Source of the DNA: an uncultured Acetatifactor sp.
GTDB lineage: Bacteria; Bacillota; Clostridia; Lachnospirales; Lachnospiraceae
Reading direction: 5' to 3'
Length of the DNA stretch: 62,040 bases
Assembly (NCBI GenBank): GCA_934402315.1
Contig: CAKRTS010000020.1
Location: 1-62,040, forward strand
In this document: positions 1 to 62,040 of the stretch, one piece after another
Numbering within the stretch: the stretch's first letter is position 1
Layout: the number at the start of each line of letters is the position of its first letter
Notes under the pieces: model-generated
Told to the model about the DNA's origin: nothing
Seen by the model: the letters and a program-made list of their open reading frames with translations, nothing else
Databases searched by the model: none
Program-made: the position numbers and the translations under genes

Positions 1-2
1 TG

Positions 3-383
3 CTCTGTGCCATCATTGGACTTGTGGGTGTTCTGAATTTCTTCAACGCCATGATGACCGGTATCCTTTCCCGCCACAGTGAATTTGCTGTGCTTCAGGC
101 TGTAGGAATGACGAACCGGCAGCTCAAAACCATGCTGATCTACGAGGGATTGTTTTACGCAATGTCCTCCGTAGCGGCGGCCTTTATTCTGTCGCTGGCG
201 GTGGGACCTCTTGCAGGAAAAATGCTGGGCAGTATGTTCTGGTTCTTTGAGTATCGATTCACCATTCTGCCTGTCCTGCTGACAATTCCGGTATTTCTTC
301 TGCTGGGGTGGCTGATTCCTTGCATGATGTATGACAACGCAGCAAAATGCAGTGTTGTAGAGCAATTAAGGGATGCTCAATAA
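3..383 (+). CDS. FtsX-like ABC transporter permease, C-terminal fragment
   Basis: This is the end of a permease whose gene begins before the window; the frame is open from base 3. The visible part has a membrane segment, then the cytoplasmic stretch SEFAVLQAVGMTNRQL (residues E, G and R typical of FtsX/MacB permeases), then two more membrane segments and a short tail. Such permeases work with a LolD/BceA-type ATPase to export peptides or resist antimicrobial peptides. The partner genes are outside the window, so the substrate is unknown. A strong hairpin terminator follows directly. Confidence in the family is high; confidence in the role is low. Confidence 0.85.
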   Translation, partial: LCAIIGLVGVLNFFNAMMTGILSRHSEFAVLQAVGMTNRQLKTMLIYEGLFYAMSSVAAAFILSLAVGPLAGKMLGSMFWFFEYRFTILPVLLTIPVFLLLGWLIPCMMYDNAAKCSVVEQLRDAQ

Positions 384-398
384 CTGTTAAGCAAAACG

Positions 399-435
399 GC
401 CCTCTGCCAAGGAAAAGGCAGAGGGCTGAGTTTTA
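399..435. terminator. Rho-independent terminator, probably bidirectional
   Basis: A perfect 10-bp stem (399-408 with 417-426), loop of 8, followed by TTTT at 431-434 on the plus strand; A-runs on the left side would give a T-run on the minus strand. It lies between the permease stop (381-383) and the stop of a small minus-strand ORF (433), so it can end transcription from both sides. Confidence 0.8.
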
Positions 436-558
436 ATCTAAGGGTTTACATTCAGCTACAGTTTTTAGATAAATTTCGGGGTTTCCGTTCAAAACAAGGT
501 CTGCATATCCAATCGGATCATTGTAGATTAGATAGTCCAGCTCTGACCGCTGATACAT
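433..558 (-). CDS. Small hypothetical protein (41 aa)
   Basis: I do not recognise the family. The ORF begins at an ATG (556-558) preceded by GTGGAGG at a usable distance, 29 bases beyond the rlmD stop, and ends at the terminator at 399-426. The product is acidic and tyrosine-rich with no membrane segment or signal. A longer reading from 648 overlaps the rlmD end and lacks a ribosome site, so the shorter start is preferred. Its place between the extended end of rlmD and a permease suggests it may belong to a mobile element end; this is inference. It could also be a chance ORF. Confidence 0.4.
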   Translation of the reverse strand: MYQRSELDYLIYNDPIGYADLVLNGNPEIYLKTVAECKPLD

Positions 559-587
559 ATTGTCGGAAACCTCCACTTTGCTGGATA

Positions 588-2279
588 TTAGATCATCCCA
601 AAATATTTGAATGCTTCTCGGATTGCTTTCTCTTTTTCCGGCGGACACTGGGGCTGTCTGGAATCCTCGGACTTCGGCAGATTATAGTTCTTACCAACCC
701 CAATCCCACATTTTCGCTTAATTTGTGAGATATACAGGTTGGATACCTTTAACCCGCTATGCTCCAGCACATAGTCCTTAATCTGGGTGTAGGTTGCCCC
801 ATCCTGAAATTCGGACATATCCATATCTTCCAAAGAGAACTCAACCCGAATCTTTTTCGAGTCGACCTCACCCTTGGAAAGCAAGACAACCGTCTCCACA
901 TTCGCCGTCCAAGGGAACTGATCGACGGCGACCGCCTTCTCCACGGCATAGCCGCAGTCCAAAAATGTCTCCAGATCCCGCACAAGGCTCGTCGGCTTGC
1001 AGGATATGTAGACAATATGCTCCACACCGTAGTCTATGATTTTCGGCAGTGCCTTGGGGTGAATACCGTCTCTGGGCGGGTCGAGGATAATCATATCCGG
1101 CTTTTCCGCGATGGTGTCCAGAACCTTCAGGACATCTCCGGCGATAAACTCGCAGTTATCCAGACCGTTTTCGGCTGCATTACGTCTTGCCGCCTCGACA
1201 GCCTCCTCCACGATCTCCACACCGATCACCTTCTTTGCAACAGGCGCCATCAGCTGCGCGATCGTACCCGTTCCACTGTACAGATCGAAGACAACCTTGT
1301 CGCCGCCTGTCAGATCGCCGACATACTCCCGCGCCGTCTCGTAGAGCACCTCCGCGCTGTAGGAATTTGTCTGGAAGAAGGAAAAGGTCGAAATTTTAAA
1401 CCGCAACCCCAATAATTCCTCATAGAAATAATCCTTGCCGTAAAGAATGTCCGTGCGGTCGCTCTGCACGACATCCGCCAGCGAATCGTTGACTATGTGG
1501 AGAATACCGGCAAATTTCCCCTGCAGCTTCCCGGAATGCTCAAGCTCCAGAAGTCTGTCAAGAAATCCCCGCAGAAGCTGCTCATCACCGTCTGCAGCCT
1601 GCGTCTTCCCCGGCTCCTGCGACGTCGTCACCAGTGCGGCAAGGATCTCCCCTGTACGGGACGCCTTGCGCACAAGCAGATGGCGCAGATACCCCTCGTG
1701 GCGGAGCCTGTGATAATAGCTGGCTTCTTCCGCCGCGAAATACGCAAGCGCCGTATTCAATATCAGCCGGTAATCCGCATCAACAATCCGGCAGTCCCCG
1801 ACCGTCACGACATCATAAAAGCTCCCCCTCTTATGCATACCGAGGGAAAGCGGCCCATCCTTCACCTCATCGCCGAAAGAAAACTCCATCTTGTTCCGGT
1901 ACTCATACGCCACCGGGCTGCCCTTGATGCCTTCCCACACCCAGTCCGCTGCCTGTCTGTCAAGCACCCCGTCCAGCAGCTTTTTCACCTGCCCTTCCTT
2001 GATTTTAAGCTGCTCCTCGTAGGGCAGGGAAAGATAGGTGCATCCTCCGCATACGCCAAAATGGGAACACGGAGTTCCTGTCTCCAGAGGTGACTTTTCA
2101 ATCACCTCCAACAGACGGCCTTCCGCCTTCCCTTTTCTGACTTTATTGACGCTAAGCTTTACTTTCTGTCCGGGCAGGCTGTTCTTTACGATCACGTTTC
2201 CCTCCCCGGTATTTACTACACCCTTGTTGGGGAAGTCGACCCTCTCGACAATTGCTTCATATACCTGTCCTTTTTTCAT
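588..2279 (-). CDS. rlmD: 23S rRNA (uracil-5-)-methyltransferase, RlmD/RumA family, with C-terminal extension
   Basis: Methylates C5 of a uridine in 23S rRNA using SAM. Visible: N-terminal TRAM domain (about 1-60), iron-sulfur cluster cysteines C71, C77 and C80, SAM motif FDLYSGTGTIAQ, catalytic Cys in YISCKPTSLVRDLE, and the C-terminal Glu in NVETVVLLS, where the more usual histidines are replaced (PWTANVE). The enzyme family normally ends about here, near residue 460-470. This protein runs about 90 residues further into an extra domain rich in conserved Cys, Tyr and Lys (SQIKRKCGIGVGKNYN) ending EAFKYFGMI. The start is 4 bp from the stop of the upstream small membrane protein, so the two are cotranscribed. 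The extension is discussed in the findings. Confidence 0.9.
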   Translation of the reverse strand: MKKGQVYEAIVERVDFPNKGVVNTGEGNVIVKNSLPGQKVKLSVNKVRKGKAEGRLLEVIEKSPLETGTPCSHFGVCGGCTYLSLPYEEQLKIKEGQVKKLLDGVLDRQAADWVWEGIKGSPVAYEYRNKMEFSFGDEVKDGPLSLGMHKRGSFYDVVTVGDCRIVDADYRLILNTALAYFAAEEASYYHRLRHEGYLRHLLVRKASRTGEILAALVTTSQEPGKTQAADGDEQLLRGFLDRLLELEHSGKLQGKFAGILHIVNDSLADVVQSDRTDILYGKDYFYEELLGLRFKISTFSFFQTNSYSAEVLYETAREYVGDLTGGDKVVFDLYSGTGTIAQLMAPVAKKVIGVEIVEEAVEAARRNAAENGLDNCEFIAGDVLKVLDTIAEKPDMIILDPPRDGIHPKALPKIIDYGVEHIVYISCKPTSLVRDLETFLDCGYAVEKAVAVDQFPWTANVETVVLLSKGEVDSKKIRVEFSLEDMDMSEFQDGATYTQIKDYVLEHSGLKVSNLYISQIKRKCGIGVGKNYNLPKSEDSRQPQCPPEKEKAIREAFKYFGMI

Positions 2280-2283
2280 CTGC

Positions 2284-2556
2284 TTAGTTTTCTCCCTCGT
2301 CTACGAAGAAATCATCATCCTCGTCATCGGACTCTTCGTCTTCAAATTCGTCCTCAAAATCATCATCGAAATCTTCGATATAATCAGGAGTGAAGTAGCG
2401 GTATACCGCGTAAGCGATTGCTGCAACTGCTGCGATTGCGCCAACCACAGCCAGCACGCAGACTACAACGTTACACTTCTTCTCCTTTGCTTCCTCCTTC
2501 TTGCCAAGGATTTCGTTCAATTTTGTTACATCGATCAGATTTTCAAGCTTATTCAT
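2284..2556 (-). CDS. Small single-pass membrane protein with acidic tail (90 aa)
   Basis: Unknown function. It has a charged N-terminal segment (1-27), one hydrophobic helix at about 28-50 (CNVVVCVLAVVGAIAAVAAI) and a tail that is almost entirely Asp/Glu with Phe/Tyr (about 56-90). GGAGG lies 7 bases before the ATG. It sits between pcrA and rlmD on the same strand with only 4 bp to rlmD. The layout resembles small Lachnospiraceae membrane proteins often annotated as DUF-containing or hypothetical; I cannot name the family. Confidence 0.75.
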   Translation of the reverse strand: MNKLENLIDVTKLNEILGKKEEAKEKKCNVVVCVLAVVGAIAAVAAIAYAVYRYFTPDYIEDFDDDFEDEFEDEESDDEDDDFFVDEGEN

Positions 2557-2627
2557 AGGATACCTCCATAATAAACAGTGTTTTCAATTCATAGAATACC
2601 ACATTTCTTTTAAAATTACCACAATTT

Positions 2628-4946
2628 TTAGATTCTTTTCAGCTTTGCAAAGGATGCATACATAATTTTCTGTCCGGCCTTATCAAAATCGACCGTCACC
2701 TTGTAATCCCTCGGCTCCTTGACCAGCCCCAGCACCGTGCCATCACCGTACTTAATATGGCTCACCCTGTCACCGGTCTGGTAATCCGGCGCCGACGCCG
2801 TCATACCCGCTGCGCCCTTTGACAGACCCGCCAGCTGGTTCAGACTGCCAATGCCTTTTGCAATGAAGGGCTTATCCGCCTTCGCCGTGATCTTTGGCTT
2901 AAGCGTTGCCTTCGGTCTGAAATCATAGCTGCCCTGCTTTGTTTCGGTGTCCTTTGCGCCAAAGCCGATAATGTCCGCCAGAATATCCCTGTCCTGCCTT
3001 GCACGCTTCGGCTCGGCGAGCTTGTTGTCGAGCAGCTCCTCCGGAATCTCCCTCACAAACCGGCTGACCGGATTATACTGCGTCTCTCCCCTAATCATTC
3101 TGGATCTGGCGCAGGTCAGCGTCAGGTCATTCATCGCCCGGGTGATGCCGACATATGCCAGACGTCTCTCCTCCTCGATGTCCTCCTGATCGTTCGTCCA
3201 GATCGCGGACTGTCCGGGGAAAAGTCCATCTTCCATGCCCGCAAGGTACACATGCGGGAACTCTAATCCCTTCGCGGAATGAAGTGTCATGAGAAGGACA
3301 CGGTTGTCGTCATCCTCCACCTTGTCAATATCCGCCACCAGTGCGACCTCCGCCAGAAACTCCGTCAGATTCGCCTCATCATGCATTTCCTGATAAGCAA
3401 CCGCCTTCGTAATCAATTCGTCCACGTTGGCGATCCTGTCCTCCGCCGACTCATCATCATTGTCCTGCAAATACTGCACATACTGGATCTTTTCGACAAT
3501 TTTCTGTATCAGTTCGGCGATTGTAAGCTCCGATGATGCCTTGCGCAGTTCCCGGATGAGCTGTACAAAGGGTCTGATCTTCGCCGCCGTCTTGCCAAGG
3601 CTCATGATCTCATCCGCCATTTCCATCGCATCGTACAGGCTGACATCCCGCATCTGCGCATAGTCCTCGATCTTTTCCACGGTCACCGCGCCAATGCCGC
3701 GCTTCGGAATATTGATAATCCTTCTGACCGCCACATCATCCCTGCCGTTGTCGATCGTCTTCAGGTATGCAAGAATGTCCTTGATTTCCGCTCTCGCATA
3801 GAAGTTCGTCCCGCCGACGACATTATACGGCACGCCCTCCATAATCATCCTCTCCTCGAGCAGACGTGCCTGTGCGTTTGTGCGGTACAGGACGGCAAAG
3901 TCCTTGTACTGCGCCCCCTGCTTGCGAACCTTGCGGCAGACATCATCGGCGATATATTCCGCCTCCTCATAGGCATTGTCAAACTGCCTGAAATGCACCG
4001 GTTCCCCGCTCCCGCGCTCCGTCCAGAGCGCCTTGTCCTTCCGTCTCTCATTGTTAGAAATCACGGCATTCGCCGCATCGAGAATTGACTGCGTGGAACG
4101 GTAATTCTGCTCCAGCTTGATTACCTTTGCCTCCGGAAAATACTTCTCAAAGTCAAGGATATTCCTGATATTCGCGCCCCTGAACTTATAAATGGACTGG
4201 TCGTCGTCACCCACCACGCAAAGGTTCCTGTTTTTCTGTGCCAGCAGCCTTACCAGCTCGAACTGCGCGGTGTTGGTATCCTGGTATTCGTCGACCATGA
4301 TGTACTGAAAACGCTCCTGATAGCTGTCAAGGATTTCGGGACAGCTCTTAAAGAGCTCCACTGTCTTCACGATCAGATCATCAAAATCCAGCGCATTATT
4401 TTTCTGCAGCGTCTCCTGATATTCCCGGTATACCATAGCGTAGGTTCTCTGGTTCATATCATTTGCTGCATTCAGCGCATATTCACTGACACCGATCAGC
4501 TCGTCCTTCGCGGAGGAAATCGCTCCGAGCAGGGCTCTCTCCTTATAAATCTTCGTATTGATGTCCAGCCGCTTGCAGATATTCTTCATGACCGTCTTCT
4601 GGTCGTCCGTGTCATAGATGGTAAATTCATTTGCAAAGCCGATCCTGTCAATATGTCTTCTGAGGATTCTCACACACATGGAATGAAAGGTGGAAACCCA
4701 TACCTGATCTGCGCCGTAGTCCACAAGCCGGTTTACCCTCTCGCGCATCTCTCCCGCCGCCTTGTTGGTAAACGTGATTGCAAGAATGTTCCACGGTTTG
4801 ACCCCCATCTCGTCGATCAGATAGGCGATTCTGTGCGTCAGGCAGCGGGTCTTTCCGCTTCCCGCACCGGCGAGCAGCAACAGCGGCCCTTCCGTATGGA
4901 ACACCGCTTCCTTCTGCTCCTTGTTTAATGTATCGTATATACTCAT
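2628..4946 (-). CDS. pcrA: ATP-dependent DNA helicase PcrA/UvrD
   Basis: A superfamily 1 3'-5' helicase acting in repair, rolling-circle replication and removal of RecA or RNA polymerase from DNA. Motifs in order: Q-motif (LNKEQKEAV, 7-15), Walker A AGAGSGKT (26-33), Walker B DEYQDTN, motif III GDDDQSIYKFRGA, motif IV QNYRST, motif V TLHSAKGLEF, motif VI YVGITRA. The C-terminus holds a Tudor-like RNA-polymerase-binding domain (GDRVSHIKYGDGTVLGL). At 772 residues it is full length. It follows the zinc-ribbon membrane protein by 6 bp, with AAGGAAAT as ribosome site, so the two genes are probably one transcript. Confidence 0.96.
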   Translation of the reverse strand: MSIYDTLNKEQKEAVFHTEGPLLLLAGAGSGKTRCLTHRIAYLIDEMGVKPWNILAITFTNKAAGEMRERVNRLVDYGADQVWVSTFHSMCVRILRRHIDRIGFANEFTIYDTDDQKTVMKNICKRLDINTKIYKERALLGAISSAKDELIGVSEYALNAANDMNQRTYAMVYREYQETLQKNNALDFDDLIVKTVELFKSCPEILDSYQERFQYIMVDEYQDTNTAQFELVRLLAQKNRNLCVVGDDDQSIYKFRGANIRNILDFEKYFPEAKVIKLEQNYRSTQSILDAANAVISNNERRKDKALWTERGSGEPVHFRQFDNAYEEAEYIADDVCRKVRKQGAQYKDFAVLYRTNAQARLLEERMIMEGVPYNVVGGTNFYARAEIKDILAYLKTIDNGRDDVAVRRIINIPKRGIGAVTVEKIEDYAQMRDVSLYDAMEMADEIMSLGKTAAKIRPFVQLIRELRKASSELTIAELIQKIVEKIQYVQYLQDNDDESAEDRIANVDELITKAVAYQEMHDEANLTEFLAEVALVADIDKVEDDDNRVLLMTLHSAKGLEFPHVYLAGMEDGLFPGQSAIWTNDQEDIEEERRLAYVGITRAMNDLTLTCARSRMIRGETQYNPVSRFVREIPEELLDNKLAEPKRARQDRDILADIIGFGAKDTETKQGSYDFRPKATLKPKITAKADKPFIAKGIGSLNQLAGLSKGAAGMTASAPDYQTGDRVSHIKYGDGTVLGLVKEPRDYKVTVDFDKAGQKIMYASFAKLKRI

Positions 4947-4952
4947 ATTTCC

Positions 4953-5720
4953 TTATTTCACCTCATCCACGTCATTGAAATTCCAGATTCTGATATTAAA
5001 CTCCACAATCGGCGTATCGCAGTACAGACATCTCTTCGCCCCGAGCTTCGGCAGCGGTGCGCCACAGTTGGGACAGTTCATGGCAAGTCCGGAATCCGTC
5101 TGATTCTCAACAACGTCCCGATCCTGAATATAGAGCATCTCGATATTGTATCGGCTCTGCTCCAGACGCGAGTCTGCCCCTGCCACGACCTTGCCGTCCT
5201 TCTCCTTATAGTGGAAATACTGGACAGAAGACTGAAAGATGATACTGCATCTTCCCTTGGTCTTCCGGTACTGACGAATCTCCGTCCGGTGAATCCGGAT
5301 CTCCCTGAAATGCTCCTCGGCATCCTCGTTGTTCAACGCATCTATTCTCATCTCCAGCTTTGCCCTGAGTTCACTCGTGGTGCTCTCGGTCAGTCTGGCT
5401 CTGTTTTTCTCATCGATTCCCATCAGAAATCCCATGAGGATGTTTTCCGCCCTCGTCCTCATCTCATCGTAATGAAACTCCGGGAAATCCCTCAGGATTT
5501 GTGGTAAATACAGCCTCGTATTCGCGGAGACAGACTTCGGCGTGACCTCGAACTCCTTCTCCATCTTTTCTATTCCATCCGAAAGTTTTTCCGTGCCAAA
5601 TGCCATTCTGGAAATATTGCGCACCTTTTCCCTTATCGTGCGATAGGCGATATATCCGCCCACCAGAACCGCCAGTGCCAAAACTAAAATAACGATTGTC
5701 CCGATCTGTCCTGTTGTCAT
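4953..5720 (-). CDS. Membrane-anchored protein with C-terminal zinc ribbon (Tim44-like architecture)
   Basis: An upstream reading start at 5786 is rejected because the ATG at 5718-5720 has the ribosome site GGGAGAAG and a hydrophobic helix directly after it (residues about 5-25, TIGTIVILVLALAVLVGGY). A soluble alpha/beta region follows (about 70-200) that resembles Tim44-like domains in pattern, then a zinc ribbon CPNCG-x9-CLYC near the C-terminus. Role unknown; probably sits at the inner face of the membrane. It lies next to an SPFH protein with zinc ribbons, a pairing like the B. subtilis ydjGHI group. Domain assignment of the middle part is inference. Confidence 0.7.
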   Translation of the reverse strand: MTTGQIGTIVILVLALAVLVGGYIAYRTIREKVRNISRMAFGTEKLSDGIEKMEKEFEVTPKSVSANTRLYLPQILRDFPEFHYDEMRTRAENILMGFLMGIDEKNRARLTESTTSELRAKLEMRIDALNNEDAEEHFREIRIHRTEIRQYRKTKGRCSIIFQSSVQYFHYKEKDGKVVAGADSRLEQSRYNIEMLYIQDRDVVENQTDSGLAMNCPNCGAPLPKLGAKRCLYCDTPIVEFNIRIWNFNDVDEVK

Positions 5721-5786
5721 CTTCTCTCCCGCCCTCATCCGGCTGTCTTTGGAATTACGGCACAGACCCGTGCCTGTCCGACACAC

Positions 5787-5820
5787 GAAAACCGCAGCAG
5801 TCCTCCGTCAGACTGCTGCG
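5787..5820 (-). terminator. Terminator of the SPFH gene
   Basis: A perfect 10-bp stem (5793-5802 with 5811-5820) with an 8-base loop; on the minus strand it is followed by GGTTTTCG. It stands 33 bp beyond the SPFH stop and separates that gene from the zinc-ribbon/pcrA transcript. Confidence 0.8.
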
Positions 5821-5853
5821 TTTCGTCATCCTTTTACAGATTTCAGAATTTAC

Positions 5854-7212
5854 TTACACCCTGTCGTTGTCATCAAAAACATCTCCGCACTCAGGGCAGA
5901 ACTTGGGCGGATGTGCCGGATCTTCCGGCTCCCAGCCACACTTGTCGCACTTATAAATAGGTGCTCCCTCCGGCTTCTTCGCTCCGCAGTTGCTGCAGAA
6001 CTTGCCCTGATTTACCGTTCCACAGGAACAGGTCCAGCCGGCTGCCGCAGGCTTGGGCGCTCCGCACTCCTGACAGAACTTTCCTCTGTTGTCAGCCTTG
6101 CCGCAGGAGCAGGTCCAGCCGAGAATCGGAGCTGCCGCACCGGGATTCTGCATCTGGGGCATCTGCTGCTGTGCATTATTCTGCTGCGCCATGTTATTTG
6201 CGCCGAACGCGTTGCCGCCCATCATATTGTTCATCATGCCCATAGCCATCATGCCCATAGCGCCGCTCATAGCGTCTCCGCCACCGTTGCCATTTCCGTT
6301 GCCCATGTTTTCCATCATGGTCGAGAATGCCTCTGTCTTTCTCGCATTCTGCATATCCGCGCCGCGAAGCATTGCAGTCTCCTGCCACTTCTGGAATCTC
6401 GCTCTGTCCTCTGCGGGCATGTCTGCGGAATTGATGGTCATGCTAATCATCTGGATACCGCGCAGCTCAGTCCACTTCTCGGTCAGGGCATCGGAAAGGA
6501 TATTGCAGAGCTCCTCGGAAAATCCGGGAATCTCGTAAGGGCGCACACCCTGTACCGAAATCTTTGCCAGTGCAGGCTGCAGAGCTGTCAGCAGCTCACT
6601 CTTCTGCGTCGTGAGAAGGTCTGCCTTCTTATAGCTGTCGGTAACGTTTGCACACACATTTGTATAGAACAGGATCGGGTCAACGATCTTGAAGGTATAC
6701 TGACCGTTTACCTTTACCGCTGTGTCAAAGTCAAATCCGGTATTCTTATCCAGCACACGGAACGGGATCGGTGTAGGTGTTCCGAACAGGTTGTTCAGAA
6801 TCTCCTTTGTGTTGAAAAAGTAAACTCTCTGATCCTTTGCCGTGTTGCCACCGAACGTAAAACGTCTTCCAAGCGTGCTGAAGCTGTTCTTGATGCTGTC
6901 GCCCAGATTGCCGTAGAAAAGGCTGGGCTCTGTGGAATTGTCGTAGATAAATTCTCCGGCATCCGCACAGACATCAACGATTCCACCCTGATCCACAATA
7001 ATCATACACTGTCCTTCGTTGACAGCAACGATGGAGCCGTTGGAAATAATGTTGTCGGAACCCTTTGTGTTGCTGTTGCGTCCCTCGTTTACTCTCTTCT
7101 GGCCCTTGACCATCAGTATGTCGTTGGAGATGGAGTCACAGTAGAAGTACTCTCTCCACTGATCTGCCAATACAGATCCCAGCGCATCCTTTGCCGCTTT
7201 AATTAATCCCAT
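5854..7212 (-). CDS. SPFH domain protein with three C-terminal zinc ribbons (YdjI-like virion core type)
   Basis: The N-terminal about 300 residues form an SPFH (band 7) domain of the type annotated as virion core protein or YdjI: MGLIKAAKDALGSVLADQW at the start, then a beta-rich part and a helical part (PALAKISVQGVRPYEIPGF). A Gly/Asn/Met-rich linker (about 315-365) follows, then three zinc ribbons: CSCGKADNRGKFCQECG, CSCGTVNQGKFCSNCG, and CDKCGW with KFCPECGD. SPFH proteins form membrane-associated scaffolds; in Bacillus such genes respond to envelope stress. There is no signal peptide. CGGAGG precedes the ATG. A zinc-ribbon membrane protein follows and a divergent XRE regulator precedes it. 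Confidence 0.85.
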   Translation of the reverse strand: MGLIKAAKDALGSVLADQWREYFYCDSISNDILMVKGQKRVNEGRNSNTKGSDNIISNGSIVAVNEGQCMIIVDQGGIVDVCADAGEFIYDNSTEPSLFYGNLGDSIKNSFSTLGRRFTFGGNTAKDQRVYFFNTKEILNNLFGTPTPIPFRVLDKNTGFDFDTAVKVNGQYTFKIVDPILFYTNVCANVTDSYKKADLLTTQKSELLTALQPALAKISVQGVRPYEIPGFSEELCNILSDALTEKWTELRGIQMISMTINSADMPAEDRARFQKWQETAMLRGADMQNARKTEAFSTMMENMGNGNGNGGGDAMSGAMGMMAMGMMNNMMGGNAFGANNMAQQNNAQQQMPQMQNPGAAAPILGWTCSCGKADNRGKFCQECGAPKPAAAGWTCSCGTVNQGKFCSNCGAKKPEGAPIYKCDKCGWEPEDPAHPPKFCPECGDVFDDNDRV

Positions 7213-7363
7213 TCGTTCATCCTCCGATTCTTTGTTTTGTAATCCCGCCTCATATGTATCAGATATATGGCAGCCGCATGTTCAAAATGCACACTCATCT
7301 TTTTTATTTTATCAAATAATTTGCTTTCTCTCAACAGGTTTTGCAAAATATTCTTCCGAAATC

Positions 7364-7423
7364 TTTACAAAAACTGTTCTATCTAATAAACTAGATAAGT
7401 GGCATATGCACCACATGCATATG
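7364..7423 (+). promoter_or_regulatory. Promoter with two inverted repeats before the XRE gene
   Basis: -35 TTTACA (7364-7369), 17-bp spacer, -10 TAAACT (7387-7392). A TATCTA-N6-TAGATA inverted repeat (7380-7385 with 7392-7397) covers the -10, and a perfect CATATGCA-N5-TGCATATG repeat (7403-7410 with 7416-7423) follows in the leader. The arrangement fits an operator for the XRE protein encoded at 7467, possibly self-repression. The promoter assignment is from consensus match only. Confidence 0.5.
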
Positions 7424-7466
7424 TTTCAGGTACATCTATATCATATAACAGGAGAAAAGATTTGAC

Positions 7467-7952
7467 ATGGGTAAAAAGGCTACAAAAGCAGCTGATAATA
7501 TGTACTATCTCGCACGTTGCGAGGCCGCAGAGAGCAAGGATGAGTTTTCCAGCCGGGAAAAGGCGGCTGAGATCATAGGAATCGACCGCACAAGGCTCGC
7601 CCGCATCGAGCTCGACACGATTGCCCCTTACCCGGAGGAGGTCAAGGCAATGGCTGAAGTCTATAACGTACCCGAGCTGTGTAACTCCTACTGTGCAAGG
7701 GAATGCCCCATCGGGCGCGACAACGTACATGAGGTGACGATTGATGACTTTGACCGTCTCGCCCTGAAAGTTCTCGGCTCGCTGAAGGACATTGATTCCC
7801 TCCGCGCCTCCCTGATCGCCATTTCCGAGGATGGTGTTATCGAGGAAAGCGAACGTCCCGCGTTTCAGGAGATTCTCGATTCCCTTGAGAAGATCAGCAC
7901 AAATGCGAAGGCATTGCAGCTCTGGGCGATCAAAAACATCCGCTTAAAGTAA
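7467..7952 (+). CDS. XRE-family helix-turn-helix regulator
   Basis: A 161-residue protein with an N-terminal HTH of Cro/CI type (about 10-65; SREKAAEIIGIDRTRLARIE with EVKAMAEVYNVPELC as the closing helices). A four-cysteine stretch (C71, C75, C79 region, LCNSYCARECPIGR) follows and then a helical C-terminal domain (about 90-160). The cysteines could bind metal or sense redox; that is inference. AGGAGA stands 12 bases before the ATG, slightly far. It is divergent from the SPFH gene, so it may control that group as well as itself. A terminator follows. Confidence 0.8.
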   Translation: MGKKATKAADNMYYLARCEAAESKDEFSSREKAAEIIGIDRTRLARIELDTIAPYPEEVKAMAEVYNVPELCNSYCARECPIGRDNVHEVTIDDFDRLALKVLGSLKDIDSLRASLIAISEDGVIEESERPAFQEILDSLEKISTNAKALQLWAIKNIRLK

Positions 7953-7960
7953 TCGCAGAA

Positions 7961-8007
7961 AGCGCCGCAGGAAGTCCCTTAAGCTTCCCGCAGCGCCTTT
8001 TATTTTT
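7961..8007. terminator. Bidirectional terminator between convergent genes
   Basis: A 13-bp stem with two imperfect positions (AGCGCCGCAGGAAG arm and CTTCCCGCAGCGC arm, 7961-7995), which become G-T pairs on the minus-strand RNA. CTTTTATTTTT follows on the plus strand. It serves the XRE gene and the binding-protein gene that end toward each other. Confidence 0.75.
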
Positions 8008-8021
8008 CCTGATTTTCTGTT

Positions 8022-9044
8022 CTACTTTGCCGCCTGTTCCGCAAATTCCGTTGTCACAAGCTCCTCATAGGGCACCCTGTTTTTCAGGACTCCCGCATCA
8101 TCCAGGATATTCTGTAACAGTTCAAAGGAGTCCTTCTCAAAGATCAGGTCTGCCTTCCATGTGTTCTGGTTGTAATATCTCTCCACAATCGTCGTCAGCG
8201 TATCAAAATCCGTCTCCGCAAACTGCGGTGCAATCACCTTTGCGATCTCCTCCGGTGTATGCGTCTGCACATAGTCCATACCCTTCTGTAAAGCGTTCGT
8301 GAATGCCTGAACGGTATCCTTATTATTTTGCAGGTAGCTCTTCTTTGCCGAGAACGAAGTATAAGGAACATATCCCGAATCCTCGCCCAGCGATGCCACC
8401 ACATAGCCCTCGCCGTTCTTCTCCAATGTCGTCGCGTGCGGCTCAAACTCGATTGTATAGTCGCCCTGCCCGCCCGCAAACGCTGCCGCCGTCGAGCCGA
8501 AGTCAATGCTCTGGTCAATCTTCACATCCGTCTTCGGATCAATTCCGTTCTTCTCCAGGATATATTCAAAGACCATCTCCGGCATGCCGCCCGCTCTGCC
8601 GCCAAGCACGCTCTTTTCTTTCAACATATCCCACGAGAAGGTGTCTATCTTTTCCCTTGCCACAAGGAAATTTCCGGCGCGCTGTGTCAGCTGTGCAAAA
8701 TTGACTACATAGTCCTGCGTTCCTCCCGCATAGGTATAGACCGTGCTCTCGCTTCCCATGAACCCGATGTCTGCTTCTCCCGTCAGCACCGCCGTCATGG
8801 TCTTATCTGCGCCAAAGCCCGTGACAAGTTCAAGGTCGATCCCCTCCTCAGCGAAATATCCCTCCTCGATTGCCACATACATCGGCGCATAAAATATGGA
8901 ATGTGCCACCTCATTCAGCGTGACCTTTGCTCCGCCGTCCGCTGACACATCCTTTGCGCCACATCCCACCGCCAGACACATTGTGGCAGCCACAAGATAG
9001 ACAGCCACCACCTTTTTTATTACCCTCAAAGAAACCTTTTTCAT
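8022..9044 (-). CDS. ABC transporter substrate-binding lipoprotein, NMT1/SsuA-ThiY type
   Basis: A lipoprotein: Lys/Arg-rich start, hydrophobic core and lipobox LAVGC with the acylated Cys at about residue 28. The mature part matches the NMT1/THI5-like fold of binding proteins for pyrimidine precursors, sulfonates or nitrates: NEVAHSIFYAPMYVAIEEGYF, then LTGEADIGFMGSE. It would capture a small aromatic or sulfonate ligand outside the membrane. No permease or ATPase gene is next to it, so its transporter must be elsewhere, or it acts alone. It lies 64 bp after a DUF1836 gene on the same strand and may share its transcript. The substrate cannot be read from sequence. Confidence 0.88.
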   Translation of the reverse strand: MKKVSLRVIKKVVAVYLVAATMCLAVGCGAKDVSADGGAKVTLNEVAHSIFYAPMYVAIEEGYFAEEGIDLELVTGFGADKTMTAVLTGEADIGFMGSESTVYTYAGGTQDYVVNFAQLTQRAGNFLVAREKIDTFSWDMLKEKSVLGGRAGGMPEMVFEYILEKNGIDPKTDVKIDQSIDFGSTAAAFAGGQGDYTIEFEPHATTLEKNGEGYVVASLGEDSGYVPYTSFSAKKSYLQNNKDTVQAFTNALQKGMDYVQTHTPEEIAKVIAPQFAETDFDTLTTIVERYYNQNTWKADLIFEKDSFELLQNILDDAGVLKNRVPYEELVTTEFAEQAAK

Positions 9045-9108
9045 AAGAGCCTCCCTTTTATGTGATGCTCTATCTTATGGAATCTCTCCGAAAAAGGTTC
9101 CTTACGTC

Positions 9109-9780
9109 TTAATTTTCCTTCGTCTTTTCCGCCTTGTGCGCTCTTTCCCTGTTCTTAGGCTCCACCTTTTCTCCGGCAGGCTTTACCTGCGTCTTGGCGA
9201 TCTCGTCCACCATCTTTTCGATCATGAGCTTCTTTACATAGACATCAAAGCTCAACGTACAGATGAACGCAAACTTTTTCAGGAACTCTCTGCTCTCCTC
9301 CGGTGCATCCTGAAAGGTCTGCTCTGCGGTCTTATACTTCTCGATGACATCCGCCTTCAGGGCATCCATCTGCTTATGTTCCAGCCCGAACGCCTCCCTG
9401 TACACACTCTCCAGATTGAATTCCTTGTCATTCTGAAAGTAATGCTCCGTAATCGGCTTCAGCAGCGTCTGTATGTCATTGATGGACAGAATGCTCTTGT
9501 AATAGTAAATAAAAATCAGCAATAAAACATGCTCTTTGGAATACTTTTTCTTCACAGGCGGCGGAAGGAGATCATTTTTCGCATAATTGTTAATCATGGT
9601 CTTCGTGAGAATTTTATCCTCTCCGGGATACCGCGCCGTGGAACGAAGCTTGTTATCCATAAAGGTCGTCACCTGATCCATATAAAGCTCGATATTGGGA
9701 ATATCCTCCGGGCTGATATACTCCACCCTGCCAAGGCTCGCCAAAATACTGTTCAATAAGTCGTCATTGTCAATCGTCAT
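9109..9780 (-). CDS. DUF1836 family protein
   Basis: A 223-residue soluble helical protein. The N-terminal 160 residues match the DUF1836 pattern: an opening helix, YISPEDIPNIELYMDQVTTF, then LTKTMINNYAKNDLLPPP (a MerR-like DNA-contact wing pattern) and VLLLIFIYYYKSILSINDIQ. The C-terminal 35 residues are Lys/Glu-rich. The family is thought to be regulatory on account of its HTH-like features, but no function is established. GAGGGG precedes the ATG and a good promoter lies upstream at 9837-9865. It is divergent from the yerC-like gene. Confidence 0.85.
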   Translation of the reverse strand: MTIDNDDLLNSILASLGRVEYISPEDIPNIELYMDQVTTFMDNKLRSTARYPGEDKILTKTMINNYAKNDLLPPPVKKKYSKEHVLLLIFIYYYKSILSINDIQTLLKPITEHYFQNDKEFNLESVYREAFGLEHKQMDALKADVIEKYKTAEQTFQDAPEESREFLKKFAFICTLSFDVYVKKLMIEKMVDEIAKTQVKPAGEKVEPKNRERAHKAEKTKEN

Positions 9781-9836
9781 ACGTGATGCCCCTCATTTCC
9801 ACCGAAGCGCCTGTTTCACACTTCTCCATAGAGACC

Positions 9837-9865
9837 ATTATATAGTATTCAAAACTACATGACAA
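9837..9865 (-). promoter_or_regulatory. Promoter of the DUF1836 gene
   Basis: On the minus strand: -35 TTGTCA (9860-9865), 17-bp spacer, -10 TATAAT (9837-9842), with the start codon 57 bp downstream. Near-consensus sigma-A match. Confidence 0.75.
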
Positions 9866-9889
9866 CTGTTTTTTTATAGCAGTTTCTGC

Positions 9890-9918
9890 TTTACTTTAAA
9901 ACTTTAGTATGCTAAAAT
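9890..9918 (+). promoter_or_regulatory. Promoter of the yerC-like gene
   Basis: -35 TTTACT (9890-9895), 17-bp spacer, -10 TAAAAT (9913-9918). The leader to 9988 contains GCAGCG and CGCTGC enclosing ACCGG/CCGG arms, so the RNA can fold into a two-part hairpin before the GGAGG ribosome site. Confidence 0.6.
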
Positions 9919-9987
9919 GTACCTAGTGAGTCGCAGCGGAACCGGCCCAGTCGCAAACCGGAAAAATATCGCTGCACGGAGGAATAT

Positions 9988-10287
9988 ATGAATAAGAAAA
10001 TTAAGAACGAATCTGTAGATTCTCTGTTTGATGCCATTCTGTGTCTGAAGACCCGTGAGGAATGCTACAGCTTTTTTGAGGATCTGTGCACTGTCAACGA
10101 GCTGCTCTCCCTCTCCCAGCGCTTTGAGGTTGCTGCCATGCTCAAGAGCCACAAAACCTATCTGGAGATTGCGGAGAAAACCGGTGCTTCCACTGCCACA
10201 ATCAGCCGTGTAAACCGGTCCCTGAATTACGGAAACGACGGCTACGACATGGTATTCGGACGTCTCGAAAATACGGCAGAGGAATAA
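9988..10287 (+). CDS. YerC/YecD family TrpR-related DNA-binding protein
   Basis: A 99-residue helical protein of the TrpR superfamily: LFDAILCLKTREECYSFFEDL, LSLSQRFEVAAML, then the DNA-reading helices LEIAEKTGASTATISRVNRS (about 64-83) and the short family tail NYGNDGYDMVFGRL. YerC proteins resemble the trp repressor but their ligand and targets in Clostridia are not established. ACGGAGG precedes the ATG. The gene is monocistronic, ending at a terminator, and is divergent from DUF1836. Confidence 0.9.
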   Translation: MNKKIKNESVDSLFDAILCLKTREECYSFFEDLCTVNELLSLSQRFEVAAMLKSHKTYLEIAEKTGASTATISRVNRSLNYGNDGYDMVFGRLENTAEE

Positions 10288-10310
10288 GCTGTACCACAAA
10301 ACCTACCATA

Positions 10311-10339
10311 AAAAAAGCATCCTGCCGGATGCTTTTTTT
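10311..10339. terminator. Bidirectional terminator (yerC-like / bactofilin)
   Basis: AAAAAAGCATCC (10311-10322), loop TGCC, GGATGCTTTTTTT (10327-10339). A- and T-runs on both sides let it end the plus-strand yerC-like gene and the minus-strand bactofilin gene. Confidence 0.88.
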
Positions 10340-10341
10340 CA

Positions 10342-10881
10342 TCAGTTCTCTATAGCGTCGTCCTTCTTCACTTCCACTGCGGGAGCTTCCTGAACCGGTT
10401 CCGCGGTACCCTGCTTTGCCGCATCATCCGCTTCCTTGCGGCTTGCCTCCTCGACCTCCCTGAGAGCTTCCGCAATCGCCGCCTTCGCAGATCTCTTTCC
10501 CGCCCTGACAGTTCTTGCCGCAGGTCTCGGTCTCTTTGCCGGAGTCTCCTGATTCATATTGCAGCCGCCCTGAAAAACCGCCTTCTCATCAATCACAATT
10601 ACCTCTGTGCTGATGTCGCCGATCACCCTTGCAGTTGCCGTCAGCTCCGTTCTCATCGGCGCACTTACGTTTCCGATGACCTCCCCGCCGATCATCGCCG
10701 CCTGTGCCTCAATGTTCCCGTTGATCGCACCTGCCGTCCCGACGATCACCGTTCCCGTCACTTTGACATTGCCGTTGACGCGCCCATCAATTCTCGCAGA
10801 TCCCTGTGCCGTGAAATCGCCGTCACATTCCGCGCCCGCTCCTATAATCGTTGTAATTGTAATCTGTTGATTCTTTTTCAT
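10342..10881 (-). CDS. Bactofilin (polymer-forming cytoskeletal protein)
   Basis: The central part (about 12-115) has the bactofilin right-handed beta-helix pattern of repeated G-x-V/I turns: DGDFTAQGSARIDGRVNGNV, GNIEAQAAMIGGEVIGNV, ARVIGDISTEVIVIDEKAVF, then GGCNMN. Bactofilins self-assemble into filaments that position cell-wall enzymes. The C-terminal 60 residues are basic then acidic and probably disordered. The start is the ATG at 10881: the upstream in-frame GTG overlaps the ribosome site GGAGGAG. It directly follows an M23-like gene, a pairing known in other bacteria (for example Helicobacter ccmA with its peptidases), so the two likely work together. Confidence 0.92.
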   Translation of the reverse strand: MKKNQQITITTIIGAGAECDGDFTAQGSARIDGRVNGNVKVTGTVIVGTAGAINGNIEAQAAMIGGEVIGNVSAPMRTELTATARVIGDISTEVIVIDEKAVFQGGCNMNQETPAKRPRPAARTVRAGKRSAKAAIAEALREVEEASRKEADDAAKQGTAEPVQEAPAVEVKKDDAIEN

Positions 10882-10893
10882 GCTCTCCTCCAC

Positions 10894-11604
10894 TTATCCG
10901 CTGATATTCAGCATCTCCATCGGGTCAATATAGACTCCGTCCTTCAGCATCTGATATCCCAGCTTACTGTTTTCGCCAGTAATCAGGAACAGCGTTGTGC
11001 CCTGCGTAACTGCCTCCCCCTGCTTTACCTTGACCTCACCGGAGTTCCGGTAGATCGTCACATAGCCGTTGCCGTGATCGACCCAGATATTGTGTCCATA
11101 CTCACTGTCGTCGTTCACTGCCGTCACCGTACCGCCTGCTGTCGCTACGACCATCGCGCCGTCAGCTCCTGAAAAAATGCACATCGGATCGCCCTCCGCC
11201 GCCATCTCCATGGTTGCAGAGCCGGTCAGCGGAAATTCTGTCGGTGTCGTCTGCTTCTCCAGCTGTTCTGTCAGCTGGTTTTCATTCTGTGTCTTCTGCG
11301 TCACTGTCTCACTGAGGATCTGTACGGTCTCCTTCAGCGAAGCGATCTCACTTTCCAGATCGGTCTTCTCCTGCTCCAGCCGGTCGATCTCCACCTGCTG
11401 TGCAGCCGCACTCTGATCCCTTTCCAGCAAGACATCCTTCTCAAAGTAAAAGTAACCGAGAAAAGCACCAAGAAAGACGCAAAGGATCAAAATAACGATC
11501 CATAGGATCCACGGATGATAATGAATCTGTTCCACCCCGGTATCCACAGCGTCCGATGTCAGAAGAACCATTTGATGCTTCTTCCGCTTGTGTCGTTGTC
11601 CCAT
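10894..11604 (-). CDS. Membrane-anchored degenerate M23/LytM-fold protein
   Basis: A short basic cytoplasmic part (1-30) is followed by one membrane helix (about 32-52, ILWIVILILCVFLGAFLGY), a coiled coil (about 60-115, heptads of L/I with Q/E) and a LytM-type beta domain (about 125-236). The core matches M23 (VVATAGGTVTAVN, NIWVDHGNGYVTIY, VKVKQGEAVTQG) but the zinc ligands are gone: the H-x-D first motif reads FSGAD, the catalytic His after Tyr is Arg (YRNSG), and HxH reads KLGY. It should bind wall or a partner rather than cut. The stop is 12 bases before the bactofilin ATG. Confidence 0.85.
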   Translation of the reverse strand: MGQRHKRKKHQMVLLTSDAVDTGVEQIHYHPWILWIVILILCVFLGAFLGYFYFEKDVLLERDQSAAAQQVEIDRLEQEKTDLESEIASLKETVQILSETVTQKTQNENQLTEQLEKQTTPTEFPLTGSATMEMAAEGDPMCIFSGADGAMVVATAGGTVTAVNDDSEYGHNIWVDHGNGYVTIYRNSGEVKVKQGEAVTQGTTLFLITGENSKLGYQMLKDGVYIDPMEMLNISG

Positions 11605-11657
11605 ACTGTGTCACCTTTCTGCCTGTTTTAGAATGTCTGCATTTCCACGCGTCCCCT

Positions 11658-11686
11658 ATTTTACCATAGGCAGCAATTAACATCAA
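11658..11686 (-). promoter_or_regulatory. Promoter of the M23-like/bactofilin operon
   Basis: On the minus strand: -35 TTGATG (11681-11686), 17-bp spacer, -10 TAAAAT (11658-11663), 54 bp before the M23-like start codon. Confidence 0.65.
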
Positions 11687-11776
11687 CTTAAATTTAACAT
11701 TTTTGTAACATTTATCCAAGAAATTTCCCGATATTTCAGTAAAAAGAATCAATCTACAGGTATTTTTTGTCTACTA

Positions 11777-12565
11777 TTACCAAACATTTTCCCTTGAACA
11801 AAGCTGTAAAACCTTCTTCCACTCCAGCGTTCCCCCGAACAGATCCAACGCACTGCCGATCGTTACATTCAGCCGGTTTCTCCCGAGCTCGCGCAAAAGC
11901 CTCAGATCCTCGTAGCTATGTACACCTCCCGCATAGGTCATCGTCCGCTTTCCCCAGCTTCCCAGCAGTCCCGCAAGCTCCGTCTCGATACCGTTGGCAC
12001 AGCCCTCCACATCGACCGCATGAACCAGAAATTCGTCACAGTGATCTGCCAGCCGGTCAAGAAGCGCTCCGTCTACCTTCTCGTCCGTCAGCTTCTGCCA
12101 CCTGTCCGTCACAACAAGGTATCCGTCCGGAGTCTTGCGGCAGCTCAGATCCAGAACCAGCCGTTCCGCCCCGACAGCTTTACGCATTTCTTCCAGCCTG
12201 TCATAGTCGATCCTTCCGTTCCGGAAGACATAGGAGGTAACAATCACATGGGATGCACCTGCATCCAGATATTCCTCCGCGTTCTGCGGTGTGATTCCAC
12301 CGCCGATCTGAAGTCCACCGGGATAGCTCCGCAGCGCCTTCATCGCCTGTCTCTTTGTCTCCTCAAAAAAACTGCTCTCCGCAGGATTCAACAGGATGAT
12401 ATGACCGCCCTTTAACCCGGCATCCCGGTACATTTCCGCAAAAAAAGCCGCATCCTGTCCGGAGACAAAATTTTCCATGGCAATATCTCCCCTGTCCTTG
12501 AGGCTTCCCCCCACGATCTGCTTTACTTTTCCGTTGTGGATGTCAATACAGGGTCTGAATTCCAT
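11777..12565 (-). CDS. hisA: Eukaryotic-type HisA: ProFAR isomerase
   Basis: Converts N'-5'-phosphoribosyl-formimino-AICAR-phosphate into the ribulosyl isomer, the fourth histidine step. The 262-residue beta/alpha barrel opens FRPCIDIHNGKVKQIVGG (catalytic Asp in CIDIH) and later has LQIGGGI, VIVTSYVF, LVLDLSCRK, FLVHAVDVEG, TYAGGVHS and TIGSALDLFGG. SCRK, WQKLTD and HAVDVEG are the marks of the yeast HIS6/plant-type branch, not of the usual bacterial HisA. No other his genes are near. AAGAGGAT precedes the ATG. The activity assignment is firm; which pathway version the cell uses elsewhere cannot be seen. Confidence 0.88.
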   Translation of the reverse strand: MEFRPCIDIHNGKVKQIVGGSLKDRGDIAMENFVSGQDAAFFAEMYRDAGLKGGHIILLNPAESSFFEETKRQAMKALRSYPGGLQIGGGITPQNAEEYLDAGASHVIVTSYVFRNGRIDYDRLEEMRKAVGAERLVLDLSCRKTPDGYLVVTDRWQKLTDEKVDGALLDRLADHCDEFLVHAVDVEGCANGIETELAGLLGSWGKRTMTYAGGVHSYEDLRLLRELGRNRLNVTIGSALDLFGGTLEWKKVLQLCSRENVW

Positions 12566-12723
12566 ATCCTCTTCTCACTTTCGTTTTGTATCTGAATTTT
12601 TGTTTTATATGATTTCTCTGTTCACGCATATTTTTTCATCCGTTACACATACTATTCGCAAATCAGCCATTCTGCATTCCGCAGTGGACGATTTTGCAGC
12701 TTATCTATCAAGAACGGAGAAAA
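12566..12723. other. Intergenic region between divergent hisA and lipoprotein gene
   Basis: I see no gene in this stretch. It is T-rich on its left half (probable hisA leader) and no confident promoter stands out. The right end leads into the inverted repeat at 12724 and the 64-bp element at 12751. Confidence 0.5.
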
Positions 12724-12748
12724 GATTGAAAAATAATATTTTTCAATC
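12724..12748. repeat. Perfect 11-bp inverted repeat
   Basis: GATTGAAAAAT (12724-12734), three-base loop, ATTTTTCAATC (12738-12748). It has no T-run after it on the plus strand. It may be an operator or the first hairpin of a structured leader that continues into the 64-bp element. Confidence 0.7.
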
Positions 12749-12750
12749 AC

Positions 12751-12814
12751 GAGATTTGTGTCTGCGCGCACTTGACACAAACTCGCTATGCGCAAAGAAC
12801 GTGCGCAGAAATGG
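12751..12814 (+). repeat. 64-bp leader element, copy A
   Basis: Matches 33870-33933 (minus strand, before argR) at 56 of 64 positions with no gaps; all eight differences are transitions. It contains TTTGTGTC (12755-12762) and GACACAAA (12774-12781) as a perfect inverted repeat around 11 bases, and GTGCGC (12801-12806), which can pair with GCGCAC (12766-12771) inside that loop. It ends 8 bases before the lipoprotein ATG and supplies its GGGG ribosome site edge. The function is unknown. Confidence 0.8.
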
Positions 12815-12822
12815 GGAAAACT

Positions 12823-13329
12823 ATGAAAAATAATAAGCGTCCCGCAGGAGCGAAGAAGCTCCTCGCATTATGTATGGTGCTGGCATACATGTGTGTTGCA
12901 ACCGCATGTACCAATGACAACAAGGGAAACAATTCCGGTAATATGGCAGGAAACAATGCCTCCAGCGAGTCCGGTACAAATGTTCCGAATGACAATGGCA
13001 CAAACAACAATAACAACAGTGTAACCAACGGTACGGACAACAATACCAACAACGCCAACAACGGGAACTCCCTGTTGGATGATGCCGGAAATACTGTCGG
13101 TGATATTGTCGATGATGCCGCGGACGGCGTAAAGGACATCACGGATGACCTCGTCGGTGACGGAAACAACCGCACCGACAACAACGGCGGTCTCAACGAT
13201 AACAACGGCATGAATGACAATAACGGCACTGTCAACGGAAACGGAACAACGAACAACGGCACCGGAACCCTGAACAACACATCAGCCAACGGTACCAGAA
13301 CCGGCAACCCCGGAACAAATCTTCGCTAA
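12823..13329 (+). CDS. Asn/Gly/Thr-rich low-complexity lipoprotein
   Basis: The start is the ATG at 12823, seven residues of Lys/Asn then a hydrophobic core and lipobox VATAC (Cys at about residue 29); longer readings run into the 64-bp leader element. The mature part is almost entirely Asn, Gly, Thr, Asp and Ser with short repeats (NNGT, DNNG), apart from a small amphipathic piece LLDDAGNTVGDIVDDAADGVKDITDDLVGDG in two halves (about 84-115) that looks like a YtxH/CsbD-style acidic helix. Probably a surface or spore-envelope protein; no function can be assigned. It has its own leader and no obvious partner gene. Confidence 0.75.
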   Translation: MKNNKRPAGAKKLLALCMVLAYMCVATACTNDNKGNNSGNMAGNNASSESGTNVPNDNGTNNNNNSVTNGTDNNTNNANNGNSLLDDAGNTVGDIVDDAADGVKDITDDLVGDGNNRTDNNGGLNDNNGMNDNNGTVNGNGTTNNGTGTLNNTSANGTRTGNPGTNLR

Positions 13330-13378
13330 ACCGTGATAGACAGCAGACGTTCCATCGGTCGGAACCGCCTGTCCGCGT

Positions 13379-13408
13379 AAAAAAGGCAGTCCTCAGGAAA
13401 GGACTGCC
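13379..13408 (-). terminator. Terminator of dapA-dapB operon
   Basis: On the minus strand GGCAGTCC, 8-base loop, GGACTGCC, then TTTTTT (13379-13384). The dapB stop codon (13393-13395) lies in the loop, so translation ends inside the hairpin. Confidence 0.85.
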
Positions 13409-14160
13409 TCTATCACGTTGCTCATGTCATACATCCCGGCCGGCTTACCCGCGAGGAATTTTGCCGCCTGAATCGCTCCCTTGCCGAAAATTGCCTTGGA
13501 ATATGCTGTGTGTGAAAAAGTCACAACTTCATCGGCTCCGGCAAAGATCACATCATGCTCACCGACGATCGTTCCGCCGCGCACAGCGCTGATTCCGATC
13601 TCGGAATGCGGTCGTCTCTCCCGTCTGGCACTTCTGTCGTATACATACTCATAGGTATTGCCCAACTCCTCGTTGATGGAGTCCGCCAGCGCAAGCGCTG
13701 TACCGCTCGGCGCATCCACCTTGAGATTGTGGTGCTTCTCGATAATCTCTATATCAAAACCGGCAGGCGCAAGCACATCCGCCGCCTTTTTCAAGATCTG
13801 CTGCAGCAGATTGATCCCGAGCGACATATTCGCCGATCTCAGGACTGCCACCCTTTCCGAGACCTTCCTGACGCGCTCCAGCTGCTCCGGGCTGAGACCC
13901 GTTGTGCAGAGCACACAGGGGAGCTTTCTCTCCTCACAGTAATCCAGAAGCCCATCGACAGCCGCTGCCGCTGAGAAATCAATGATACAGTCCGCATCGA
14001 CCTTACACTCTTCCAGTTTTTTAAACACGGGATAAGCGTTATGACCATCGTCGAAGGCATCTACCCCCGCCACGATCTCAGCTTCCTGATCCGCTGCGAG
14101 CAGCCCCGAGATGACCTGCCCCATCTTACCGTTACATCCATGCATTATGATCCTTGTCAT
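13393..14160 (-). CDS. dapB: 4-hydroxy-tetrahydrodipicolinate reductase
   Basis: Reduces the DapA product with NAD(P)H in the lysine/diaminopimelate pathway, which also feeds dipicolinate for spores. Visible: nucleotide fold with HGCNGKMGQVI (7-17), DFSAAAAVDGLL, CTTG, and the family signature EKHHNLKVDAPSGTAL with catalytic His and Lys. Length 255 is slightly short but usual for Clostridia. Starts 24 bp after dapA stops; AGAGGAAAC is the ribosome site. Confidence 0.97.
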   Translation of the reverse strand: MTRIIMHGCNGKMGQVISGLLAADQEAEIVAGVDAFDDGHNAYPVFKKLEECKVDADCIIDFSAAAAVDGLLDYCEERKLPCVLCTTGLSPEQLERVRKVSERVAVLRSANMSLGINLLQQILKKAADVLAPAGFDIEIIEKHHNLKVDAPSGTALALADSINEELGNTYEYVYDRSARRERRPHSEIGISAVRGGTIVGEHDVIFAGADEVVTFSHTAYSKAIFGKGAIQAAKFLAGKPAGMYDMSNVIEAVLS

Positions 14161-14184
14161 CGTGTTTCCTCTTTTCGTTATCTC

Positions 14185-15069
14185 TTACAGAATCCCGTAC
14201 TCCCGCATCGCCTTCTCCAGCCGCGCCGCGTTGGCAGGCTCCATCTCGGTCAGCGGCATCCTGAGTGTTCCACCGATCTTTCCCATCAGGTTCAGCGCCT
14301 TCTTGACGGGAATCGGGTTCACCTCACAGAAAAGCGCGTTGCACAGATCCAGCGCCTTCAGCTGTAATTTACAGCTCTCCTGTACCTTGCCGTCAAGGTA
14401 GGTCTGGCAGATCTCATGAGTCTGCGCCGGTGCCACGTTGGACAGTACGGAGATTACGCCGAGACCGCCGAGGGACATGATCGGAACGATCTGGTCGTCA
14501 TTTCCCGAATAAATATCCACAGCCCCGTCAGCCAGTGCCGCAAGATGCGCGATCTGACTGATATTTCCGCTTGCCTCCTTCACACCGACAATATTCTCTA
14601 CGTCTCTGCAAAGTCTTACTACTGTCTCCGGAAGAATATTGCATCCCGTCCTGCTAGGCACATTATAGAGCAGGCAGGGAATCTTCAAGGATTCCGCAAC
14701 GGTCTTAAAATGCGCATACAGTCCGTTCTGCGTCGCCTTATTATAATAAGGACTCACCAGAAGCACACCGTCCACACCCATCTTCTCCGCCTCTGTGGAG
14801 AGATAGACCGCCGTCTCCGTACAGTTGGAGCCCGTTCCGGCGATCACCGGAATCCTGTGGGCAACCACTTCCGTACAGTACCGGATGACATCCAGATGCT
14901 CCTCGTGGGTCAATGTAGAGGACTCACCTGTCGTTCCGCACACAATGATGGCATCCGTTCCGTTTGCGATCTGGAACTCGATCAGCTCCTTAAACTGTTC
15001 ATAATTTACCGTTCCATCCTCATGCATGGGCGTGACAATCGCCACACCTGCTCCCTTAAAAATTGCCAT
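14185..15069 (-). CDS. dapA: 4-hydroxy-tetrahydrodipicolinate synthase
   Basis: Condenses pyruvate with aspartate semialdehyde, the committed step to lysine, peptidoglycan and dipicolinate. A 294-residue barrel: GTTGESSTLT (46-55), IAGTGSNCT, catalytic Tyr in YYNKATQNGLYAHF and in LLYNVPSRTG, Schiff-base Lys in VGVKEASGN, and YSGNDD. First gene of the pair with dapB. GGAGGAAGAG precedes the ATG. No lysine riboswitch is visible in the 36 bp between it and the CobA-like gene, which may head the operon. Confidence 0.97.
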   Translation of the reverse strand: MAIFKGAGVAIVTPMHEDGTVNYEQFKELIEFQIANGTDAIIVCGTTGESSTLTHEEHLDVIRYCTEVVAHRIPVIAGTGSNCTETAVYLSTEAEKMGVDGVLLVSPYYNKATQNGLYAHFKTVAESLKIPCLLYNVPSRTGCNILPETVVRLCRDVENIVGVKEASGNISQIAHLAALADGAVDIYSGNDDQIVPIMSLGGLGVISVLSNVAPAQTHEICQTYLDGKVQESCKLQLKALDLCNALFCEVNPIPVKKALNLMGKIGGTLRMPLTEMEPANAARLEKAMREYGIL

Positions 15070-15105
15070 ATTCTCTTCCTCCGTTCCTATATTATGAATG
15101 CCGCC

Positions 15106-15603
15106 TTATTCCCATACCTTGAATTTCACGGTCTCAATCTTGGAAACCTCATCAGCCAGCACACAAATTTCATCGTTCAGTTTAATGCCCGTCAGGATCA
15201 CGCTGGTATCCTCACGGCACTCCAGCATTGCCTTAAGGTCTTCAACGGATACAATTCCCTTTTCCACCAGTCCCAGAACCTCATCCAGAATCAGCAGATC
15301 ACATTCTCCCGTTGCAAGCACCTTCCGCGCAAAATTCATTCCGTTTCTGATATTGCTGATCTCCTCTGCCTTCTTCTCCTCCGGCAGCTCCTCAAAATTC
15401 TCATCGGACTTTTCAAATCGGAACAGCTTGATCTCCGGCTCCATCCTGCGGAGGAACTCCGAGTCCTTCAAGCCCTTTCCCTTCAAAAACTGGATTATGA
15501 CTACCTGCTTCCCCTCCATCGCCGCCTGAACGGCTCTGCCTATCGCAGCCGGTGACTTTCCCCGTCCGTCTCCGGCATATATATAGATCAAACCCTTTGC
15601 CAT
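15106..15603 (-). CDS. CobA/BtuR-type cob(I)alamin adenosyltransferase-like ATPase
   Basis: The start is the ATG at 15603 (MAKGLIYIYAGDG) with GAGG before it; the upstream extension is part of a leader. The P-loop reads GDGRGKSPAAIGRAVQA (about 10-26), keeping Gly, Lys and Ser but with Pro where Thr is usual. IQFLKGK, LFRFEKS, LLILDEVLGLVEKG (Walker B) and VILTG follow the family order. CobA enzymes transfer adenosyl from ATP to cobalt of corrinoids. No other corrinoid genes are here; the gene heads the dapA-dapB group. It may be a true adenosyltransferase or a relative with a different job. Confidence 0.8.
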   Translation of the reverse strand: MAKGLIYIYAGDGRGKSPAAIGRAVQAAMEGKQVVIIQFLKGKGLKDSEFLRRMEPEIKLFRFEKSDENFEELPEEKKAEEISNIRNGMNFARKVLATGECDLLILDEVLGLVEKGIVSVEDLKAMLECREDTSVILTGIKLNDEICVLADEVSKIETVKFKVWE

Positions 15604-15694
15604 AACAGTCCTCATTTCCGCATACACTTATCGCGTCCTAAAGTTAATGCTCATGTAAGAATACCACACTTTTTACATTTTGGCAAATAGTCTC

Positions 15695-16330
15695 TCAGCA
15701 TTCTTCTTCCAGTCTCTCCAGCTTGCTCACAGAGACCTCGAAGGCTACCCTTCTCTCCACATTCTCCTCATCGAGCTTTTTCATATACTCACGGCTCTGT
15801 ATCCTGCCCCAGACGGCACATCTCTCGCCGACCTTAAAGCTGCTTGCATAGCGCGCATTTCTTCCCCAACAGATACAGGGTATATAATCGGATTTACCGT
15901 AAGGGCGGTTCACTGCGAGAAGCAGATCCGCGATCTCCCTGCCGAGCGGCGTCTTGCGGTAGATCGGTTCCTTACAGATATATCCGTCCAGAAAGATCTG
16001 ATTCGTCTTGGAGCTCTCCTCCATCTCTTCAATGAAGCTGATCTCCCGCGCAAACACGGAAAGCACCAGCCTGTTTCTGCGCTCCTCGTGCCGGTTGTAG
16101 GACCGGAACTGTCCATTCACGCAGATCAGCTCCCCTATGTAATCCGCAGTCACATCCAGAAGCCTCTCCGATACCATGACCGGTATGATGTCATAGCTTT
16201 CGCTGAGACGCTTGCATCTGACATCTACCATATAAAAGCCTTCCCCGTAGATTTCATGGCTGTAGGAAAAACCGCTCACGATCTCCCCCATCACCGTTAC
16301 CTGATTGTTTTCAATTACCTTATCTGTCAT
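15695..16330 (-). CDS. Single-stranded DNA-binding protein-like, two OB folds
   Basis: The start is the ATG at 16328-16330 behind GGGAGAAC; a longer reading adds residues without a ribosome site. The 211-residue product has two SSB-type OB-fold units: NQVTVMGEIVSGFSYSHEIY to about residue 105, and IFLDGYICKEPIYRKTPLGR with DYIPCICWGRNARYASSFKVGERCAVWGRI (about 110-190). The second follows the SSB pattern closely (G+x5-W-G+-A-x6-G). It lacks the acidic tail that recruits partners in the main SSB, so it is probably an accessory SSB. Divergent from typA. Confidence 0.78.
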   Translation of the reverse strand: MTDKVIENNQVTVMGEIVSGFSYSHEIYGEGFYMVDVRCKRLSESYDIIPVMVSERLLDVTADYIGELICVNGQFRSYNRHEERRNRLVLSVFAREISFIEEMEESSKTNQIFLDGYICKEPIYRKTPLGREIADLLLAVNRPYGKSDYIPCICWGRNARYASSFKVGERCAVWGRIQSREYMKKLDEENVERRVAFEVSVSKLERLEEEC

Positions 16331-16479
16331 TTTCGTTCTCCCTTCTTGCTTTAAGACTTTTTCCGGTAACACCACTGCATTCTTCGACGTCACAGTGGAT
16401 ACTACTATTTATACAATAACCGGCGGCGGATTAGTACTCTTTTCCGTCGCGTTATTCCGCGCTTTTTCGCATGTTGCTA

Positions 16480-16508
16480 CTTGCACCTGCCTGTAAAAAG
16501 TGCTATAC
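16480..16508 (+). promoter_or_regulatory. typA promoter
   Basis: -35 TTGCAC (16480-16485), 17-bp spacer, -10 TATACT (16503-16508); start of RNA expected near 16515, giving a leader of about 50 bases. Confidence 0.75.
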
Positions 16509-16540
16509 TTACTCAGTTTGAAATTCGATGTATGCTTTAT

Positions 16541-16554
16541 CGTGCGCAGAAATG
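16541..16554 (+). repeat. Short related piece of the leader element (copy C)
   Basis: Fourteen bases, GTGCGCAGAAATGG, identical to the right end of the 64-bp element at 12751-12814, and again placed directly before a ribosome site (GGAG) and start codon. The rest of the element is not present here. Confidence 0.5.
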
Positions 16555-16563
16555 GAGATAAAA

Positions 16564-18396
16564 ATGAGACAAAAACGAGAAGATGTAAGAAATGTTGCCA
16601 TAATCGCCCACGTTGACCACGGCAAAACCACACTGGTTGATGAGCTTCTGAAACAGAGCGGCGTGTTCCGTGCCGGTCAGGAGGTTGCGGAGCGTGTCAT
16701 GGACTCCAACGATATTGAACGTGAGCGCGGTATTACCATTCTGTCCAAGAACACCGCCGTCATGTACAAGAACACAAAGATCAACATTATCGACACCCCC
16801 GGCCACGCTGACTTCGGCGGCGAGGTGGAACGTGTCCTGAAAATGGTAAACGGCGTCATCCTTGTTGTGGATGCCTTTGAGGGTGCAATGCCCCAGACAA
16901 AGTTCGTTCTCCGCAAGGCTCTTGAACTGAAGCTTCCCGTAATTGTATGTATCAATAAGATCGACCGCCCCGAGGCAAGACCGGACGAGGTCGTTGACGA
17001 GGTTCTTGAGCTGTTCCTCGAGCTGGATGCAGACGACTCCCAGCTCGACTGTCCGTTCGTCTATGCTTCCGCCAAGGCGGGTATCGCTTCCATGGAATCC
17101 GGCCAGCCCGGCACGAGCATGGAGCCCCTGTTTGAAACCATCCTGAACTACATTCCCGCTCCCGAGGGAGACCCCGAAGCCGGCACACAGGTGCTCATCA
17201 GCACAATCGATTACAACGAGTATGTCGGACGTATCGGCGTCGGCAAGGTGGACAACGGCACAATCCGCGTAAATCAGGATGTCGTAATCTGTAACCACCA
17301 CGAGCCCGACAAGCAGATCAAGGTAAAGGTCAGCAAGCTCTATGAGTTTGACGGTCTGAACAAGGTCGAGGTAAAGGAGGCTGGCATCGGCTCCATCGTT
17401 GCCATCTCCGGTATCACCGATATCCACATCGGCGACACGCTCTGCTCCCCCGACAATATCACTCCGATCCCGTTCCAGAAGATCAGTGAGCCGACCATTG
17501 CCATGCAGTTCATGGTAAACGACTCCCCTCTCGCCGGTCAGGAAGGAAAATATGTCACCAGCCGTCACATCCGCGACAGATTGTTCCGCGAGCTGAATAC
17601 GGACGTTTCCCTCCGCGTCGAGGAGACTGACTCCACCGAGCGTTTCAAGGTGTCCGGCAGAGGCGAGCTGCATCTGTCCGTCTTAATTGAAAATATGCGC
17701 CGCGAGGGCTATGAATTCGCAGTCAGCAAGGCAGAGGTTCTCTACCACACCGACGAAAACGGCAAGAAGACCGAGCCTATGGAGCTTGCCTACATCGATG
17801 TCCCCAATGAATTTTCCGGCGCCGTCATTGAAAAACTCGGTCAGAGAAAGGGCGAGCTCCGCAACATGGGAACCATCTCCGGCGGCAGCTACACCCGTCT
17901 TGAGTTCTCCATCCCTGCGCGCGGACTGATCGGCTACAGAGGCGAATTCATGACCGACACCAAGGGAAACGGTATCATGAACACCGTATTCGACGGCTAT
18001 GCACCTTACAAGGGAGATATCCAGTACAGAAAGCAGGGCTCCCTGATCGCCTTTGAGGCGGGTGACGCTGTCACCTACGGCCTGTTCAATGCACAGGAAC
18101 GCGGAACACTCTTCATCGGCCCCGGTGAAAAGGTCTACGCCGGAATGGTCATCGGCCAGACCGGCAAGAGTGAGGACGTCGAGGTCAATGTCTGCAAGAA
18201 AAAGCAGCTGACCAATACCCGCTCCTCGAGTGCAGATGAAGCGCTGCGCCTGACACCTCCCAGAATCCTTTCTCTGGAGCAGGCTCTTGACTTCATCGAC
18301 ACGGACGAGCTTCTCGAGGTAACGCCCACGAAGCTCCGCATCCGCAAAAAGATTCTTGACCCGCTCATGAGAAAACGCGCATCCATCAGGAAATAA
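16564..18396 (+). CDS. typA: Ribosome-associated GTPase TypA/BipA
   Basis: A translational GTPase that helps 50S subunit assembly and stress growth. The start is the ATG at 16564 with GGAG 7 bases before; upstream codons belong to the leader. Domains: G domain (1-200) with [46 protein letters not shown]; beta barrel (about 205-295); two alpha/beta domains; and the BipA C-terminal domain (about 490-600) with [16 protein letters not shown] and [17 protein letters not shown]. 610 residues is full length. The membrane protein gene follows after 51 bp with no terminator, so they may be cotranscribed. Confidence 0.97.
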
Positions 18397-18447
18397 TTTC
18401 GACAGCCGGGGCTTTTCAAAATCTGGCAGAGATCGGAGGATTACACT

Positions 18448-20580
18448 ATGCTGAACGGTTTTGAAGGCTCCGCCATCGGCAACATCATCGGCTGTCTCTA
18501 CTTTCTTGCATTTCAGGGCGCAGGAATGCTGCTGGTTAGATTTTTCTTTCAGAAAAAGGAACCTGTATTCTATCTGCTCACCGGCAGTGTCTTAGGTTCC
18601 GTACTTCTCCAGTGGCTTCCTGCCCTCTTTGCATTTCCGCTCCGTTTCTCCGTCAACGCACACCTCGCGGCGCTGTTGTCCGTCGTCTGTCTGCTTGTCG
18701 GTCTGCACCTGTCAAAGCGCCCCTTCGAGGCATATAAGCTGCCATCCTCTTCAGAGCTTCTGCGCACTCTCAGAAAAAACCGGGGCTTCCTCCTTCTGGC
18801 GGCACTGACTTTTTTGTTTTTCTGCTATCTGTTACATACGCACACCCTGAATTTAAAGCCGGACGGCTTTCACACGGGCCAGTGTACCTACGGCGACAGC
18901 AATATGCATTTCGGCTTTATCACGAGTCTTGCGACCCAGCAGACCTTTCCGCCGAATTACTCTATCTCCCCCTCGGATAAGCTCTGCTATCCCTTTCTCT
19001 GCGACAGCATATCCGCCAGCCTTTATCTCTTTGGTGCCTCCCTGCGCTTTTCCTATATGCTGCCGATGTACTTTGCCTTTCTGCAGGTCATCACCGGCTT
19101 CTACTGCATTGCAAAGACATGGCTCGGTTCAGCAAACAAGGCTCTCCTTGCATGGATTCTGTTCTTTTTTAACGGCGGTCTGGGATTTGTGTATTTCTTA
19201 GACGGGAGCGCTAAAGGTTCCTACAGATTCCGGGACATCTTTACCGGCTTCTATACGACGCCGACAAATTTAATTGACAAAAATATCCGCTGGGTCAATA
19301 TTATCGTGGACATGCTGCTTCCCCAGCGCGCTACCCTATTCGGATATGCGGTGCTGTTTACCTGTATCTGGCTTTTACTGCGCGGTATTCTCCACAGAGA
19401 GACTAACCTTTTCCCCTTCGCCGCGCTGCTCGCCGGTGCTCTCCCCATGATACATACGCATTCCTTTCTGGCAATCATCATTCTCAGCGTCTGCTGGATG
19501 CTCATGAGCCTGCTTCCGGCGGGGCAGAGCAAAGCTGCCGGTTCCAGAAACGGACTTTTCGTTCTGCTCCTCTTTTTCGGCAGCATGCTCCTTCTGGAAT
19601 TCTGTACCAAAAAGCTGGCTGTCCCGCAGGATGCCCTGCTGTATCTCGGCATTGCCGCTGCAGTGGCGCTGGTTCTCTTCGGAATTGCGGCTCTGGCGGG
19701 GTATCTGCATCAAAACGGCTGGAAACGCTTTCTCCGGACATGGGGCTGCTTCTTCCTGATTACGGTGCTTCTCGCTCTCCCGCAGCTTATCGAGTGGACC
19801 TTCGGTCAGACCGGCAACACGGGATTTCTGCGCGGTCATTTCAACTGGGGAAACCAGTGGGACTCCTACCTTCTGTTCTATATAAAGAACTGGGGCGTTA
19901 TCCTGCTTCTGTTTCTTCCGGCGGTAATCTTCTGCGGAAGGAAAAACCTGCGGCTTCTCTCCGGCGCGTTCCTGATCTGGTTCGTCGCCGAAATCATTTC
20001 CTTCACACCGAACACCTATGACAACAACAAGCTCCTGTATGTGACCTATATATTCATATGCTGTATCAGCGCAGACTTCGGCGTCACACTGCTGTCCCGC
20101 CTGTCGTCGCGCATGGTAAAAGCCCTGTGCGCTGCATGTTTTCTCTTCCTGTCCACGGTTTCCGCGCTGCTCTCCATGGGACGTGAAGCCATTTCGGACT
20201 ATCAGCAGTTTTCCAACGCGCAGATCGCGGTCAGCGCATTCATTGAGAAGAATACCCCCGTCGATGCCGTCTTCCTCACAAACGACCGCCATGTAAACGA
20301 GGTAGCCGCTCTCACCGGGCGCAATATTGTAAACGGCGCTCCGAGCTTTCTCTGGCCGCACGGTATCTACCGCGCAGAGAACGCTGCTGACTTCCAATTG
20401 ATCTACGAAGCCCCTGCCTCCGCATCAGATCTGCTCGATCGCTATCACATTGACTACATTCTGATCTCCTCATGGGAGCGGAGGGATTACCGGATCGACG
20501 AGGATGCCTTCCGGCAGCTGTTCACCTGTGTCTATGACAGAGACAGTGTACAGCTTTACCGGACGGAGCAAGAATTTTAA
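18448..20580 (+). CDS. Polytopic membrane protein, probable GT-C-type glycosyltransferase
   Basis: About 710 residues with roughly twelve to fourteen hydrophobic helices. A loop after the third or fourth helix holds PDGFHTGQCTYGDSNMHFGF, with acidic residues placed as in GT-C enzymes that use lipid-linked sugars. Further loops hold NLIDKNIRWVNI and GHFNWGNQWDSY. The last 110 residues are soluble (AVFLTNDRHVNEVAALTGR to DSVQLYRTEQEF), an arrangement seen in uncharacterised YfhO/DUF2298-like membrane proteins. GGAGG precedes the ATG. It may add sugars to a wall polymer; this is inference from topology. Its stop overlaps the stop of the convergent DUF4003 gene. Confidence 0.72.
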   Translation: MLNGFEGSAIGNIIGCLYFLAFQGAGMLLVRFFFQKKEPVFYLLTGSVLGSVLLQWLPALFAFPLRFSVNAHLAALLSVVCLLVGLHLSKRPFEAYKLPSSSELLRTLRKNRGFLLLAALTFLFFCYLLHTHTLNLKPDGFHTGQCTYGDSNMHFGFITSLATQQTFPPNYSISPSDKLCYPFLCDSISASLYLFGASLRFSYMLPMYFAFLQVITGFYCIAKTWLGSANKALLAWILFFFNGGLGFVYFLDGSAKGSYRFRDIFTGFYTTPTNLIDKNIRWVNIIVDMLLPQRATLFGYAVLFTCIWLLLRGILHRETNLFPFAALLAGALPMIHTHSFLAIIILSVCWMLMSLLPAGQSKAAGSRNGLFVLLLFFGSMLLLEFCTKKLAVPQDALLYLGIAAAVALVLFGIAALAGYLHQNGWKRFLRTWGCFFLITVLLALPQLIEWTFGQTGNTGFLRGHFNWGNQWDSYLLFYIKNWGVILLLFLPAVIFCGRKNLRLLSGAFLIWFVAEIISFTPNTYDNNKLLYVTYIFICCISADFGVTLLSRLSSRMVKALCAACFLFLSTVSALLSMGREAISDYQQFSNAQIAVSAFIEKNTPVDAVFLTNDRHVNEVAALTGRNIVNGAPSFLWPHGIYRAENAADFQLIYEAPASASDLLDRYHIDYILISSWERRDYRIDEDAFRQLFTCVYDRDSVQLYRTEQEF

Positions 20581-21563
20581 TGTGAACTGCTGCTCGCAGC
20601 TGCCGCCGCGCTTGACGCTGCTGCAGCGCAGATTGCGGTCTGCTGTGCAACCACCAGAGCCAGCGTTCCGGTCACTGCCGCCGTCTGCATCAGCTTCGTC
20701 TGAATGTTATCCTTCGCCACAATCATGCCCGCATACATCAGGCACTGCTTAGAGGGAATCCCGCTGAACATCCGGAAGCCCTTCTGTTTTGAGAGCCAGG
20801 AATGCACAGTGCCAACATCTGTGGCCAGCTTGTCCAGATCCTCTCCCGTCATGGAAAGCACTCCCAGCGTCGGCAGTTCATAGCCGGCACCATAGCGGAA
20901 GCCCGCAGCCATCAGTTTTTCGTAAAGGGTGATCGTCCGCTCGCATTTCTCCTGCGGTGTTGTGTCAAACAGGGCAAGCACATTGCTCAGGCCCTGCACG
21001 GAACGGGAGGTGCGGAACCGCTTTCTCAGAATCCGGTAGCATTCCTCAGAATCCTGTATCATCCCGCTGTCTGCCTTATCCATAAGTGCCATCAGCGCAC
21101 ACAGCGCACTGTCCTCGCCCGATGTCAGGAAGGGGTGTTCCGACTTCATCTGTATATAAATTCCCCTTGTCCGCCTTGCGATCTCCCGGTATTGCTCCGG
21201 CTCTGCATTTTCAGCAATCACCATTGCTGTCAACGGCAGATAGATCGACGACAAAAAGTCTTCCTTCAACAAGCTGTAAACCTCCAGTGCTCTCGACAGC
21301 AGCCCTTCCGGATCGTCATTCAGCGCAAGCATCGAGATGACGATAGGACGCGCCGTGCTTCTGAAATTGGAAAAGAAGCCCACCTCACTGTTCAGCATTA
21401 CCTTACATTTCAACAGCTTCTCTTCATCCACAACTGCATCCTTGTTCGCATACACACCCGCACAGGCGAGGTGAACCACACTGCTCTCCATCGGGAAAAA
21501 GCTTTTGATTTTTATCTTGTTTTCAACCAGATTTTCGCTTCGTTTCAAAATTGTCGTCGTCAT
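20577..21563 (-). CDS. DUF4003 family protein
   Basis: A 328-residue helical protein: IKSFFPMESSVVHLACAGVY, FFSNFRSTARPIVISMLAL, GIYIQMKSEHPFLTSGEDS, RFRTSRSVQGLSNVLALF, LSMTGEDLDKLATDVGTVHS. These match DUF4003, a family without established function. The C-terminus is a run of Ala/Ser helices (about 295-325) that could enter a membrane. It follows the export permease after 45 bp on the same strand and may belong to that operon. GGAGA precedes the ATG. Its stop codon overlaps the stop of the plus-strand membrane protein. Confidence 0.82.
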   Translation of the reverse strand: MTTTILKRSENLVENKIKIKSFFPMESSVVHLACAGVYANKDAVVDEEKLLKCKVMLNSEVGFFSNFRSTARPIVISMLALNDDPEGLLSRALEVYSLLKEDFLSSIYLPLTAMVIAENAEPEQYREIARRTRGIYIQMKSEHPFLTSGEDSALCALMALMDKADSGMIQDSEECYRILRKRFRTSRSVQGLSNVLALFDTTPQEKCERTITLYEKLMAAGFRYGAGYELPTLGVLSMTGEDLDKLATDVGTVHSWLSKQKGFRMFSGIPSKQCLMYAGMIVAKDNIQTKLMQTAAVTGTLALVVAQQTAICAAAASSAAAAASSSSH

Positions 21564-21608
21564 AATGCACTCTCCTTTTCTCCTGCCCCTGTAAATGGAT
21601 GTTGAAGG

Positions 21609-22820
21609 TTATTCATGGCGCAATGCCTCGATCGGGCTGAGCCTTGCTGCCTTTCTTGCCGGATAAATGCCAAAGAAGATTCCAACCGCCGACGAGAACA
21701 GACTTGCCCCGAGCACCGTTCCTACACTGATCCTCGCGGTAAAGCCGATCAGCGTGCAGACTCCGGTCGCCCCGAGTACACCGATCACGATGCCGATCAT
21801 GCCGCCAAGCAGCGTAATGATAGCTGACTCGGCCAAAAACTGCAGCAATATGGACCCCGTTCTGGCTCCGAGCGACTTTCGGATGCCGATCTCCCTCGTC
21901 CGCTCCGTCACGGATACCAGCATGATATTCATAACGCCAATGCCGCCGACCAGCAGGGAAATCGCCGCCACGAACACGACAAAGATCGTGACATAGCTCA
22001 GAATATCATTCATCTGGCTCATGTAATCATTAAAGTTCTCCACCTGGATGACATTCTTTCCCCTGACGTCATGACGGTTTTCCATCAGCTTCACCGAATC
22101 GGCAGCAACCTGGCTTGCGTTCTCCGCGCCGTCACTGATAATCAGCAGGGCATCATTCACGATCTCAAAGCCAGCCTCCCTTATCGCCGAGAGCGGCGCC
22201 TCTATGGAAACCGTCTCCGTGCCCGCCATAGACACCAGCACAGACGCGTTATCCTTTCGTATTCCGATGATGGTAAACTCCTGCGTCGATCCGTACAGGG
22301 TGAAATCGAAGGTCATACCGACCACGTTCGTGGTGCCGAACATCGTCCTTGCACTCGCCTCTGTCACAACGCAGACCTTGTTTGCAGAATAATAATCATT
22401 TTCGTTAAAATATCGTCCCGCAATGATCGGGTCGCTGCTCACATACTCAAGCCCCGGCATACCAAGTGACATGGATGCCGTATAGATTCCCTTTCTTCCG
22501 GCCGCCGTGCCGCTCATCGTCCACCTCGGCGTCACCGCCTTCACATTTGCAACCTTCGTCTGCAAGGCATCTATATCCTCGTCGGTAAATTCCACGGAGA
22601 TGCCTTCGTCGTTCTGCCCGTCAGAGTACACATAGATCTGTCCCCCTGCCATGGCATTCAATTCACTGTTGATGCCACCCTTGACTCCGTTGCCGATGGA
22701 GATAATCATAATAACGGAGGAAATACCAATGATGATTCCCAGCATCGTCAAGAAGGAACGTCCCTTATTACTTCTGATATTCATCAGGGCGATCTTTATA
22801 TATTCCAAAATCTGTGCCAT
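21609..22820 (-). CDS. MacB/FtsX-type ABC exporter permease
   Basis: 403 residues in MacB order: first membrane helix after NIRSNKGRSFLTMLGIIIGI (about 14-33), a large periplasmic-type MacB_PCD domain (about 45-270), then three helices (about 275-390) around GVMNIMLVSVTERTREIGIR and RKSLGARTGSI. The ending PARKAARLSPIEALRHE is the standard cytoplasmic tail. It forms the membrane part of a three-gene exporter with the adaptor and ATPase upstream, which lie 35 bp and beyond. Likely substrates in Firmicutes are peptides, lipids or drugs; not determinable here. Confidence 0.93.
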   Translation of the reverse strand: MAQILEYIKIALMNIRSNKGRSFLTMLGIIIGISSVIMIISIGNGVKGGINSELNAMAGGQIYVYSDGQNDEGISVEFTDEDIDALQTKVANVKAVTPRWTMSGTAAGRKGIYTASMSLGMPGLEYVSSDPIIAGRYFNENDYYSANKVCVVTEASARTMFGTTNVVGMTFDFTLYGSTQEFTIIGIRKDNASVLVSMAGTETVSIEAPLSAIREAGFEIVNDALLIISDGAENASQVAADSVKLMENRHDVRGKNVIQVENFNDYMSQMNDILSYVTIFVVFVAAISLLVGGIGVMNIMLVSVTERTREIGIRKSLGARTGSILLQFLAESAIITLLGGMIGIVIGVLGATGVCTLIGFTARISVGTVLGASLFSSAVGIFFGIYPARKAARLSPIEALRHE

Positions 22821-22855
22821 TTTTCCTCACATTCCGCTGCATCCGCAGCCCGCCG

Positions 22856-24373
22856 TTATTGCTCTGCCGAACCGCCAAGTACGGTTACCGCCATCCCCTC
22901 TTCAATACTGCCGGCCGAACTCATGATAATCTCATCGTCCTCGCTGATTCCTTCCAGAATCTCGGTGTACTGATCTGTGGAGATACCGCAGACAATGGGT
23001 TTTCTCACCGCTATTCCATTCTCCGCCACATACAGGAAATCCCCGTCCCTGTCAGCGTTAATCACTTCCACCGGCACCAGAAGCGCCGCCTCTGTCTTTC
23101 TCGTGTATACGGTGATCTTGGCATCCATGCCCAGAATAATGGCGTCCCCTGTCTCCAGCAGGTGAATTTCGACACCCACCATCGGCGTTCCCGAGGAATT
23201 CACCTCTGCCATCCGGTTAATCTTGCTGATCTCACCCTGATAGGTCTTTCCCGAGATAATGACATCCGCCTTCTGCCCCGGCTCCAGCTTTGCCACCTCG
23301 TTCTTCGATGCCCGGAATGAAATCTTGAGTCTGTCACTGCTCTGCAAGGTCAGAAGCTGCATTCCGCTGGTCACACCCGCCCCCGCAACAGCGTTGCACT
23401 CCGTAATGATTCCGTCAAAATCCGCGACAATTCCGGCCTTCGCCTTCTCATACTCTGCCAATGTGTCCTGATAGGACAGCTCTGAAAGCTCCTTGTCGAT
23501 CTCCTGCTGCTGTTTTGTGTAGGAATCCTGTATTGCGTTTTCGCTGCCGGTCAGCTGGCTTTCCATCTCTGCTTTATCCTTCTCATACTGCGTCAGCTGT
23601 TCCTGTGCATCTGAAATCTTCTTTTGTGTTTCGGTTACATAATCATTGTTTGTAATATTATTTCTTGCAATCTCAAGGTTTGTCATAACGGTATTGACAT
23701 CCTCGATCTCTTTCTTTTTTGCTGCAAGCTGCTCCGCATAATCTGCCGGCAGTCCCTCCGGATTCTTCGCCAGTCCCTCCAGTGCGGCAAGCTCCTCCTG
23801 CAGCTGCTTCAGTCTGTTATTCTGGTTCGCCGTCTCCTTCACGATCGCGTTATTGCTGTCGCGCTGATTCACATTCAGTTCATTCTGCAGGTTGCTTATG
23901 TAGGTTTTTGTATCCGCGATCTGCTGATTCAGCACCTCCAGATTCGCCGCTGCCTCCTTCTTTTTCTGGCGGTTCTTGGAATCCGTCTTTGCAGCGCTGT
24001 TGTAAACCGCTTCGCTTCTGTCCCGTTGGAGCTCGGACTGCCGGATGCCGCTCTCCATTTTCTCCAGATCATAGCTGATAAGCACATCTCCCGCCTGAAC
24101 CGCATCTCCGGCAGCGGCCTTCACCTCGCTGATCGTTCCGCTCACCGGTGAGAAAATAACCTTCACTTCCTCGCTGAACACTGTTCCGCTGGTCGTTATC
24201 TTTTCCTGAAGGTCACCGCGCTCCGCATGTGCTGTCATCACCGGAATGCCCGCTCCGGCACTCCCCATTCCCAAAATGATCCGAAAGCCGATAAACGCCA
24301 CGGCAAGCACTCCCACGACGATACCAACGACCAGTTTTCCTTTTTTCTTTTTCTTCTTTCCTTCACTGCTCAT
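22856..24373 (-). CDS. HlyD/MacA-like membrane-fusion (adaptor) protein
   Basis: The start is the ATG at 24373 behind GAGGAAGAGGAAAAG; a longer reading of 52 residues is rejected because that ribosome site lies inside it. After Lys-rich MSSEGKKKKKKGK comes one membrane helix (about 14-36), a lipoyl half (SGTVFSEEVKVIFSPVSGTI), a long coiled-coil hairpin (about 110-330), the second lipoyl half (GIVADFDGIITECNAVAGA) and beta-barrel and proximal domains (VGVEIHLLETGDAI). It couples the ATPase and permease to the outside. About 505 residues, longer than MacA because of the coiled coil. Confidence 0.9.
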   Translation of the reverse strand: MSSEGKKKKKKGKLVVGIVVGVLAVAFIGFRIILGMGSAGAGIPVMTAHAERGDLQEKITTSGTVFSEEVKVIFSPVSGTISEVKAAAGDAVQAGDVLISYDLEKMESGIRQSELQRDRSEAVYNSAAKTDSKNRQKKKEAAANLEVLNQQIADTKTYISNLQNELNVNQRDSNNAIVKETANQNNRLKQLQEELAALEGLAKNPEGLPADYAEQLAAKKKEIEDVNTVMTNLEIARNNITNNDYVTETQKKISDAQEQLTQYEKDKAEMESQLTGSENAIQDSYTKQQQEIDKELSELSYQDTLAEYEKAKAGIVADFDGIITECNAVAGAGVTSGMQLLTLQSSDRLKISFRASKNEVAKLEPGQKADVIISGKTYQGEISKINRMAEVNSSGTPMVGVEIHLLETGDAIILGMDAKITVYTRKTEAALLVPVEVINADRDGDFLYVAENGIAVRKPIVCGISTDQYTEILEGISEDDEIIMSSAGSIEEGMAVTVLGGSAEQ

Positions 24374-24431
24374 TTTCTTTTCCTCTTCCTCTCGTTGATT
24401 ATCAAGCAATTCCAAAACAGTCTGACGACAT

Positions 24432-25139
24432 TTATTTTTCCGTTCCGGCGGCCTTCCCGCCTCTGACATCGCTCTCGATTTTTCCGTCCTTGATCTGTAT
24501 AATGCGCTTTGCTCTGTCCGCAATCTCATTGTTATGCGTAATCAGTATCACCGTCCTGCCCTCCTCATACAGTTCCTGCAGGATAGCCATGATCTCCTCC
24601 GTGGAACGGGAATCCAGATTTCCCGTCGGCTCATCGGCAAGAATGATCGGCGGTGCCTGCGCGATTGCTCTCGCAATAGCCACTCTCTGCTGTTGTCCGC
24701 CGGACATCTCCGCCGGTTTATGCTCCATCCGCTTTCCCAACCCGACCTTCTCGAGCGCCGTTCTCGCCAGCCGGACTCTTTCTCCTCTCGGCACGCCCCG
24801 ATAGATCAGCGGCAGCTCGACGTTTTCCAGCGCGGTCAGGTTGGCGATCAGATTAAATCCCTGAAAGATAAAGCCGATCTCCCTGTTCCTGATGTCAGAC
24901 AGTTCATTATCCGTCAGCTCCGAGACATTCTGCCCGTGCAGCAGGTACTCGCCGCTGGTCGGCACATCCAGACATCCGAGCATATTCATCAGGGTTGACT
25001 TTCCACTGCCCGACTGTCCGATAATCGCCACGAACTCCCCCCCGTCAATGCTGACACTCACATGATCCAGCGCCCGTACCTCATTCTCTCCGGGATTATA
25101 GATCTTACAAATGTTATTGATCTCGACAAGTGCACTCAT
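24432..25139 (-). CDS. MacB/LolD-type ABC exporter ATPase
   Basis: 235 residues with Walker A GQSGSGKST (41-49), Q-loop FIFQGFNLIANLTALENVELP, signature MSGGQQQRVAIARAIA, Walker B IILADEPTGNLD and switch His in VILITHN. This is the LolD/MacB ATPase subfamily that drives tripartite or mechanotransmission exporters. First gene of the operon (ATPase, adaptor, permease, DUF4003), behind a consensus promoter at 25213-25241. GGGAG stands before the ATG. Confidence 0.96.
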   Translation of the reverse strand: MSALVEINNICKIYNPGENEVRALDHVSVSIDGGEFVAIIGQSGSGKSTLMNMLGCLDVPTSGEYLLHGQNVSELTDNELSDIRNREIGFIFQGFNLIANLTALENVELPLIYRGVPRGERVRLARTALEKVGLGKRMEHKPAEMSGGQQQRVAIARAIAQAPPIILADEPTGNLDSRSTEEIMAILQELYEEGRTVILITHNNEIADRAKRIIQIKDGKIESDVRGGKAAGTEK

Positions 25140-25212
25140 TTTCCATCTCCCATTTTTATTTCAGTATTCTATTCTATGTATGGCTGTATTACTGTTATAC
25201 TGTACTATTTGT

Positions 25213-25241
25213 ATAATACAGCAAGGGTAGAGAAATGTCAA
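25213..25241 (-). promoter_or_regulatory. Promoter of the exporter operon
   Basis: On the minus strand: -35 TTGACA (25236-25241), 17-bp spacer, -10 TATTAT (25213-25218). Consensus hexamers. GTATTA and TAATAC arms about 22 bases apart flank the -10 and start region and could be an operator. The 95 bp from -10 to the ATPase start contain no other gene. Confidence 0.82.
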
Positions 25242-25275
25242 TGTCTATTTTAATAGAATTTGGACAGCCAATATA

Positions 25276-25320
25276 AAAAGTGATGCAGCTTCATAACCTT
25301 CAATAAAGCCGCATCACTTT
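25276..25320 (-). terminator. Terminator of the island lipoprotein gene
   Basis: On the minus strand AAAGTGATGC, a short second helix GGCTT/AAGCT, then GCATCACTTTTTA. It lies 31 bp after the lipoprotein stop. Confidence 0.8.
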
Positions 25321-25350
25321 CCAAATAAATTTTATGTATTTCAGTTGCTT

Positions 25351-26889
25351 CTAATTTACAGCGGTTACCGTTGTAACCTCTGTTCCGTCCGTCGAATACA
25401 ATTTGCTATTGCAGACCACATATCCGCCTGATAATGTAATTTCATGCGTGTTAGAACTACCATGCAGACTTAGAAAATGTAAGAACGAATCTTCTCCTAT
25501 ACCAGGCAGAGCTGTACCGTCTCCCCATTGGAATATTTTTCCATCCGGTGTGATTCCCGCACCACCTTCATACAGGATATATCCGTCGCAGACACCCCAA
25601 TCTCCACACCAGCATAAAAAATTCATTTTGTTATATCCCTGTCCGTCTATCTGTGCTACCGTGACAGGATCATAAAGCTTTTGTCCATCATTTCCAATCA
25701 CGGTATAATACATGTTTCCATCTGCCCCGCTCAGTTGAAGTGCAACATATTTGCCATCATTGGATAATCTGAAATTCGTGACTCCTGCACCAAAATCCGG
25801 AAGAGCAATCCCTTCTATACCTTTAACACCATCATTCTGCACTGTATAATCCATAAATCCATGATTAAAAGTAATTGCTGTTTCTTCCTCTTGAATCCTG
25901 TAATAATCAAAATCCAGGCTAGCCTCCATCAGATAAAAATCAGCATTATACATCTTACCATTTTCGGTTGCCAGATTCTCCAGTGTTGCCCGGTCGGCAA
26001 TTTCGTTATAATCAAAATTTTCTGCATTGACAACCGTCAGTCTTTTACTACCATAATCATATAATTCCAATCCGGCGCATCTGTCCATGTCGTGAACAAT
26101 AAAAATCAACTGATTACCAATGGAATTATTAATATTAATTGTATTATGTTCATTGGCATTCAGTATTAATTGTCCCATATTCATATTATCGTTGCTTAAC
26201 TGACTACCGCCATACACACCATCAGACAAACAATAATAGAATCTTTGCGCATCCATCCTGCCACAATCTTCAGGTATTTCAATCTGTGCAACCGTTTCAA
26301 ACTTATCATTCAAAATACAGGCATAAGCAGTATTCGCAGTTAATCCGCTCTCTTTCCTCTCATATATCGTACTGCCATCTCTGGTAAAATTAACATTATA
26401 TCCGGGATAACTTTCTCCTGTCAGATTATCAGAACATTCATACAGCACCGATCCGTCTGCACCCAGTATCATAAATCCCGGATCAGCAGACTGGTCAGAG
26501 TGAATTACTACCGCTTTCCCATCAAAAATATCTCCTGTTTCCATTCCTTCCGGCAATTCATATATAACCTGAAGCTCCTTGTTGATGAGTACATGCTTTG
26601 TACCTGCATCATCGGAAACGGTTGCCCATGCAATGCCACCATAAAATCCGGTGTCCATCTGCGTCAGCTGATACTCTGTCGTATTTTTCTCTTCTACGAC
26701 AGTTGATTCCTCTGCGGCAGACTCTGTAACAGGCTCTTCTGCAACAGACTCCTCTGCAACAGGCTTCTCTACGTTTTCTTCTACACTGTTCTCCTCCACT
26801 GCTTTCGTGGCATTCGCTTCATCATTTCCACAGGCCGCAAGCATCAATGACATAGTGCCAATCAGAAAAATCTTATAAAGTTTTTTCAT
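25351..26889 (-). CDS. Lipoprotein with Glu/Val-rich linker and beta-propeller-like body
   Basis: A lipoprotein: MKKLYKIFLIG, hydrophobic core, lipobox LMLAAC (Cys about 20). A repetitive acidic linker follows (about 30-68, units like VEENVEKPVAEESVAEEPV). The 440-residue body has repeating short beta units with GxI/V and DGK/DGS turns (DIFDGKAVVIHSDQSADPGF, LGADGSVLYECSD, IGNDGQKLYDPVTV, TPDGKIFQWGDG), in the style of WG-repeat or beta-propeller proteins. I do not recognise a family. Codons are much more AT-rich than in the housekeeping genes nearby. Its promoter contains a perfect palindrome and faces a small Cro/CI regulator gene. Confidence 0.75.
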   Translation of the reverse strand: MKKLYKIFLIGTMSLMLAACGNDEANATKAVEENSVEENVEKPVAEESVAEEPVTESAAEESTVVEEKNTTEYQLTQMDTGFYGGIAWATVSDDAGTKHVLINKELQVIYELPEGMETGDIFDGKAVVIHSDQSADPGFMILGADGSVLYECSDNLTGESYPGYNVNFTRDGSTIYERKESGLTANTAYACILNDKFETVAQIEIPEDCGRMDAQRFYYCLSDGVYGGSQLSNDNMNMGQLILNANEHNTININNSIGNQLIFIVHDMDRCAGLELYDYGSKRLTVVNAENFDYNEIADRATLENLATENGKMYNADFYLMEASLDFDYYRIQEEETAITFNHGFMDYTVQNDGVKGIEGIALPDFGAGVTNFRLSNDGKYVALQLSGADGNMYYTVIGNDGQKLYDPVTVAQIDGQGYNKMNFLCWCGDWGVCDGYILYEGGAGITPDGKIFQWGDGTALPGIGEDSFLHFLSLHGSSNTHEITLSGGYVVCNSKLYSTDGTEVTTVTAVN

Positions 26890-26931
26890 AACAATATTCT
26901 CCTTCGTTTTTTCGATTATAAATTCTCACCA

Positions 26932-26960
26932 AGTATAGCCCGTATACGGGCAATTGTCAA
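26932..26960 (-). promoter_or_regulatory. Consensus promoter with a 14-bp palindrome filling the spacer
   Basis: On the minus strand: -35 TTGACA (26955-26960), 17-bp spacer, -10 TATACT (26932-26937). The spacer contains the perfect palindrome GCCCGTATACGGGC (26938-26951) directly against the -10. This places a regulator under RNA polymerase. It controls the lipoprotein gene and overlaps the plus-strand promoter of the adjacent regulator gene. Confidence 0.8.
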
Positions 26961-26982
26961 TAGAAAGGCTATAAAATAAAAT
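26954..26982 (+). promoter_or_regulatory. Divergent promoter of the small HTH gene
   Basis: -35 TTGTCA (26954-26959), 17-bp spacer, -10 TAAAAT (26977-26982). Its -35 shares five bases with the -35 of the opposite promoter, so polymerases would compete. Confidence 0.6.
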
Positions 26983-27019
26983 TTTTGCATACACTATTTT
27001 CCCAAGGTGAATGCAAAAA

Positions 27020-27232
27020 ATGATAATATATGATAAGTTGTGGAATACAATGAAAGAGAAGAATATTTCCCAATACAAATTAATCAAAGACTATCACATA
27101 AGCACAGGGCAGCTTGACAGATTGCGCAAAAACGAAAATGTCAACAGCTATACCCTGAATCAGTTATGTAAAATTCTGAATTGCAGACTTGAAGATATTG
27201 CAGAATATGTGGAAGATGAATGTGACATCTAA
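27020..27232 (+). CDS. Small Cro/CI-type HTH regulator (70 aa)
   Basis: A single helix-turn-helix domain of the Cro/CI class: MIIYDKLWNTMKEKNISQYKLIKDYHIS in two helices, recognition part TGQLDRLRKNENVNSYTLNQL, and closing LCKILNCRLEDIAEYVED. The start is the ATG at 27020: AAGGTG at 27004-27009 is 10 bases before it but only one base before the ATG at 27011. Such small regulators are common in integrative elements and phages. It is divergent from the lipoprotein gene and is the best local candidate to bind the palindrome between them. Confidence 0.82.
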   Translation: MIIYDKLWNTMKEKNISQYKLIKDYHISTGQLDRLRKNENVNSYTLNQLCKILNCRLEDIAEYVEDECDI

Positions 27233-27300
27233 AAATCATTGTTTTCTCCGCGGCATCGGTTGCCTTCTGCAGAATCATCCATCTTGAGTTTCCAATTAAT

Positions 27301-27833
27301 TTAATTCCAGATTCCGCTATCCGCCAACTGTTTAATACTTTGAATTACTGTATCATACTTTTCCGGCACAAACAGCAATCCCGTAGTAACATCTTCGTAG
27401 TCTGACTTATAAGCTTGTTCTTCAATTATCTCATTCAGGATACCTGTAACACATATGTCTTCCTTTGCAGATGGACAAATACTTAACTCGGAACGTGCCT
27501 CCCTGACCTCCGGAATAAGTTTTACCACTTCATCTGTGATACCTATCGAATCCACAATCTTATATATATCATACAAATGTCTTGAGTGGTGTGCGATTGC
27601 TCCCTGCATATAGTAATCACACAACGCAAACACCTTATCAACCAGAGTTCTTTCTATCGTCTGCGTTGTGATTTCAAACGGCATAAGCTCATGTCCTCCA
27701 ACTTCTCTGACAGGGATTTCAGCACAATGGTCACATAGTAATCCTTTTCAATGATATTTGTGGGAATCGCAAGTTCATTAGCTGCACCAATCAGCAATTC
27801 TTCAAATGCTTCTTTATCATGATGCAAATTCAT
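27301..27833 (-). pseudogene. AbiEii-type nucleotidyltransferase toxin, internally deleted and frameshifted
   Basis: The gene starts at 27833 inside the end of the abiEi gene (17-bp overlap, as expected for this pair). The first about 49 codons read like the AbiEii N-terminus (MNLHHDKEAFEELLIGAANE, IPTNIIEKDYYVTIVLKSL) and the last 125 like its C-terminus (FEITTQTIERTLVDKVFALC, AHHSRHLYDIYKIVDSIG). Near 27680-27690 the reading jumps frame and the whole middle is missing, including the FKGGTSLSK and SEDIDL-type catalytic part. The first frame runs only to a stop after 59 codons. A full family member has about 290 residues. The toxin should be dead. Confidence 0.82.
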
Positions 27834-28443
27834 AGATCATCCCCCATTCAATCATTTTTTTTGCCGTTGCTCCGGTTAATGCAGAAGCCACCTCTGATAA
27901 CTGCTCTTTTGTAAATTTCTTCTTTCTTATATAAGAAATCAAAATATCTGCAGTTTCTTTTATTGTCAGTTCGGTATACTTTTCTGCCTGACCGATACTA
28001 TCAAGCAGCTGCAACAAGTCAGCATTTTCCTCCGACACCGGAATAGATGATTTCTTCACTCTTACTTTCTGATTGCCAACCATAATCGTGCGTCCATTGG
28101 TTGCTTCACGGTTTGTAACCACCTCAATAACTGCAGGCATCTGCGTTGTTAAGCCTAATTGGTTGGCAAATGACAAGCCTGTAATATATCCGAATTTATT
28201 AGATTCGTTTTCCACATATTTACGCATAATGACTATAGATGGATCCAGATAGCTCTTTCCAAGTAATCCTTCACGCTTTGGTATAAAGTATATTCCACTA
28301 TCGTATCTTTCCAGAAAACCGCTTGCCACAAGTCTCTTCACCGACTGGCGAACAGCATTTTCAGATAAGCCATCAATGTACAAGTCAGTTAGGAAAATAG
28401 GCTCATTATATCCATAATTATCCATGAAGTAGTTTTTTAACAT
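27817..28443 (-). CDS. AbiEi-type antitoxin / DUF6088 family regulator
   Basis: A 208-residue protein with an N-terminal winged helix (about 1-60; LTDLYIDGLSENAVRQSVKRLVASGFLERYDSGIYFIP), a middle alpha/beta part (SYLDPSIVIMRKYV, GYITGLSFANQLGLTTQMPAVIEVVTNR) and helices at the C-terminus. In type IV abortive-infection systems the AbiEi protein represses the operon and counters AbiEii. Here the partner gene downstream is broken, so this protein is an orphan antitoxin. It could still regulate its own promoter or neutralise related toxins elsewhere. AT-rich codons. Confidence 0.82.
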   Translation of the reverse strand: MLKNYFMDNYGYNEPIFLTDLYIDGLSENAVRQSVKRLVASGFLERYDSGIYFIPKREGLLGKSYLDPSIVIMRKYVENESNKFGYITGLSFANQLGLTTQMPAVIEVVTNREATNGRTIMVGNQKVRVKKSSIPVSEENADLLQLLDSIGQAEKYTELTIKETADILISYIRKKKFTKEQLSEVASALTGATAKKMIEWGMIYEFAS

Positions 28444-28461
28444 ACGCTCACCTCTACGATC

Positions 28462-28491
28462 AAAGTACCATAATTATATGAACCATGTCAA
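28462..28491 (-). promoter_or_regulatory. Possible abiE promoter
   Basis: On the minus strand: -35 TTGACA (28486-28491), 18-bp spacer, -10 TACTTT (28462-28467). The spacer holds CATATAATTATG, a near-palindrome that could serve AbiEi binding. Confidence 0.45.
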
Positions 28492-28542
28492 TATATGTGT
28501 CTTTTTTATTATATCCAACCGTACAATCAATAATCACACATT

Positions 28543-28751
28543 TTATTCCGAAAAATCACCGATTTTACCGAGCAAATTTCCAATACTGTGATACATTCCC
28601 GAATAAATGACAGGGTCAAACTTGTAACGCTTACCCATGTAATCGGAGCAAAGTTATGCGTTCCGTCCTCATTGTTTGTTCCAATGATAAAAGCAGGCTG
28701 AACACACATTGAAAAGTGAGTGCCTATCGATTTTCTCTTTACCGGTTTCAT
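28543..28751 (-). pseudogene. Flavin reductase (flavoredoxin) family gene, internally deleted
   Basis: Starts one base after the fic stop with GGAGAG inside fic as ribosome site. Codons 1-43 read as the N-terminus of the FMN-binding flavin reductase family (KRKSIGTHFSMCVQPAFIIG, NFAPITWVSVT). From about 28629 the frame shifts and 28 codons read as the family's C-terminus (RYKFDPVIYSGMYHSIGNLL, GKIGDFSE, stop at 28543-28545). The middle, normally more than 100 codons with most of the flavin site, is missing. Same damage pattern as the nearby AbiEii gene. Confidence 0.75.
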
Positions 28752-29891
28752 TTACGTATCTCTCCTCATTATCCCTAAATACTCCTCATAGGCAAACACC
28801 CTATTTCTCGCAGCATTGGTTGTCTCCTGCAAAATTCCAATTTCCACAAGCTTCTTCACAGCCGCAGACACAGTATTATAACTAACCTCTAATTCCTTGG
28901 CAGTTTTCTTAATATCAATAATCGGATATTGCTCAATATAATCAAAAACTGCTCTTAAATTGTCTTTGCTTCGAGTTGTTTTCGGCAGCTTTTCTATATT
29001 TCTATCATGCAACGCAGAAAGCTGACAAATTGCTTCCAAAGAATCCGATGCGGCTTTACTCACCGCTTCCAAAAAGAATCTTATCCATTGTTCAAAGTTA
29101 CCGCTTCTTCTGACTTCACTAATTCTATCATAATATTCCACTTGGTTTTTTTTCAAAAAATAGGATATATAGATAACCGGCTTAGCTAGAAGCCCTTGTT
29201 CCATCAGATACAGTAATATCAGCAGCCTTCCGATCCTTCCGTTTCCATCTAAAAAAGGATGTACCGTTTCAAACTGATAATGAATCAATGCCACTCGAAT
29301 CAACGGATCATAATCCACGTTCTCATTAATAAACTTCTCCAAATCAGACATTGCATTTTGCATATCTTCTACATTTGGCGGAACATATCTTGCATCTTTT
29401 AACGAGCAGTTGTCCGGTCCGATCCAATTTTGAGAATATCTGAATTCCCCCGGAGTCTTATCTTGTCCACGAACCCCTTCCATCAGCACCTCATGTACTT
29501 CTCTAATCAATCTACAACATAACGGCAATTTTTCTAAACGTTTCAACGCATACTGTGTTGCTTTCACATAATTAATAACATCCGAAACATCCAGATTTGT
29601 ATTTGTTTCCACTTCCGGATCCAGTACATCATCAAGAGTGCACTGTGTCCCTTCTATTTGTGAAGAAATCAATGCTTCCTTTCTTACATACATTGATATA
29701 AACAAATCAGCGTTGGAAATTAACTGTGATGCCGTATCAAGCTTTACGAGTTGCTTATTTGCGTCTACTAAGAGTCTCACGATTTCATCATCCATTTCAA
29801 TTTCCGGTATCGGCGGTAATGGATTTGGTTTAAATGATTGGTAAGCAGCCTCCCCTGTTAAATTGTCAACATATTTTCCTGCACGATTCAT
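28752..29891 (-). CDS. Fic family protein (adenylyltransferase) with C-terminal winged helix
   Basis: Fic enzymes transfer AMP to hydroxyls on target proteins. Catalytic motif HPFLDGNGRIGR (about 211-222) is complete. An N-terminal inhibitory motif S76-xxx-E80-G81 (SSQIEGT) marks the class with the inhibitory helix before the core. Order: Fic_N (about 15-95), Fic core (about 130-260), linker, winged HTH (about 315-375; YPIIDIKKTAKELEVSYNTVSAAVKKL). The HTH suggests it binds its own promoter, where four TTTCAAAA sites lie. A broken flavin reductase gene follows with no gap. AAGGAGA precedes the ATG. AT-rich codons. Confidence 0.92.
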   Translation of the reverse strand: MNRAGKYVDNLTGEAAYQSFKPNPLPPIPEIEMDDEIVRLLVDANKQLVKLDTASQLISNADLFISMYVRKEALISSQIEGTQCTLDDVLDPEVETNTNLDVSDVINYVKATQYALKRLEKLPLCCRLIREVHEVLMEGVRGQDKTPGEFRYSQNWIGPDNCSLKDARYVPPNVEDMQNAMSDLEKFINENVDYDPLIRVALIHYQFETVHPFLDGNGRIGRLLILLYLMEQGLLAKPVIYISYFLKKNQVEYYDRISEVRRSGNFEQWIRFFLEAVSKAASDSLEAICQLSALHDRNIEKLPKTTRSKDNLRAVFDYIEQYPIIDIKKTAKELEVSYNTVSAAVKKLVEIGILQETTNAARNRVFAYEEYLGIMRRDT

Positions 29892-29904
29892 ATAATTCTC
29901 CTTG

Positions 29905-29941
29905 TTTTGCGAAGCAAAATGCCTGCCTGATTATGCAGGCA
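29905..29941 (-). promoter_or_regulatory. Two hairpins in the fic leader
   Basis: In the minus-strand RNA, TGCCTGC with GCAGGCA (29920-29926, 29935-29941) is followed by TTTTGC-TTCG-type hairpin (29905-29919) that ends next to the AAGGAGA ribosome site. They could hinder ribosome loading; no T-run follows, so they are not a terminator for fic. Confidence 0.5.
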
Positions 29942-29956
29942 GAGATTTTTTCCTCA

Positions 29957-30050
29957 TTTTGAAATACATACACTTATTATATCCTGCTTATTTCAAAAAG
30001 TCACATAGTTTTTGAAATAAAAACAAGTTTCGCACAATCTAATTTCAAAA
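29957..30050 (-). promoter_or_regulatory. Probable fic promoter with four TTTCAAAA operator sites
   Basis: -10 TATAAT (29976-29981 on the minus strand) with a weak -35 TGTGAC (30000-30005, 18-bp spacer). TTTCAAAA or its complement occurs at 29957-29964, 29991-29998, 30010-30017 and 30043-30050. The middle two form TTTCAAAAA-N9-TTTTTGAAA across the -35. Confidence 0.55.
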
Positions 30051-30164
30051 GTATGAAGGAGGCTCCTACAAGCAAGCTTGTATCGCCTCTTTCTTGAGAA
30101 ATGCAGCTCGATTCCGCTTTGCTCCATCTCGCTGTATGGCTTTCGCCATATAGCATCCACAAGA
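30051..30164. other. Hairpin-rich intergenic stretch beside spoIVB
   Basis: No gene is seen. It contains a perfect TACAAG-CAAG-CTTGTA hairpin (30067-30082), a TATGGC-TTTC-GCCATA hairpin (about 30135-30150), and one arm (30094-30107) of a 14-bp inverted repeat with one mismatch whose other arm (30213-30226) overlaps the spoIVB stop. It could be the edge or remnant of a small mobile sequence. Confidence 0.45.
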
Positions 30165-30204
30165 AAAAGCCGATATTGTGAGCAAGCTCCCATATCGGCT
30201 TTTC
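30165..30204 (-). terminator. Terminator after spoIVB
   Basis: On the minus strand AAAAGCCGATAT, 15-base loop, ATATCGGCTTTTTC. It lies 19 bp after the spoIVB stop and isolates it from the island. Confidence 0.85.
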
Positions 30205-30222
30205 TTATGTCTGCTACATTTC

Positions 30223-31605
30223 TCAATGCTCCAGCATGTTTTCAATAAAGATCCCGTATCCTCTGGTGCTGTCCTGGACGAGGACGTGGGTGACTGCCCC
30301 GATGATCTTGCCGTTCTGGATGATGGGGCTGCCGCTCATTCCCTGAACGATGCCGCCGGTGAGCTCCAGCAGGTCAGCGTCCGTCACCTTTAATTCGATT
30401 CCACGGTTTACGTTGTCGTGGTCAAGGTGGATTTCCGTGACCTCGATGTCATAGTATTTCGTCGTTCCGTCCACAGTGCAGAGGATCTGCGCCGCCCCGC
30501 GCTGGATCTCCTGCTTTAAACCGATCGGAAGTGCATCCCTTGTACCGAGCGCCAGCGCCTTGGAGTTGCAGCTGCCAAAGATGCCCTGCGTGCTGTTCTT
30601 CGTGATGGTTCCTAAAATATGGGAGTCCGAGTAGACGATCAGCCCGGTCATCTCTCCGGGATTGCCGACCGTGCCCTTCTTGATGTCGATGATGCTCGTC
30701 TCATAAAGCGTTCCTCCGTCCACATGCATCAGTGTGCTTGTGTCCACATCATTGATTCCGTGTCCGAGCGCCCCGAAATTTCCATGGCTGTCAATGTAGG
30801 TCATTGTTCCGACACCCTGCGCATTATCTCTGATCCAGACACCGATCTTATAGCTCCCGCTCTCGTCCTTCTCAGGCTGGATCGCCACCTCCATGGTCTC
30901 GCCATTCCGCTCCACCGTCAGAATGACCGGATTTCCTCCGCTCTCCTCGACCATTTTGATCACTTCATCCTTCTTTTCCACATCTGTTCCGTTGACCTTA
31001 CGGATATAATCGCCGGACTTCACAATATTTTTTCCGGGCGAACAGCTCACACCGCCCTCCCCCTGAAACTCGCCCGTACCGACGACAAGAACACCGTCTG
31101 TCTCGATATAGATGCCGATCGGGGTTCCCACAGGTATCAGCTCCTGATCCTCGATGACCCGGATGCCCACCTGCTTCACCGGCAGAAATCCGAACAGCTT
31201 CACCTGCATCTGGTAGGAGGACTGTGCATCCATCTTCATCGTGACAGTCTTACTCAGGTCAATGTCTACGGCTCCCTCCGGTATATTGCTCTTCCCACCC
31301 TCACTTACGCTGACAATATCCGCCTTCGCCGGAATACCCAGCCGGAAGGATTCCTCTTCCCCGGCGCGGACATTGATGATCGAGGGAATACTGCTGTCTA
31401 TATAGTAGCAGACCATTCCCGTGAGAAATGCACAACTGATGACAAGAAGCGCCACAAGCATTGCCCGGTAAATTTTCAACCGCCTGACCCTCGCCTTCCA
31501 GTTCTGGAGAATGACAACCATCTCCCCGCCTGCCTGAACCTTGATTTCTGCCTGCGCCCGGCCTCTGCCCGCTTCCCTGTCCTTTTCCTCTATCTCTCTA
31601 TCCAT
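30223..31605 (-). CDS. spoIVB: SpoIVB, stage IV sporulation serine peptidase
   Basis: Secreted from the forespore, SpoIVB cuts SpoIVFA and so releases sigma-K activation in the mother cell. Visible: cytoplasmic N-terminus, one membrane helix (about 47-68), a PDZ domain (about 165-245; GEGGVSCSPGKNIVKSGDYI) and the S55 peptidase domain (about 250-460) with catalytic His in GALGHGIND and catalytic Ser in QGMSGSPI. 460 residues is usual for Lachnospiraceae. GAGGAG stands 11 bases before the ATG. A terminator separates it from recN, so it may have its own forespore promoter. The gene commonly found next, spo0A, is not present here. Confidence 0.95.
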   Translation of the reverse strand: MDREIEEKDREAGRGRAQAEIKVQAGGEMVVILQNWKARVRRLKIYRAMLVALLVISCAFLTGMVCYYIDSSIPSIINVRAGEEESFRLGIPAKADIVSVSEGGKSNIPEGAVDIDLSKTVTMKMDAQSSYQMQVKLFGFLPVKQVGIRVIEDQELIPVGTPIGIYIETDGVLVVGTGEFQGEGGVSCSPGKNIVKSGDYIRKVNGTDVEKKDEVIKMVEESGGNPVILTVERNGETMEVAIQPEKDESGSYKIGVWIRDNAQGVGTMTYIDSHGNFGALGHGINDVDTSTLMHVDGGTLYETSIIDIKKGTVGNPGEMTGLIVYSDSHILGTITKNSTQGIFGSCNSKALALGTRDALPIGLKQEIQRGAAQILCTVDGTTKYYDIEVTEIHLDHDNVNRGIELKVTDADLLELTGGIVQGMSGSPIIQNGKIIGAVTHVLVQDSTRGYGIFIENMLEH

Positions 31606-31636
31606 ACTCTACACGCTCCTCAAACACAAACCATAC

Positions 31637-31663
31637 AAAAAGAGACCCTGCCAAGGTCTCTTT
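31637..31663 (-). terminator. Terminator between recN and spoIVB
   Basis: On the minus strand AAAGAGACC, 7-base loop, GGTCTCTTTTTG. It ends the long housekeeping operon before spoIVB. Confidence 0.85.
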
Positions 31664-31691
31664 GCATTTGTCGTATATAGTATGAGTCTTT

Positions 31692-33377
31692 TTAATCTTT
31701 TTTATGCTGCTTTGCCTGTGTGCGCATCTCTCTCGCGTTGGATAGCGCCGCCTCGGAAAGTGCATCGCTTCCGAGCAGTCTTGCCAGCTCGCAGAGACCT
31801 TCTTCCTCCTCCAGCAGCCGGATGTCCGTAATGGTATTTTCTCCCGTAGTGCTTTTTTCAATACAAAAATGTCTGTCTGCCATCGCCGCAATCTGCGGAA
31901 GGTGCGTGATACAGATAACCTGATGCGCATGGGCAAGTGTGTCCAGCTGCTCCGATACACGCCATGCCGTGCGTCCGCTGATTCCCGTATCAATCTCGTC
32001 GAAAATGAGCGTGTCAATCTCGTCCCTTCCCGCCAGCACTGTCTTGATCGCCAGCATGATGCGGGACAGTTCACCGCCGCTTGCAACCTGACCGAGCGGC
32101 TTCAGGGCTTCCCCGGGATTTGTCGAAATCAGGAACTCCACATCGTCCCAGCCCTTCGCCGTTATATTCTGCTCCGGCCGCACCGCAATTTCAAATTCCA
32201 CCGTAAGAAAATTCAGGTGGACAAGAGCATCCCGAAGCTGTCCCTGTAAGATCACGGCATTTTTCTGTCTGATCTGTGTCAGCTTCGCACACGCCGCCTT
32301 CAATCTCTCCTCCGCCTGTGCCAGCTGCTCTGTAAGCTCCCTGATATAGACATCGTAATCTGTCAGCTTCTCCAGAAGCTTCTGCCTTTCCTGCCCATAG
32401 CGGATCACATCCTCGATCGTGTTGCCATATTTTCCCTTTAAATGATTCAGCAGATTCAGACGCTCCTCGACCGAAGTGAAATCCTCCTCATCAAACTCGC
32501 AGTCGCTCAGATACTCCGCGACATCCCTGTTGTAATCCGCAAGCAGGTTGTCGATTTCCGCCAGCTGCCCTTCCAGTTCCTCGAGCCTCGGGTCAAAGGC
32601 TGTTACCCCTCTGATGGCGCGCAGCGCACGGCTGAGCGCACTCCCCGCGCCTCCCTCGCTGTCGTTCCCCGTCATCTGGTAGCTCTCGGACAGACTCTCC
32701 GTGATCTTCTTGCTGTTGCTCATGATACGATAGCGTTGCTCCAGCTCCTCATCCTCGCCCGGCACAAGTCTGGCTTCCTCGATCTCCTGCCATTCAAACT
32801 CGGCGAGAGACTGTTCCTTCGCCTTGGTCTCCTCGTCCATCGTCCCGCCGGACAGTTCCTTTTTCAAGCGCCTGCACGCCTCAAATTCCTCTTCCACTGC
32901 CAGCGCCGCACTCTCATACTCTGCTCCGCAGAAGGAATCGAGGATCTCCATATGCTTCTTTTTGTTCAGAAGAGACTGGTGCTCGTGCTGCCCGTGAATA
33001 TCGATCAGTATCTCCGCCAGCTCCCTGACCTGCTTCGCCGTGACGGTCTCACCGTTGATCTTGCAGACACTCTTGCCGACCTGCATCTTCCGGCTGATGA
33101 TAACCGTCCCGTCCTCCGATGCGTCCAGCTCCATCTGTGCAAGCTTCTCCCGCACCTTTTCACTGTCCGCGTCGAAGACCAGCTCCACCAGCGCGCTGTC
33201 CGCCCCTTTCCGCAGCATTTCCTTCTCGAATTTTCCACCCAGCGCAAGATTGACACTGCCGATCAGCAGGGATTTACCCGCGCCCGTCTCACCGGTCAGA
33301 ATATTCAGCCCTCTTCCGAATTCTACCTCTGTCTCTTCCATCAGAGCAAAATTTTTCACATGTAAACTTTGCAGCAT
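31692..33377 (-). CDS. recN: DNA repair protein RecN
   Basis: An SMC-like ATPase that gathers at double-strand breaks early in repair. The start is the ATG at 33377 behind GGGGAGAAG. Walker A GETGAGKS (about 29-36), long coiled-coil arms (about 155-350), QVASGGELSRIMLAIK signature, Walker B TLIFDEIDTGISG and H-motif VICITHLPQIAA. 561 residues is full length. It follows argR by 22 bp, a standard Firmicutes pair. Confidence 0.97.
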   Translation of the reverse strand: MLQSLHVKNFALMEETEVEFGRGLNILTGETGAGKSLLIGSVNLALGGKFEKEMLRKGADSALVELVFDADSEKVREKLAQMELDASEDGTVIISRKMQVGKSVCKINGETVTAKQVRELAEILIDIHGQHEHQSLLNKKKHMEILDSFCGAEYESAALAVEEEFEACRRLKKELSGGTMDEETKAKEQSLAEFEWQEIEEARLVPGEDEELEQRYRIMSNSKKITESLSESYQMTGNDSEGGAGSALSRALRAIRGVTAFDPRLEELEGQLAEIDNLLADYNRDVAEYLSDCEFDEEDFTSVEERLNLLNHLKGKYGNTIEDVIRYGQERQKLLEKLTDYDVYIRELTEQLAQAEERLKAACAKLTQIRQKNAVILQGQLRDALVHLNFLTVEFEIAVRPEQNITAKGWDDVEFLISTNPGEALKPLGQVASGGELSRIMLAIKTVLAGRDEIDTLIFDEIDTGISGRTAWRVSEQLDTLAHAHQVICITHLPQIAAMADRHFCIEKSTTGENTITDIRLLEEEEGLCELARLLGSDALSEAALSNAREMRTQAKQHKKD

Positions 33378-33399
33378 TTTATCTTCTCCCCACAATGCC

Positions 33400-33861
33400 T
33401 CAATGACGGTCAGCCTTTACCAGTCCCTGTATCCTCTCCATCAGCGCCTTCGTCTCCTCCACGCTTCTCACCGCGGCAAAAATCGTGTCGTCACCGGCGA
33501 TACAGCCGACGAGCTCCGAAAATTTCAACGCGTCCAGCGCGGCGGCCACTGCCATCGCCATGCCGGAAACCGTTTTGATGACAAGAATATTCTGCGCCAT
33601 ATCCATAGAGACATACCCTGCTTTCAGCACACGGATATATTTGTCTCCCATGTGGCCGTCCTCCTGCTTTAAGACGGCATATTTCTGCCTGCCGCTTCCG
33701 GCGGGAACCTTCGTCAGCCGCAGCTCCCGGATGTCTCTGGAAACCGTCGCCTGTGTCACGGCAAAGCCGGCATCCCGGAGCCTTGCCGCCAGCTCCTCCT
33801 GCGTCTCCACATCATTCTGTTGGATAATTTCTACAATTCTCTCATGTCGGTTTTTTTTCAT
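33400..33861 (-). CDS. argR: Arginine repressor ArgR/AhrC
   Basis: Arginine-dependent hexameric regulator of arginine synthesis and breakdown. The start taken is the ATG at 33861 (MKKNRHERIVEIIQ); the codons before it are the 64-bp leader element. Winged helix 1-70 (DVETQEELAARLRDAGFAVTQATVSRDIRELRL) and arginine-binding trimer domain (about 80-153) with GCIAGDDTIFAAVRS. 153 residues is normal. No strong ribosome site precedes this ATG (GGA only), so an ATG four codons upstream is an alternative. Confidence 0.94.
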   Translation of the reverse strand: MKKNRHERIVEIIQQNDVETQEELAARLRDAGFAVTQATVSRDIRELRLTKVPAGSGRQKYAVLKQEDGHMGDKYIRVLKAGYVSMDMAQNILVIKTVSGMAMAVAAALDALKFSELVGCIAGDDTIFAAVRSVEETKALMERIQGLVKADRH

Positions 33862-33869
33862 GATTATGT

Positions 33870-33933
33870 CCATTTCCGCGCACGCCCTCTGCGCATAACA
33901 AGTTTGTGTCAAGTGCACGCAGACACAAATCTT
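33870..33933 (-). repeat. 64-bp leader element, copy B, before argR
   Basis: Fills the whole gap between the nadK stop and argR. It matches 12751-12814 at 56 of 64 positions. The inverted repeat TTTGTGTC-N11-GACACAAA is fully conserved, and the changed positions in the second pairing (GTGCGC with GTGCAC) keep pairing through G-U. Read as codons, both copies give L-T-Q-T-x-Y-A-Q-R-x-C-A-E-M. Confidence 0.8.
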
Positions 33934-34756
33934 AAATCTCCGTCATTTTCTTGTGAAGCACTTCCAGAAAGCTGACCTGATTCAGCTGCAAAAATTCTGT
34001 CATCTTTTCCGACTGGACAATCCGGATTCTGTCCCCGGTGCATAAAGTTGCGCCGTGGCTTCCGTCAAAGCTCGCCTCAACGGTCTGGATCTCTCCGTCG
34101 CTGCGCTCCGGAATCTCAATCTCCACCACATCCTCCGGAGACAGAATAATGCTCCTCTGGTTCAGCGTATGCGGACAGATCGGTGTCAGCATAATCAGCT
34201 TTGCCCTCGGCTCGACCAGCGGGCCTCCCGCAGACAGATTATAGCCGGTAGACCCGGTCGGGGTCGTCACAATCATACCGTCCGCACTGTAATCATTCAG
34301 AAAAAGTCCGTTGACATAGATGTTGAATTTGATGATCTGCAGCGAGCCCTTTCTCGATATGACGATGTCATTCAGCGCCCAGCCCTCCTCGGTTCTGCCG
34401 TCCTTCAGCACGGCCTTTCCGTAAAGCATCATCCGGCTTTCCTGCTCGTAATCTCCCTGTATGAGCCGCTCCAGCGACTCCTCCAGATTTGCCGGCTCAA
34501 TCTCCGTCATATAGCCGAGCGTTCCGAGGTTGACGCCGATAATCGGAATGTTCCGCTGCCTGGTCTCGCGCGCCGCCCGCAGCACCGTTCCGTCCCCTCC
34601 CAGGACGATGATGCAGTCGGCTGTCTGGTTCCATTCCTCATCTCCCGCCTTGACAGACACACGCTGCCCACGGCTCTCCAGATAGCTGCAAACCCGCTTT
34701 GTCATAACCAGATTCTCGTCCTTATGTCTGTTGGTATAGACCAGAAAATGCTTCAT
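33932..34756 (-). CDS. nadK: NAD kinase
   Basis: Phosphorylates NAD to NADP. Visible: LGGDGTVLRAAR (catalytic Asp, GGDG), NLGTLGYMTEIE, ALNDIVISRKG, DGMIVTTPTGSTGYNLSAGG and the beta-sandwich end. 274 residues is typical. Starts 9 bp after tlyA with AAGGAG as ribosome site, inside the nusB-to-recN block. Confidence 0.96.
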   Translation of the reverse strand: MKHFLVYTNRHKDENLVMTKRVCSYLESRGQRVSVKAGDEEWNQTADCIIVLGGDGTVLRAARETRQRNIPIIGVNLGTLGYMTEIEPANLEESLERLIQGDYEQESRMMLYGKAVLKDGRTEEGWALNDIVISRKGSLQIIKFNIYVNGLFLNDYSADGMIVTTPTGSTGYNLSAGGPLVEPRAKLIMLTPICPHTLNQRSIILSPEDVVEIEIPERSDGEIQTVEASFDGSHGATLCTGDRIRIVQSEKMTEFLQLNQVSFLEVLHKKMTEI

Positions 34757-34765
34757 AGCCGCTCC

Positions 34766-35683
34766 TTAACTTTCCTGCTTTTCTTCCATGGAATGACCTT
34801 GTTCCATGGAATGAGACCTCTCGACGGTCTCACGGATCAGGTTCTGCCACTCTTCTGTCCGTGAAAGCCCGCTCTTTGCAGCAATAATCTCCTTAAGCCG
34901 GTTCTCTGCCTCCTGCTCGGTGAGAAGCCGTACCGCCTCCTCCGGCTCCCTCTCCTTCCGCAGATGCACCAGATATTCGATATTTCCTTCCGGTCCCTTG
35001 ATCGGCGAGTATTCCAGTTCAAGCACCGTAAATCCGATGCTGTCCGCGTAATCGACGATCTTGCCGATCACCTCGCGGTGCACCTCAGGCTCCCTGACAA
35101 CACCGTTTTTCCCTACCTTTTCCCTGCCTGCCTCAAACTGCGGTTTAATCAGGCAGACCATCTCACCGTTCTCCTTCAACAGATTCCTCGCCGGAATCAG
35201 TATCTTTGTGAGCGAGATAAACGAGACATCCACGCTGGCAAAATCAAGGTCGTCCTCTATGTCCTCCCGCTTCAGATAGCGGAAGTTCGTCTGCTCCATG
35301 CAGACGACTCTCTCGTCATTACGCAGCTTCCACGCCAGCTGTCCGTGCCCGACATCCACGGCGTACACCTTGACCGCACCGTTCTGCAGCATACAGTCCG
35401 TAAAGCCGCCCGTCGAGGAACCAATATCCATACAGATTTTCCCCTCGAGCGTGACCGGCCAGCACTTCATTGCTTTTTCCAGCTTCAACCCGCCGCGGCT
35501 CACATATTTTAAGGCATGCCCCCTGACCTCCAGCCGGATCTTGCTCTCATCGAAGCTCGTTCCCGCCTTGTCCTCCTTCTGTCCGTTGACATAGACATTT
35601 CCCGACATGATGATCGCCTTTGCCTTCTCTCTGGATGTGGCATAGCCCTGATTCATCAGAATTACGTCCAAGCGTTCCTTCAT
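34766..35683 (-). CDS. tlyA: TlyA family 16S/23S rRNA 2'-O-methyltransferase
   Basis: N-terminal S4 RNA-binding domain (1-60; RLDVILMNQGYATSREKAKA) and an FtsJ-type SAM methyltransferase domain (about 60-250) with DIGSSTGGFTDCMLQNGA, DVGHGQLAWKLR and DVSFISLTKIL. Often called hemolysin A; the rRNA role is established for the family. The last 45 residues are a family-atypical helix (LTEQEAENRLKEIIAAKSGL) ending in a repeat, HSMEQ-GHSMEEK, from a short direct repeat in the DNA near 34786-34812. 6 bp downstream of dxs. Confidence 0.93.
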   Translation of the reverse strand: MKERLDVILMNQGYATSREKAKAIIMSGNVYVNGQKEDKAGTSFDESKIRLEVRGHALKYVSRGGLKLEKAMKCWPVTLEGKICMDIGSSTGGFTDCMLQNGAVKVYAVDVGHGQLAWKLRNDERVVCMEQTNFRYLKREDIEDDLDFASVDVSFISLTKILIPARNLLKENGEMVCLIKPQFEAGREKVGKNGVVREPEVHREVIGKIVDYADSIGFTVLELEYSPIKGPEGNIEYLVHLRKEREPEEAVRLLTEQEAENRLKEIIAAKSGLSRTEEWQNLIRETVERSHSMEQGHSMEEKQES

Positions 35684-35689
35684 CTCTTC

Positions 35690-37552
35690 TTACCTTTTCT
35701 CCATAAGCTCCCTAATCCGCTTCACAATACTGTCCGCGTCGATCCCGGTCTCCTGTTTTAAAAGCTCTACGTTTCCATGCTCGATATAGGCATCCGGCAG
35801 ACTGATGTTCAGGTATCTGTTCCGCAGCCCCTTCCGGTTCATGCAGTCAAGCACCTTTTCGCCATAACCGCCGCAGGCGACATTCTCCTCCAGCGTGACG
35901 ATCAGCTCATGCTCTCCGCACGCCTCTTCGACGATCTCCTCATCAATCGGCTTTGCAAAGCGGGCATTGATCAGACTGACGGCAAAGCTCTCCGCCTTCA
36001 GCTGCTCCCTGACGGTCTCGGCCGTCTTCACCATACTGCCGATCGCCAGAAGCGCAATCTGCTTCTCCCTGTAAATCCATTCTGCCTTGCCAAGCTCGAT
36101 GGGTGCCCGAAATTCCTGCAGCCCGTCATAGGCTGTCCCACGCGGATAGCGGACAGCGATGGGCGCCCCCAATGCGACCGCAAACTTCATCATATCGGAA
36201 AGCTCCCATTTATTCTTCGGCGCACAGACATGCATATTCGGGATACCCGTCAGATAGGTAAAGTCGAAAATGCCCTGATGCGTCTCGCCGTCGCTTCCCA
36301 CCAGTCCTGCCCGGTCAATCGCAAAAACGACCGGAAGGTTCTGAATACAGACATCATGTAGAATCTGGTCATAGGCTCTCTGCAGGAAAGACGAATACAC
36401 GGCAACAATCGGCTTCAGCCCGCCCGCCGCAAGTCCCGCCGCAAAGGTGACGGCGTGCTCCTCCGCAATCCCGACATCGAAAAATCTGTCCTGATACATA
36501 TTGTGAAAACGTTTCAGTCCTGTGCCGTCCGGCATCGCCGCCGTGATCGCCACGATCTTCTCGTCCCTCTGTCCGAGCTTGCACATGACCGTAGAAAAGA
36601 CATCCGTATAATTCGCCACCGTCCTCGGATTCTTCGGCAGACCGGTATCGATGACAAAGGGATCCGTGCCGTGAAATCTTGCCGGATGCCTCTCCGCCGG
36701 CAAATAGCCTCTGCCCTTCTGCGTCAGCGCATGAATCAGCACCGGCCCCTTTACACGCTTTGCCTCACCGATCACCGTGACAAGCGCATCAATATTGTGT
36801 CCGTCCACAGGTCCCAGATAAGTGATCCCCATATCCTCGAAGAACATTCCCGGAATCACAAGCTGCTTGAAGCTGCTCTTCGCCCTCCGGATCTTGTTAA
36901 TCATGCTGTTTCCGCGCTTTGTGCCGAGCAGCGCCTGATAGATTCCCGCCTTCAGATCCAGATACCCGGTCGCTGTACGGATGCTGTTGAGATATTTCGA
37001 TACACCGCCGACATTCTCAGAAATGGACATGTTGTTGTCATTCAGAATAATAATAAAATTGGTCTCCAGCTTTGACGCATTGTTCAACGCCTCGTAAGCC
37101 ATACCACCCGTGAGCGAGCCATCTCCGAGCACGGACACCACGGTGTTCGACTCCCCGCGGATGTCACGCGCCTTGACCAGTCCGAGTCCGGCAGAGATCG
37201 ATGTGGAGCTGTGCCCTGTGTCGAAGACATCACAGGCGCTCTCCTTCCTCTTCGGGAACCCGCTCATTCCACGAAACTGGCGCAGCGATTCAAAGCCATC
37301 CCTGCGTCCTGTCAGAAGCTTATGCGTGTAAGACTGGTGCCCGACATCCCACACAATCTTATCCTCCGGAAAATTCAGGGCGAGATGCAGCGCCATCGTC
37401 AGCTCCACCGCCCCGAGATTCGATCCGAGATGCCCACCCGTGACACTGATCTTCTCTATCAGGAAATCCCGGATCTCCTGTGCAAGCGCTCCCCAGTTTT
37501 CCTTATCGATCTGCTTAATATCATTTTCTTTCTCTATGGTTTCCAAAAACAT
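35690..37552 (-). CDS. dxs: 1-deoxy-D-xylulose-5-phosphate synthase
   Basis: Thiamine-diphosphate enzyme joining pyruvate and glyceraldehyde 3-phosphate, first step of the MEP isoprenoid pathway. Visible: GHLGSNLGAVELTMALH, GHQSYTHKLLTGR, GDGSLTGGMAYEALNNAS with the ThDP motif ending NDNNMSIS, FEDMGITYLGPVDGHN, transketolase Pyr domain EEHAVTFAAGLA (catalytic Glu) and the C-terminal domain. 620 residues is full length. Follows ispA by 16 bp; the ribosome site is modest (AGGTGAAAGG). Confidence 0.97.
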   Translation of the reverse strand: MFLETIEKENDIKQIDKENWGALAQEIRDFLIEKISVTGGHLGSNLGAVELTMALHLALNFPEDKIVWDVGHQSYTHKLLTGRRDGFESLRQFRGMSGFPKRKESACDVFDTGHSSTSISAGLGLVKARDIRGESNTVVSVLGDGSLTGGMAYEALNNASKLETNFIIILNDNNMSISENVGGVSKYLNSIRTATGYLDLKAGIYQALLGTKRGNSMINKIRRAKSSFKQLVIPGMFFEDMGITYLGPVDGHNIDALVTVIGEAKRVKGPVLIHALTQKGRGYLPAERHPARFHGTDPFVIDTGLPKNPRTVANYTDVFSTVMCKLGQRDEKIVAITAAMPDGTGLKRFHNMYQDRFFDVGIAEEHAVTFAAGLAAGGLKPIVAVYSSFLQRAYDQILHDVCIQNLPVVFAIDRAGLVGSDGETHQGIFDFTYLTGIPNMHVCAPKNKWELSDMMKFAVALGAPIAVRYPRGTAYDGLQEFRAPIELGKAEWIYREKQIALLAIGSMVKTAETVREQLKAESFAVSLINARFAKPIDEEIVEEACGEHELIVTLEENVACGGYGEKVLDCMNRKGLRNRYLNISLPDAYIEHGNVELLKQETGIDADSIVKRIRELMEKR

Positions 37553-37568
37553 TTTCTGCGCCTTTCAC

Positions 37569-38483
37569 CTATTTGCGGCGGTGGATCAGCTCAAGAATCA
37601 GCTGTCTCAGAAAGGGATTTTCCCCCGCAAAGCTGTCCAGTATCCGCACGGCTTCCTCAGACAGCGCAGCAACGTCTGCCTCTGCCTTGTCCAGTCCGTT
37701 CCATGTCACATAGGTCTGCTTGTCGTTCTGGGCGTCGCTGCCCACAGCCTTGCCAAGCTCGCTGCTGTCCCCGGTCACATCCAGAATGTCATCCTGGATC
37801 TGGAATGCGATGCCAATATTATACGCGCACTTCTCAAGCGCCTGAACCTGCTCCGCCTCCGCGCCGGCAAGCACCGCACCGATCGTCATTGCCGACTGGA
37901 TCAGCGCCGCCGTCTTATGCTCATGAATGAACAGAAGCAGTTCCTCCGTGATCTTCTTTCCCTCCGCCTCGATGTCCGCCGTCTGACCGCCGATCATCCC
38001 GTAGATTCCCGCCTTCCCTGCAAGAATCTCCAGCGCGGCAGCCGCCCGCTTCAGCTTCTCGGGGGTTCCGGCATATGTAAAGCTCTTCACCGCCGTCTCA
38101 AAGGCATAATTGAGCAGTCCGTCTCCGGCAAGAATGCCCATGGTCTCCCCATATACCGCCCAGGTCGTCTTTTTCCCCCTGCGGTATTCGTCATTGTCCA
38201 TCGCCGGAAGATCATCATGCACCAGGGAATATGTATGGATCATCTCGATTGCGGCGAGAAAGGGCTCGACAAGAGCTCTGTCCTCCGCGTTTCCGCCGCA
38301 GAGCAGAAAAGTTTCCCACATAAACATCGGGCGCAGTCTCTTGCCACCAGCCCTGACGCTGTAATTCATCGCCTCCAGCACCGTCTTCTGTATTCCCCCC
38401 TCTTCGGGAAGAAATTTCTCCAGTATAACGTTCAGATCCTCTGTCTTTTTCTGTAAAAGTACGCTGAATTCCTTATTCTCCAT
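37569..38483 (-). CDS. ispA: Polyprenyl (farnesyl-type) diphosphate synthase
   Basis: Chain elongation of isoprenyl diphosphates. First Asp-rich motif DDLPAMDND (about 85-93) and second DDILD, with GGKRLRP at about 47 and KTAALIQSAM. Start at the ATG 38483, which overlaps the xseB end by 11 bp and uses the CTGGAGG inside xseB; the longer reading has no site. 304 residues. With dxs next to it, it forms an isoprenoid pair. Confidence 0.95.
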   Translation of the reverse strand: MENKEFSVLLQKKTEDLNVILEKFLPEEGGIQKTVLEAMNYSVRAGGKRLRPMFMWETFLLCGGNAEDRALVEPFLAAIEMIHTYSLVHDDLPAMDNDEYRRGKKTTWAVYGETMGILAGDGLLNYAFETAVKSFTYAGTPEKLKRAAAALEILAGKAGIYGMIGGQTADIEAEGKKITEELLLFIHEHKTAALIQSAMTIGAVLAGAEAEQVQALEKCAYNIGIAFQIQDDILDVTGDSSELGKAVGSDAQNDKQTYVTWNGLDKAEADVAALSEEAVRILDSFAGENPFLRQLILELIHRRK

Positions 38484-38697
38484 CTTCAAATGCCTCCAGC
38501 TGACCATCCTCCGCGAGCTTCAGCACCTGCTTTTCCACGCGGTCTATCTGCTCGCTGCACTTCTTCAGCAGCCCCATTCCCTCGCTGTATGCCTGAAACG
38601 CTTCCTCCAGAGGAAGCTCGTCGTTTTCCATTTTCTGAATGATCTCTTCGAGTTTTTCAAATCCGTCCTCCAGACGGAAGCTGTCTTCCTTCTTCAT
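38473..38697 (-). CDS. xseB: Exodeoxyribonuclease VII small subunit
   Basis: A 74-residue two-helix protein that binds the XseA rod: FEKLEEIIQKMENDELPLEE with AFQAYSEGMGLLKKCSEQID. The start is the ATG at 38697 behind TAGGAG; a longer reading overlaps xseA. It overlaps ispA by 11 bp, so translation is coupled. Confidence 0.93.
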   Translation of the reverse strand: MKKEDSFRLEDGFEKLEEIIQKMENDELPLEEAFQAYSEGMGLLKKCSEQIDRVEKQVLKLAEDGQLEAFEDGE

Positions 38698-38729
38698 GCC
38701 GTCTCCTACCTTCCCTCCGTGCTGCTGCC

Positions 38730-39944
38730 TCATTCCTTCTCCGCTGTCCCACCGAGCACCGCCGCGCGGAAGCTGCCGTCGCTCACCGTGATCTCCAGCT
38801 CCTGTCCCTCGCGCACCTGCTTCACGGAGCGGATATTACTGCCGTTCTCGTCCGTGATATACGAATAGCCGCTGTTCAACTTCTCCAGCGGTGAAAGGCT
38901 CTTGAATCTCTCGATATAGAGCGCCAGTTCGTGCCGTCTTGCCCCAAGCAGCTTCTCCATCCGGTTCTGGAGCTGTTCCTCCATATTCAGCAGACGCATT
39001 CTGCGCTCCCTGATGCGTCCCATGGGGCTGAGCGCCCGTAACTGCAGTTCACGCTGTCTGATCTCCGTCCTGCCGTCCTGCAGCTTCCGCTGCATCAGCC
39101 GGTTCAGCATCATCCTGTCCGTCTCAAGCTGTGACAGGATCTCGCGGACATCCGTCACTGCCAGCTCTGCCGCCGCAGAGGGGGTCGGTGCGCGGAGATC
39201 TGCCACAAAGTCAATGATCGTTGTGTCCGTCTCATGTCCGACAGCAGAAATGATCGGCACGGAGCAGTCAAACACCGCCTGCGCCACCTCCCGCTCGTTA
39301 AATGCCCACAGGTCTTCCATGGAGCCGCCTCCCCTGCCGACGATCATCACGTCAACACCCAGCTTCTCCAGCGTCCGTATGCCTCTGACAACGCTCGGCA
39401 CTGCCGCCTGACCCTGTACAATCGCCGGATAGAGAATGATCTGCACATAGGGATTCCGCCTGTGTGCGATCTGCATGATGTCACGGACCGCCGCACCGGT
39501 ATCCGCCGTCACCACGCCCAGCGTTCTGATGTAGCGCGGGACCGGCTGCTTATATTCCGCCGCAAACATGCCGGACTCTTCAAGCTCCCGCTTCAGCTGC
39601 TCAAATTTCTCGTAGAGCAGTCCGCTTCCGTCCAGCGCGATCTGCTTTGCATAGAGCTGATACCTGCCGTCCCTCTCGTAGACATCCACGGTTCCGCCGA
39701 CGATCACCTGCTGCCCTTCCGCCAAACGAAAAGAAAGACCCGCGCGGTTGCCTGCGAACATGACACAATTCACCACTCCCTTTGGGTCCTTTAATGTAAA
39801 ATAAATATGTCCCGACGGATGATATTTGCAGTTGCTGACCTCCCCCTTTACGAAGAGACCCTGCAGCAGATAGTCCTGCGTGAACATATTTTTAATATAT
39901 GAATTCAGTTGTCCTACCGTATAAACGTTCCGAATATCAATCAC
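38730..39944 (-). CDS. xseA: Exodeoxyribonuclease VII large subunit
   Basis: Degrades single-stranded DNA in repair. N-terminal OB fold (1-100; LFVKGEVSNCKYHPSGHIYF), catalytic domain with GVVTADTGAAVRDIMQ, GRGGGSMEDLWAFN and GHETDTTIIDFVADLRAPTP, then a helical rod and SPLEKLNSGYSYI. The start is a GTG overlapping the nusB stop by 8 bases. 404 residues. Confidence 0.96.
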   Translation of the reverse strand: MIDIRNVYTVGQLNSYIKNMFTQDYLLQGLFVKGEVSNCKYHPSGHIYFTLKDPKGVVNCVMFAGNRAGLSFRLAEGQQVIVGGTVDVYERDGRYQLYAKQIALDGSGLLYEKFEQLKRELEESGMFAAEYKQPVPRYIRTLGVVTADTGAAVRDIMQIAHRRNPYVQIILYPAIVQGQAAVPSVVRGIRTLEKLGVDVMIVGRGGGSMEDLWAFNEREVAQAVFDCSVPIISAVGHETDTTIIDFVADLRAPTPSAAAELAVTDVREILSQLETDRMMLNRLMQRKLQDGRTEIRQRELQLRALSPMGRIRERRMRLLNMEEQLQNRMEKLLGARRHELALYIERFKSLSPLEKLNSGYSYITDENGSNIRSVKQVREGQELEITVSDGSFRAAVLGGTAEKE

Positions 39945-40347
39945 CCAGCTTTAAAATTTTTGCCAGAATCGCATTCACAAAGGCACTTGAATTGTCCTGA
40001 CCGTATTTTTTCGCAATCTCCACGGCCTCGTCGATTGCAACTCTCGGCGGGATATCGTCGTCATAGCGCATCTCGTACACAGCCAGACGCAGAACGGTCA
40101 GCTCCACCTTTCCCATTCTGGTCGTGTCCCAGCCCTCTGTATTCTCATCGATCAGCTTGTCTATCTCGGGGATCTTCTCCCTGACCAGCTGACACCTTTC
40201 CTCAATATAATCGGCATCCTTCTGGGAAGGAATCGCCTCATTGTCCTCCAGATACAGACGCATCTGCCTCGGCATATCCTCAGGAGAGTGAAACTCTACC
40301 TGAAACAGAAGCATAAATACCTGTTCTCTCTGCTCGTGTCGTCCCAT
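39937..40347 (-). CDS. nusB: Transcription antitermination factor NusB
   Basis: Binds boxA RNA with NusE in rRNA antitermination. An all-helical 136-residue protein: HEQREQVFMLLFQVEF, LVREKIPEIDKLIDENTEGW, VELTVLRLAVYEMRYDDDIP, VAIDEAVEIAKKYGQDNSSAFVNAIL. Overlaps xseA by 8 bp. First gene of the block with xseA, xseB, ispA and dxs; asp23 lies 14 bp upstream. Confidence 0.96.
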   Translation of the reverse strand: MGRHEQREQVFMLLFQVEFHSPEDMPRQMRLYLEDNEAIPSQKDADYIEERCQLVREKIPEIDKLIDENTEGWDTTRMGKVELTVLRLAVYEMRYDDDIPPRVAIDEAVEIAKKYGQDNSSAFVNAILAKILKLGD

Positions 40348-40361
40348 TGCACTTTTCCTTT

Positions 40362-40739
40362 TTACTTTACTTTTACGCCTGCAATCCTGATGTTGACATC
40401 ATTGCAGGTAAGCCCTGTCATGTTCTCGATGGCATTCTTCACCTTCGTCTGAACCTTCTGGCAGGTCGCGGGAATGTTGTAGCCGTACTCCATGGTGACA
40501 GCCAGATCAACGACAACGCTGCCGTCGAGCACCATGACCTTGACACCCTTCGTCAGCTTCTTCATGCCAACCTTGCTCATCAGCTCGTTTGTGATGGTTC
40601 CCGCCATCGCGCTGACACCCTCTACCTCTGTCGCAGCGAGGGAGGCAATCATTGCCACAACATCATCTGCGATCTGCACAGCGCCTACGTTTTCCTCATC
40701 CTTGAGCACAACTGTCTTCTTATCTATCTCTTTTTCCAT
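40362..40739 (-). CDS. Asp23/Gls24 family envelope stress protein
   Basis: The start is the ATG at 40739 behind AGGAGG. The 125-residue product has the Asp23 pattern: GAVQIADDVVAMIASLAATE, VEGVSAMAG, VMVLDGSVVVDLAVTMEYGY, VQTKVKNAIENMTGL. The family lies at the inner membrane and is linked to cell-wall stress in Staphylococcus. It commonly precedes nusB in Firmicutes, as here. It has its own probable promoter inside the end of the upstream gene. Confidence 0.94.
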   Translation of the reverse strand: MEKEIDKKTVVLKDEENVGAVQIADDVVAMIASLAATEVEGVSAMAGTITNELMSKVGMKKLTKGVKVMVLDGSVVVDLAVTMEYGYNIPATCQKVQTKVKNAIENMTGLTCNDVNIRIAGVKVK

Positions 40740-40782
40740 CCGAATTTCCTCCTGATCGAAATCACCTTGCATATCAGATATA

Positions 40783-40812
40783 AGTATACCACATAATCTA
40801 TTCATTTGTCAC
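40783..40812 (-). promoter_or_regulatory. Probable asp23-nusB promoter
   Basis: On the minus strand: -35 GTGACA (40807-40812), 18-bp spacer, -10 TATACT (40783-40788), about 44 bp before the asp23 start and overlapping the 3' end of the transglutaminase-like gene. Confidence 0.55.
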
Positions 40813-42039
40813 CCAAAAACTCAGAGACATCTGACTGTCGTTCTGCGTATAGGCAACCGTCCCGCCGGACGCCGTATCCATGTACAGAAAAATTTCCTGT
40901 CCGCCGATCAGCCGGTCGAGCATCTGCCGGTAGCACTCCTCGTCGGAGCACTTCAAAGCCACCTCATCCCTGCCCTGCTCCTTTGCCTGTTCAAAGACTG
41001 CCTTAAGCTGCTCCTTGTCAAAGCCGGAGAAAAAAGCGCCCTCCCTGACATAATAGTTGGCATCCGTATCCACGCACAGCGGCAGCTCCGGACTGTCCGA
41101 GGGAGTGTGCGTCCTTAACAGCTCCTGCGTCGTCACGTTCAGATAATCGTAATTGATCTGCGGCCGGTCCGCCGCCAGCGTCGTATCATCATCGAGACTG
41201 TACGAGGCATCTCCCCATGTCGTGTCCAGATAATAGTACGCCCCGTCCACCCGGACAAGGTTCCACGCATGGGTTTCTCCCGTCTCGACCGTTCCGGTGA
41301 CAAGTGTGCATTCCACACCGAGCCGGTTGAGCAGAAACTGCGTCGCCTTTGCATAGCCCTGACATACCGATCTGTGGTTGACAAACACGGAGTATATATT
41401 CTGGTTTTCCGGCGCATTCCGGTCGTAGTCTGTCTCAAGGATGACCGTCTCATATACCGCCTTTACCTTGGCATAATCATCCCAGTCGCCGCCGATACTC
41501 GCGAGAATCCTCTCCGCTTCAGCGCTGATTTCTTTTCTCCGCACCTCTGCAGTCTCCGCATCGACGGAATAGGTTCCCGTAAATTCAAAGGAGACCGTCT
41601 CCTCGCCCTTCGTGTACTTTGTGTAGGAATAGCCCTCCACATAAAACAGCTCCGGGTGATCGCTCAGAACATACTGGAAGATTCTGTCTATATCCTTCTC
41701 GTCCAGTCCTGCTCCGATTCCGGTCTCGTCCAGCGTGACATTCTCACCAAAGCTTGCGAGTATGTCCCTGATTTCCTCATACCATAGAAGCTCCTGCCCG
41801 CCCAGTCCCTGCGCGGCGTACTCGAAGGCAGTGTCCTCCAGAAAGCCGTAAGACACATTGTCTTCCTCTCCCTCCCCGGTCTCCGTGGGCGCACTCTGCT
41901 CCGGCATCTCACTTTTCACAGACTCCGTCAGCACAAAATCTCTGGGAATTTCCTCCAGGAGGTCTGTGTCGCCACAGCCTCCCAGAAGAATGCCAAGCAG
42001 AAATAAATAAACACTCACCCTACACACTTTTTTCTTCAT
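40798..42039 (-). CDS. Transglutaminase-like lipoprotein
   Basis: Lipoprotein signal with LGGCG (Cys about 22). The transglutaminase core lies at about 190-290: catalytic Cys in SVCQGYAKATQFLLNRLG, His in GETHAWNLVRV, Asp in YYLDTTWGD. The N-terminal 180 residues hold a helical domain with LFYVEGYSY. These bacterial proteins may cross-link or cut surface proteins; the substrate is unknown. It is paralogous in core and N-terminal pattern (HPELF) to the gene at 50461-51987. Follows prfC by 24 bp. Confidence 0.88.
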   Translation of the reverse strand: MKKKVCRVSVYLFLLGILLGGCGDTDLLEEIPRDFVLTESVKSEMPEQSAPTETGEGEEDNVSYGFLEDTAFEYAAQGLGGQELLWYEEIRDILASFGENVTLDETGIGAGLDEKDIDRIFQYVLSDHPELFYVEGYSYTKYTKGEETVSFEFTGTYSVDAETAEVRRKEISAEAERILASIGGDWDDYAKVKAVYETVILETDYDRNAPENQNIYSVFVNHRSVCQGYAKATQFLLNRLGVECTLVTGTVETGETHAWNLVRVDGAYYYLDTTWGDASYSLDDDTTLAADRPQINYDYLNVTTQELLRTHTPSDSPELPLCVDTDANYYVREGAFFSGFDKEQLKAVFEQAKEQGRDEVALKCSDEECYRQMLDRLIGGQEIFLYMDTASGGTVAYTQNDSQMSLSFWVTNE

Positions 42040-42063
42040 TCCACAATGCTCCGGTTCTACCTC

Positions 42064-43659
42064 TTAGTTTCGGGAAAACTCCGTCAGCACCAGACCCTTG
42101 TTGCGGTCGAGCGTCATGCCGATGCTCCATGCGTTGACAAACAGCAGCAGCGGATTTCCCTTCATATCCTTTACCTTCTTCATATCTGAGGTACCTGTCA
42201 GCTTTGCAATATCCACCTCATCCTTATTCTCGATCCAGCGGATGTGCTCATAGGGCAGATTCTCCAGCCTTATCTCCACATTGTATTCATTTTCCAGTCT
42301 GTATTTCAGCACATCAAACTGCAGCACGCCGACAACGCCGACGATGATCTCCTCCAGACCCGTATTGAACTCCTGGAAGATCTGGATCGCACCTTCCTGC
42401 GCGATCTGCTCAATGCCCTTTACAAACTGCTTTCTCTTCATAGTGTCCAGCTGGCGCACTCTCGCAAAATGCTCCGGCGCGAAGGTCGGGATTCCTTCAT
42501 ACTGGAATTTCTCCTTCGGCATACAGAGCGTATCTCCGATAGAGAAGATGCCGGGATCGAACACGCCGATAATGTCTCCCGCATACGCTTCGCTCAGGAT
42601 CTTCCTCTCATCCGCCATGATCTGCTGGGGCTGGGAGAGGCGCATCACCTTATTTCCCTGCACATGACGCACCTCCATGTTCGCGTCGAATCTTCCCGAA
42701 CAGATTCTCATGAAGGCGATCCTGTCGCGGTGTGCCTTGTTCATATTCGCCTGTATCTTGAAGACAAACGCAGAGAATTCATGCTCCGCCGGCTCGATCA
42801 GCCCGATGTCCGCCTTTCTGGGCAGGGGCGGTGTCGTCATCCGCAGGAAATGCTGCAGGAAGATCTCCACACCGAAGTTTGTCAGCGCCGAGCCGAAGCA
42901 GACCGGCGTGAGCTGTCCGGCTCTCACCTCGTCAAGGTCAAATTCCGCGCTTGCGCCGTCCAGCAGCTCGATCTCCTCCAGCAGCTTGTCCGCCGCCTCA
43001 TCGCCGATCAGTTCGCGGAGATGTGCCTCGTCCTCCACCGGGATTTCGGTCGCCGTTCCTTCCTTCGTTCCCTTCTCCGTGTCGGAATAGGAAATCACGC
43101 ATTTCTTCTCTCTGTCATAAACGCCCTTAAAGCCCTTGCCGGAGCCGATCGGCCAGTTTACGGGACAGGTTGCGATCCCGAGCTCCTTTTCGATCTCATC
43201 CAGCAGGTCGAAGGTATCGTTCGCATCCCTGTCGAGCTTGTTGATAAAGGTGAAGATCGGGATCCCGCGCATACCGCAGACCTTGAAAAGCTTCCTTGTC
43301 TGTGCCTCCACACCCTTCGACGCATCGATGACCATGACCGCGGAATCCGCCGCCATCAGGGTACGGTAGGTGTCCTCCGAGAAATCCTGATGTCCCGGGG
43401 TATCCAGAATGTTGATACAATAACCGTCATATTCAAATTGCAGTACCGAGGAGGTGACGGAAATACCTCTCTCCTTCTCGATTTCCATCCAGTCCGATAC
43501 GGCATGCCTCGCCGTCGCCTTTCCCTTGACGCTTCCCGCCAGATTGATCGCTCCGCCGTAAAGCAGGAACTTCTCTGTCAGCGTTGTCTTTCCCGCATCG
43601 GGGTGAGAAATAATCGCAAAGGTTCTTCTGCGGTTGATTTCTTCTGTATAATTGCTCAT
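42064..43659 (-). CDS. prfC: Peptide chain release factor 3
   Basis: GTPase that removes RF1/RF2 from the ribosome after termination. The start is the ATG at 43659 behind TGGAGG. Visible: SHPDAGKTTLTEKFLLYGGA, ERGISVTSSV, DTPGHQDFSEDTYRTL, NKLDRDANDTFDL, and the RF3 C-terminal region with VGVVGVLQFDVLKYRLENEY. 531 residues. It follows deoB by about 56 bp. Confidence 0.97.
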   Translation of the reverse strand: MSNYTEEINRRRTFAIISHPDAGKTTLTEKFLLYGGAINLAGSVKGKATARHAVSDWMEIEKERGISVTSSVLQFEYDGYCINILDTPGHQDFSEDTYRTLMAADSAVMVIDASKGVEAQTRKLFKVCGMRGIPIFTFINKLDRDANDTFDLLDEIEKELGIATCPVNWPIGSGKGFKGVYDREKKCVISYSDTEKGTKEGTATEIPVEDEAHLRELIGDEAADKLLEEIELLDGASAEFDLDEVRAGQLTPVCFGSALTNFGVEIFLQHFLRMTTPPLPRKADIGLIEPAEHEFSAFVFKIQANMNKAHRDRIAFMRICSGRFDANMEVRHVQGNKVMRLSQPQQIMADERKILSEAYAGDIIGVFDPGIFSIGDTLCMPKEKFQYEGIPTFAPEHFARVRQLDTMKRKQFVKGIEQIAQEGAIQIFQEFNTGLEEIIVGVVGVLQFDVLKYRLENEYNVEIRLENLPYEHIRWIENKDEVDIAKLTGTSDMKKVKDMKGNPLLLFVNAWSIGMTLDRNKGLVLTEFSRN

Positions 43660-43715
43660 GTTTTCCTCCATCTCAAATCTTCGTTTTTTCGCCTGTCCGT
43701 TTCAACTCCACCTGT

Positions 43716-44876
43716 TTAATGTGGAATAACGGATTCCCCTTCAAATTCAGGCGCAATACCAAAGTATTGTAGCACAGTTGCCCCTATATCTGCAAAGGTT
43801 TTCCGCGTGCCGTAATTTGCGGGCATGACTTTTCTGCCATACACGATAAACGGCGTGTACTCCCTTGTATGATCCGTCGTCGCGGTATAGGCAGGATCAC
43901 AGCCGTGATCTGCGGTAATCATCAGGATGTCATCCTCCCCAAGCTTCGCCAGCATTTCCGGCAGCTTTTCATCAAAGTACGCCAACGCCTTCGCATAGCC
44001 GTCAACGTCCCTTCTGTGCCCGTACAGCATATCAAAATCCACAAGGTTGACGAAGCACAGCCCGTCAAAATCCCTGTCCAGATATTCCATCGTCCGCTCG
44101 ATGCCCTCCTCGTTGCCGGAGGTGTAGACAAACTCTGTGATACCCTTTCCCGCGAAAATATCCTTGATCTTTCCCACAGCGATCACATCCCGCCCCGCCG
44201 CGGAAAGCTGATCCAGCATCGTCGTTGCCGGAGGCTCAAGCGAAAAATCGTGGCGGCGCGCAGTCCTCGTGTATGGTCCTCCCATCGGCCCGACAAACGG
44301 TCTCGCTATGACTCTGCCGACACCGTTCTCTCCCTGCAGGATCTTTCTGGCGATACGGCAATATTCGTAGAGCTGCTCCGGCGGCACAAGCTCCTCGTGT
44401 GCGGCGATCTGGAAAACACTGTCCGCAGAGGTATAGACAATCAGCTTTCCGGTTCTCATATGCTCATCCCCGTAATCCTGGATGACCGCCGTGCCGGAAT
44501 AAGGCAGGTTGCAGAGAACCCCCCGGCCGGTCTGTGCGGTGAAAGCATCCAGAACCTCCTTCGGAAATCCCTCCGGATAGGTCGGCAGCGGCTTCGGGGA
44601 ATACACTCCCGCAATCTCCCAGTGCCCGATCGTCGTGTCCTTCCCTCTCGATCTCTCCGTCATACGTGCGACCGCCGCCGTGTGTGCCGCGTTCTTTTCC
44701 CCGACGGTCACCCCGTCAATATCAAACAGACCAAGCTCTCTCATATTCGGCATATGAAAATATGGGCTGGAGGACACGCTTCGTATCGTGCTCACATTCA
44801 CATCCCCGTACGAAGCCGCATCCTCCATCTCACCGATTCCAAAGCTGTCAAGAACAATCAGAAATACTCTTCCCAT
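43716..44876 (-). CDS. deoB: Phosphopentomutase
   Basis: Interconverts ribose or deoxyribose 1- and 5-phosphates in nucleoside salvage. Alkaline-phosphatase-like metal fold: VLDSFGIGEMEDAASYGD (metal Asp), DTTIGHWEIAG (catalytic Thr), FVNLVDFDMLYGHRRD, ITADHGCDP and TTDHTREYTPF. 386 residues. Stands alone without deoC or pnp. It lies between the spoIIIA operon and prfC. Confidence 0.97.
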   Translation of the reverse strand: MGRVFLIVLDSFGIGEMEDAASYGDVNVSTIRSVSSSPYFHMPNMRELGLFDIDGVTVGEKNAAHTAAVARMTERSRGKDTTIGHWEIAGVYSPKPLPTYPEGFPKEVLDAFTAQTGRGVLCNLPYSGTAVIQDYGDEHMRTGKLIVYTSADSVFQIAAHEELVPPEQLYEYCRIARKILQGENGVGRVIARPFVGPMGGPYTRTARRHDFSLEPPATTMLDQLSAAGRDVIAVGKIKDIFAGKGITEFVYTSGNEEGIERTMEYLDRDFDGLCFVNLVDFDMLYGHRRDVDGYAKALAYFDEKLPEMLAKLGEDDILMITADHGCDPAYTATTDHTREYTPFIVYGRKVMPANYGTRKTFADIGATVLQYFGIAPEFEGESVIPH

Positions 44877-44914
44877 GACTCTTCCGTCCTTTCACATACA
44901 TCTTCCAGAAGTAT

Positions 44915-44942
44915 ATCATATTTTATATGTAATTTGTACCAA
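44915..44942 (-). promoter_or_regulatory. Possible deoB promoter
   Basis: On the minus strand: -35 TTGGTA (44937-44942), 16-bp spacer, -10 TATGAT (44915-44920). It sits just after the spoIIIAH stop, with no hairpin terminator between. Confidence 0.4.
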
Positions 44943-44952
44943 TTTTCTACAC

Positions 44953-45705
44953 TTATTCAACGACAGTGCTGATAATGATGTTTTCCGGCGCAATCTCCGT
45001 CTTCCGTGTCACAATATCCTCGATCTGTGCCCGCATGACATCATCCAGCGCCGCCGCATTGACTACCACATCCACCGCGTCACCGTTGATGCTGACAACT
45101 ACATCCGAAAAGCCCTTTGCCTCCAGCAGAATCTCCGCGGCAGCCTCCTTCTCTGCTATGGCTGTCATTTTTACCATGTTGTCAACCGCCTCCTGCTTCT
45201 GCTCATCCGTCAGCCCGGCGCTGTTGATGATTTCCAGCAGGGTCTCCTTGTTCTTTGCCCTTGTCTGCTCCTTTAGGAGCTTCGCCTCGGAGAGTACTGC
45301 AATCCCCGCCGTCGAGGTAAACATCGCCTCACCCGGAATCTCGCCTTCGTCGGGTGTGTTCGTCTGCTCACCTGCGGCAACATTCTGGGTTATCTGCGCG
45401 CCGACATCGAGGAAGTCCTCCACCGGAGTCCCCTCCATATCGGAGTCCAGACTTTCAATATCCGTCACCCCGCTCTGCAGCAGATCCTCCTCCGACAAAT
45501 CTAAAAGCTCCTGTGCCGTGTATGTTCCGGTTACAATATCCCCGGAGCCTGTCAGATTCGCCTCGCTCGTATACACATTTCCATCCGTCACTTCCAGATA
45601 TTCATCTTCCAGATCGGTTCCCGCAAACTGGAGGTATCCCGCGATCGCGATCATGATTGCCAGTGCGGTTATCATAAGCTGATTCTTTTTGATTAGGTTT
45701 TTCAC
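44953..45705 (-). CDS. spoIIIAH: SpoIIIAH, stage III sporulation channel protein
   Basis: Forms the mother-cell ring of the channel to the forespore and meets SpoIIQ. The start is a GTG with GAAGGGG before it. One membrane helix near the N-terminus (about 9-27; QLMITALAIMIAIAGYLQF), a long variable linker and the ring-building-motif domain at the C-terminus (about 150-250; LLEAKGFSDVVVSINGDAVD, ALDDVMRAQIEDIVTRKT). Last gene of the operon. Confidence 0.94.
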   Translation of the reverse strand: MKNLIKKNQLMITALAIMIAIAGYLQFAGTDLEDEYLEVTDGNVYTSEANLTGSGDIVTGTYTAQELLDLSEEDLLQSGVTDIESLDSDMEGTPVEDFLDVGAQITQNVAAGEQTNTPDEGEIPGEAMFTSTAGIAVLSEAKLLKEQTRAKNKETLLEIINSAGLTDEQKQEAVDNMVKMTAIAEKEAAAEILLEAKGFSDVVVSINGDAVDVVVNAAALDDVMRAQIEDIVTRKTEIAPENIIISTVVE

Positions 45706-45771
45706 GTTTTTCCCCTTCTCTTCGTTTTGCTATTTCATTGTATGTACCTGAAAACGGATATATGATTCAGG

Positions 45772-46404
45772 TCATTTTGTTTTTGTCTCCATCTTTACCA
45801 CCTTCACCTTATGCGCCTCCACGCCGAAGAGCGCCTGTACGATCTCCGTCACCGTCCGGTTCACCGTACCGCTTCCCGCGCCCTCCGCGACCACGAGCAC
45901 ACCTTCGATCTCCGGAACATAGGTCTTGATGACATAGGGCTCACTGCTGCTGCCGTTCGTGCTGTACACCACCGTCTCCTCCATGTCCGTCGTATTGATG
46001 CTCCGGCTCCCGCCCTGCGCATCCGTCTCCGTCGTCGCCGAACGGCTGACCGGCGTCTCCCGCTCCACGACAAGCTCACTCGACGATTTCAATGTAATCA
46101 TCACCTTCACCCTTCCGACCTGCTCCATATCCGCCAGCGCCTCCGTCAGCCGCCTCTCGAGATCCGCCGCATACGCCTCCTCCGAGGAGTTACCGATCGC
46201 CGCGTTCTGCACCTCCGTCTCTTTTCCCTGCGCCGCGCTGCCAGCAAGTCCTTCCACGACTCCGCCTGCGTCCCCGCCGTCTTTTGTCGGCAGGGCGATG
46301 ACAAACAGCAATATCCCAGCCAGCACCAGAACCACCAGATTTTCCTTGCGAAGGAGCTTCGCCGCTCCCTTGTCCTCAAGCCATTGCTTCCAACTTTTCG
46401 TCAT
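45772..46404 (-). CDS. spoIIIAG: SpoIIIAG, stage III sporulation channel protein
   Basis: The start is the ATG at 46404 behind GGGAGGAG. One membrane helix (about 22-40; NLVVLVLAGILLFVIAL), then a linker and a C-terminal ring-building motif domain (about 85-210; DLERRLTEALADMEQVGRVK, VPEIEGVLVVAEGAGSGTVN, IVQALFGVEAHKVKVVKME). The family forms a large ring in the outer forespore membrane. 210 residues. Confidence 0.95.
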   Translation of the reverse strand: MTKSWKQWLEDKGAAKLLRKENLVVLVLAGILLFVIALPTKDGGDAGGVVEGLAGSAAQGKETEVQNAAIGNSSEEAYAADLERRLTEALADMEQVGRVKVMITLKSSSELVVERETPVSRSATTETDAQGGSRSINTTDMEETVVYSTNGSSSEPYVIKTYVPEIEGVLVVAEGAGSGTVNRTVTEIVQALFGVEAHKVKVVKMETKTK

Positions 46405-46435
46405 ATCTCCTCCCGCCCGCAGTCCTTTCCGGTCA

Positions 46436-46852
46436 TCACTCCTGTTCCCCGCCGATCCGCACCGGCTCGACGGCAATCGAGATCTCCGCGCCTGTCATAT
46501 TCTCCACCTGCTCCTCTGTCCCGCTGTCCGCAGCCTCTTCCATTCTCTTTCGGACCTCCTCCAGCGTCATTTTCTCCAACAGCTCATCCGCCAGAAGCGT
46601 CTCCTCCTCCGCCTGCGTGATCCCATTCTGAAGCTCCGTCCGGAAGCTTTCGAGCTGTCTCGCCGTCTCCTCCATCTCACCCCCGAACACAAGGCTGAAT
46701 ACCGGCAGGAAAAGCTGGATCAGCACCATCACGCCCACAAGCAGCTTCAGATACTTCTCATACGAGGCTTTGGGGCTGAAATGCAGAATCGCCTGTGCGC
46801 AGATCATGAAAATGCCGACCTTGCAGATCGCCGTAAAAAAACTATGCAGCAT
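46436..46852 (-). CDS. spoIIIAF: SpoIIIAF, stage III sporulation protein
   Basis: The start is the ATG at 46852 behind GGGGAGGG. Two N-terminal membrane helices (about 5-20 and 32-52; YLKLLVGVMVLIQLFLPVFS) and a short C-terminal domain ending EISIAVEPVRIGGEQE. 138 residues, somewhat shorter than the Bacillus protein. Between spoIIIAE and spoIIIAG in the standard order. Confidence 0.93.
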   Translation of the reverse strand: MLHSFFTAICKVGIFMICAQAILHFSPKASYEKYLKLLVGVMVLIQLFLPVFSLVFGGEMEETARQLESFRTELQNGITQAEEETLLADELLEKMTLEEVRKRMEEAADSGTEEQVENMTGAEISIAVEPVRIGGEQE

Positions 46853-46865
46853 CAAATCCCTCCCC

Positions 46866-47921
46866 TCAGATTCTGCCGGATGCCGCCGTGACAACAGCGA
46901 CGGAGATCAAAAACAGCAGCATTGCCGTCCCCGTTGTGCGCAGCAGCAAAAGTCCGCCCTCGCCCGCCCTGTCCACACAGGTCGTAATCCGCTTGTCACT
47001 GACAACGCCAATGAACGCCGCCGCACACTTCAGCACACCGGCGATCAGCGCGATCTTTAACAGCGGTGCCGCGCAGAGCACGAGCATCAGAAGCAGCAGC
47101 ACCACACCGATGCTGTTCTTGATAACAAGCGCCGACCCAAGAACCAGCTCGACGGCGCCGTCCGCCAGATTCCCGACGCCCGGCAGTGCGGAGACGATCT
47201 TTTGCAGCGCTGAGCTGCGCGCGGAATCGACAACCGGCGTGATTAATGCCTGAAAGATACTGATGCCGGTAATCACTCCCACCGCCCCCTTGAGCGCCCA
47301 GCCGATCACTTTTTTCAGCAGCTCCACCAGCATTGACAGCTTCTCCTCCGCCCAGATGCCGTTCACCATCGAGAGCGTGACATAGCTGTAGATGAGGGAT
47401 ATGATTCCCTGGGAAAGTATGCATTCCACCCCATAGATGACAAACAGCATCAGCTGGCAGGCAATTCCCGCTGTCGCGCTCCCGCCCGACACCCCCACGG
47501 ATACCAGATAGACGGGCACCAGCAGCCGGATAAACAGGGTGATATTTTCAAGCGTGTCCACAGCCGTCGCCGCCGCCTCGCAAAAGCATTTAAGCAGGAT
47601 CGCCATAAACAGAAGGTACATAAAATAGAATGCAATATCCGCCACCTGATGCATCTCAAAGATCTCCACAAAATGTGCCACCAGAGCTGAGATGATCCCC
47701 ATGACGAGCAGCCAGATCAGGACGTTGCGCATCCCGGCAAGCTGGTCTGTCACCCCAGCCACGCTCCCCTTCAGCAACGATCCCAGCGCGCCCGTCACAT
47801 CCCCGCTCATCACCTGCCCGAACAGCTCCTTCGCAGAAATCTCCGTCTTCGGAAAAAGCTGGCTGATCCCGCTTTCCAGCCTGTCCAGACCATAGTCCTG
47901 CCATAAAATGTCCGTCTCCAT
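46866..47921 (-). CDS. spoIIIAE: SpoIIIAE, stage III sporulation channel membrane protein
   Basis: The start is the ATG at 47921 with AGGAGGATAAGG before it. About 351 residues with a helical outer part (1-70), then seven to eight membrane helices; LFMAILLKCFCEAAATAVDT, PVYLVSVGVSGGSATAGIAC, WALKGAVGVITGISIFQALI and LPGVGNLADGAVELVLGS are family-like. Putative core of the feeding channel. No signal peptide is visible, unlike longer homologues, so the N-terminus may be trimmed in this lineage. Confidence 0.93.
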   Translation of the reverse strand: METDILWQDYGLDRLESGISQLFPKTEISAKELFGQVMSGDVTGALGSLLKGSVAGVTDQLAGMRNVLIWLLVMGIISALVAHFVEIFEMHQVADIAFYFMYLLFMAILLKCFCEAAATAVDTLENITLFIRLLVPVYLVSVGVSGGSATAGIACQLMLFVIYGVECILSQGIISLIYSYVTLSMVNGIWAEEKLSMLVELLKKVIGWALKGAVGVITGISIFQALITPVVDSARSSALQKIVSALPGVGNLADGAVELVLGSALVIKNSIGVVLLLLMLVLCAAPLLKIALIAGVLKCAAAFIGVVSDKRITTCVDRAGEGGLLLLRTTGTAMLLFLISVAVVTAASGRI

Positions 47922-47931
47922 CCTTATCCTC

Positions 47932-48318
47932 CTACAAAAAGCCCTGAATCTGACCAATCACGGCGAAGAGCACCGGCAGCCCCGCAAACATGACAGACAG
48001 CTTTCCGAGCACCTCAATCTGTCCCGCAACCGTCCCGTAACCGGCATCCTTGCAGATGTCCGCGCTGAACTCACAGATATAGGTGATTCCGATGACCTTT
48101 AAGAGCACCGCAAGATAGGTTTCCGCACCGCCGAGATACGCCTTCAGCTGCCCGAGCTGTGCCATCACCGCCGCGACCTGCCTCACGGTATAGCAGAAAA
48201 TGAGAATGCCTGCTGCCAGCCCGATGTAAATTCCATATTCCGGCTTCTGCGCCTTGAACTGGATCGCAAGCAGCACGCCCGCCACTCCGAGAAAAGCAAT
48301 CTTTATAAGCTCCTGCAT
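47932..48318 (-). CDS. spoIIIAD: SpoIIIAD, stage III sporulation membrane protein
   Basis: The start is the ATG at 48318; AAGGAGG lies 8 bases before it and directly abuts an upstream in-frame GTG, which is therefore rejected. Four membrane helices (LIKIAFLGVAGVLLAIQFK, YGIYIGLAAGILIFCYTV, VLLKVIGITYICEFSADICK, VMFAGLPVLFAVIGQIQG). The pattern ITYICEFSADICKDAGY is typical. 128 residues. Confidence 0.95.
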   Translation of the reverse strand: MQELIKIAFLGVAGVLLAIQFKAQKPEYGIYIGLAAGILIFCYTVRQVAAVMAQLGQLKAYLGGAETYLAVLLKVIGITYICEFSADICKDAGYGTVAGQIEVLGKLSVMFAGLPVLFAVIGQIQGFL

Positions 48319-48328
48319 GGGCACCTCC

Positions 48329-48523
48329 TTACAGCGAAAACATTGTCTGGATCGTCTGGAACAGCTCGTATATGTAGGGAACGATCCATGTCAGCACAAG
48401 GATCAGCCCGGCAAGACTAATCAGGAAGGCATGCTCCTCCCGACCGCTGTGCTTTAAGACCTGACTGAGTATTGTAACAAGAATCCCGACCGCCGCTATC
48501 TTAAAAATCAGACTCACTCCCAT
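48329..48523 (-). CDS. spoIIIAC: SpoIIIAC, stage III sporulation membrane protein
   Basis: The start is the ATG at 48523 behind GCGGGGAG. A 64-residue protein of two helices (LIFKIAAVGILVTILSQVL; FLISLAGLILVLTWIVPYI) with the family KHSGREE loop. Related to SpoIIIAD, next to which it lies. Confidence 0.95.
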   Translation of the reverse strand: MGVSLIFKIAAVGILVTILSQVLKHSGREEHAFLISLAGLILVLTWIVPYIYELFQTIQTMFSL

Positions 48524-48554
48524 ATCTCCCCGCATCCATTTCTTTATTTGCATT

Positions 48555-49073
48555 TCAGCACAATACCAGAAGGATCATCAGCCCGCTCATCGCACCGAGT
48601 CCGATCGCCATTCTGCACTTATCCGCACTCTCGCTCTCCAGGACAGCCTCCATCTTTAAAAGCTGCTCCCGGCTCTGCTCAATCACACGGAGCTGCATCT
48701 GTCCGTCCGCAAAGCTTCCCTGCGCCGCAAACCGCAGAAATTCCTGCCTGTCCGCTTCCTTTAACGGCAGAATCTCCAGCACCTTCCCTGTCTCCTCGGC
48801 AAAGACCGCCGCAAAGCTCTCCCCTGTATTCTCACGCATTCTCTCCGCAATCCTCTGAAACGCGCCGCGGTATTCCTCCGGCAGTCTTGATGCCGCACGT
48901 CCGCAGCACTCCGGCAGGGTCTCCCGCCCGTAACGTATCCCGCTGCACAGCAGCTCCAGAATAGCCGCAAGCTGCCGCAGTGCCCGGATTCTGCCGAGGA
49001 AGCGGCTGCGATACCAAAGCCCTGTTCCAACGCAGCCGGTCAGGATCATGACCGCACCGATTGCCCTAAGCAT
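48555..49073 (-). CDS. spoIIIAB: SpoIIIAB, stage III sporulation protein
   Basis: The start is the ATG at 49073, which overlaps the spoIIIAA stop by 8 bases, with GGAG inside spoIIIAA. One membrane helix (about 2-19), a cytoplasmic helical domain resembling type II secretion GspF (about 25-145; RIRALRQLAAILELLCSGI, LPECCGRAASRLPEEYRGAF) and a second helix at the end. 172 residues. Confidence 0.94.
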   Translation of the reverse strand: MLRAIGAVMILTGCVGTGLWYRSRFLGRIRALRQLAAILELLCSGIRYGRETLPECCGRAASRLPEEYRGAFQRIAERMRENTGESFAAVFAEETGKVLEILPLKEADRQEFLRFAAQGSFADGQMQLRVIEQSREQLLKMEAVLESESADKCRMAIGLGAMSGLMILLVLC

Positions 49074-50010
49074 AGCTCCATCCCCCGTCACTGATCTCCT
49101 TCACCACACATTTACCATCCTTCTTCGCCAGAAGAACAATGGTCTGGAAAAGCTGCCCCCATATCTTGTCCTGCCCTCCAAATCTGTCCGCCACGTCCCG
49201 CATGCTTTCCCCATGGACAGTCGCAAGAATGCGGCAGCCGCTCGCGGAAGCACAGCGGAGCGCCTCTAACTCCTCGCTGCTTCCAAGCTCATCAATGGCG
49301 ATCACCTCCGGTGCCATCGACCGAAGGAGCATCATCATCCCGATCCTCTTCGGACAGGCATCCAGCACGTCCGTCCTCATCCCGACATCGTTCTGGGGAA
49401 TTCCGCAGAAGGTTCCCGCGATCTCCGACCGTTCATCCACAACGCCGACCGTCATTCCCCTGTTCGCAGCGCTGCCGTCCGAAACCTGACGGATCAGGTC
49501 GCGCAGCAGCGTCGTCTTTCCACAGCCCGGCGGCGAGATAATCAGCGCACTCTTTAAACCGTTTCTGGAATACATTCTGCCCATGACGGCATCGGCTGCT
49601 CCCCTGATCTCGTGCGACACCCTGATATTGAGAAACGAAATGTTCCTCACCGTGCGGATACTCGTCCCATCCTCGGAGGTGACTTGTCCCGCAATTCCTA
49701 TCCTGTGTCCGCCCGCGACGGTGAGAAAACCCTGCCGCAGCTCGTCCTCAAAGGCATACAGCGAATAATGGCAGATGTGCTCCAGAAGCCCCGACAGTTC
49801 CCCTGCCTTCACCGTTCTTGCCTCTCCGGCGTTATCGGTAAACCTGCCGCTTTCGTCCAGAAACAGTTCCCTGTCGTCCACATAGACGAGAATCGGTCTG
49901 CCGGCACGCAGCCGGATCTCCCGCAGCCCCGCCTGACAGGATGCCGTATATTTCCAAAATTCCCTGCTCTCCGCCGGAAACAGCTGTAGAATCGTATTAT
50001 CCATCTTCAT
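49066..50010 (-). CDS. spoIIIAA: SpoIIIAA, stage III sporulation AAA+ ATPase
   Basis: The start is the ATG at 50010 behind GGAGGACAGG; a longer reading runs through the promoter. Resembles secretion ATPases: Walker A SPPGCGKTTLLRDL (about 159-172), VVDERSEIAG, GMRTDVLDACPK, Walker B PEVIAIDELGSSEE and LATVHGES. 314 residues. It supplies energy to the mother-cell side of the channel. First gene of the eight-gene operon. Confidence 0.96.
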   Translation of the reverse strand: MKMDNTILQLFPAESREFWKYTASCQAGLREIRLRAGRPILVYVDDRELFLDESGRFTDNAGEARTVKAGELSGLLEHICHYSLYAFEDELRQGFLTVAGGHRIGIAGQVTSEDGTSIRTVRNISFLNIRVSHEIRGAADAVMGRMYSRNGLKSALIISPPGCGKTTLLRDLIRQVSDGSAANRGMTVGVVDERSEIAGTFCGIPQNDVGMRTDVLDACPKRIGMMMLLRSMAPEVIAIDELGSSEELEALRCASASGCRILATVHGESMRDVADRFGGQDKIWGQLFQTIVLLAKKDGKCVVKEISDGGWSYA

Positions 50011-50029
50011 CACCTGTCCTCCTTTCTCC

Positions 50030-50057
50030 AATATATGAAAAAGCTGCACGGATATTC
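50030..50057 (-). promoter_or_regulatory. Probable sigma-E promoter of spoIIIA
   Basis: On the minus strand: -35 GAATATC (50051-50057), 13-bp spacer, -10 CATATATT (50030-50037), followed 19 bases later by the ATG's ribosome site region. It matches sigma-E elements (ATATT-like -35, CATA-start -10), which is the known control of this operon in Bacillus. Confidence 0.65.
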
Positions 50058-50080
50058 CGAAAATAATTTGAAATAATAGG

Positions 50081-50140
50081 TTGACAAAAGCTGATGAAAA
50101 TGGTAGTCTTAGCTTGTAAGAAATAGTAACCATTACTATT
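50081..50140 (+). promoter_or_regulatory. grcA promoter and downstream palindrome
   Basis: -35 TTGACA (50081-50086), 17-bp spacer, -10 TAGTCT (50104-50109). AATAGTAA-CCA-TTACTATT (50122-50129 with 50133-50140) lies just after the expected start of RNA: either an operator or a protective 5' hairpin. It is followed by GGAGGAC before the ATG. Confidence 0.7.
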
Positions 50141-50161
50141 ATTAATAAAGGAGGACAAATT

Positions 50162-50404
50162 ATGAACGCTAACAGTGCACAGCTCGACAATCTTGTTAAT
50201 CTTCTTGACGGATATGCCGCAAAGGGAGGACATCATCTGAATGTCAATGTGTTGAACAGAGATATGCTGTTAGATGCCCAGAAGCACCCTGAAAATTATC
50301 CGCAGCTGACCATCCGTGTCAGCGGTTATGCCGTAAACTTCATTAAGCTGACCCCGGAACAGCAGGCAGATGTCATCAGCCGTACCTTCCATGAAGGAAT
50401 GTAG
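50162..50404 (+). CDS. grcA: Autonomous glycyl radical cofactor, GrcA/YfiD type
   Basis: An 80-residue stand-alone copy of the C-terminal end of pyruvate formate-lyase. It carries the radical motif RVSGYAV with Gly55 as the predicted radical site, followed by [22 protein letters not shown]. The N-terminal part ([40 protein letters not shown]) matches the region before the motif in glycyl-radical enzymes. In E. coli such a protein replaces the damaged end of pyruvate formate-lyase after oxygen exposure. At 80 residues it is shorter than E. coli GrcA (127). Divergent from spoIIIA; no formate-lyase gene is nearby. Strong AGGAGG. Confidence 0.9.
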
Positions 50405-50413
50405 CACGGACGC

Positions 50414-50446
50414 AAAAAGGAGCAGCCCTCAAAGCTGCTCCCTTTT
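50414..50446. terminator. Bidirectional terminator
   Basis: AAAAAGGAGCAGC (50414-50426), 7-base loop, GCTGCTCC (50434-50441) and CTTTTTA. It ends grcA on the plus strand and the transglutaminase-like gene on the minus strand. Confidence 0.88.
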
Positions 50447-50460
50447 TATTCCAATTCTTC

Positions 50461-51987
50461 TTAATAGCTATAGACATTATGGTATACGATATAATAGCCG
50501 CCGCCAAGCCGCTGCGCTTCGATCTGGATCACGAGATTCTCTCCTCCCATGTCCTTTAATGCCGCCTCGGCGTAATCCTTCCAGTAGGTTCCGCTGCTGT
50601 AGGCGCGTTCCACACCTCCCCACAGTTCCTCCGGAATAACGTTGTAGAACTGCCTGTCCCCGAGTCCGACCTGCTTTAGCTGGTTCGCGCAGTCCTTGAA
50701 ATAGGCATCCAGCGTGTCCAGCACCTCATCCTCACGAATCCCGGCATTTTTCAGCTTTTCCTGCCGCTCCTGCTCGGCAGTTCTCGCCGCCTCCGCCGCC
50801 TTTTCCTCCTCCGTCTTCTCCGGCTCGTGCCATTCCAACGGCTCCTGCGGGTCAGGGTTAATGTGGTCGTCCACAACGGAATCCACCGATGCCTGTTCCT
50901 GCTCGTCAACCGTGACATCCTCACAGGCGGGAAGATAGATGGAAAGCCCGGTTCTGACATGCGTTGCGGAATACTCGGAATCGGATTTATTGTAGTAATT
51001 GTAGGTAGCCGGTTCCGTATCGTCCCATGTCACATCCACATTCCGGTAGAGACTGCCGATTTTCACAATATTCCATGCGTGATCCTCTCCCGCAAAGCCT
51101 GTGCAGTAATAGCAGGGAATCTGCAGCTGCTGCATCAAATACTGGAATGCTCTGGCATAACCGGCGCAGACACTCTTTCCGAGGACGATCGCACTGTAGG
51201 CGCTCTGGTTCATCTTTGCCTGTGCATCGTACTCCACAATCTGCATCAGGGCATCATGCACGAACCGCTCCTTGTCATACTCTGTCTGGGCATCCGCCCC
51301 CTGCGACAGAATCTCATTGACCCTTGCATCAAAGATCTGCTTTGCGCCCTCGAGGTCATCAGCGGTCTCATTATATTTCAGCTGGATTTCCACACAGATT
51401 CCGGTCTTAAGATATTTACAGGAAAACTGGGCATCCAGCCAGAAAAGCTCAGGATGGTCGTTGTATACCGCCTCGACCACATTGTTCGCCTGTTCCATCG
51501 TCACAGCGACAACCGGCGTAAACGCGGCATTCAGATTCAAGGCGTTGGAATAAACCTGACGGTACAGTGACTGTAAAGTCTCGTCCAGCATTGCATAATA
51601 GGGATAGTACTCCGGGGAAAAGCTTAAGCCCTCTCCCGTGTCCCCGGTTGCAAGGATCTCGCTGAGATTGTCCGCCTCCTGCTGCCCGATCTTCTCGCTG
51701 TCCGAGGTTACCGGCTGGAAGCCGCTGCGTCCGCTGACCTCCTCAGGAACCGTCTGCGGCAGGGTGTCCGGTACAACGTACCTTCCAGAACTGCTGTCCG
51801 CCGCGGTCTCGGGCGGAACAATGCCGCTCTCGTCTCCGGCTGCCTGTGCCGGATCTGCCTGCAGCTGCTGAACCTTACCCGCCAGCCATTCCGTCAGCGA
51901 GGGATTCAGGGCACAGACGAGGATTGCGAGACTTCCCGCCAGCATGATCCCCACGATCGTATATAGAATCCGTTTCAATATCTTCAT
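50461..51987 (-). CDS. Secreted or anchored transglutaminase-like protein
   Basis: An N-terminal membrane helix (about 8-28) without lipobox, then a Pro/Ser/Glu linker (about 45-110), a helical part with HPELFWLDAQFS, and a transglutaminase core (about 265-335): Cys in SVCAGYARAFQYLM, His in EDHAWNIVKI, Asp in RNVDVTWDD. A charged Glu/Lys coiled coil (about 395-430) follows and a final beta domain (VIQIEAQRLGGGYYIVYHN). Paralogue of the gene at 40798-42039. Two such proteins lie on either side of spoIIIA, but nothing ties them to spores directly. Confidence 0.85.
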   Translation of the reverse strand: MKILKRILYTIVGIMLAGSLAILVCALNPSLTEWLAGKVQQLQADPAQAAGDESGIVPPETAADSSSGRYVVPDTLPQTVPEEVSGRSGFQPVTSDSEKIGQQEADNLSEILATGDTGEGLSFSPEYYPYYAMLDETLQSLYRQVYSNALNLNAAFTPVVAVTMEQANNVVEAVYNDHPELFWLDAQFSCKYLKTGICVEIQLKYNETADDLEGAKQIFDARVNEILSQGADAQTEYDKERFVHDALMQIVEYDAQAKMNQSAYSAIVLGKSVCAGYARAFQYLMQQLQIPCYYCTGFAGEDHAWNIVKIGSLYRNVDVTWDDTEPATYNYYNKSDSEYSATHVRTGLSIYLPACEDVTVDEQEQASVDSVVDDHINPDPQEPLEWHEPEKTEEEKAAEAARTAEQERQEKLKNAGIREDEVLDTLDAYFKDCANQLKQVGLGDRQFYNVIPEELWGGVERAYSSGTYWKDYAEAALKDMGGENLVIQIEAQRLGGGYYIVYHNVYSY

Positions 51988-52011
51988 AGCTTCATTCCCT
52001 TACACTTAACC

Positions 52012-52719
52012 TTAATACGCCCAGAAGCCGGCGATTCCGACAACAACGACTGCGGCGATCCAATACAGCATTGCGCCCACTGCTACTAAAATTGCAATGA
52101 TCGCAATCCATCTCACTAATACCTGTCTGGAGGACTCCCCCTGCTTACGGAGTGCAACAATCGCAAAGATAAGCCCCAGAATCGGAACGGACCACGCAAA
52201 CATGATCGCCAATATTGCCCAAAAAAGTGCAACCTGTCCTGTACCCTCTCTGCCGGCAGAAGACCCCGGCGCTGCCGTTGCCTGACTTGTTACTCTTTGT
52301 CCCGCCGTTTCCTGTCCCGCCATTCTGGCTGACATATGTCTTCCAACATGGTGGCTGTTGTCGTGATGCAAGGGATCGGAGCCGACATGCCCGCTCGAAA
52401 GCTGGTCGCCCGTATTCACAAGCCGCCGGATCAGTTCATCCATGCTCTTTTTGTACTCCCTGCGGCTCGCTCCGCCGACACCGTCCAGATCCATCTCACC
52501 GCCGAAAGGATTTTTCAGCCATGCCTCCACATGCAGTTCTCCCGCAGCATAGGACCATTTCATATATCGGTCTCCGCCATGCCTGTCTTTCAAATAGTAG
52601 ACCATTTCCCCATTCCAGTCTGTTCTGGAGAACTGGTTGTGGTACACAAAGTCATCCATGACCATGCTTACCACATCAATCGGCTTATCAAGCTGAACAT
52701 CCTTCACATATCTGCCCAT
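52012..52719 (-). CDS. Membrane protein with N-terminal soluble domain
   Basis: The start is the ATG at 52719 with GAGGGGATAAG before it. The first about 95 residues (KDVQLDKPIDVVSMVMDDFV, WNGEMVYYLKDRHGGDRYMK, LHVEAWLKNPFGGEMDLDGV) form a compact beta-rich domain seen in small Clostridia membrane proteins. A disordered Ser/His/Gln linker (about 105-165) and two membrane helices follow (about 172-198, 208-233). I do not recognise the function. It stands between the transglutaminase-like gene (24 bp) and a CPBP protease gene. Confidence 0.7.
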   Translation of the reverse strand: MGRYVKDVQLDKPIDVVSMVMDDFVYHNQFSRTDWNGEMVYYLKDRHGGDRYMKWSYAAGELHVEAWLKNPFGGEMDLDGVGGASRREYKKSMDELIRRLVNTGDQLSSGHVGSDPLHHDNSHHVGRHMSARMAGQETAGQRVTSQATAAPGSSAGREGTGQVALFWAILAIMFAWSVPILGLIFAIVALRKQGESSRQVLVRWIAIIAILVAVGAMLYWIAAVVVVGIAGFWAY

Positions 52720-52907
52720 TCGTCTTATCCCCTCGTCTGTCGCCTTTCTCTTTATACTGCACTTTTCTTGATTGTAGCACACCTGTTCCAAAAAGGAAAC
52801 TATATTGCCCTTTGTAATTTGCACTTTTTCCCATAAGTTCTGGAAAGCAACAGTCAATCATGCTATAAATACTTTCGATGACAGATGCGGCTGCTACTCC
52901 GACGACA

Positions 52908-53618
52908 TCAGCAACAGCCTTCCGACCTCCAGAGCCACAGCGCATACCCTACGGAGATCACCGTAATCACGATACAGATCACAAGCTGATAGGTCATCGT
53001 CTCGCCGCTCCTGTTGGCAAACGCCGCCAACGCATTAAATACACCGTGGAAAATACAGCACGGCAGCAGCTGCTTCGTTCTGATGACAAAGACAGACAGC
53101 ATCAGACCGATTGCCATCGCATAAATCAGCTGTAAAAGCGTCTCATAAACATCTTTGCCGTTCAGCAGATTGACAATATGCCCCAGCCCGAAGGTCAGTG
53201 AAGATATGATGATCGCCTGTCTGACCGAACTTTGCAGGAGTGTATGGAGCAGATAGCCGCGGAAAAGAATTTCCTCGACAAATCCGACGCAGAGCATGCC
53301 CAATATGTAAAGCACCGTCTCCACCGGTTCAAAGCGAAAGGCAATTCCGTTCCATAGATTAATCGTTGCAAGTATCACCATCGGCAGCAGGAACAGCGTT
53401 TTGCCCCAGTTCATGGAAACCGACGGACAGAAGCCATATGCTTTCAGCTTCTTCCCCCGCGCCATTGAAAAGATCAGCTCCGCGAGGATCAGCGCCGCAG
53501 GGATCACACGCCATCCCTGACTCTCGCTGTCCGCAAAAATATTCTCGCACACCGACATTACAACTACATAAATTATAATCTGAATCAAAGTTATTCTCAA
53601 CTCTCTCTTGTTTTCCAT
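52908..53618 (-). CDS. CPBP family intramembrane metalloprotease (CAAX/Abi type)
   Basis: The start is the ATG at 53618 behind AGGAGAG. About seven helices. Motif 1 EEILFRG (two catalytic Glu, Arg) at about 127-133, motif 2 GLGHIVNL (His), motif 3 HGVFNALAAF (His, Asn). Roles in Firmicutes include peptide maturation and bacteriocin immunity. The TetR gene ends 33 bp upstream on the same strand, so the pair forms an operon. The stop is followed by 190 bp without a gene to the next start. Confidence 0.88.
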   Translation of the reverse strand: MENKRELRITLIQIIIYVVVMSVCENIFADSESQGWRVIPAALILAELIFSMARGKKLKAYGFCPSVSMNWGKTLFLLPMVILATINLWNGIAFRFEPVETVLYILGMLCVGFVEEILFRGYLLHTLLQSSVRQAIIISSLTFGLGHIVNLLNGKDVYETLLQLIYAMAIGLMLSVFVIRTKQLLPCCIFHGVFNALAAFANRSGETMTYQLVICIVITVISVGYALWLWRSEGCC

Positions 53619-53650
53619 CTTTCTCTCCTGATTTCCCTTTTCCTGTCTCA

Positions 53651-54190
53651 TTATTTGCTCTTCACGCGCAATATCTGAAGAATCGTCTCTTCGTCCGGCT
53701 CCATGGAATTATTTGCCACCATACTCGCTATCCCATGCACCAGAAAGAAACGCGCCGCAAAGATCTTCTTTGCCTGCTCCATGTCAACGCCCAGACCGGT
53801 TGAAAATTGCTGTAAAACCGGTTTCAGTTCCTCCGCACTCCAAAGATCATCAAAGGATTGGTTTGAAAAGGCGTCTACCTGAAAGAGAAACTTAAAAAGG
53901 TTCGGTTCTTCCATGGCAAAGTGAATATAATTCATACCGATCTCCATCATCGGATTCTCATAACGCCCCCGGATATCCATCAGTCTCCGGCTGTGTTCCT
54001 CATCCGTTCTGGCATATACTGCCCTCTTCAATTCCTCAATCGTAGCAAAATTGTACATGACCGGCTGTGTGGAACAATTCAGCCGCTGCGCAATCGACCG
54101 GGCATTAATATGCTCGATACCTCGTTCACGGATAATTTCATAGGCAGCCTCCAGAATCATTTCCTTGGTTATTTTTGTTTTTGGCGGCAC
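53651..54190 (-). CDS. TetR family transcriptional regulator
   Basis: N-terminal TetR HTH (KITKEMILEAAYEIIRERGI, NARSIAQRLNCSTQPVMYNF, about 5-50) and a C-terminal ligand domain with IGMNYIHFAMEEPNLFKFLF. The start is a GTG with AAAGGAGG 7 bases before. It lies before a CPBP protease gene and behind a promoter containing palindromic AT-rich arms, so it probably represses itself and the protease. 179 residues. Confidence 0.9.
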   Translation of the reverse strand: MPPKTKITKEMILEAAYEIIRERGIEHINARSIAQRLNCSTQPVMYNFATIEELKRAVYARTDEEHSRRLMDIRGRYENPMMEIGMNYIHFAMEEPNLFKFLFQVDAFSNQSFDDLWSAEELKPVLQQFSTGLGVDMEQAKKIFAARFFLVHGIASMVANNSMEPDEETILQILRVKSK

Positions 54191-54222
54191 CTCTATACCT
54201 CCTTTGTTATTTTATAACATGC

Positions 54223-54251
54223 ATTATATAACTAGAATTATATTAAGTCAA
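54223..54251 (-). promoter_or_regulatory. tetR-CPBP promoter
   Basis: On the minus strand: -35 TTGACT (54246-54251), 17-bp spacer, -10 TATAAT (54223-54228). ATATAA and TTATAT arms in the spacer and TATAA-N6-TTATA over the -10 region form overlapping palindromes that fit TetR binding. Confidence 0.78.
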
Positions 54252-54266
54252 GTACATTTTGAACAA

Positions 54267-54294
54267 GAAAAAAGCACCCGCCGAAGCAGCTGCT
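54267..54294 (-). terminator. Terminator of the GH43 gene
   Basis: On the minus strand AGCAGCTGC, TTCG tetraloop, GCGGGTGCT (one mismatch and one G-T pair), then TTTTTT. It lies 15 bp after the GH43 stop and before the tetR promoter. Confidence 0.75.
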
Positions 54295-54308
54295 CTTCTC
54301 TCTGTCTC

Positions 54309-55805
54309 CTATTCAAATGTAAATGCCGCTACCGCGATCTGTCCCACGCCCTCGTAGAAAAAGTAGATAGAGCGAATGCCGTCAGGAATATTGACATCCG
54401 CAGTCACACGCTTCCAGCCGTTTGCATATTCAATCGGGAAGCTGCCGCACTCGTCCCCGTCCAGTCTGGTTCTGAGTACAAGGCGCCCTGTGCCATATCC
54501 ATGATAGCGCACCGACATTTTTTTGACACCCTTGCAGTCAAAATATTTAAAGCCCATTACATTACCATTTTTAAAATTATTGACATAGGCATACTTTTCA
54601 TCCCGCAGATACAGGGAAACAGTCTTGTCATCTATCGGTTCATCTTCCACGACCGTGACAGCTGCACAGTAGGCATCTCCCCTGTCACCGCCGTCCTGCA
54701 TGATCTTCGGGAATCTGTCGTCCATCCATCCCGACCACGGCACGTAGGTGCAATCTGTCTCATTAGTAAACAGATTACACGCAATATAGGCCGGATACTC
54801 TCCTTCTGCCCTCAGCGGAGCCATACTACAGCAGGAGGTCATTTCCGCCTGAATGAAATTTCCACTTTCATCCGTCCGCAGTTTTTCAAAACAGCCTTGA
54901 CGGGAATAGTTCGTTCCATTTGTATGTCTGTGATAGAAAATGTACCATTCGCCCTCTATTTCCACCATACTTCCATGATTGTTTGCGCAATAAAAGGTTG
55001 TCTTTTCTGCGGGCTTGTAGGAATCAATATGAAGATCACCGTTGCTGACAAGCACACCGGCGTACTCGAATCCACCCGTTGGCCGGTCGCTCACAGCATA
55101 ACTGAGTTCATGAAACCATCTGGAAGAATAAATAAAGTAATACTTATCTCCCCTCTTACGGATGGAAGGTGCCTCAAAGAACTCATGCCCTTCAAAGCTT
55201 GTTCCTTTACTATACTGTGAACCCGGGACAATAAACACCGGTTCCTCAATAATTGTCAGCATATCCTCTCCCAGAACAGTCGCCATTGCGCCATGTCTGG
55301 AATCATCACCCACACCACAAAAACCGGTGTATAAGTATGTTCTGCCATTCTCTGTCAGCACACCGGGATCAAACTGCGGCTCATCTCCCGCACGTTCGCC
55401 GAGCCTTGAGCCATCCGCATAATGTACATGACCATAAAATTCATATTTTCCGGCAGGAGTATCGCATACTGCAACCGATACGATCCCAACAGAGCTTAGC
55501 ACATAATAGAGATAGTAACGCCCATCCGGTCCTACCGTTACGTCAGGTGCATATAAATTCCCCTGTCCATCTCCATTTTCAGGATCCTGATCCTTTCTGA
55601 ATATGATACCCTCATATCTCCAGTTTCCGAGATCATGCACAGCAGCAGACCAGCACACATAGTCCAGCATACAGTACACGTCTCCCCCTGATTTATCATG
55701 CGAACCGTACACATAAACCCTTCCGTCAAATACATAAGGCTCGCCATCCGGTACATACTCCCAAGAAGGCAGATATGGATTTGTTGGCTGTAATAGATTT
55801 TTCAT
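54309..55805 (-). CDS. Glycoside hydrolase family 43 protein
   Basis: Cytoplasmic five-blade propeller (about 1-330) of the GH43 type (arabinofuranosidases, xylosidases): base Asp in WEYVPDGEPYVF near residue 20, APDVTVGPDGRYYLYYV, DEPQFDPGVL with the central Asp, general acid Glu in FFEAPSIRKRGDKYYF and YIFYHRH. The C-terminal 150 residues are a beta-sandwich (YFDCKGVKKMSVRYHGYGTG, IYFFYEGVGQIAVAAFTFE), CBM6-like. There is no signal peptide, so the substrate is an imported oligosaccharide. The exact sugar cannot be read. CAGGAGG ribosome site. Confidence 0.9.
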   Translation of the reverse strand: MKNLLQPTNPYLPSWEYVPDGEPYVFDGRVYVYGSHDKSGGDVYCMLDYVCWSAAVHDLGNWRYEGIIFRKDQDPENGDGQGNLYAPDVTVGPDGRYYLYYVLSSVGIVSVAVCDTPAGKYEFYGHVHYADGSRLGERAGDEPQFDPGVLTENGRTYLYTGFCGVGDDSRHGAMATVLGEDMLTIIEEPVFIVPGSQYSKGTSFEGHEFFEAPSIRKRGDKYYFIYSSRWFHELSYAVSDRPTGGFEYAGVLVSNGDLHIDSYKPAEKTTFYCANNHGSMVEIEGEWYIFYHRHTNGTNYSRQGCFEKLRTDESGNFIQAEMTSCCSMAPLRAEGEYPAYIACNLFTNETDCTYVPWSGWMDDRFPKIMQDGGDRGDAYCAAVTVVEDEPIDDKTVSLYLRDEKYAYVNNFKNGNVMGFKYFDCKGVKKMSVRYHGYGTGRLVLRTRLDGDECGSFPIEYANGWKRVTADVNIPDGIRSIYFFYEGVGQIAVAAFTFE

Positions 55806-55903
55806 TCTTCCTCCTGACTATGCCCCAAAAGCACATGTAATTATTTTGCTTCTTTTATCTTAGCAGGGAAAACATTTTACTACAATACATTTTCAGACAA
55901 GAT

Positions 55904-56758
55904 TCAAATTTCTGTTAAAATCTTAATCAGGGATTTATGCGCCAGTTCAAAGGCCTCCGCACCGCTCAGTGTTTTCTTCCCGGAAGCCAGCTGCTCCCCT
56001 CTCTCAAGTCCCGCGAACCCGGAAAACTGAAACAGATGCGGTTCCAACGATAAAAATCCCAGATAACCGTCCGCATACAGATCTTTCAGAATTGCCGCGA
56101 CATTTCCATCTCCCATGCCCGCCGGAACGACATTGCCATTTACCGCCAGCGCATCCTTTACATGAATGTAGGCAATGTATTTTTTCAGTAATTCATATGC
56201 TTCCATGGTATCCTGCCCCGCCTGAACGAAGTTGGCAAAGTCGAAAACTGCCTTGAAATGCTCTCCGTAGAACTCATCCATAAGCTCCTTGCACTCCTTT
56301 GCCCTTTCGCCGTATATGCCCTTTTCATTCTCATGCAGCAATACCGCATCATTGGCAGAAGCGTAATCCACAAACCGCCCTATCTGCTCGAATACCTTCC
56401 CCTTATAGGCTTCCCGCATCCCTTCCGGTATGTAGAAACTGAACATGCGGATATTTTTGCATTCCATTTTATGGGCGACCTCGACGGCACGTCTGAACTC
56501 TTCAAAATGCTTTTCAAAGGAGTCCTCAATTCCGATCTTGCCAAGCGGCGAGCCGACTGCGGAAAGCGAAATTCCCGCACTGTCCAGTCTCTCTTTTATT
56601 TCCCTGAGCTTATCGTCGGAATGGTAGATCAGATTCTTTCCATCCACTCCGCGCATCTCCACATAATGTATGTCGAGCTTACGAAGTTCCTCTATCTGTC
56701 TTGTCAGACTGTCCGCAATCTCATCCGCAAACCCTGTGATCAGATACTCTCTTTTCAT
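55904..56758 (-). CDS. Sugar phosphate isomerase/epimerase family TIM barrel
   Basis: 284 residues in the AP-endonuclease-2/xylose-isomerase-like fold: ADEIADSLTRQIEELRKLDI, HYVEMRGVDGKN, VAHKMECKNIRMFSFYIPEG, LLHENEKGIYGERAKE (metal Glu), FKAVFDFANFVQAG (metal Asp), YIHVKDALAVNGNVVPAGMG (metal His) and FLSLEPHLF (metal Glu). Likely isomerises or epimerises a keto-sugar made by the neighbouring oxidoreductases. 17 bp after the upstream gene. Strong AGGAGG. Confidence 0.9.
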   Translation of the reverse strand: MKREYLITGFADEIADSLTRQIEELRKLDIHYVEMRGVDGKNLIYHSDDKLREIKERLDSAGISLSAVGSPLGKIGIEDSFEKHFEEFRRAVEVAHKMECKNIRMFSFYIPEGMREAYKGKVFEQIGRFVDYASANDAVLLHENEKGIYGERAKECKELMDEFYGEHFKAVFDFANFVQAGQDTMEAYELLKKYIAYIHVKDALAVNGNVVPAGMGDGNVAAILKDLYADGYLGFLSLEPHLFQFSGFAGLERGEQLASGKKTLSGAEAFELAHKSLIKILTEI

Positions 56759-56775
56759 TTCTTTTTAACCTCCTG

Positions 56776-57930
56776 CTAAAATGTGCCTGTTGTATCAAAT
56801 ACGATTCCCTTGTCTTCCTTCTTTGCGGACCGTGCACGTCTCTTATTCAGCTCTGCAAGGAAAAGTTCCTCATCAAACGGGATTTCAATCGTCCGGTCAA
56901 GCCACGAGGACAGGTGCATGGCATTCGACAAGGTCAGTCCGCGGATTCCCTCCGTTCCCTCTGCTACTAGTGGACCTCCATGTAAAATCCGGTCTGCAAA
57001 CGCCTTTAACACGCCTGCATGTTGTTCATTTTTTCCGTCCGTCTCAACCTCCACTCTGGTCATATCCGGTTTCTTGAAGCCTTCCTTTTCGGTCATGCAG
57101 AAAGTCCGTTCATTCTCGGCAAGCCTGTCATATATCAGTTTTCCGCCTTCACATACAATCTTCCCCATTTCAAAGGTCAGTTCCAGCCGGTTGGTTCCCG
57201 GCGCATCACCGGTAGTCGTCACAAACACTCCGGTCGCCCCGTTTTCATATTCCAGATAAGCGGTCACATCATCCTCCACCTCAATGTCATGCCATTTCGC
57301 CTCATGGCAGAATGCCCTGACCCTTACAGGCATACCGCATAACCATTGCAGCAAGTCCAGCTGATGCGGGCTCTGGTTTAACAGAACTCCGCCGCCTTCA
57401 CCGTCCCAGGTAGCCTTCCAGCCTGCCGCGTCATAATATGCCTGTGTCCGGTACCAGTCGGTAATGATCCAGTTGACACGCTTCATTGCCCCGAGTTCAC
57501 CGCTCTCGATCATGTCATGCAGCTTTCTGTAGACACAGTTCGTCCTCTGATTTAACATGATTGCAAATACTGCGCTGCTCCGTTTTGCAGCCTCATTCAT
57601 TTCTCTGACCTGTTTGGTATATACGCCTGCCGGCTTTTCGCTGATTGCGTGCACGCCATGCTCTAACGCATAAATCACATACTCCGGGTGAAAATAATGC
57701 GGTGTGGCAACCAATACCGCATCACAGGTTCCTGAATCAATCAGTTCCCTTCCGTCCGCAAAGATGTTCACCTCCGACGGAAGATTCTCTCGCGCCCAGT
57801 CCAGCCTGCACTGCCGGATATCCGCTACCGCAGTCAGCCTCATCTCCGGCACCTCTCCCCTTAAAATACTGTTGACATGGTTCGTGCCCATTCCACCGAT
57901 TCCGATAATTCCCAATCGTACCTGTTCCAT
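56776..57930 (-). CDS. Gfo/Idh/MocA family oxidoreductase (384 aa)
   Basis: NAD(P)-dependent sugar dehydrogenase fold. Nucleotide motif LGIIGIGGMGTNHV (6-19), DAVLVATPHYFH, the catalytic EKP motif in AISEKPAGVY (Lys), and the C-terminal domain with WDGEGGGVLLNQSPHQLDLLQWL (catalytic His region). Oxidises or reduces a sugar or inositol-like hydroxyl. Second of two such enzymes in the locus. AAGGAGAG ribosome site; 38 bp after the other oxidoreductase. Confidence 0.93.
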   Translation of the reverse strand: MEQVRLGIIGIGGMGTNHVNSILRGEVPEMRLTAVADIRQCRLDWARENLPSEVNIFADGRELIDSGTCDAVLVATPHYFHPEYVIYALEHGVHAISEKPAGVYTKQVREMNEAAKRSSAVFAIMLNQRTNCVYRKLHDMIESGELGAMKRVNWIITDWYRTQAYYDAAGWKATWDGEGGGVLLNQSPHQLDLLQWLCGMPVRVRAFCHEAKWHDIEVEDDVTAYLEYENGATGVFVTTTGDAPGTNRLELTFEMGKIVCEGGKLIYDRLAENERTFCMTEKEGFKKPDMTRVEVETDGKNEQHAGVLKAFADRILHGGPLVAEGTEGIRGLTLSNAMHLSSWLDRTIEIPFDEELFLAELNKRRARSAKKEDKGIVFDTTGTF

Positions 57931-57968
57931 ACTGTTCCTCTCCTTTTTACTGTCGCTGCTATATCCCC

Positions 57969-58973
57969 TTATCTCGGTGCTTTTCCCGCCGCCTCATAGA
58001 TACGCATCATTGTGTCAAAGGTGTTCTCCACACCGCTCAGATTTCCCTGATAACTTCTTCCCTCCTCCAGACATCGGTAAAAATCATTGATGCAGCTTAG
58101 GTGTCCGCATCCCCAGTAATCCTTTCCGATACCGTGCCCGCTCTCACACGGATATTCTTCCACCCCCTTCTCCGGCGTCCATAGCGTCAGCCGGGAACCA
58201 TTCATGGTAATCCGTCCTCTCTCACCCTCAAGCTCCAGAAAGACCGGTGCATCCGCCGCATAGCCGTTCGATGCGTAAAAGCACGCCCTGCCTCCCTGTG
58301 CAAAGGACATCCACGCCTCCACCGTGTCCTCGACTTCAATGAGTCCCTGTAAATGGTGATTTGACAGGGAGGCCGCCACCTGCTCCGGTCTCCCAAAATA
58401 CCGCAGCAGCAAATCCAGCGTGTGAACAGACTGGTTGATCAGAGCACCCCCGCCCTCCGTCATCCATCTTCCTTTCCACTGACTGCCCGCATAATAAGCC
58501 TCATCCCTGCGCCATGTCACAAAGGCCCGCGCCCCTTTTACCTCTCCGATTTTTCCTTCCGCAAGCATCCGATCCATCTCCAGCGTCGTTTTATTGTAAC
58601 GGTTCTGAAAGCAAAAACCGAGCTTTCCCGGATGTCTTCTGTCCTCTTTCTTCAACCCCTCAAATTGTTCTCTCGATATTGCACAGGGCTTCTCCATAAA
58701 CACCGATTTTCCATGCCGAAGCAGTTCCGCCGCCATCGGCGCATGTAAAAAATGCGGTGTGCAGATATGTACTACATCAAGCTCCGCTTCACAGAGAGCA
58801 TGCCAATCCGTATAAACTTCTGCTTTTCCGCCTGCGTACTCTTTTGACAGTTCTTCCGCCCTGCCCGCCTCCGTATCACAGACCGCCGTCAGTTTGGCAT
58901 CTTTCATGTTCTGTATCACCCAGCCATGTACCCGCGCAATATTACCGCATCCGATAATACCGACCTTTTTCAC
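57969..58973 (-). CDS. Gfo/Idh/MocA family oxidoreductase (334 aa), GTG start
   Basis: The start is the GTG at 58973 with AAGGAGG before it; the longer reading crosses the promoter region and is rejected. VGIIGCGNIARVHG (4-17), DVVHICTPHFLH, FMEKPCAIS (catalytic Lys), MTEGGGALINQSVHTLDLLL. First gene of the locus, divergent from the AraC regulator. With the second oxidoreductase, the isomerase and GH43 it forms a short sugar pathway: the glycosidase frees a sugar, and oxidation, isomerisation and reduction reshape it. No transporter is present. Confidence 0.92.
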   Translation of the reverse strand: MKKVGIIGCGNIARVHGWVIQNMKDAKLTAVCDTEAGRAEELSKEYAGGKAEVYTDWHALCEAELDVVHICTPHFLHAPMAAELLRHGKSVFMEKPCAISREQFEGLKKEDRRHPGKLGFCFQNRYNKTTLEMDRMLAEGKIGEVKGARAFVTWRRDEAYYAGSQWKGRWMTEGGGALINQSVHTLDLLLRYFGRPEQVAASLSNHHLQGLIEVEDTVEAWMSFAQGGRACFYASNGYAADAPVFLELEGERGRITMNGSRLTLWTPEKGVEEYPCESGHGIGKDYWGCGHLSCINDFYRCLEEGRSYQGNLSGVENTFDTMMRIYEAAGKAPR

Positions 58974-59031
58974 GTCATCCTCCTTGCCTATCACAAAACC
59001 TGTCTCCCCGAAAACTCTTTTGTTAAAGCTA

Positions 59032-59075
59032 TTGTAAAGCATTTGAAAATGGAATAATATGTATATAAAATACAT
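59032..59075 (+). promoter_or_regulatory. araC promoter and ATGTAT-N5-ATACAT palindrome
   Basis: -35 TTGTAA (59032-59037), 17-bp spacer, -10 TAATAT (59055-59060). ATGTAT-ATAAA-ATACAT (59059-59075) covers the start of RNA and could be an operator serving both divergent transcripts. Confidence 0.55.
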
Positions 59076-59112
59076 GATTTATGTTATTTTCCGACCTATA
59101 AGGAGTTTACAG

Positions 59113-59964
59113 ATGAGTACAGATTCCGTCCTATCCTTTCCAATAGCTGCCCCTTTCGATGTGATTTATCGCAAGGATAGCCCCGCCTATCCTGTCGGTC
59201 CGCATTCCCATAACGGTGTTGAGATTTACCTTACCCTCTCGCCTTTGCCGGATGTTCTCTTAAATGACAAGGTCTCCGCGGTTCCCGCCGGAACCCTGAT
59301 TATCATACCGCCGTTCTGTGTCCATCAGCTTTATCACAGTTCCGGCACTCTCTATGAGCGCTACATTTTAAGCCTTAATACGCAATGGCTGGATGCTGTA
59401 TTTTGCGGTCAGACTGATTTTCTGTCCTATATGAAGCAAAGCACAGCCCCCCTTTTACTTGTTCCGAACCAAGCTGCAAGAGCAGAACTGATCCGGGGAA
59501 TGACTTCATTGCTCTCTTTCTCCAAAGTCACCACTCCAATCGCCATGGCAGAGCTCTTTGCCCTGCTCGCAAAGTTAAATGAAATCGTTGAAAACCTCTG
59601 CCCCGCCCAGACGCTCAATCCACCAATCTCGTCAGCTCAGCAAAGGATCAACGAAATCATTGCCTATATACACGATCACATTACGGAGAATCTGACCGTG
59701 GAGGAGCTTGCCGGGCATTTCTTCCTCCATCCCGACTATCTTTCACGCTTGTTTAAAAAGCATACCCATGCAACCGTCAGCCACTATATCACACTGCAAA
59801 AAATCGCAACGGCACAGTCCCTGCTCCGTGACGGCCAGACGGTCACACAGGTACAGACGGCTCTGGGCTACTCGAGCTATGCATATTTTTTTAAAAGCTT
59901 CCAGAAGAACACGGGAATGTCGCCAAGCCAATACCGCACGCGGTATTATGTAAAAACTCTTTAA
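59113..59964 (+). CDS. AraC family transcriptional regulator
   Basis: The start is the ATG at 59113 with AAGGAG before it. N-terminal cupin sugar-sensing domain (about 10-100; VGPHSHNGVEIYLTLS, AGTLIIIPPFCVHQLYHSS) and two AraC HTH units at the C-terminus (about 180-283; LTVEELAGHFFLHPDYLSRL, VTQVQTALGYSSYAYFFKSF, GMSPSQYR). Divergent from the sugar locus, which it probably activates when its ligand is bound. 283 residues. Confidence 0.93.
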   Translation: MSTDSVLSFPIAAPFDVIYRKDSPAYPVGPHSHNGVEIYLTLSPLPDVLLNDKVSAVPAGTLIIIPPFCVHQLYHSSGTLYERYILSLNTQWLDAVFCGQTDFLSYMKQSTAPLLLVPNQAARAELIRGMTSLLSFSKVTTPIAMAELFALLAKLNEIVENLCPAQTLNPPISSAQQRINEIIAYIHDHITENLTVEELAGHFFLHPDYLSRLFKKHTHATVSHYITLQKIATAQSLLRDGQTVTQVQTALGYSSYAYFFKSFQKNTGMSPSQYRTRYYVKTL

Positions 59965-60135
59965 AGCCCCTTTCTCTCCAAGATTTTCTATATACTTTTA
60001 CCGGTAAATGTAATATACTATCCGTAACGGCTCGAGCTGGGAAATGAAACGGAAAGGAACAAGAATCATCAGGCGCACTACGCTAAAGATGCCACCCTCG
60101 CGGATGGCATCTTTTTATATATTCTGATCCGGGGA
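59965..60135 (+). terminator. Gap after araC with terminator at 60085-60116
   Basis: Hairpin AAAGATGCCA (60085-60094), 10-base loop, TGGCATCTTTTT (60105-60116). The 120 bases before it contain a TATACT -10-like hexamer (60014-60019) without a good -35 and a GA-rich stretch; it could be the araC 3' end or a short separate RNA. I see no protein gene. Confidence 0.7.
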
Positions 60136-61539
60136 TCAATGGGTTGCATAGTACTCGTCAAGAGCCGCCTTGCATTCTTCCTCGGTATGACCGGCTCCGC
60201 TGACAGACACAAGCCCATCGCTCCGGATGGAAACACTCACGCCGTTTGAAGCTGTCCATGTTGTTCCATAATCAATCTCTCCGACTACCTCTGTCTCCTG
60301 CTGGCTCTCCTCGTTTGTACTGTCAGGCCGGGCGTCCGGGCTGGTGGTCTGTGCGTTTGAGTTGGATGCCAGCGCAAAGTTTTCAACTGCATAAATCATT
60401 CCATTGTATATATATACTGCACATGCACCTGATCCGTAAGCGCTGTTCAGATAGTTTGCATGGTGCCCGGGAGAGAGATACCACAGCATATGGACGCTCC
60501 ATCCGTTGGCGGTGGTTCCACCTTGATATTCAATATTCTCACCGTAATTGCCGCAGCCATTATGGGAAAAATCGGTAACGATCTGCTGTGCTCTCTGGCA
60601 CGCAAAGTTATAAATGTTTTCATCCCACTCGAGCGCATTTAAACCTTCCGAAACCCTTTCCTCATTCATATAGCGCCATACATCCTCTGCTGCAGCTCTG
60701 TCGAAGCTGCCCGTTTCGTCGCTGGAGCTCCCGGGTACGCCGTCGATCTTACCTAACACCTGCCACGTCGCCGCATCAAGGACAGTTCCATCTTCACAGA
60801 TTGCGATGTTTTCGCCATATTTTTCATAAGCCGCTGCTACAATAGGATTGTTGGGGTTCAGGTAACCGTCCAGTGTCAGAAAATCCGTCTGGCTGGAGTT
60901 TGTGTTCTTTGCAATATTTGTTTCAGCTACCTTCTCGTCGCTTAGGTACTTATTGCTGACAAAGGCTTCGCCATCATCATAAACTATTCTGTACCAGCCG
61001 GTCTCATTGCACTGCCCTGTGACGGTGACTTCGTTATTTTTCTTAAGACTTCCCAGCTTCGTTCCGCTTGTGGCAGGTAAGTTTCTTACATTTACGGAGC
61101 TCTTCGCGTACATGGTCTTGTTCAAATCCGCGTAAGTGTACGCGCCCGTCTCGGACTTAGAGCTCGTCTGAGGCTCGGGGCTTGTCTCAGGCTTAGGGTC
61201 TGTCTCAGGGCTGGGGCTTGTCTCAGGCTTGGAAGCGGTATTATCGTTGGATTCCACGTTGGTCTCCTCGGTCTCTGGCACAGATTCTTCACTCTCCGGA
61301 ACGGGTTTCTCAGTCTCCGGAACGGATTCCTGCGTTTCTGCAGGTTCGATTTCTCCGATAGGCTGCTCCGTCTCCGGAACCATTTCCTCTGTCGTCTCCG
61401 GGACTGTCTCCGTGCCCTCGTCCATGGTTTGGGATCCGATTATTTCTGGCGTTCCTGCGGTCCCGGAAGTAGCATTGCATGCCGCCATCACTGCTGTCAT
61501 CATAACTGCCATCATTATTGCTACGACTCTTTTTTTCAT
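60136..61539 (-). CDS. CAP/SCP-domain lipoprotein with SH3 domain and Pro/Glu repeats
   Basis: The start is the ATG at 61539 behind GGAAGGAAAAGG. Lipobox VMAAC (Cys about 21). A long Pro/Glu/Thr/Ser stalk (about 38-130) is built from units such as VPETE, VPESE and KPETSP. A bacterial SH3 domain follows (about 140-205; SSVNVRNLPATSGTKLGSL, GWYRIVYDDGEAFVSNKYL). The CAP domain lies at about 285-395: ERVSEGLNALEWDENIYNFA, FSHNGCGNYGENI, SVHMLWYLSPGHHANYL (CAP His). A small final domain ends the protein. CAP domains bind lipids or act as proteases in various systems; here probably a wall-linked surface protein. Confidence 0.88.
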   Translation of the reverse strand: MKKRVVAIMMAVMMTAVMAACNATSGTAGTPEIIGSQTMDEGTETVPETTEEMVPETEQPIGEIEPAETQESVPETEKPVPESEESVPETEETNVESNDNTASKPETSPSPETDPKPETSPEPQTSSKSETGAYTYADLNKTMYAKSSVNVRNLPATSGTKLGSLKKNNEVTVTGQCNETGWYRIVYDDGEAFVSNKYLSDEKVAETNIAKNTNSSQTDFLTLDGYLNPNNPIVAAAYEKYGENIAICEDGTVLDAATWQVLGKIDGVPGSSSDETGSFDRAAAEDVWRYMNEERVSEGLNALEWDENIYNFACQRAQQIVTDFSHNGCGNYGENIEYQGGTTANGWSVHMLWYLSPGHHANYLNSAYGSGACAVYIYNGMIYAVENFALASNSNAQTTSPDARPDSTNEESQQETEVVGEIDYGTTWTASNGVSVSIRSDGLVSVSGAGHTEEECKAALDEYYATH

Positions 61540-61835
61540 AATCCTTTTCCTTCCTTGTACTTTTTGTATCACACAGCCTATCTGTGTTTCTACTTGTTAG
61601 ACAATGTCCTTTTCAAAAAGGATTTAAAATCCCGAAAAAAATTTTGTATATGCTTCTTTATATTGTAGCTGTCTTCATTTAAAAAGCTATGTCACAAATA
61701 TGCAGTAGCTTTTGCAATACAATATGTGTTCTGATGGCATAGAAAAGGACAGTCGTTTTTTTAGCTGCCCTTGGGGTTAAATATTGGGATTTCGTTAGAT
61801 ATTGTCCGATAAATGTAAGGTAATATCATGCAAAT
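61540..61835. other. AT-rich gap upstream of the CAP-domain gene
   Basis: No intact gene is seen. The minus strand has TACAAT and TATAAA near 61660-61670 as possible -10 elements without a convincing -35. Confidence 0.4.
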
Positions 61836-61949
61836 TCAAGCAACAACTTTATCGCCTTTTGCTCGATTGCATTTCCAACACAATGTCTGGAGATTATCTT
61901 CTACTGTCTCACCGCCTTTGACCAAAAGGCTGCAGCAAATCCTGACCAT
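61836..61949 (-). pseudogene. HNH endonuclease C-terminal remnant
   Basis: The minus strand reads VKGGETVEDNLQTLCWKCNR, then AKGDKVVA and a stop (61836-61838). This is the end of an HNH endonuclease: the GG-x-T-x-x-NLQTLC segment and the second zinc pair CWKC. The part before it, which should carry DHIIP with the catalytic His and the first zinc pair, is not present in any frame within the window; the frame is closed by stops at 61950 and beyond. A small reading of 37 codons from 61949 is unlikely to be translated. Confidence 0.65.
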
Positions 61950-61982
61950 TCATTATAATAACAATAGTTTAGCCATATACAT

Positions 61983-62040
61983 CAGTGCTTCCTCTTTTCC
62001 AATGCCAACCCAATCAATCGATCCGCCTGATCTGCCATGA
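61983..62040 (-). other. Possible C-terminal end of a gene entering from the right edge
   Basis: The minus strand reads ADQADRLIGLALEKRKH and a stop at 61983-61985, open to the window edge. Seventeen codons are too few to name; it may be the end of a protein or chance. Confidence 0.25.

Follow-up and report, generated by a model that had tools for sequence, protein, structure and literature searches.

The region upstream of an Asn-rich lipoprotein-like gene raises the question of why one sequence should stand directly before two unrelated genes, and whether it serves there as a structured RNA leader, as a coding leader or as a dispersed repeat. Comparison of sequences points to a family of elements with a common fold and a fixed geometry, which in some gut bacteria precede dozens of unrelated genes, lie between an older Shine–Dalgarno (SD) sequence and the start codon, and differ in copy number between sister genomes. 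We consider it reasonably probable that the element is a dispersed, mobile-type translation-initiation module, acting via a pseudoknot docked next to the SD. Neither the large dispersed family nor its location after an older SD and before the start codon was part of the preliminary description of this DNA.

The window (the whole stretch of 62,040 nucleotides that was analysed) holds two copies of the element, at 12751-12814 on the plus strand (copy 1) and at 33870-33933 on the minus strand (copy 2). As had been described, they are identical at 56 of 64 positions without gaps, and all eight differences are transitions. The inverted repeat TTTGTGTC-N11-GACACAAA is likewise the same in both, and the outer stem of the hairpin built on it (P1) shows paired changes from CGAG/CTCG in copy 1 to TAAG/CTTG in copy 2. 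The 64 bp are indeed common to both copies, but the element is longer than this: a 25-nt hairpin (P0) lies upstream in copy 1, and the 3' end reaches the SD at 12816. Both copies were scored by a model named R1 (E values in Table 1), which was built from 33 copies with an exact core and counts the two among these 33 training sequences. These are the only strong copies in the window; a search with a second model, R2, added a 3' half before typA and a doubtful copy before a CobO-type gene. The recurrence of one end of the element before typA, reported earlier, was found again (CGTGCGCAGAAATGG of copy 1 at 16541-16555), but it comprises the 3' half only and the P1 hairpin is absent. Judging from its start on the nadK stop codon, copy 2 probably lies inside an operon. 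The Pfam search of the protein encoded after copy 1 gave no match, and a tRNA search of the window found none.

Table 1. Positions of the element's parts, of further candidate copies and of adjoining genes in the window.
Feature	Position	Strand	Basis
GGAG, probable older SD 5' of the element	12716..12719	+	Sequence; GGAG/GAGG peak upstream of P0-bearing copies
P0 hairpin GATTGAAAAAT..ATTTTTCAATC, with TTG at 12726-12728	12724..12748	+	Sequence; perfect hairpin on folding
Copy 1 core (model positions 1-68)	12749..12816	+	R1 E 1.2e-20; R2 E 1.3e-21; trained both models
P1 of copy 1: CGAG-a-TTTGTGTC (12750-12762) with GACACAAA-CTCG (12774-12785); loop TGCGCGCACTT 12763-12773	12750..12785	+	Minimum-energy fold; pair counts
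Copy 1 pseudoknot strand 1, GCGCAC, inside P1 loop	12766..12771	+	Pairing and covariation counts
Copy 1 pseudoknot strand 2, GTGCGC, ending 16 nt 5' of ATG	12801..12806	+	Pairing and covariation counts; spacing in other copies
Extended SD AGAAATGGGG of copy 1	12807..12816	+	Element tails against 16S rRNA 3' end (assumed sequence): mean -9.5 kcal/mol, 172 copies; control -3.1
Gene after copy 1: Asn-rich lipoprotein-like protein, 168 aa	12823..13329	+	ORF
Copy 2 core, P0 absent, starting on nadK stop codon	33868..33935	-	R1 E 6.3e-17
nadK	33932-34756 (ORF)		Pfam NAD_kinase
P1 of copy 2: TAAG-a-TTTGTGTC / GACACAAA-CTTG; pseudoknot strand 1 GTGCAC 33913-33918	33899..33934	-	Sequence
Copy 2 pseudoknot strand 2, GTGCGC, 16 nt 5' of ATG, one G-U pair	33878..33883	-	Sequence
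argR after copy 2	33400..33861	-	Pfam Arg_repressor 1.7e-25, Arg_repressor_C 8.9e-27
Degenerate copy before typA, 3' half, no P1 hairpin	16511..16557	+	R2 E 4.5e-4; R1 E 0.05; typA by Pfam BipA_C
Doubtful degenerate copy before CobO-type gene	15610..15693	-	R2 E 0.027; GCGGAAATGAGG-n7-ATG, ATG at 15603; Pfam CobA_CobO_BtuR

Distribution of the family and its position before start codons

The search for further copies in related genomes, which the preliminary description had suggested, yielded 172 distinct copies, taken from chosen regions among the listed matches. Fifteen copies from faecal scaffolds stand outside the 172; also left out were a plus-strand match in locus L098 (E 0.045), a truncated match (L007 1-54) and repeated hits at identical places. 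Independently of the model, the resemblance of the two window copies exceeds chance, in that exact occurrences of the 27-bp core, with either C or T allowed at one position, were found in 31 stretches of public genomes, several of them from the same genome in some cases. The titles of the core-bearing records name Lachnospiraceae, Clostridiaceae, Roseburia, Lachnospira, [Clostridium] symbiosum and uncultured bacterium.

Matches to R1 at E <= 0.01 were found in all 18 core-bearing genomes searched, which had been picked for holding the core, with from 1 to at least 90 matches each. In samples not picked for the core, and with the query genome counted in, the carriers were at least 19 of 250 genomes of the family, 10 of 22 genomes of one genus (at least 63, 19, 7, 7, 3, 2, 2, 1, 1 and 1 matches) and 4 of 25 genomes of another genus, the already-known G012 being included in the last count. 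Because of these proportions, the element is widespread yet patchy in Lachnospiraceae. In the class and phylum samples, where the filters were stricter and 12-13 candidates were scored per genome, it was present in at least 1 of 391 genomes (the query genome itself) and at least 2 of 398 (the query genome and G965), respectively. The copy numbers per genome are lower bounds wherever more candidates existed than were scored (150 per genome; 18 in the family sample of 250).

The earlier statement that no named element of this form is known agrees with our searches, which gave neither a matching Rfam family nor a named counterpart in the literature. At the curated score, Rfam 15 had no match in the window and none for the element in 17 loci of several subfamilies (the one hit being a tRNA), and a permissive Rfam scan of positions 12600-12950 returned only two weak matches, both to unrelated families. 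The literature search, judged by titles and the openings of abstracts and with most subscription papers and all preprints outside its coverage, found the element described nowhere.

The copies are closely tied to gene starts, a relation that had been named as a check on the reading as a leader. An open reading frame starts 5-7 nt after the element in 153 of the 172 distinct copies and 0-19 nt after it in 161, compared with 161 of 4000 random points in loci L062-L141 that passed a similar 5-7 nt test. The first batch of 126 distinct copies gave the same picture, with a start after the element in 121 and at 5-7 nt in 112.

Predicted fold and the adjoining Shine–Dalgarno sequence

P1 consists of TTTGTGTC paired with GACACAAA and, beyond a bulged A, of an outer stem that covaries (CGAG/CTCG, UAAG/CUUG and others). 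The strand GCGCAC in the loop of P1 pairs with GUGCGC downstream and, because P1 and this loop-to-tail helix interlock, the RNA is predicted to be an H-type pseudoknot; its third loop is long, in many copies rich in A, and may contain another hairpin. The pairing of GCGCAC with GTGCGC had been noticed before and was taken for one of two mutually exclusive folds; the pairing exists, but it forms the second helix of a pseudoknot and is able to coexist with the hairpin. RNAfold, which excludes pseudoknots, gave for copy 1 the P1 hairpin and a rival hairpin between linker and tail, and its best fold for the argR copy lacks P1 (z -1.39). The linker-tail hairpin was rejected, since a 5-bp complement of the tail is present in the linker of only 20 of 53 diverse copies; the P1 loop holds a 6-bp complement of the tail in 45 of the 53.

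The alignment of these 53 copies contains one copy per 82% identity cluster and none longer than 90 nt; the two window copies, L001 and L083 were added, and L026_3089, L204_643, L064_456 and L132_1415 were removed by hand. Compensating changes had been proposed as a check on the stems, and the pseudoknot pairing does covary over this set. Its six pairs are standard in 92.1% of cases, compared with 75.9 ± 2.0% for shuffled tails (maximum 81.9 of 1000), and partners slid by 1-4 positions gave 6-68% standard pairs. Pair 5 is A-U in 32 copies and U-A in 14, and pair 6 is C-G in 29 and G-C in 15. The covariation of the whole structure was 0.258 as against 0.164 for shuffled alignments (0 of 500 reached it) and at most 0.121 for the slides. 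Support is weaker for the 33 exact-core copies, whose P1 core is invariant by selection: two-sided changes were seen in four pairs, a number reached by 69 of 500 shuffles, and the covariation score was reached by none of 500.

The strands of the pseudoknot differ by subfamily (GCGCUGC/GCAGCGC, GUGUUGC/GCAACGC, GUGCAC/GUGCAC). Inside single genomes, the match of each loop to its own tail scored 6.81 in G014 as against 6.77 ± 0.11 for shuffled tails (6.29 against 5.76 ± 0.19 for Watson-Crick pairs only) and 7.10 in G008 as against 6.94 ± 0.10, and own tails in G357 had no excess over shuffled ones. Given this nearly absent advantage of own tails, the covariation is evident between subfamilies and not copy by copy, and it could mirror the needs of spreading and not those of each host gene.

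The extended SD AGAAAUGAGG directly adjoins the second pseudoknot strand, about 16 nt before the start codon. Pairing of the tails with the 3' end of 16S rRNA (assumed sequence) gave -9.5 ± 1.5 kcal/mol over the 172 copies and -3.1 ± 2.5 kcal/mol over control stretches (positive values set to 0). As R1 and the model R2 both include the SD tail, its conservation among the fetched copies is partly due to selection, which does not apply to the position of the start codon. From the end of the pseudoknot to the start codon there are 15-17 nt in 158 of 159 copies and 16 nt in 118, the 159 being those in which the tail motif was found and a start codon lay 3-9 nt downstream of the element; this search interval itself confines the range. 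In both window copies no U-run, such as a transcription attenuator would have, was seen by eye between the pseudoknot and the start codon.

This spacing would place the pseudoknot where the platform of the 30S subunit would be, as is the case for the rpsO pseudoknot of Escherichia coli. The latter is reported to dock by its SD on the 30S platform and to be melted there, and S15 to block the melting (PMC3858243). The element resembles this leader in its combination of a pseudoknot with an SD, initiation in rpsO depending on the melting, and differs from it in that rpsO is one gene whose pseudoknot includes some coding sequence, whereas the element is wholly upstream and precedes many unrelated genes.

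The unit that we propose is composed of an optional AU-rich P0 hairpin, an H-type pseudoknot (P1 and the loop-to-tail helix) set against an extended SD, about 6 nt and the start codon. The mRNA would bind the 30S subunit via this SD, with the pseudoknot on the platform 16 nt before the AUG. Initiation would then proceed only once the pseudoknot has melted or has been bound and held by a factor, and this step would set or regulate the translation of every gene that bears a copy.

Compact pseudoknots next to an SD are also a feature of translational riboswitches, and preQ1-II and SAM-II share with the element an H-type pseudoknot with an A-rich third loop, a possible extra hairpin within it and the adjoining SD. 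A classical riboswitch, or a regulon operator answering to one metabolite or protein, is nevertheless very improbable in our estimate, since those riboswitches are tied to one pathway whereas the element has no Rfam match and stands before genes in which no common pathway was recognised by eye. They include rplT, glmS, trpB, trpF, argR, an htpG-like gene, deoB, lipoproteins, transporters and others (named by eye from the N-termini, argR being confirmed by Pfam), so the initial view of a structured leader common to unrelated genes is upheld. Few downstream genes are common to different genomes: the 161 downstream proteins contain only 7 homologous groups that reach at least two genomes, and the pair G001/G002 takes part in 4 of these; no common trans gene was found through downstream recurrence in this set. 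The argR gene bears a copy in two genomes, that of the window and G008 (L095/L150). No copy was seen in the remaining 27 NadK-argR junctions, inspected over 130 nt upstream, and 2 of 30 loci had no argR match.

Older ribosome-binding site and leader frames

A perfect P0 hairpin stands just 5' of P1 in 99 of the 172 copies, and its stem varies with matching changes (GTGTG/CACAC, GATTG/CAATC, GGTTG/CAACC, GAGTG/CACTC). GGAG or GAGG lies within 14 nt upstream of P0 in 64 of the 99, compared with 4-10% in windows ending 9-30 nt farther up, and copies without P0 have no such peak at the start of the element (<= 7%). The rplT gene of G357 is preceded by ...AAAAGGAGGAGTATCA-[element]-ATGGCAAGA, while its congeners have, for example, ...AAAGGAGGAAATATAAG-ATGGCAAGA. 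Before trpB of the same genome the SD is kept in front of P0, and the element-free congeners have the order SD-spacer-ATG, as for rplT. Because a second SD occurs just upstream of P0 and the relatives of rplT and trpB agree, the element is located downstream of an older SD and upstream of the start codon; it brings a new SD and appears to replace the ribosome-binding site. A new copy would come to lie after the SD of the host gene and directly before the start codon, and translation of the gene would then start from the SD of the element. The relatives compared for glmS, trpF and deoB are too distant to reveal an empty site, and rplT of G358 is preceded by a copy of a different subfamily (L225).

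Other repeated stretches were seen near some copies. In six loci of G357 (L173, L174, L177, L179, L180 and L183) a repeat of roughly CCTACGCTACGCTTCGGAATGGAGG lies just upstream of P0 and ends in an SD; it is perhaps another, older family of ribosome-binding repeats. Four loci of G214 (L102, L104, L106 and L108) have a different hairpin before P1, AACCAACTTTGTTGGTT, with tandem repeats in L106. Stretches such as GCGCTGCTT or GCGCAGAATGTGCG precede the glmS start codon in two congeners (L234, L238); they are perhaps decayed copies.

The window copies read LTQTRYAQRTCAEM / LTQTCYAQRACAEM in the frame named LTQT, exactly as the preliminary description had it, and a leader peptide had been offered there as a rival explanation. 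This frame is not kept in other copies: of 134 copies, 63 have it in phase with the gene, and in 53 it runs into a stop ahead of the gene. A more general form of this explanation, in which ribosomes start at the NTG of P0 from the old SD, translate across the pseudoknot and are then coupled to the gene, would account for the SD-spaced NTG at or near P0 in 72 copies, with a frame open to the gene start in 47 of them. We regard it as improbable, since the resulting peptides use different frames over the same core and the 72 frames end in different ways (an early stop in 14, an in-frame fusion with the gene in 19, an end close to the gene start in 34 and a long overlap into the gene in 5), and since 73 of the 172 copies have no P0 by the criterion used. 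The comparison of frames is biased, because NTGA creates a stop in one of the other frames. A conserved peptide can be ruled out; some leader may be translated.

A promoter was also considered and rejected. TTGACA is present with no matching -10 by eye, linker inserts reach about 34 nt, and copy 2, which begins on a stop codon, is for that reason an unlikely promoter.

Spread of the element and comparison with known repeats

Inside one genus the number of matches per genome ranges from 0 to at least 63. Four identical 69-nt cores stand before unrelated genes in G357 (L172-L175), and tandem copies are present (L064). Because copy number is uneven within the genus and some copies are identical, the family can be said to spread, and it has features of a mobile repeat, namely multiple dispersed copies and presence or absence between close relatives.

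These features also suit the main alternative, a selfish, MITE-like DNA repeat whose fold would serve its own mobilisation (as single-stranded DNA or RNA), whose SD would make insertion at a start codon harmless and which would regulate nothing. The unrelated genes and the covariation lying mainly between subfamilies fit this explanation too. However, no pair of terminal inverted repeats was seen by eye in the inspected copies, where the 5'-terminal P0 is not matched by an inverted sequence at the 3' end, and no target duplication was evident at rplT or trpB, the relatives being too distant for empty sites at the level of single bases. The Y1_Tnp transposase (IS200/IS605-type) is present in 7 of 10 carriers as against 4 of 12 non-carriers of one genus and does not clearly track the element; no transposase or autonomous relative of the element was identified. 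Moreover, a neutral repeat would be expected elsewhere between genes as well, yet 153 of the 172 copies end 5-7 nt from a start codon. We therefore hold a purely selfish repeat to be unlikely, though by no means negligible.

An origin from phages or plasmids was rejected. Viral contigs had no exact match for three patterns and plasmids had no exact match. A phage collection contained 18 matching records, all faecal 'Bacteriophage sp.', of which 12 were fetched (L287-L298, MT83xxxx), all of them marked UNVERIFIED. In these records the element precedes bacterial-type genes and, on account of the housekeeping genes read by eye in L289 (polA, coaE, nagA/nagB-like, ptsI-like), the phage-labelled records were taken for bacterial DNA.

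A dispersed repeat is of a known broad kind; the site, its own SD and the pseudoknot set this element apart. REP/REPIN and TnpA-REP (RAYT) repeats are likewise short, palindromic and present in high copy. REP doublets are reported to be distributed at random in extragenic space (PMC3116915), whereas the element is found in a single orientation at a nearly constant distance from start codons and includes a pseudoknot and an SD. Like the element, Rickettsia palindromic elements (RPE) and other MITEs are dispersed, lie in or at unrelated genes and can be read through. A review describes RPE as encoding a conserved peptide and as lying inside ORFs in nearly half of the cases (PMC10969869), whereas the peptide of the element is not conserved and its site is the junction of SD and start codon.

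Returning to the translation-initiation module that we favour, it is a tentative but serious possibility that the element is a portable ribosome-binding site and thereby a new class of mobile element, a pseudoknotted RNA cassette that inserts precisely between SD and start codon, takes over translation and puts dozens of unrelated genes of a cell under one translational control. So exact a site suggests that the translation-initiation region guides integration itself. Known small bacterial repeats lie between or inside genes, whereas this one occupies the few bases that separate the SD from the start codon. Should it be regulatory, copying a single RNA part would allow a cell to rewire how many of its genes are translated; should it not be, the repeat would owe its survival to mimicry of the site it has displaced. 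Either way, its copies would provide natural experiments on how structure at the 30S platform affects initiation.
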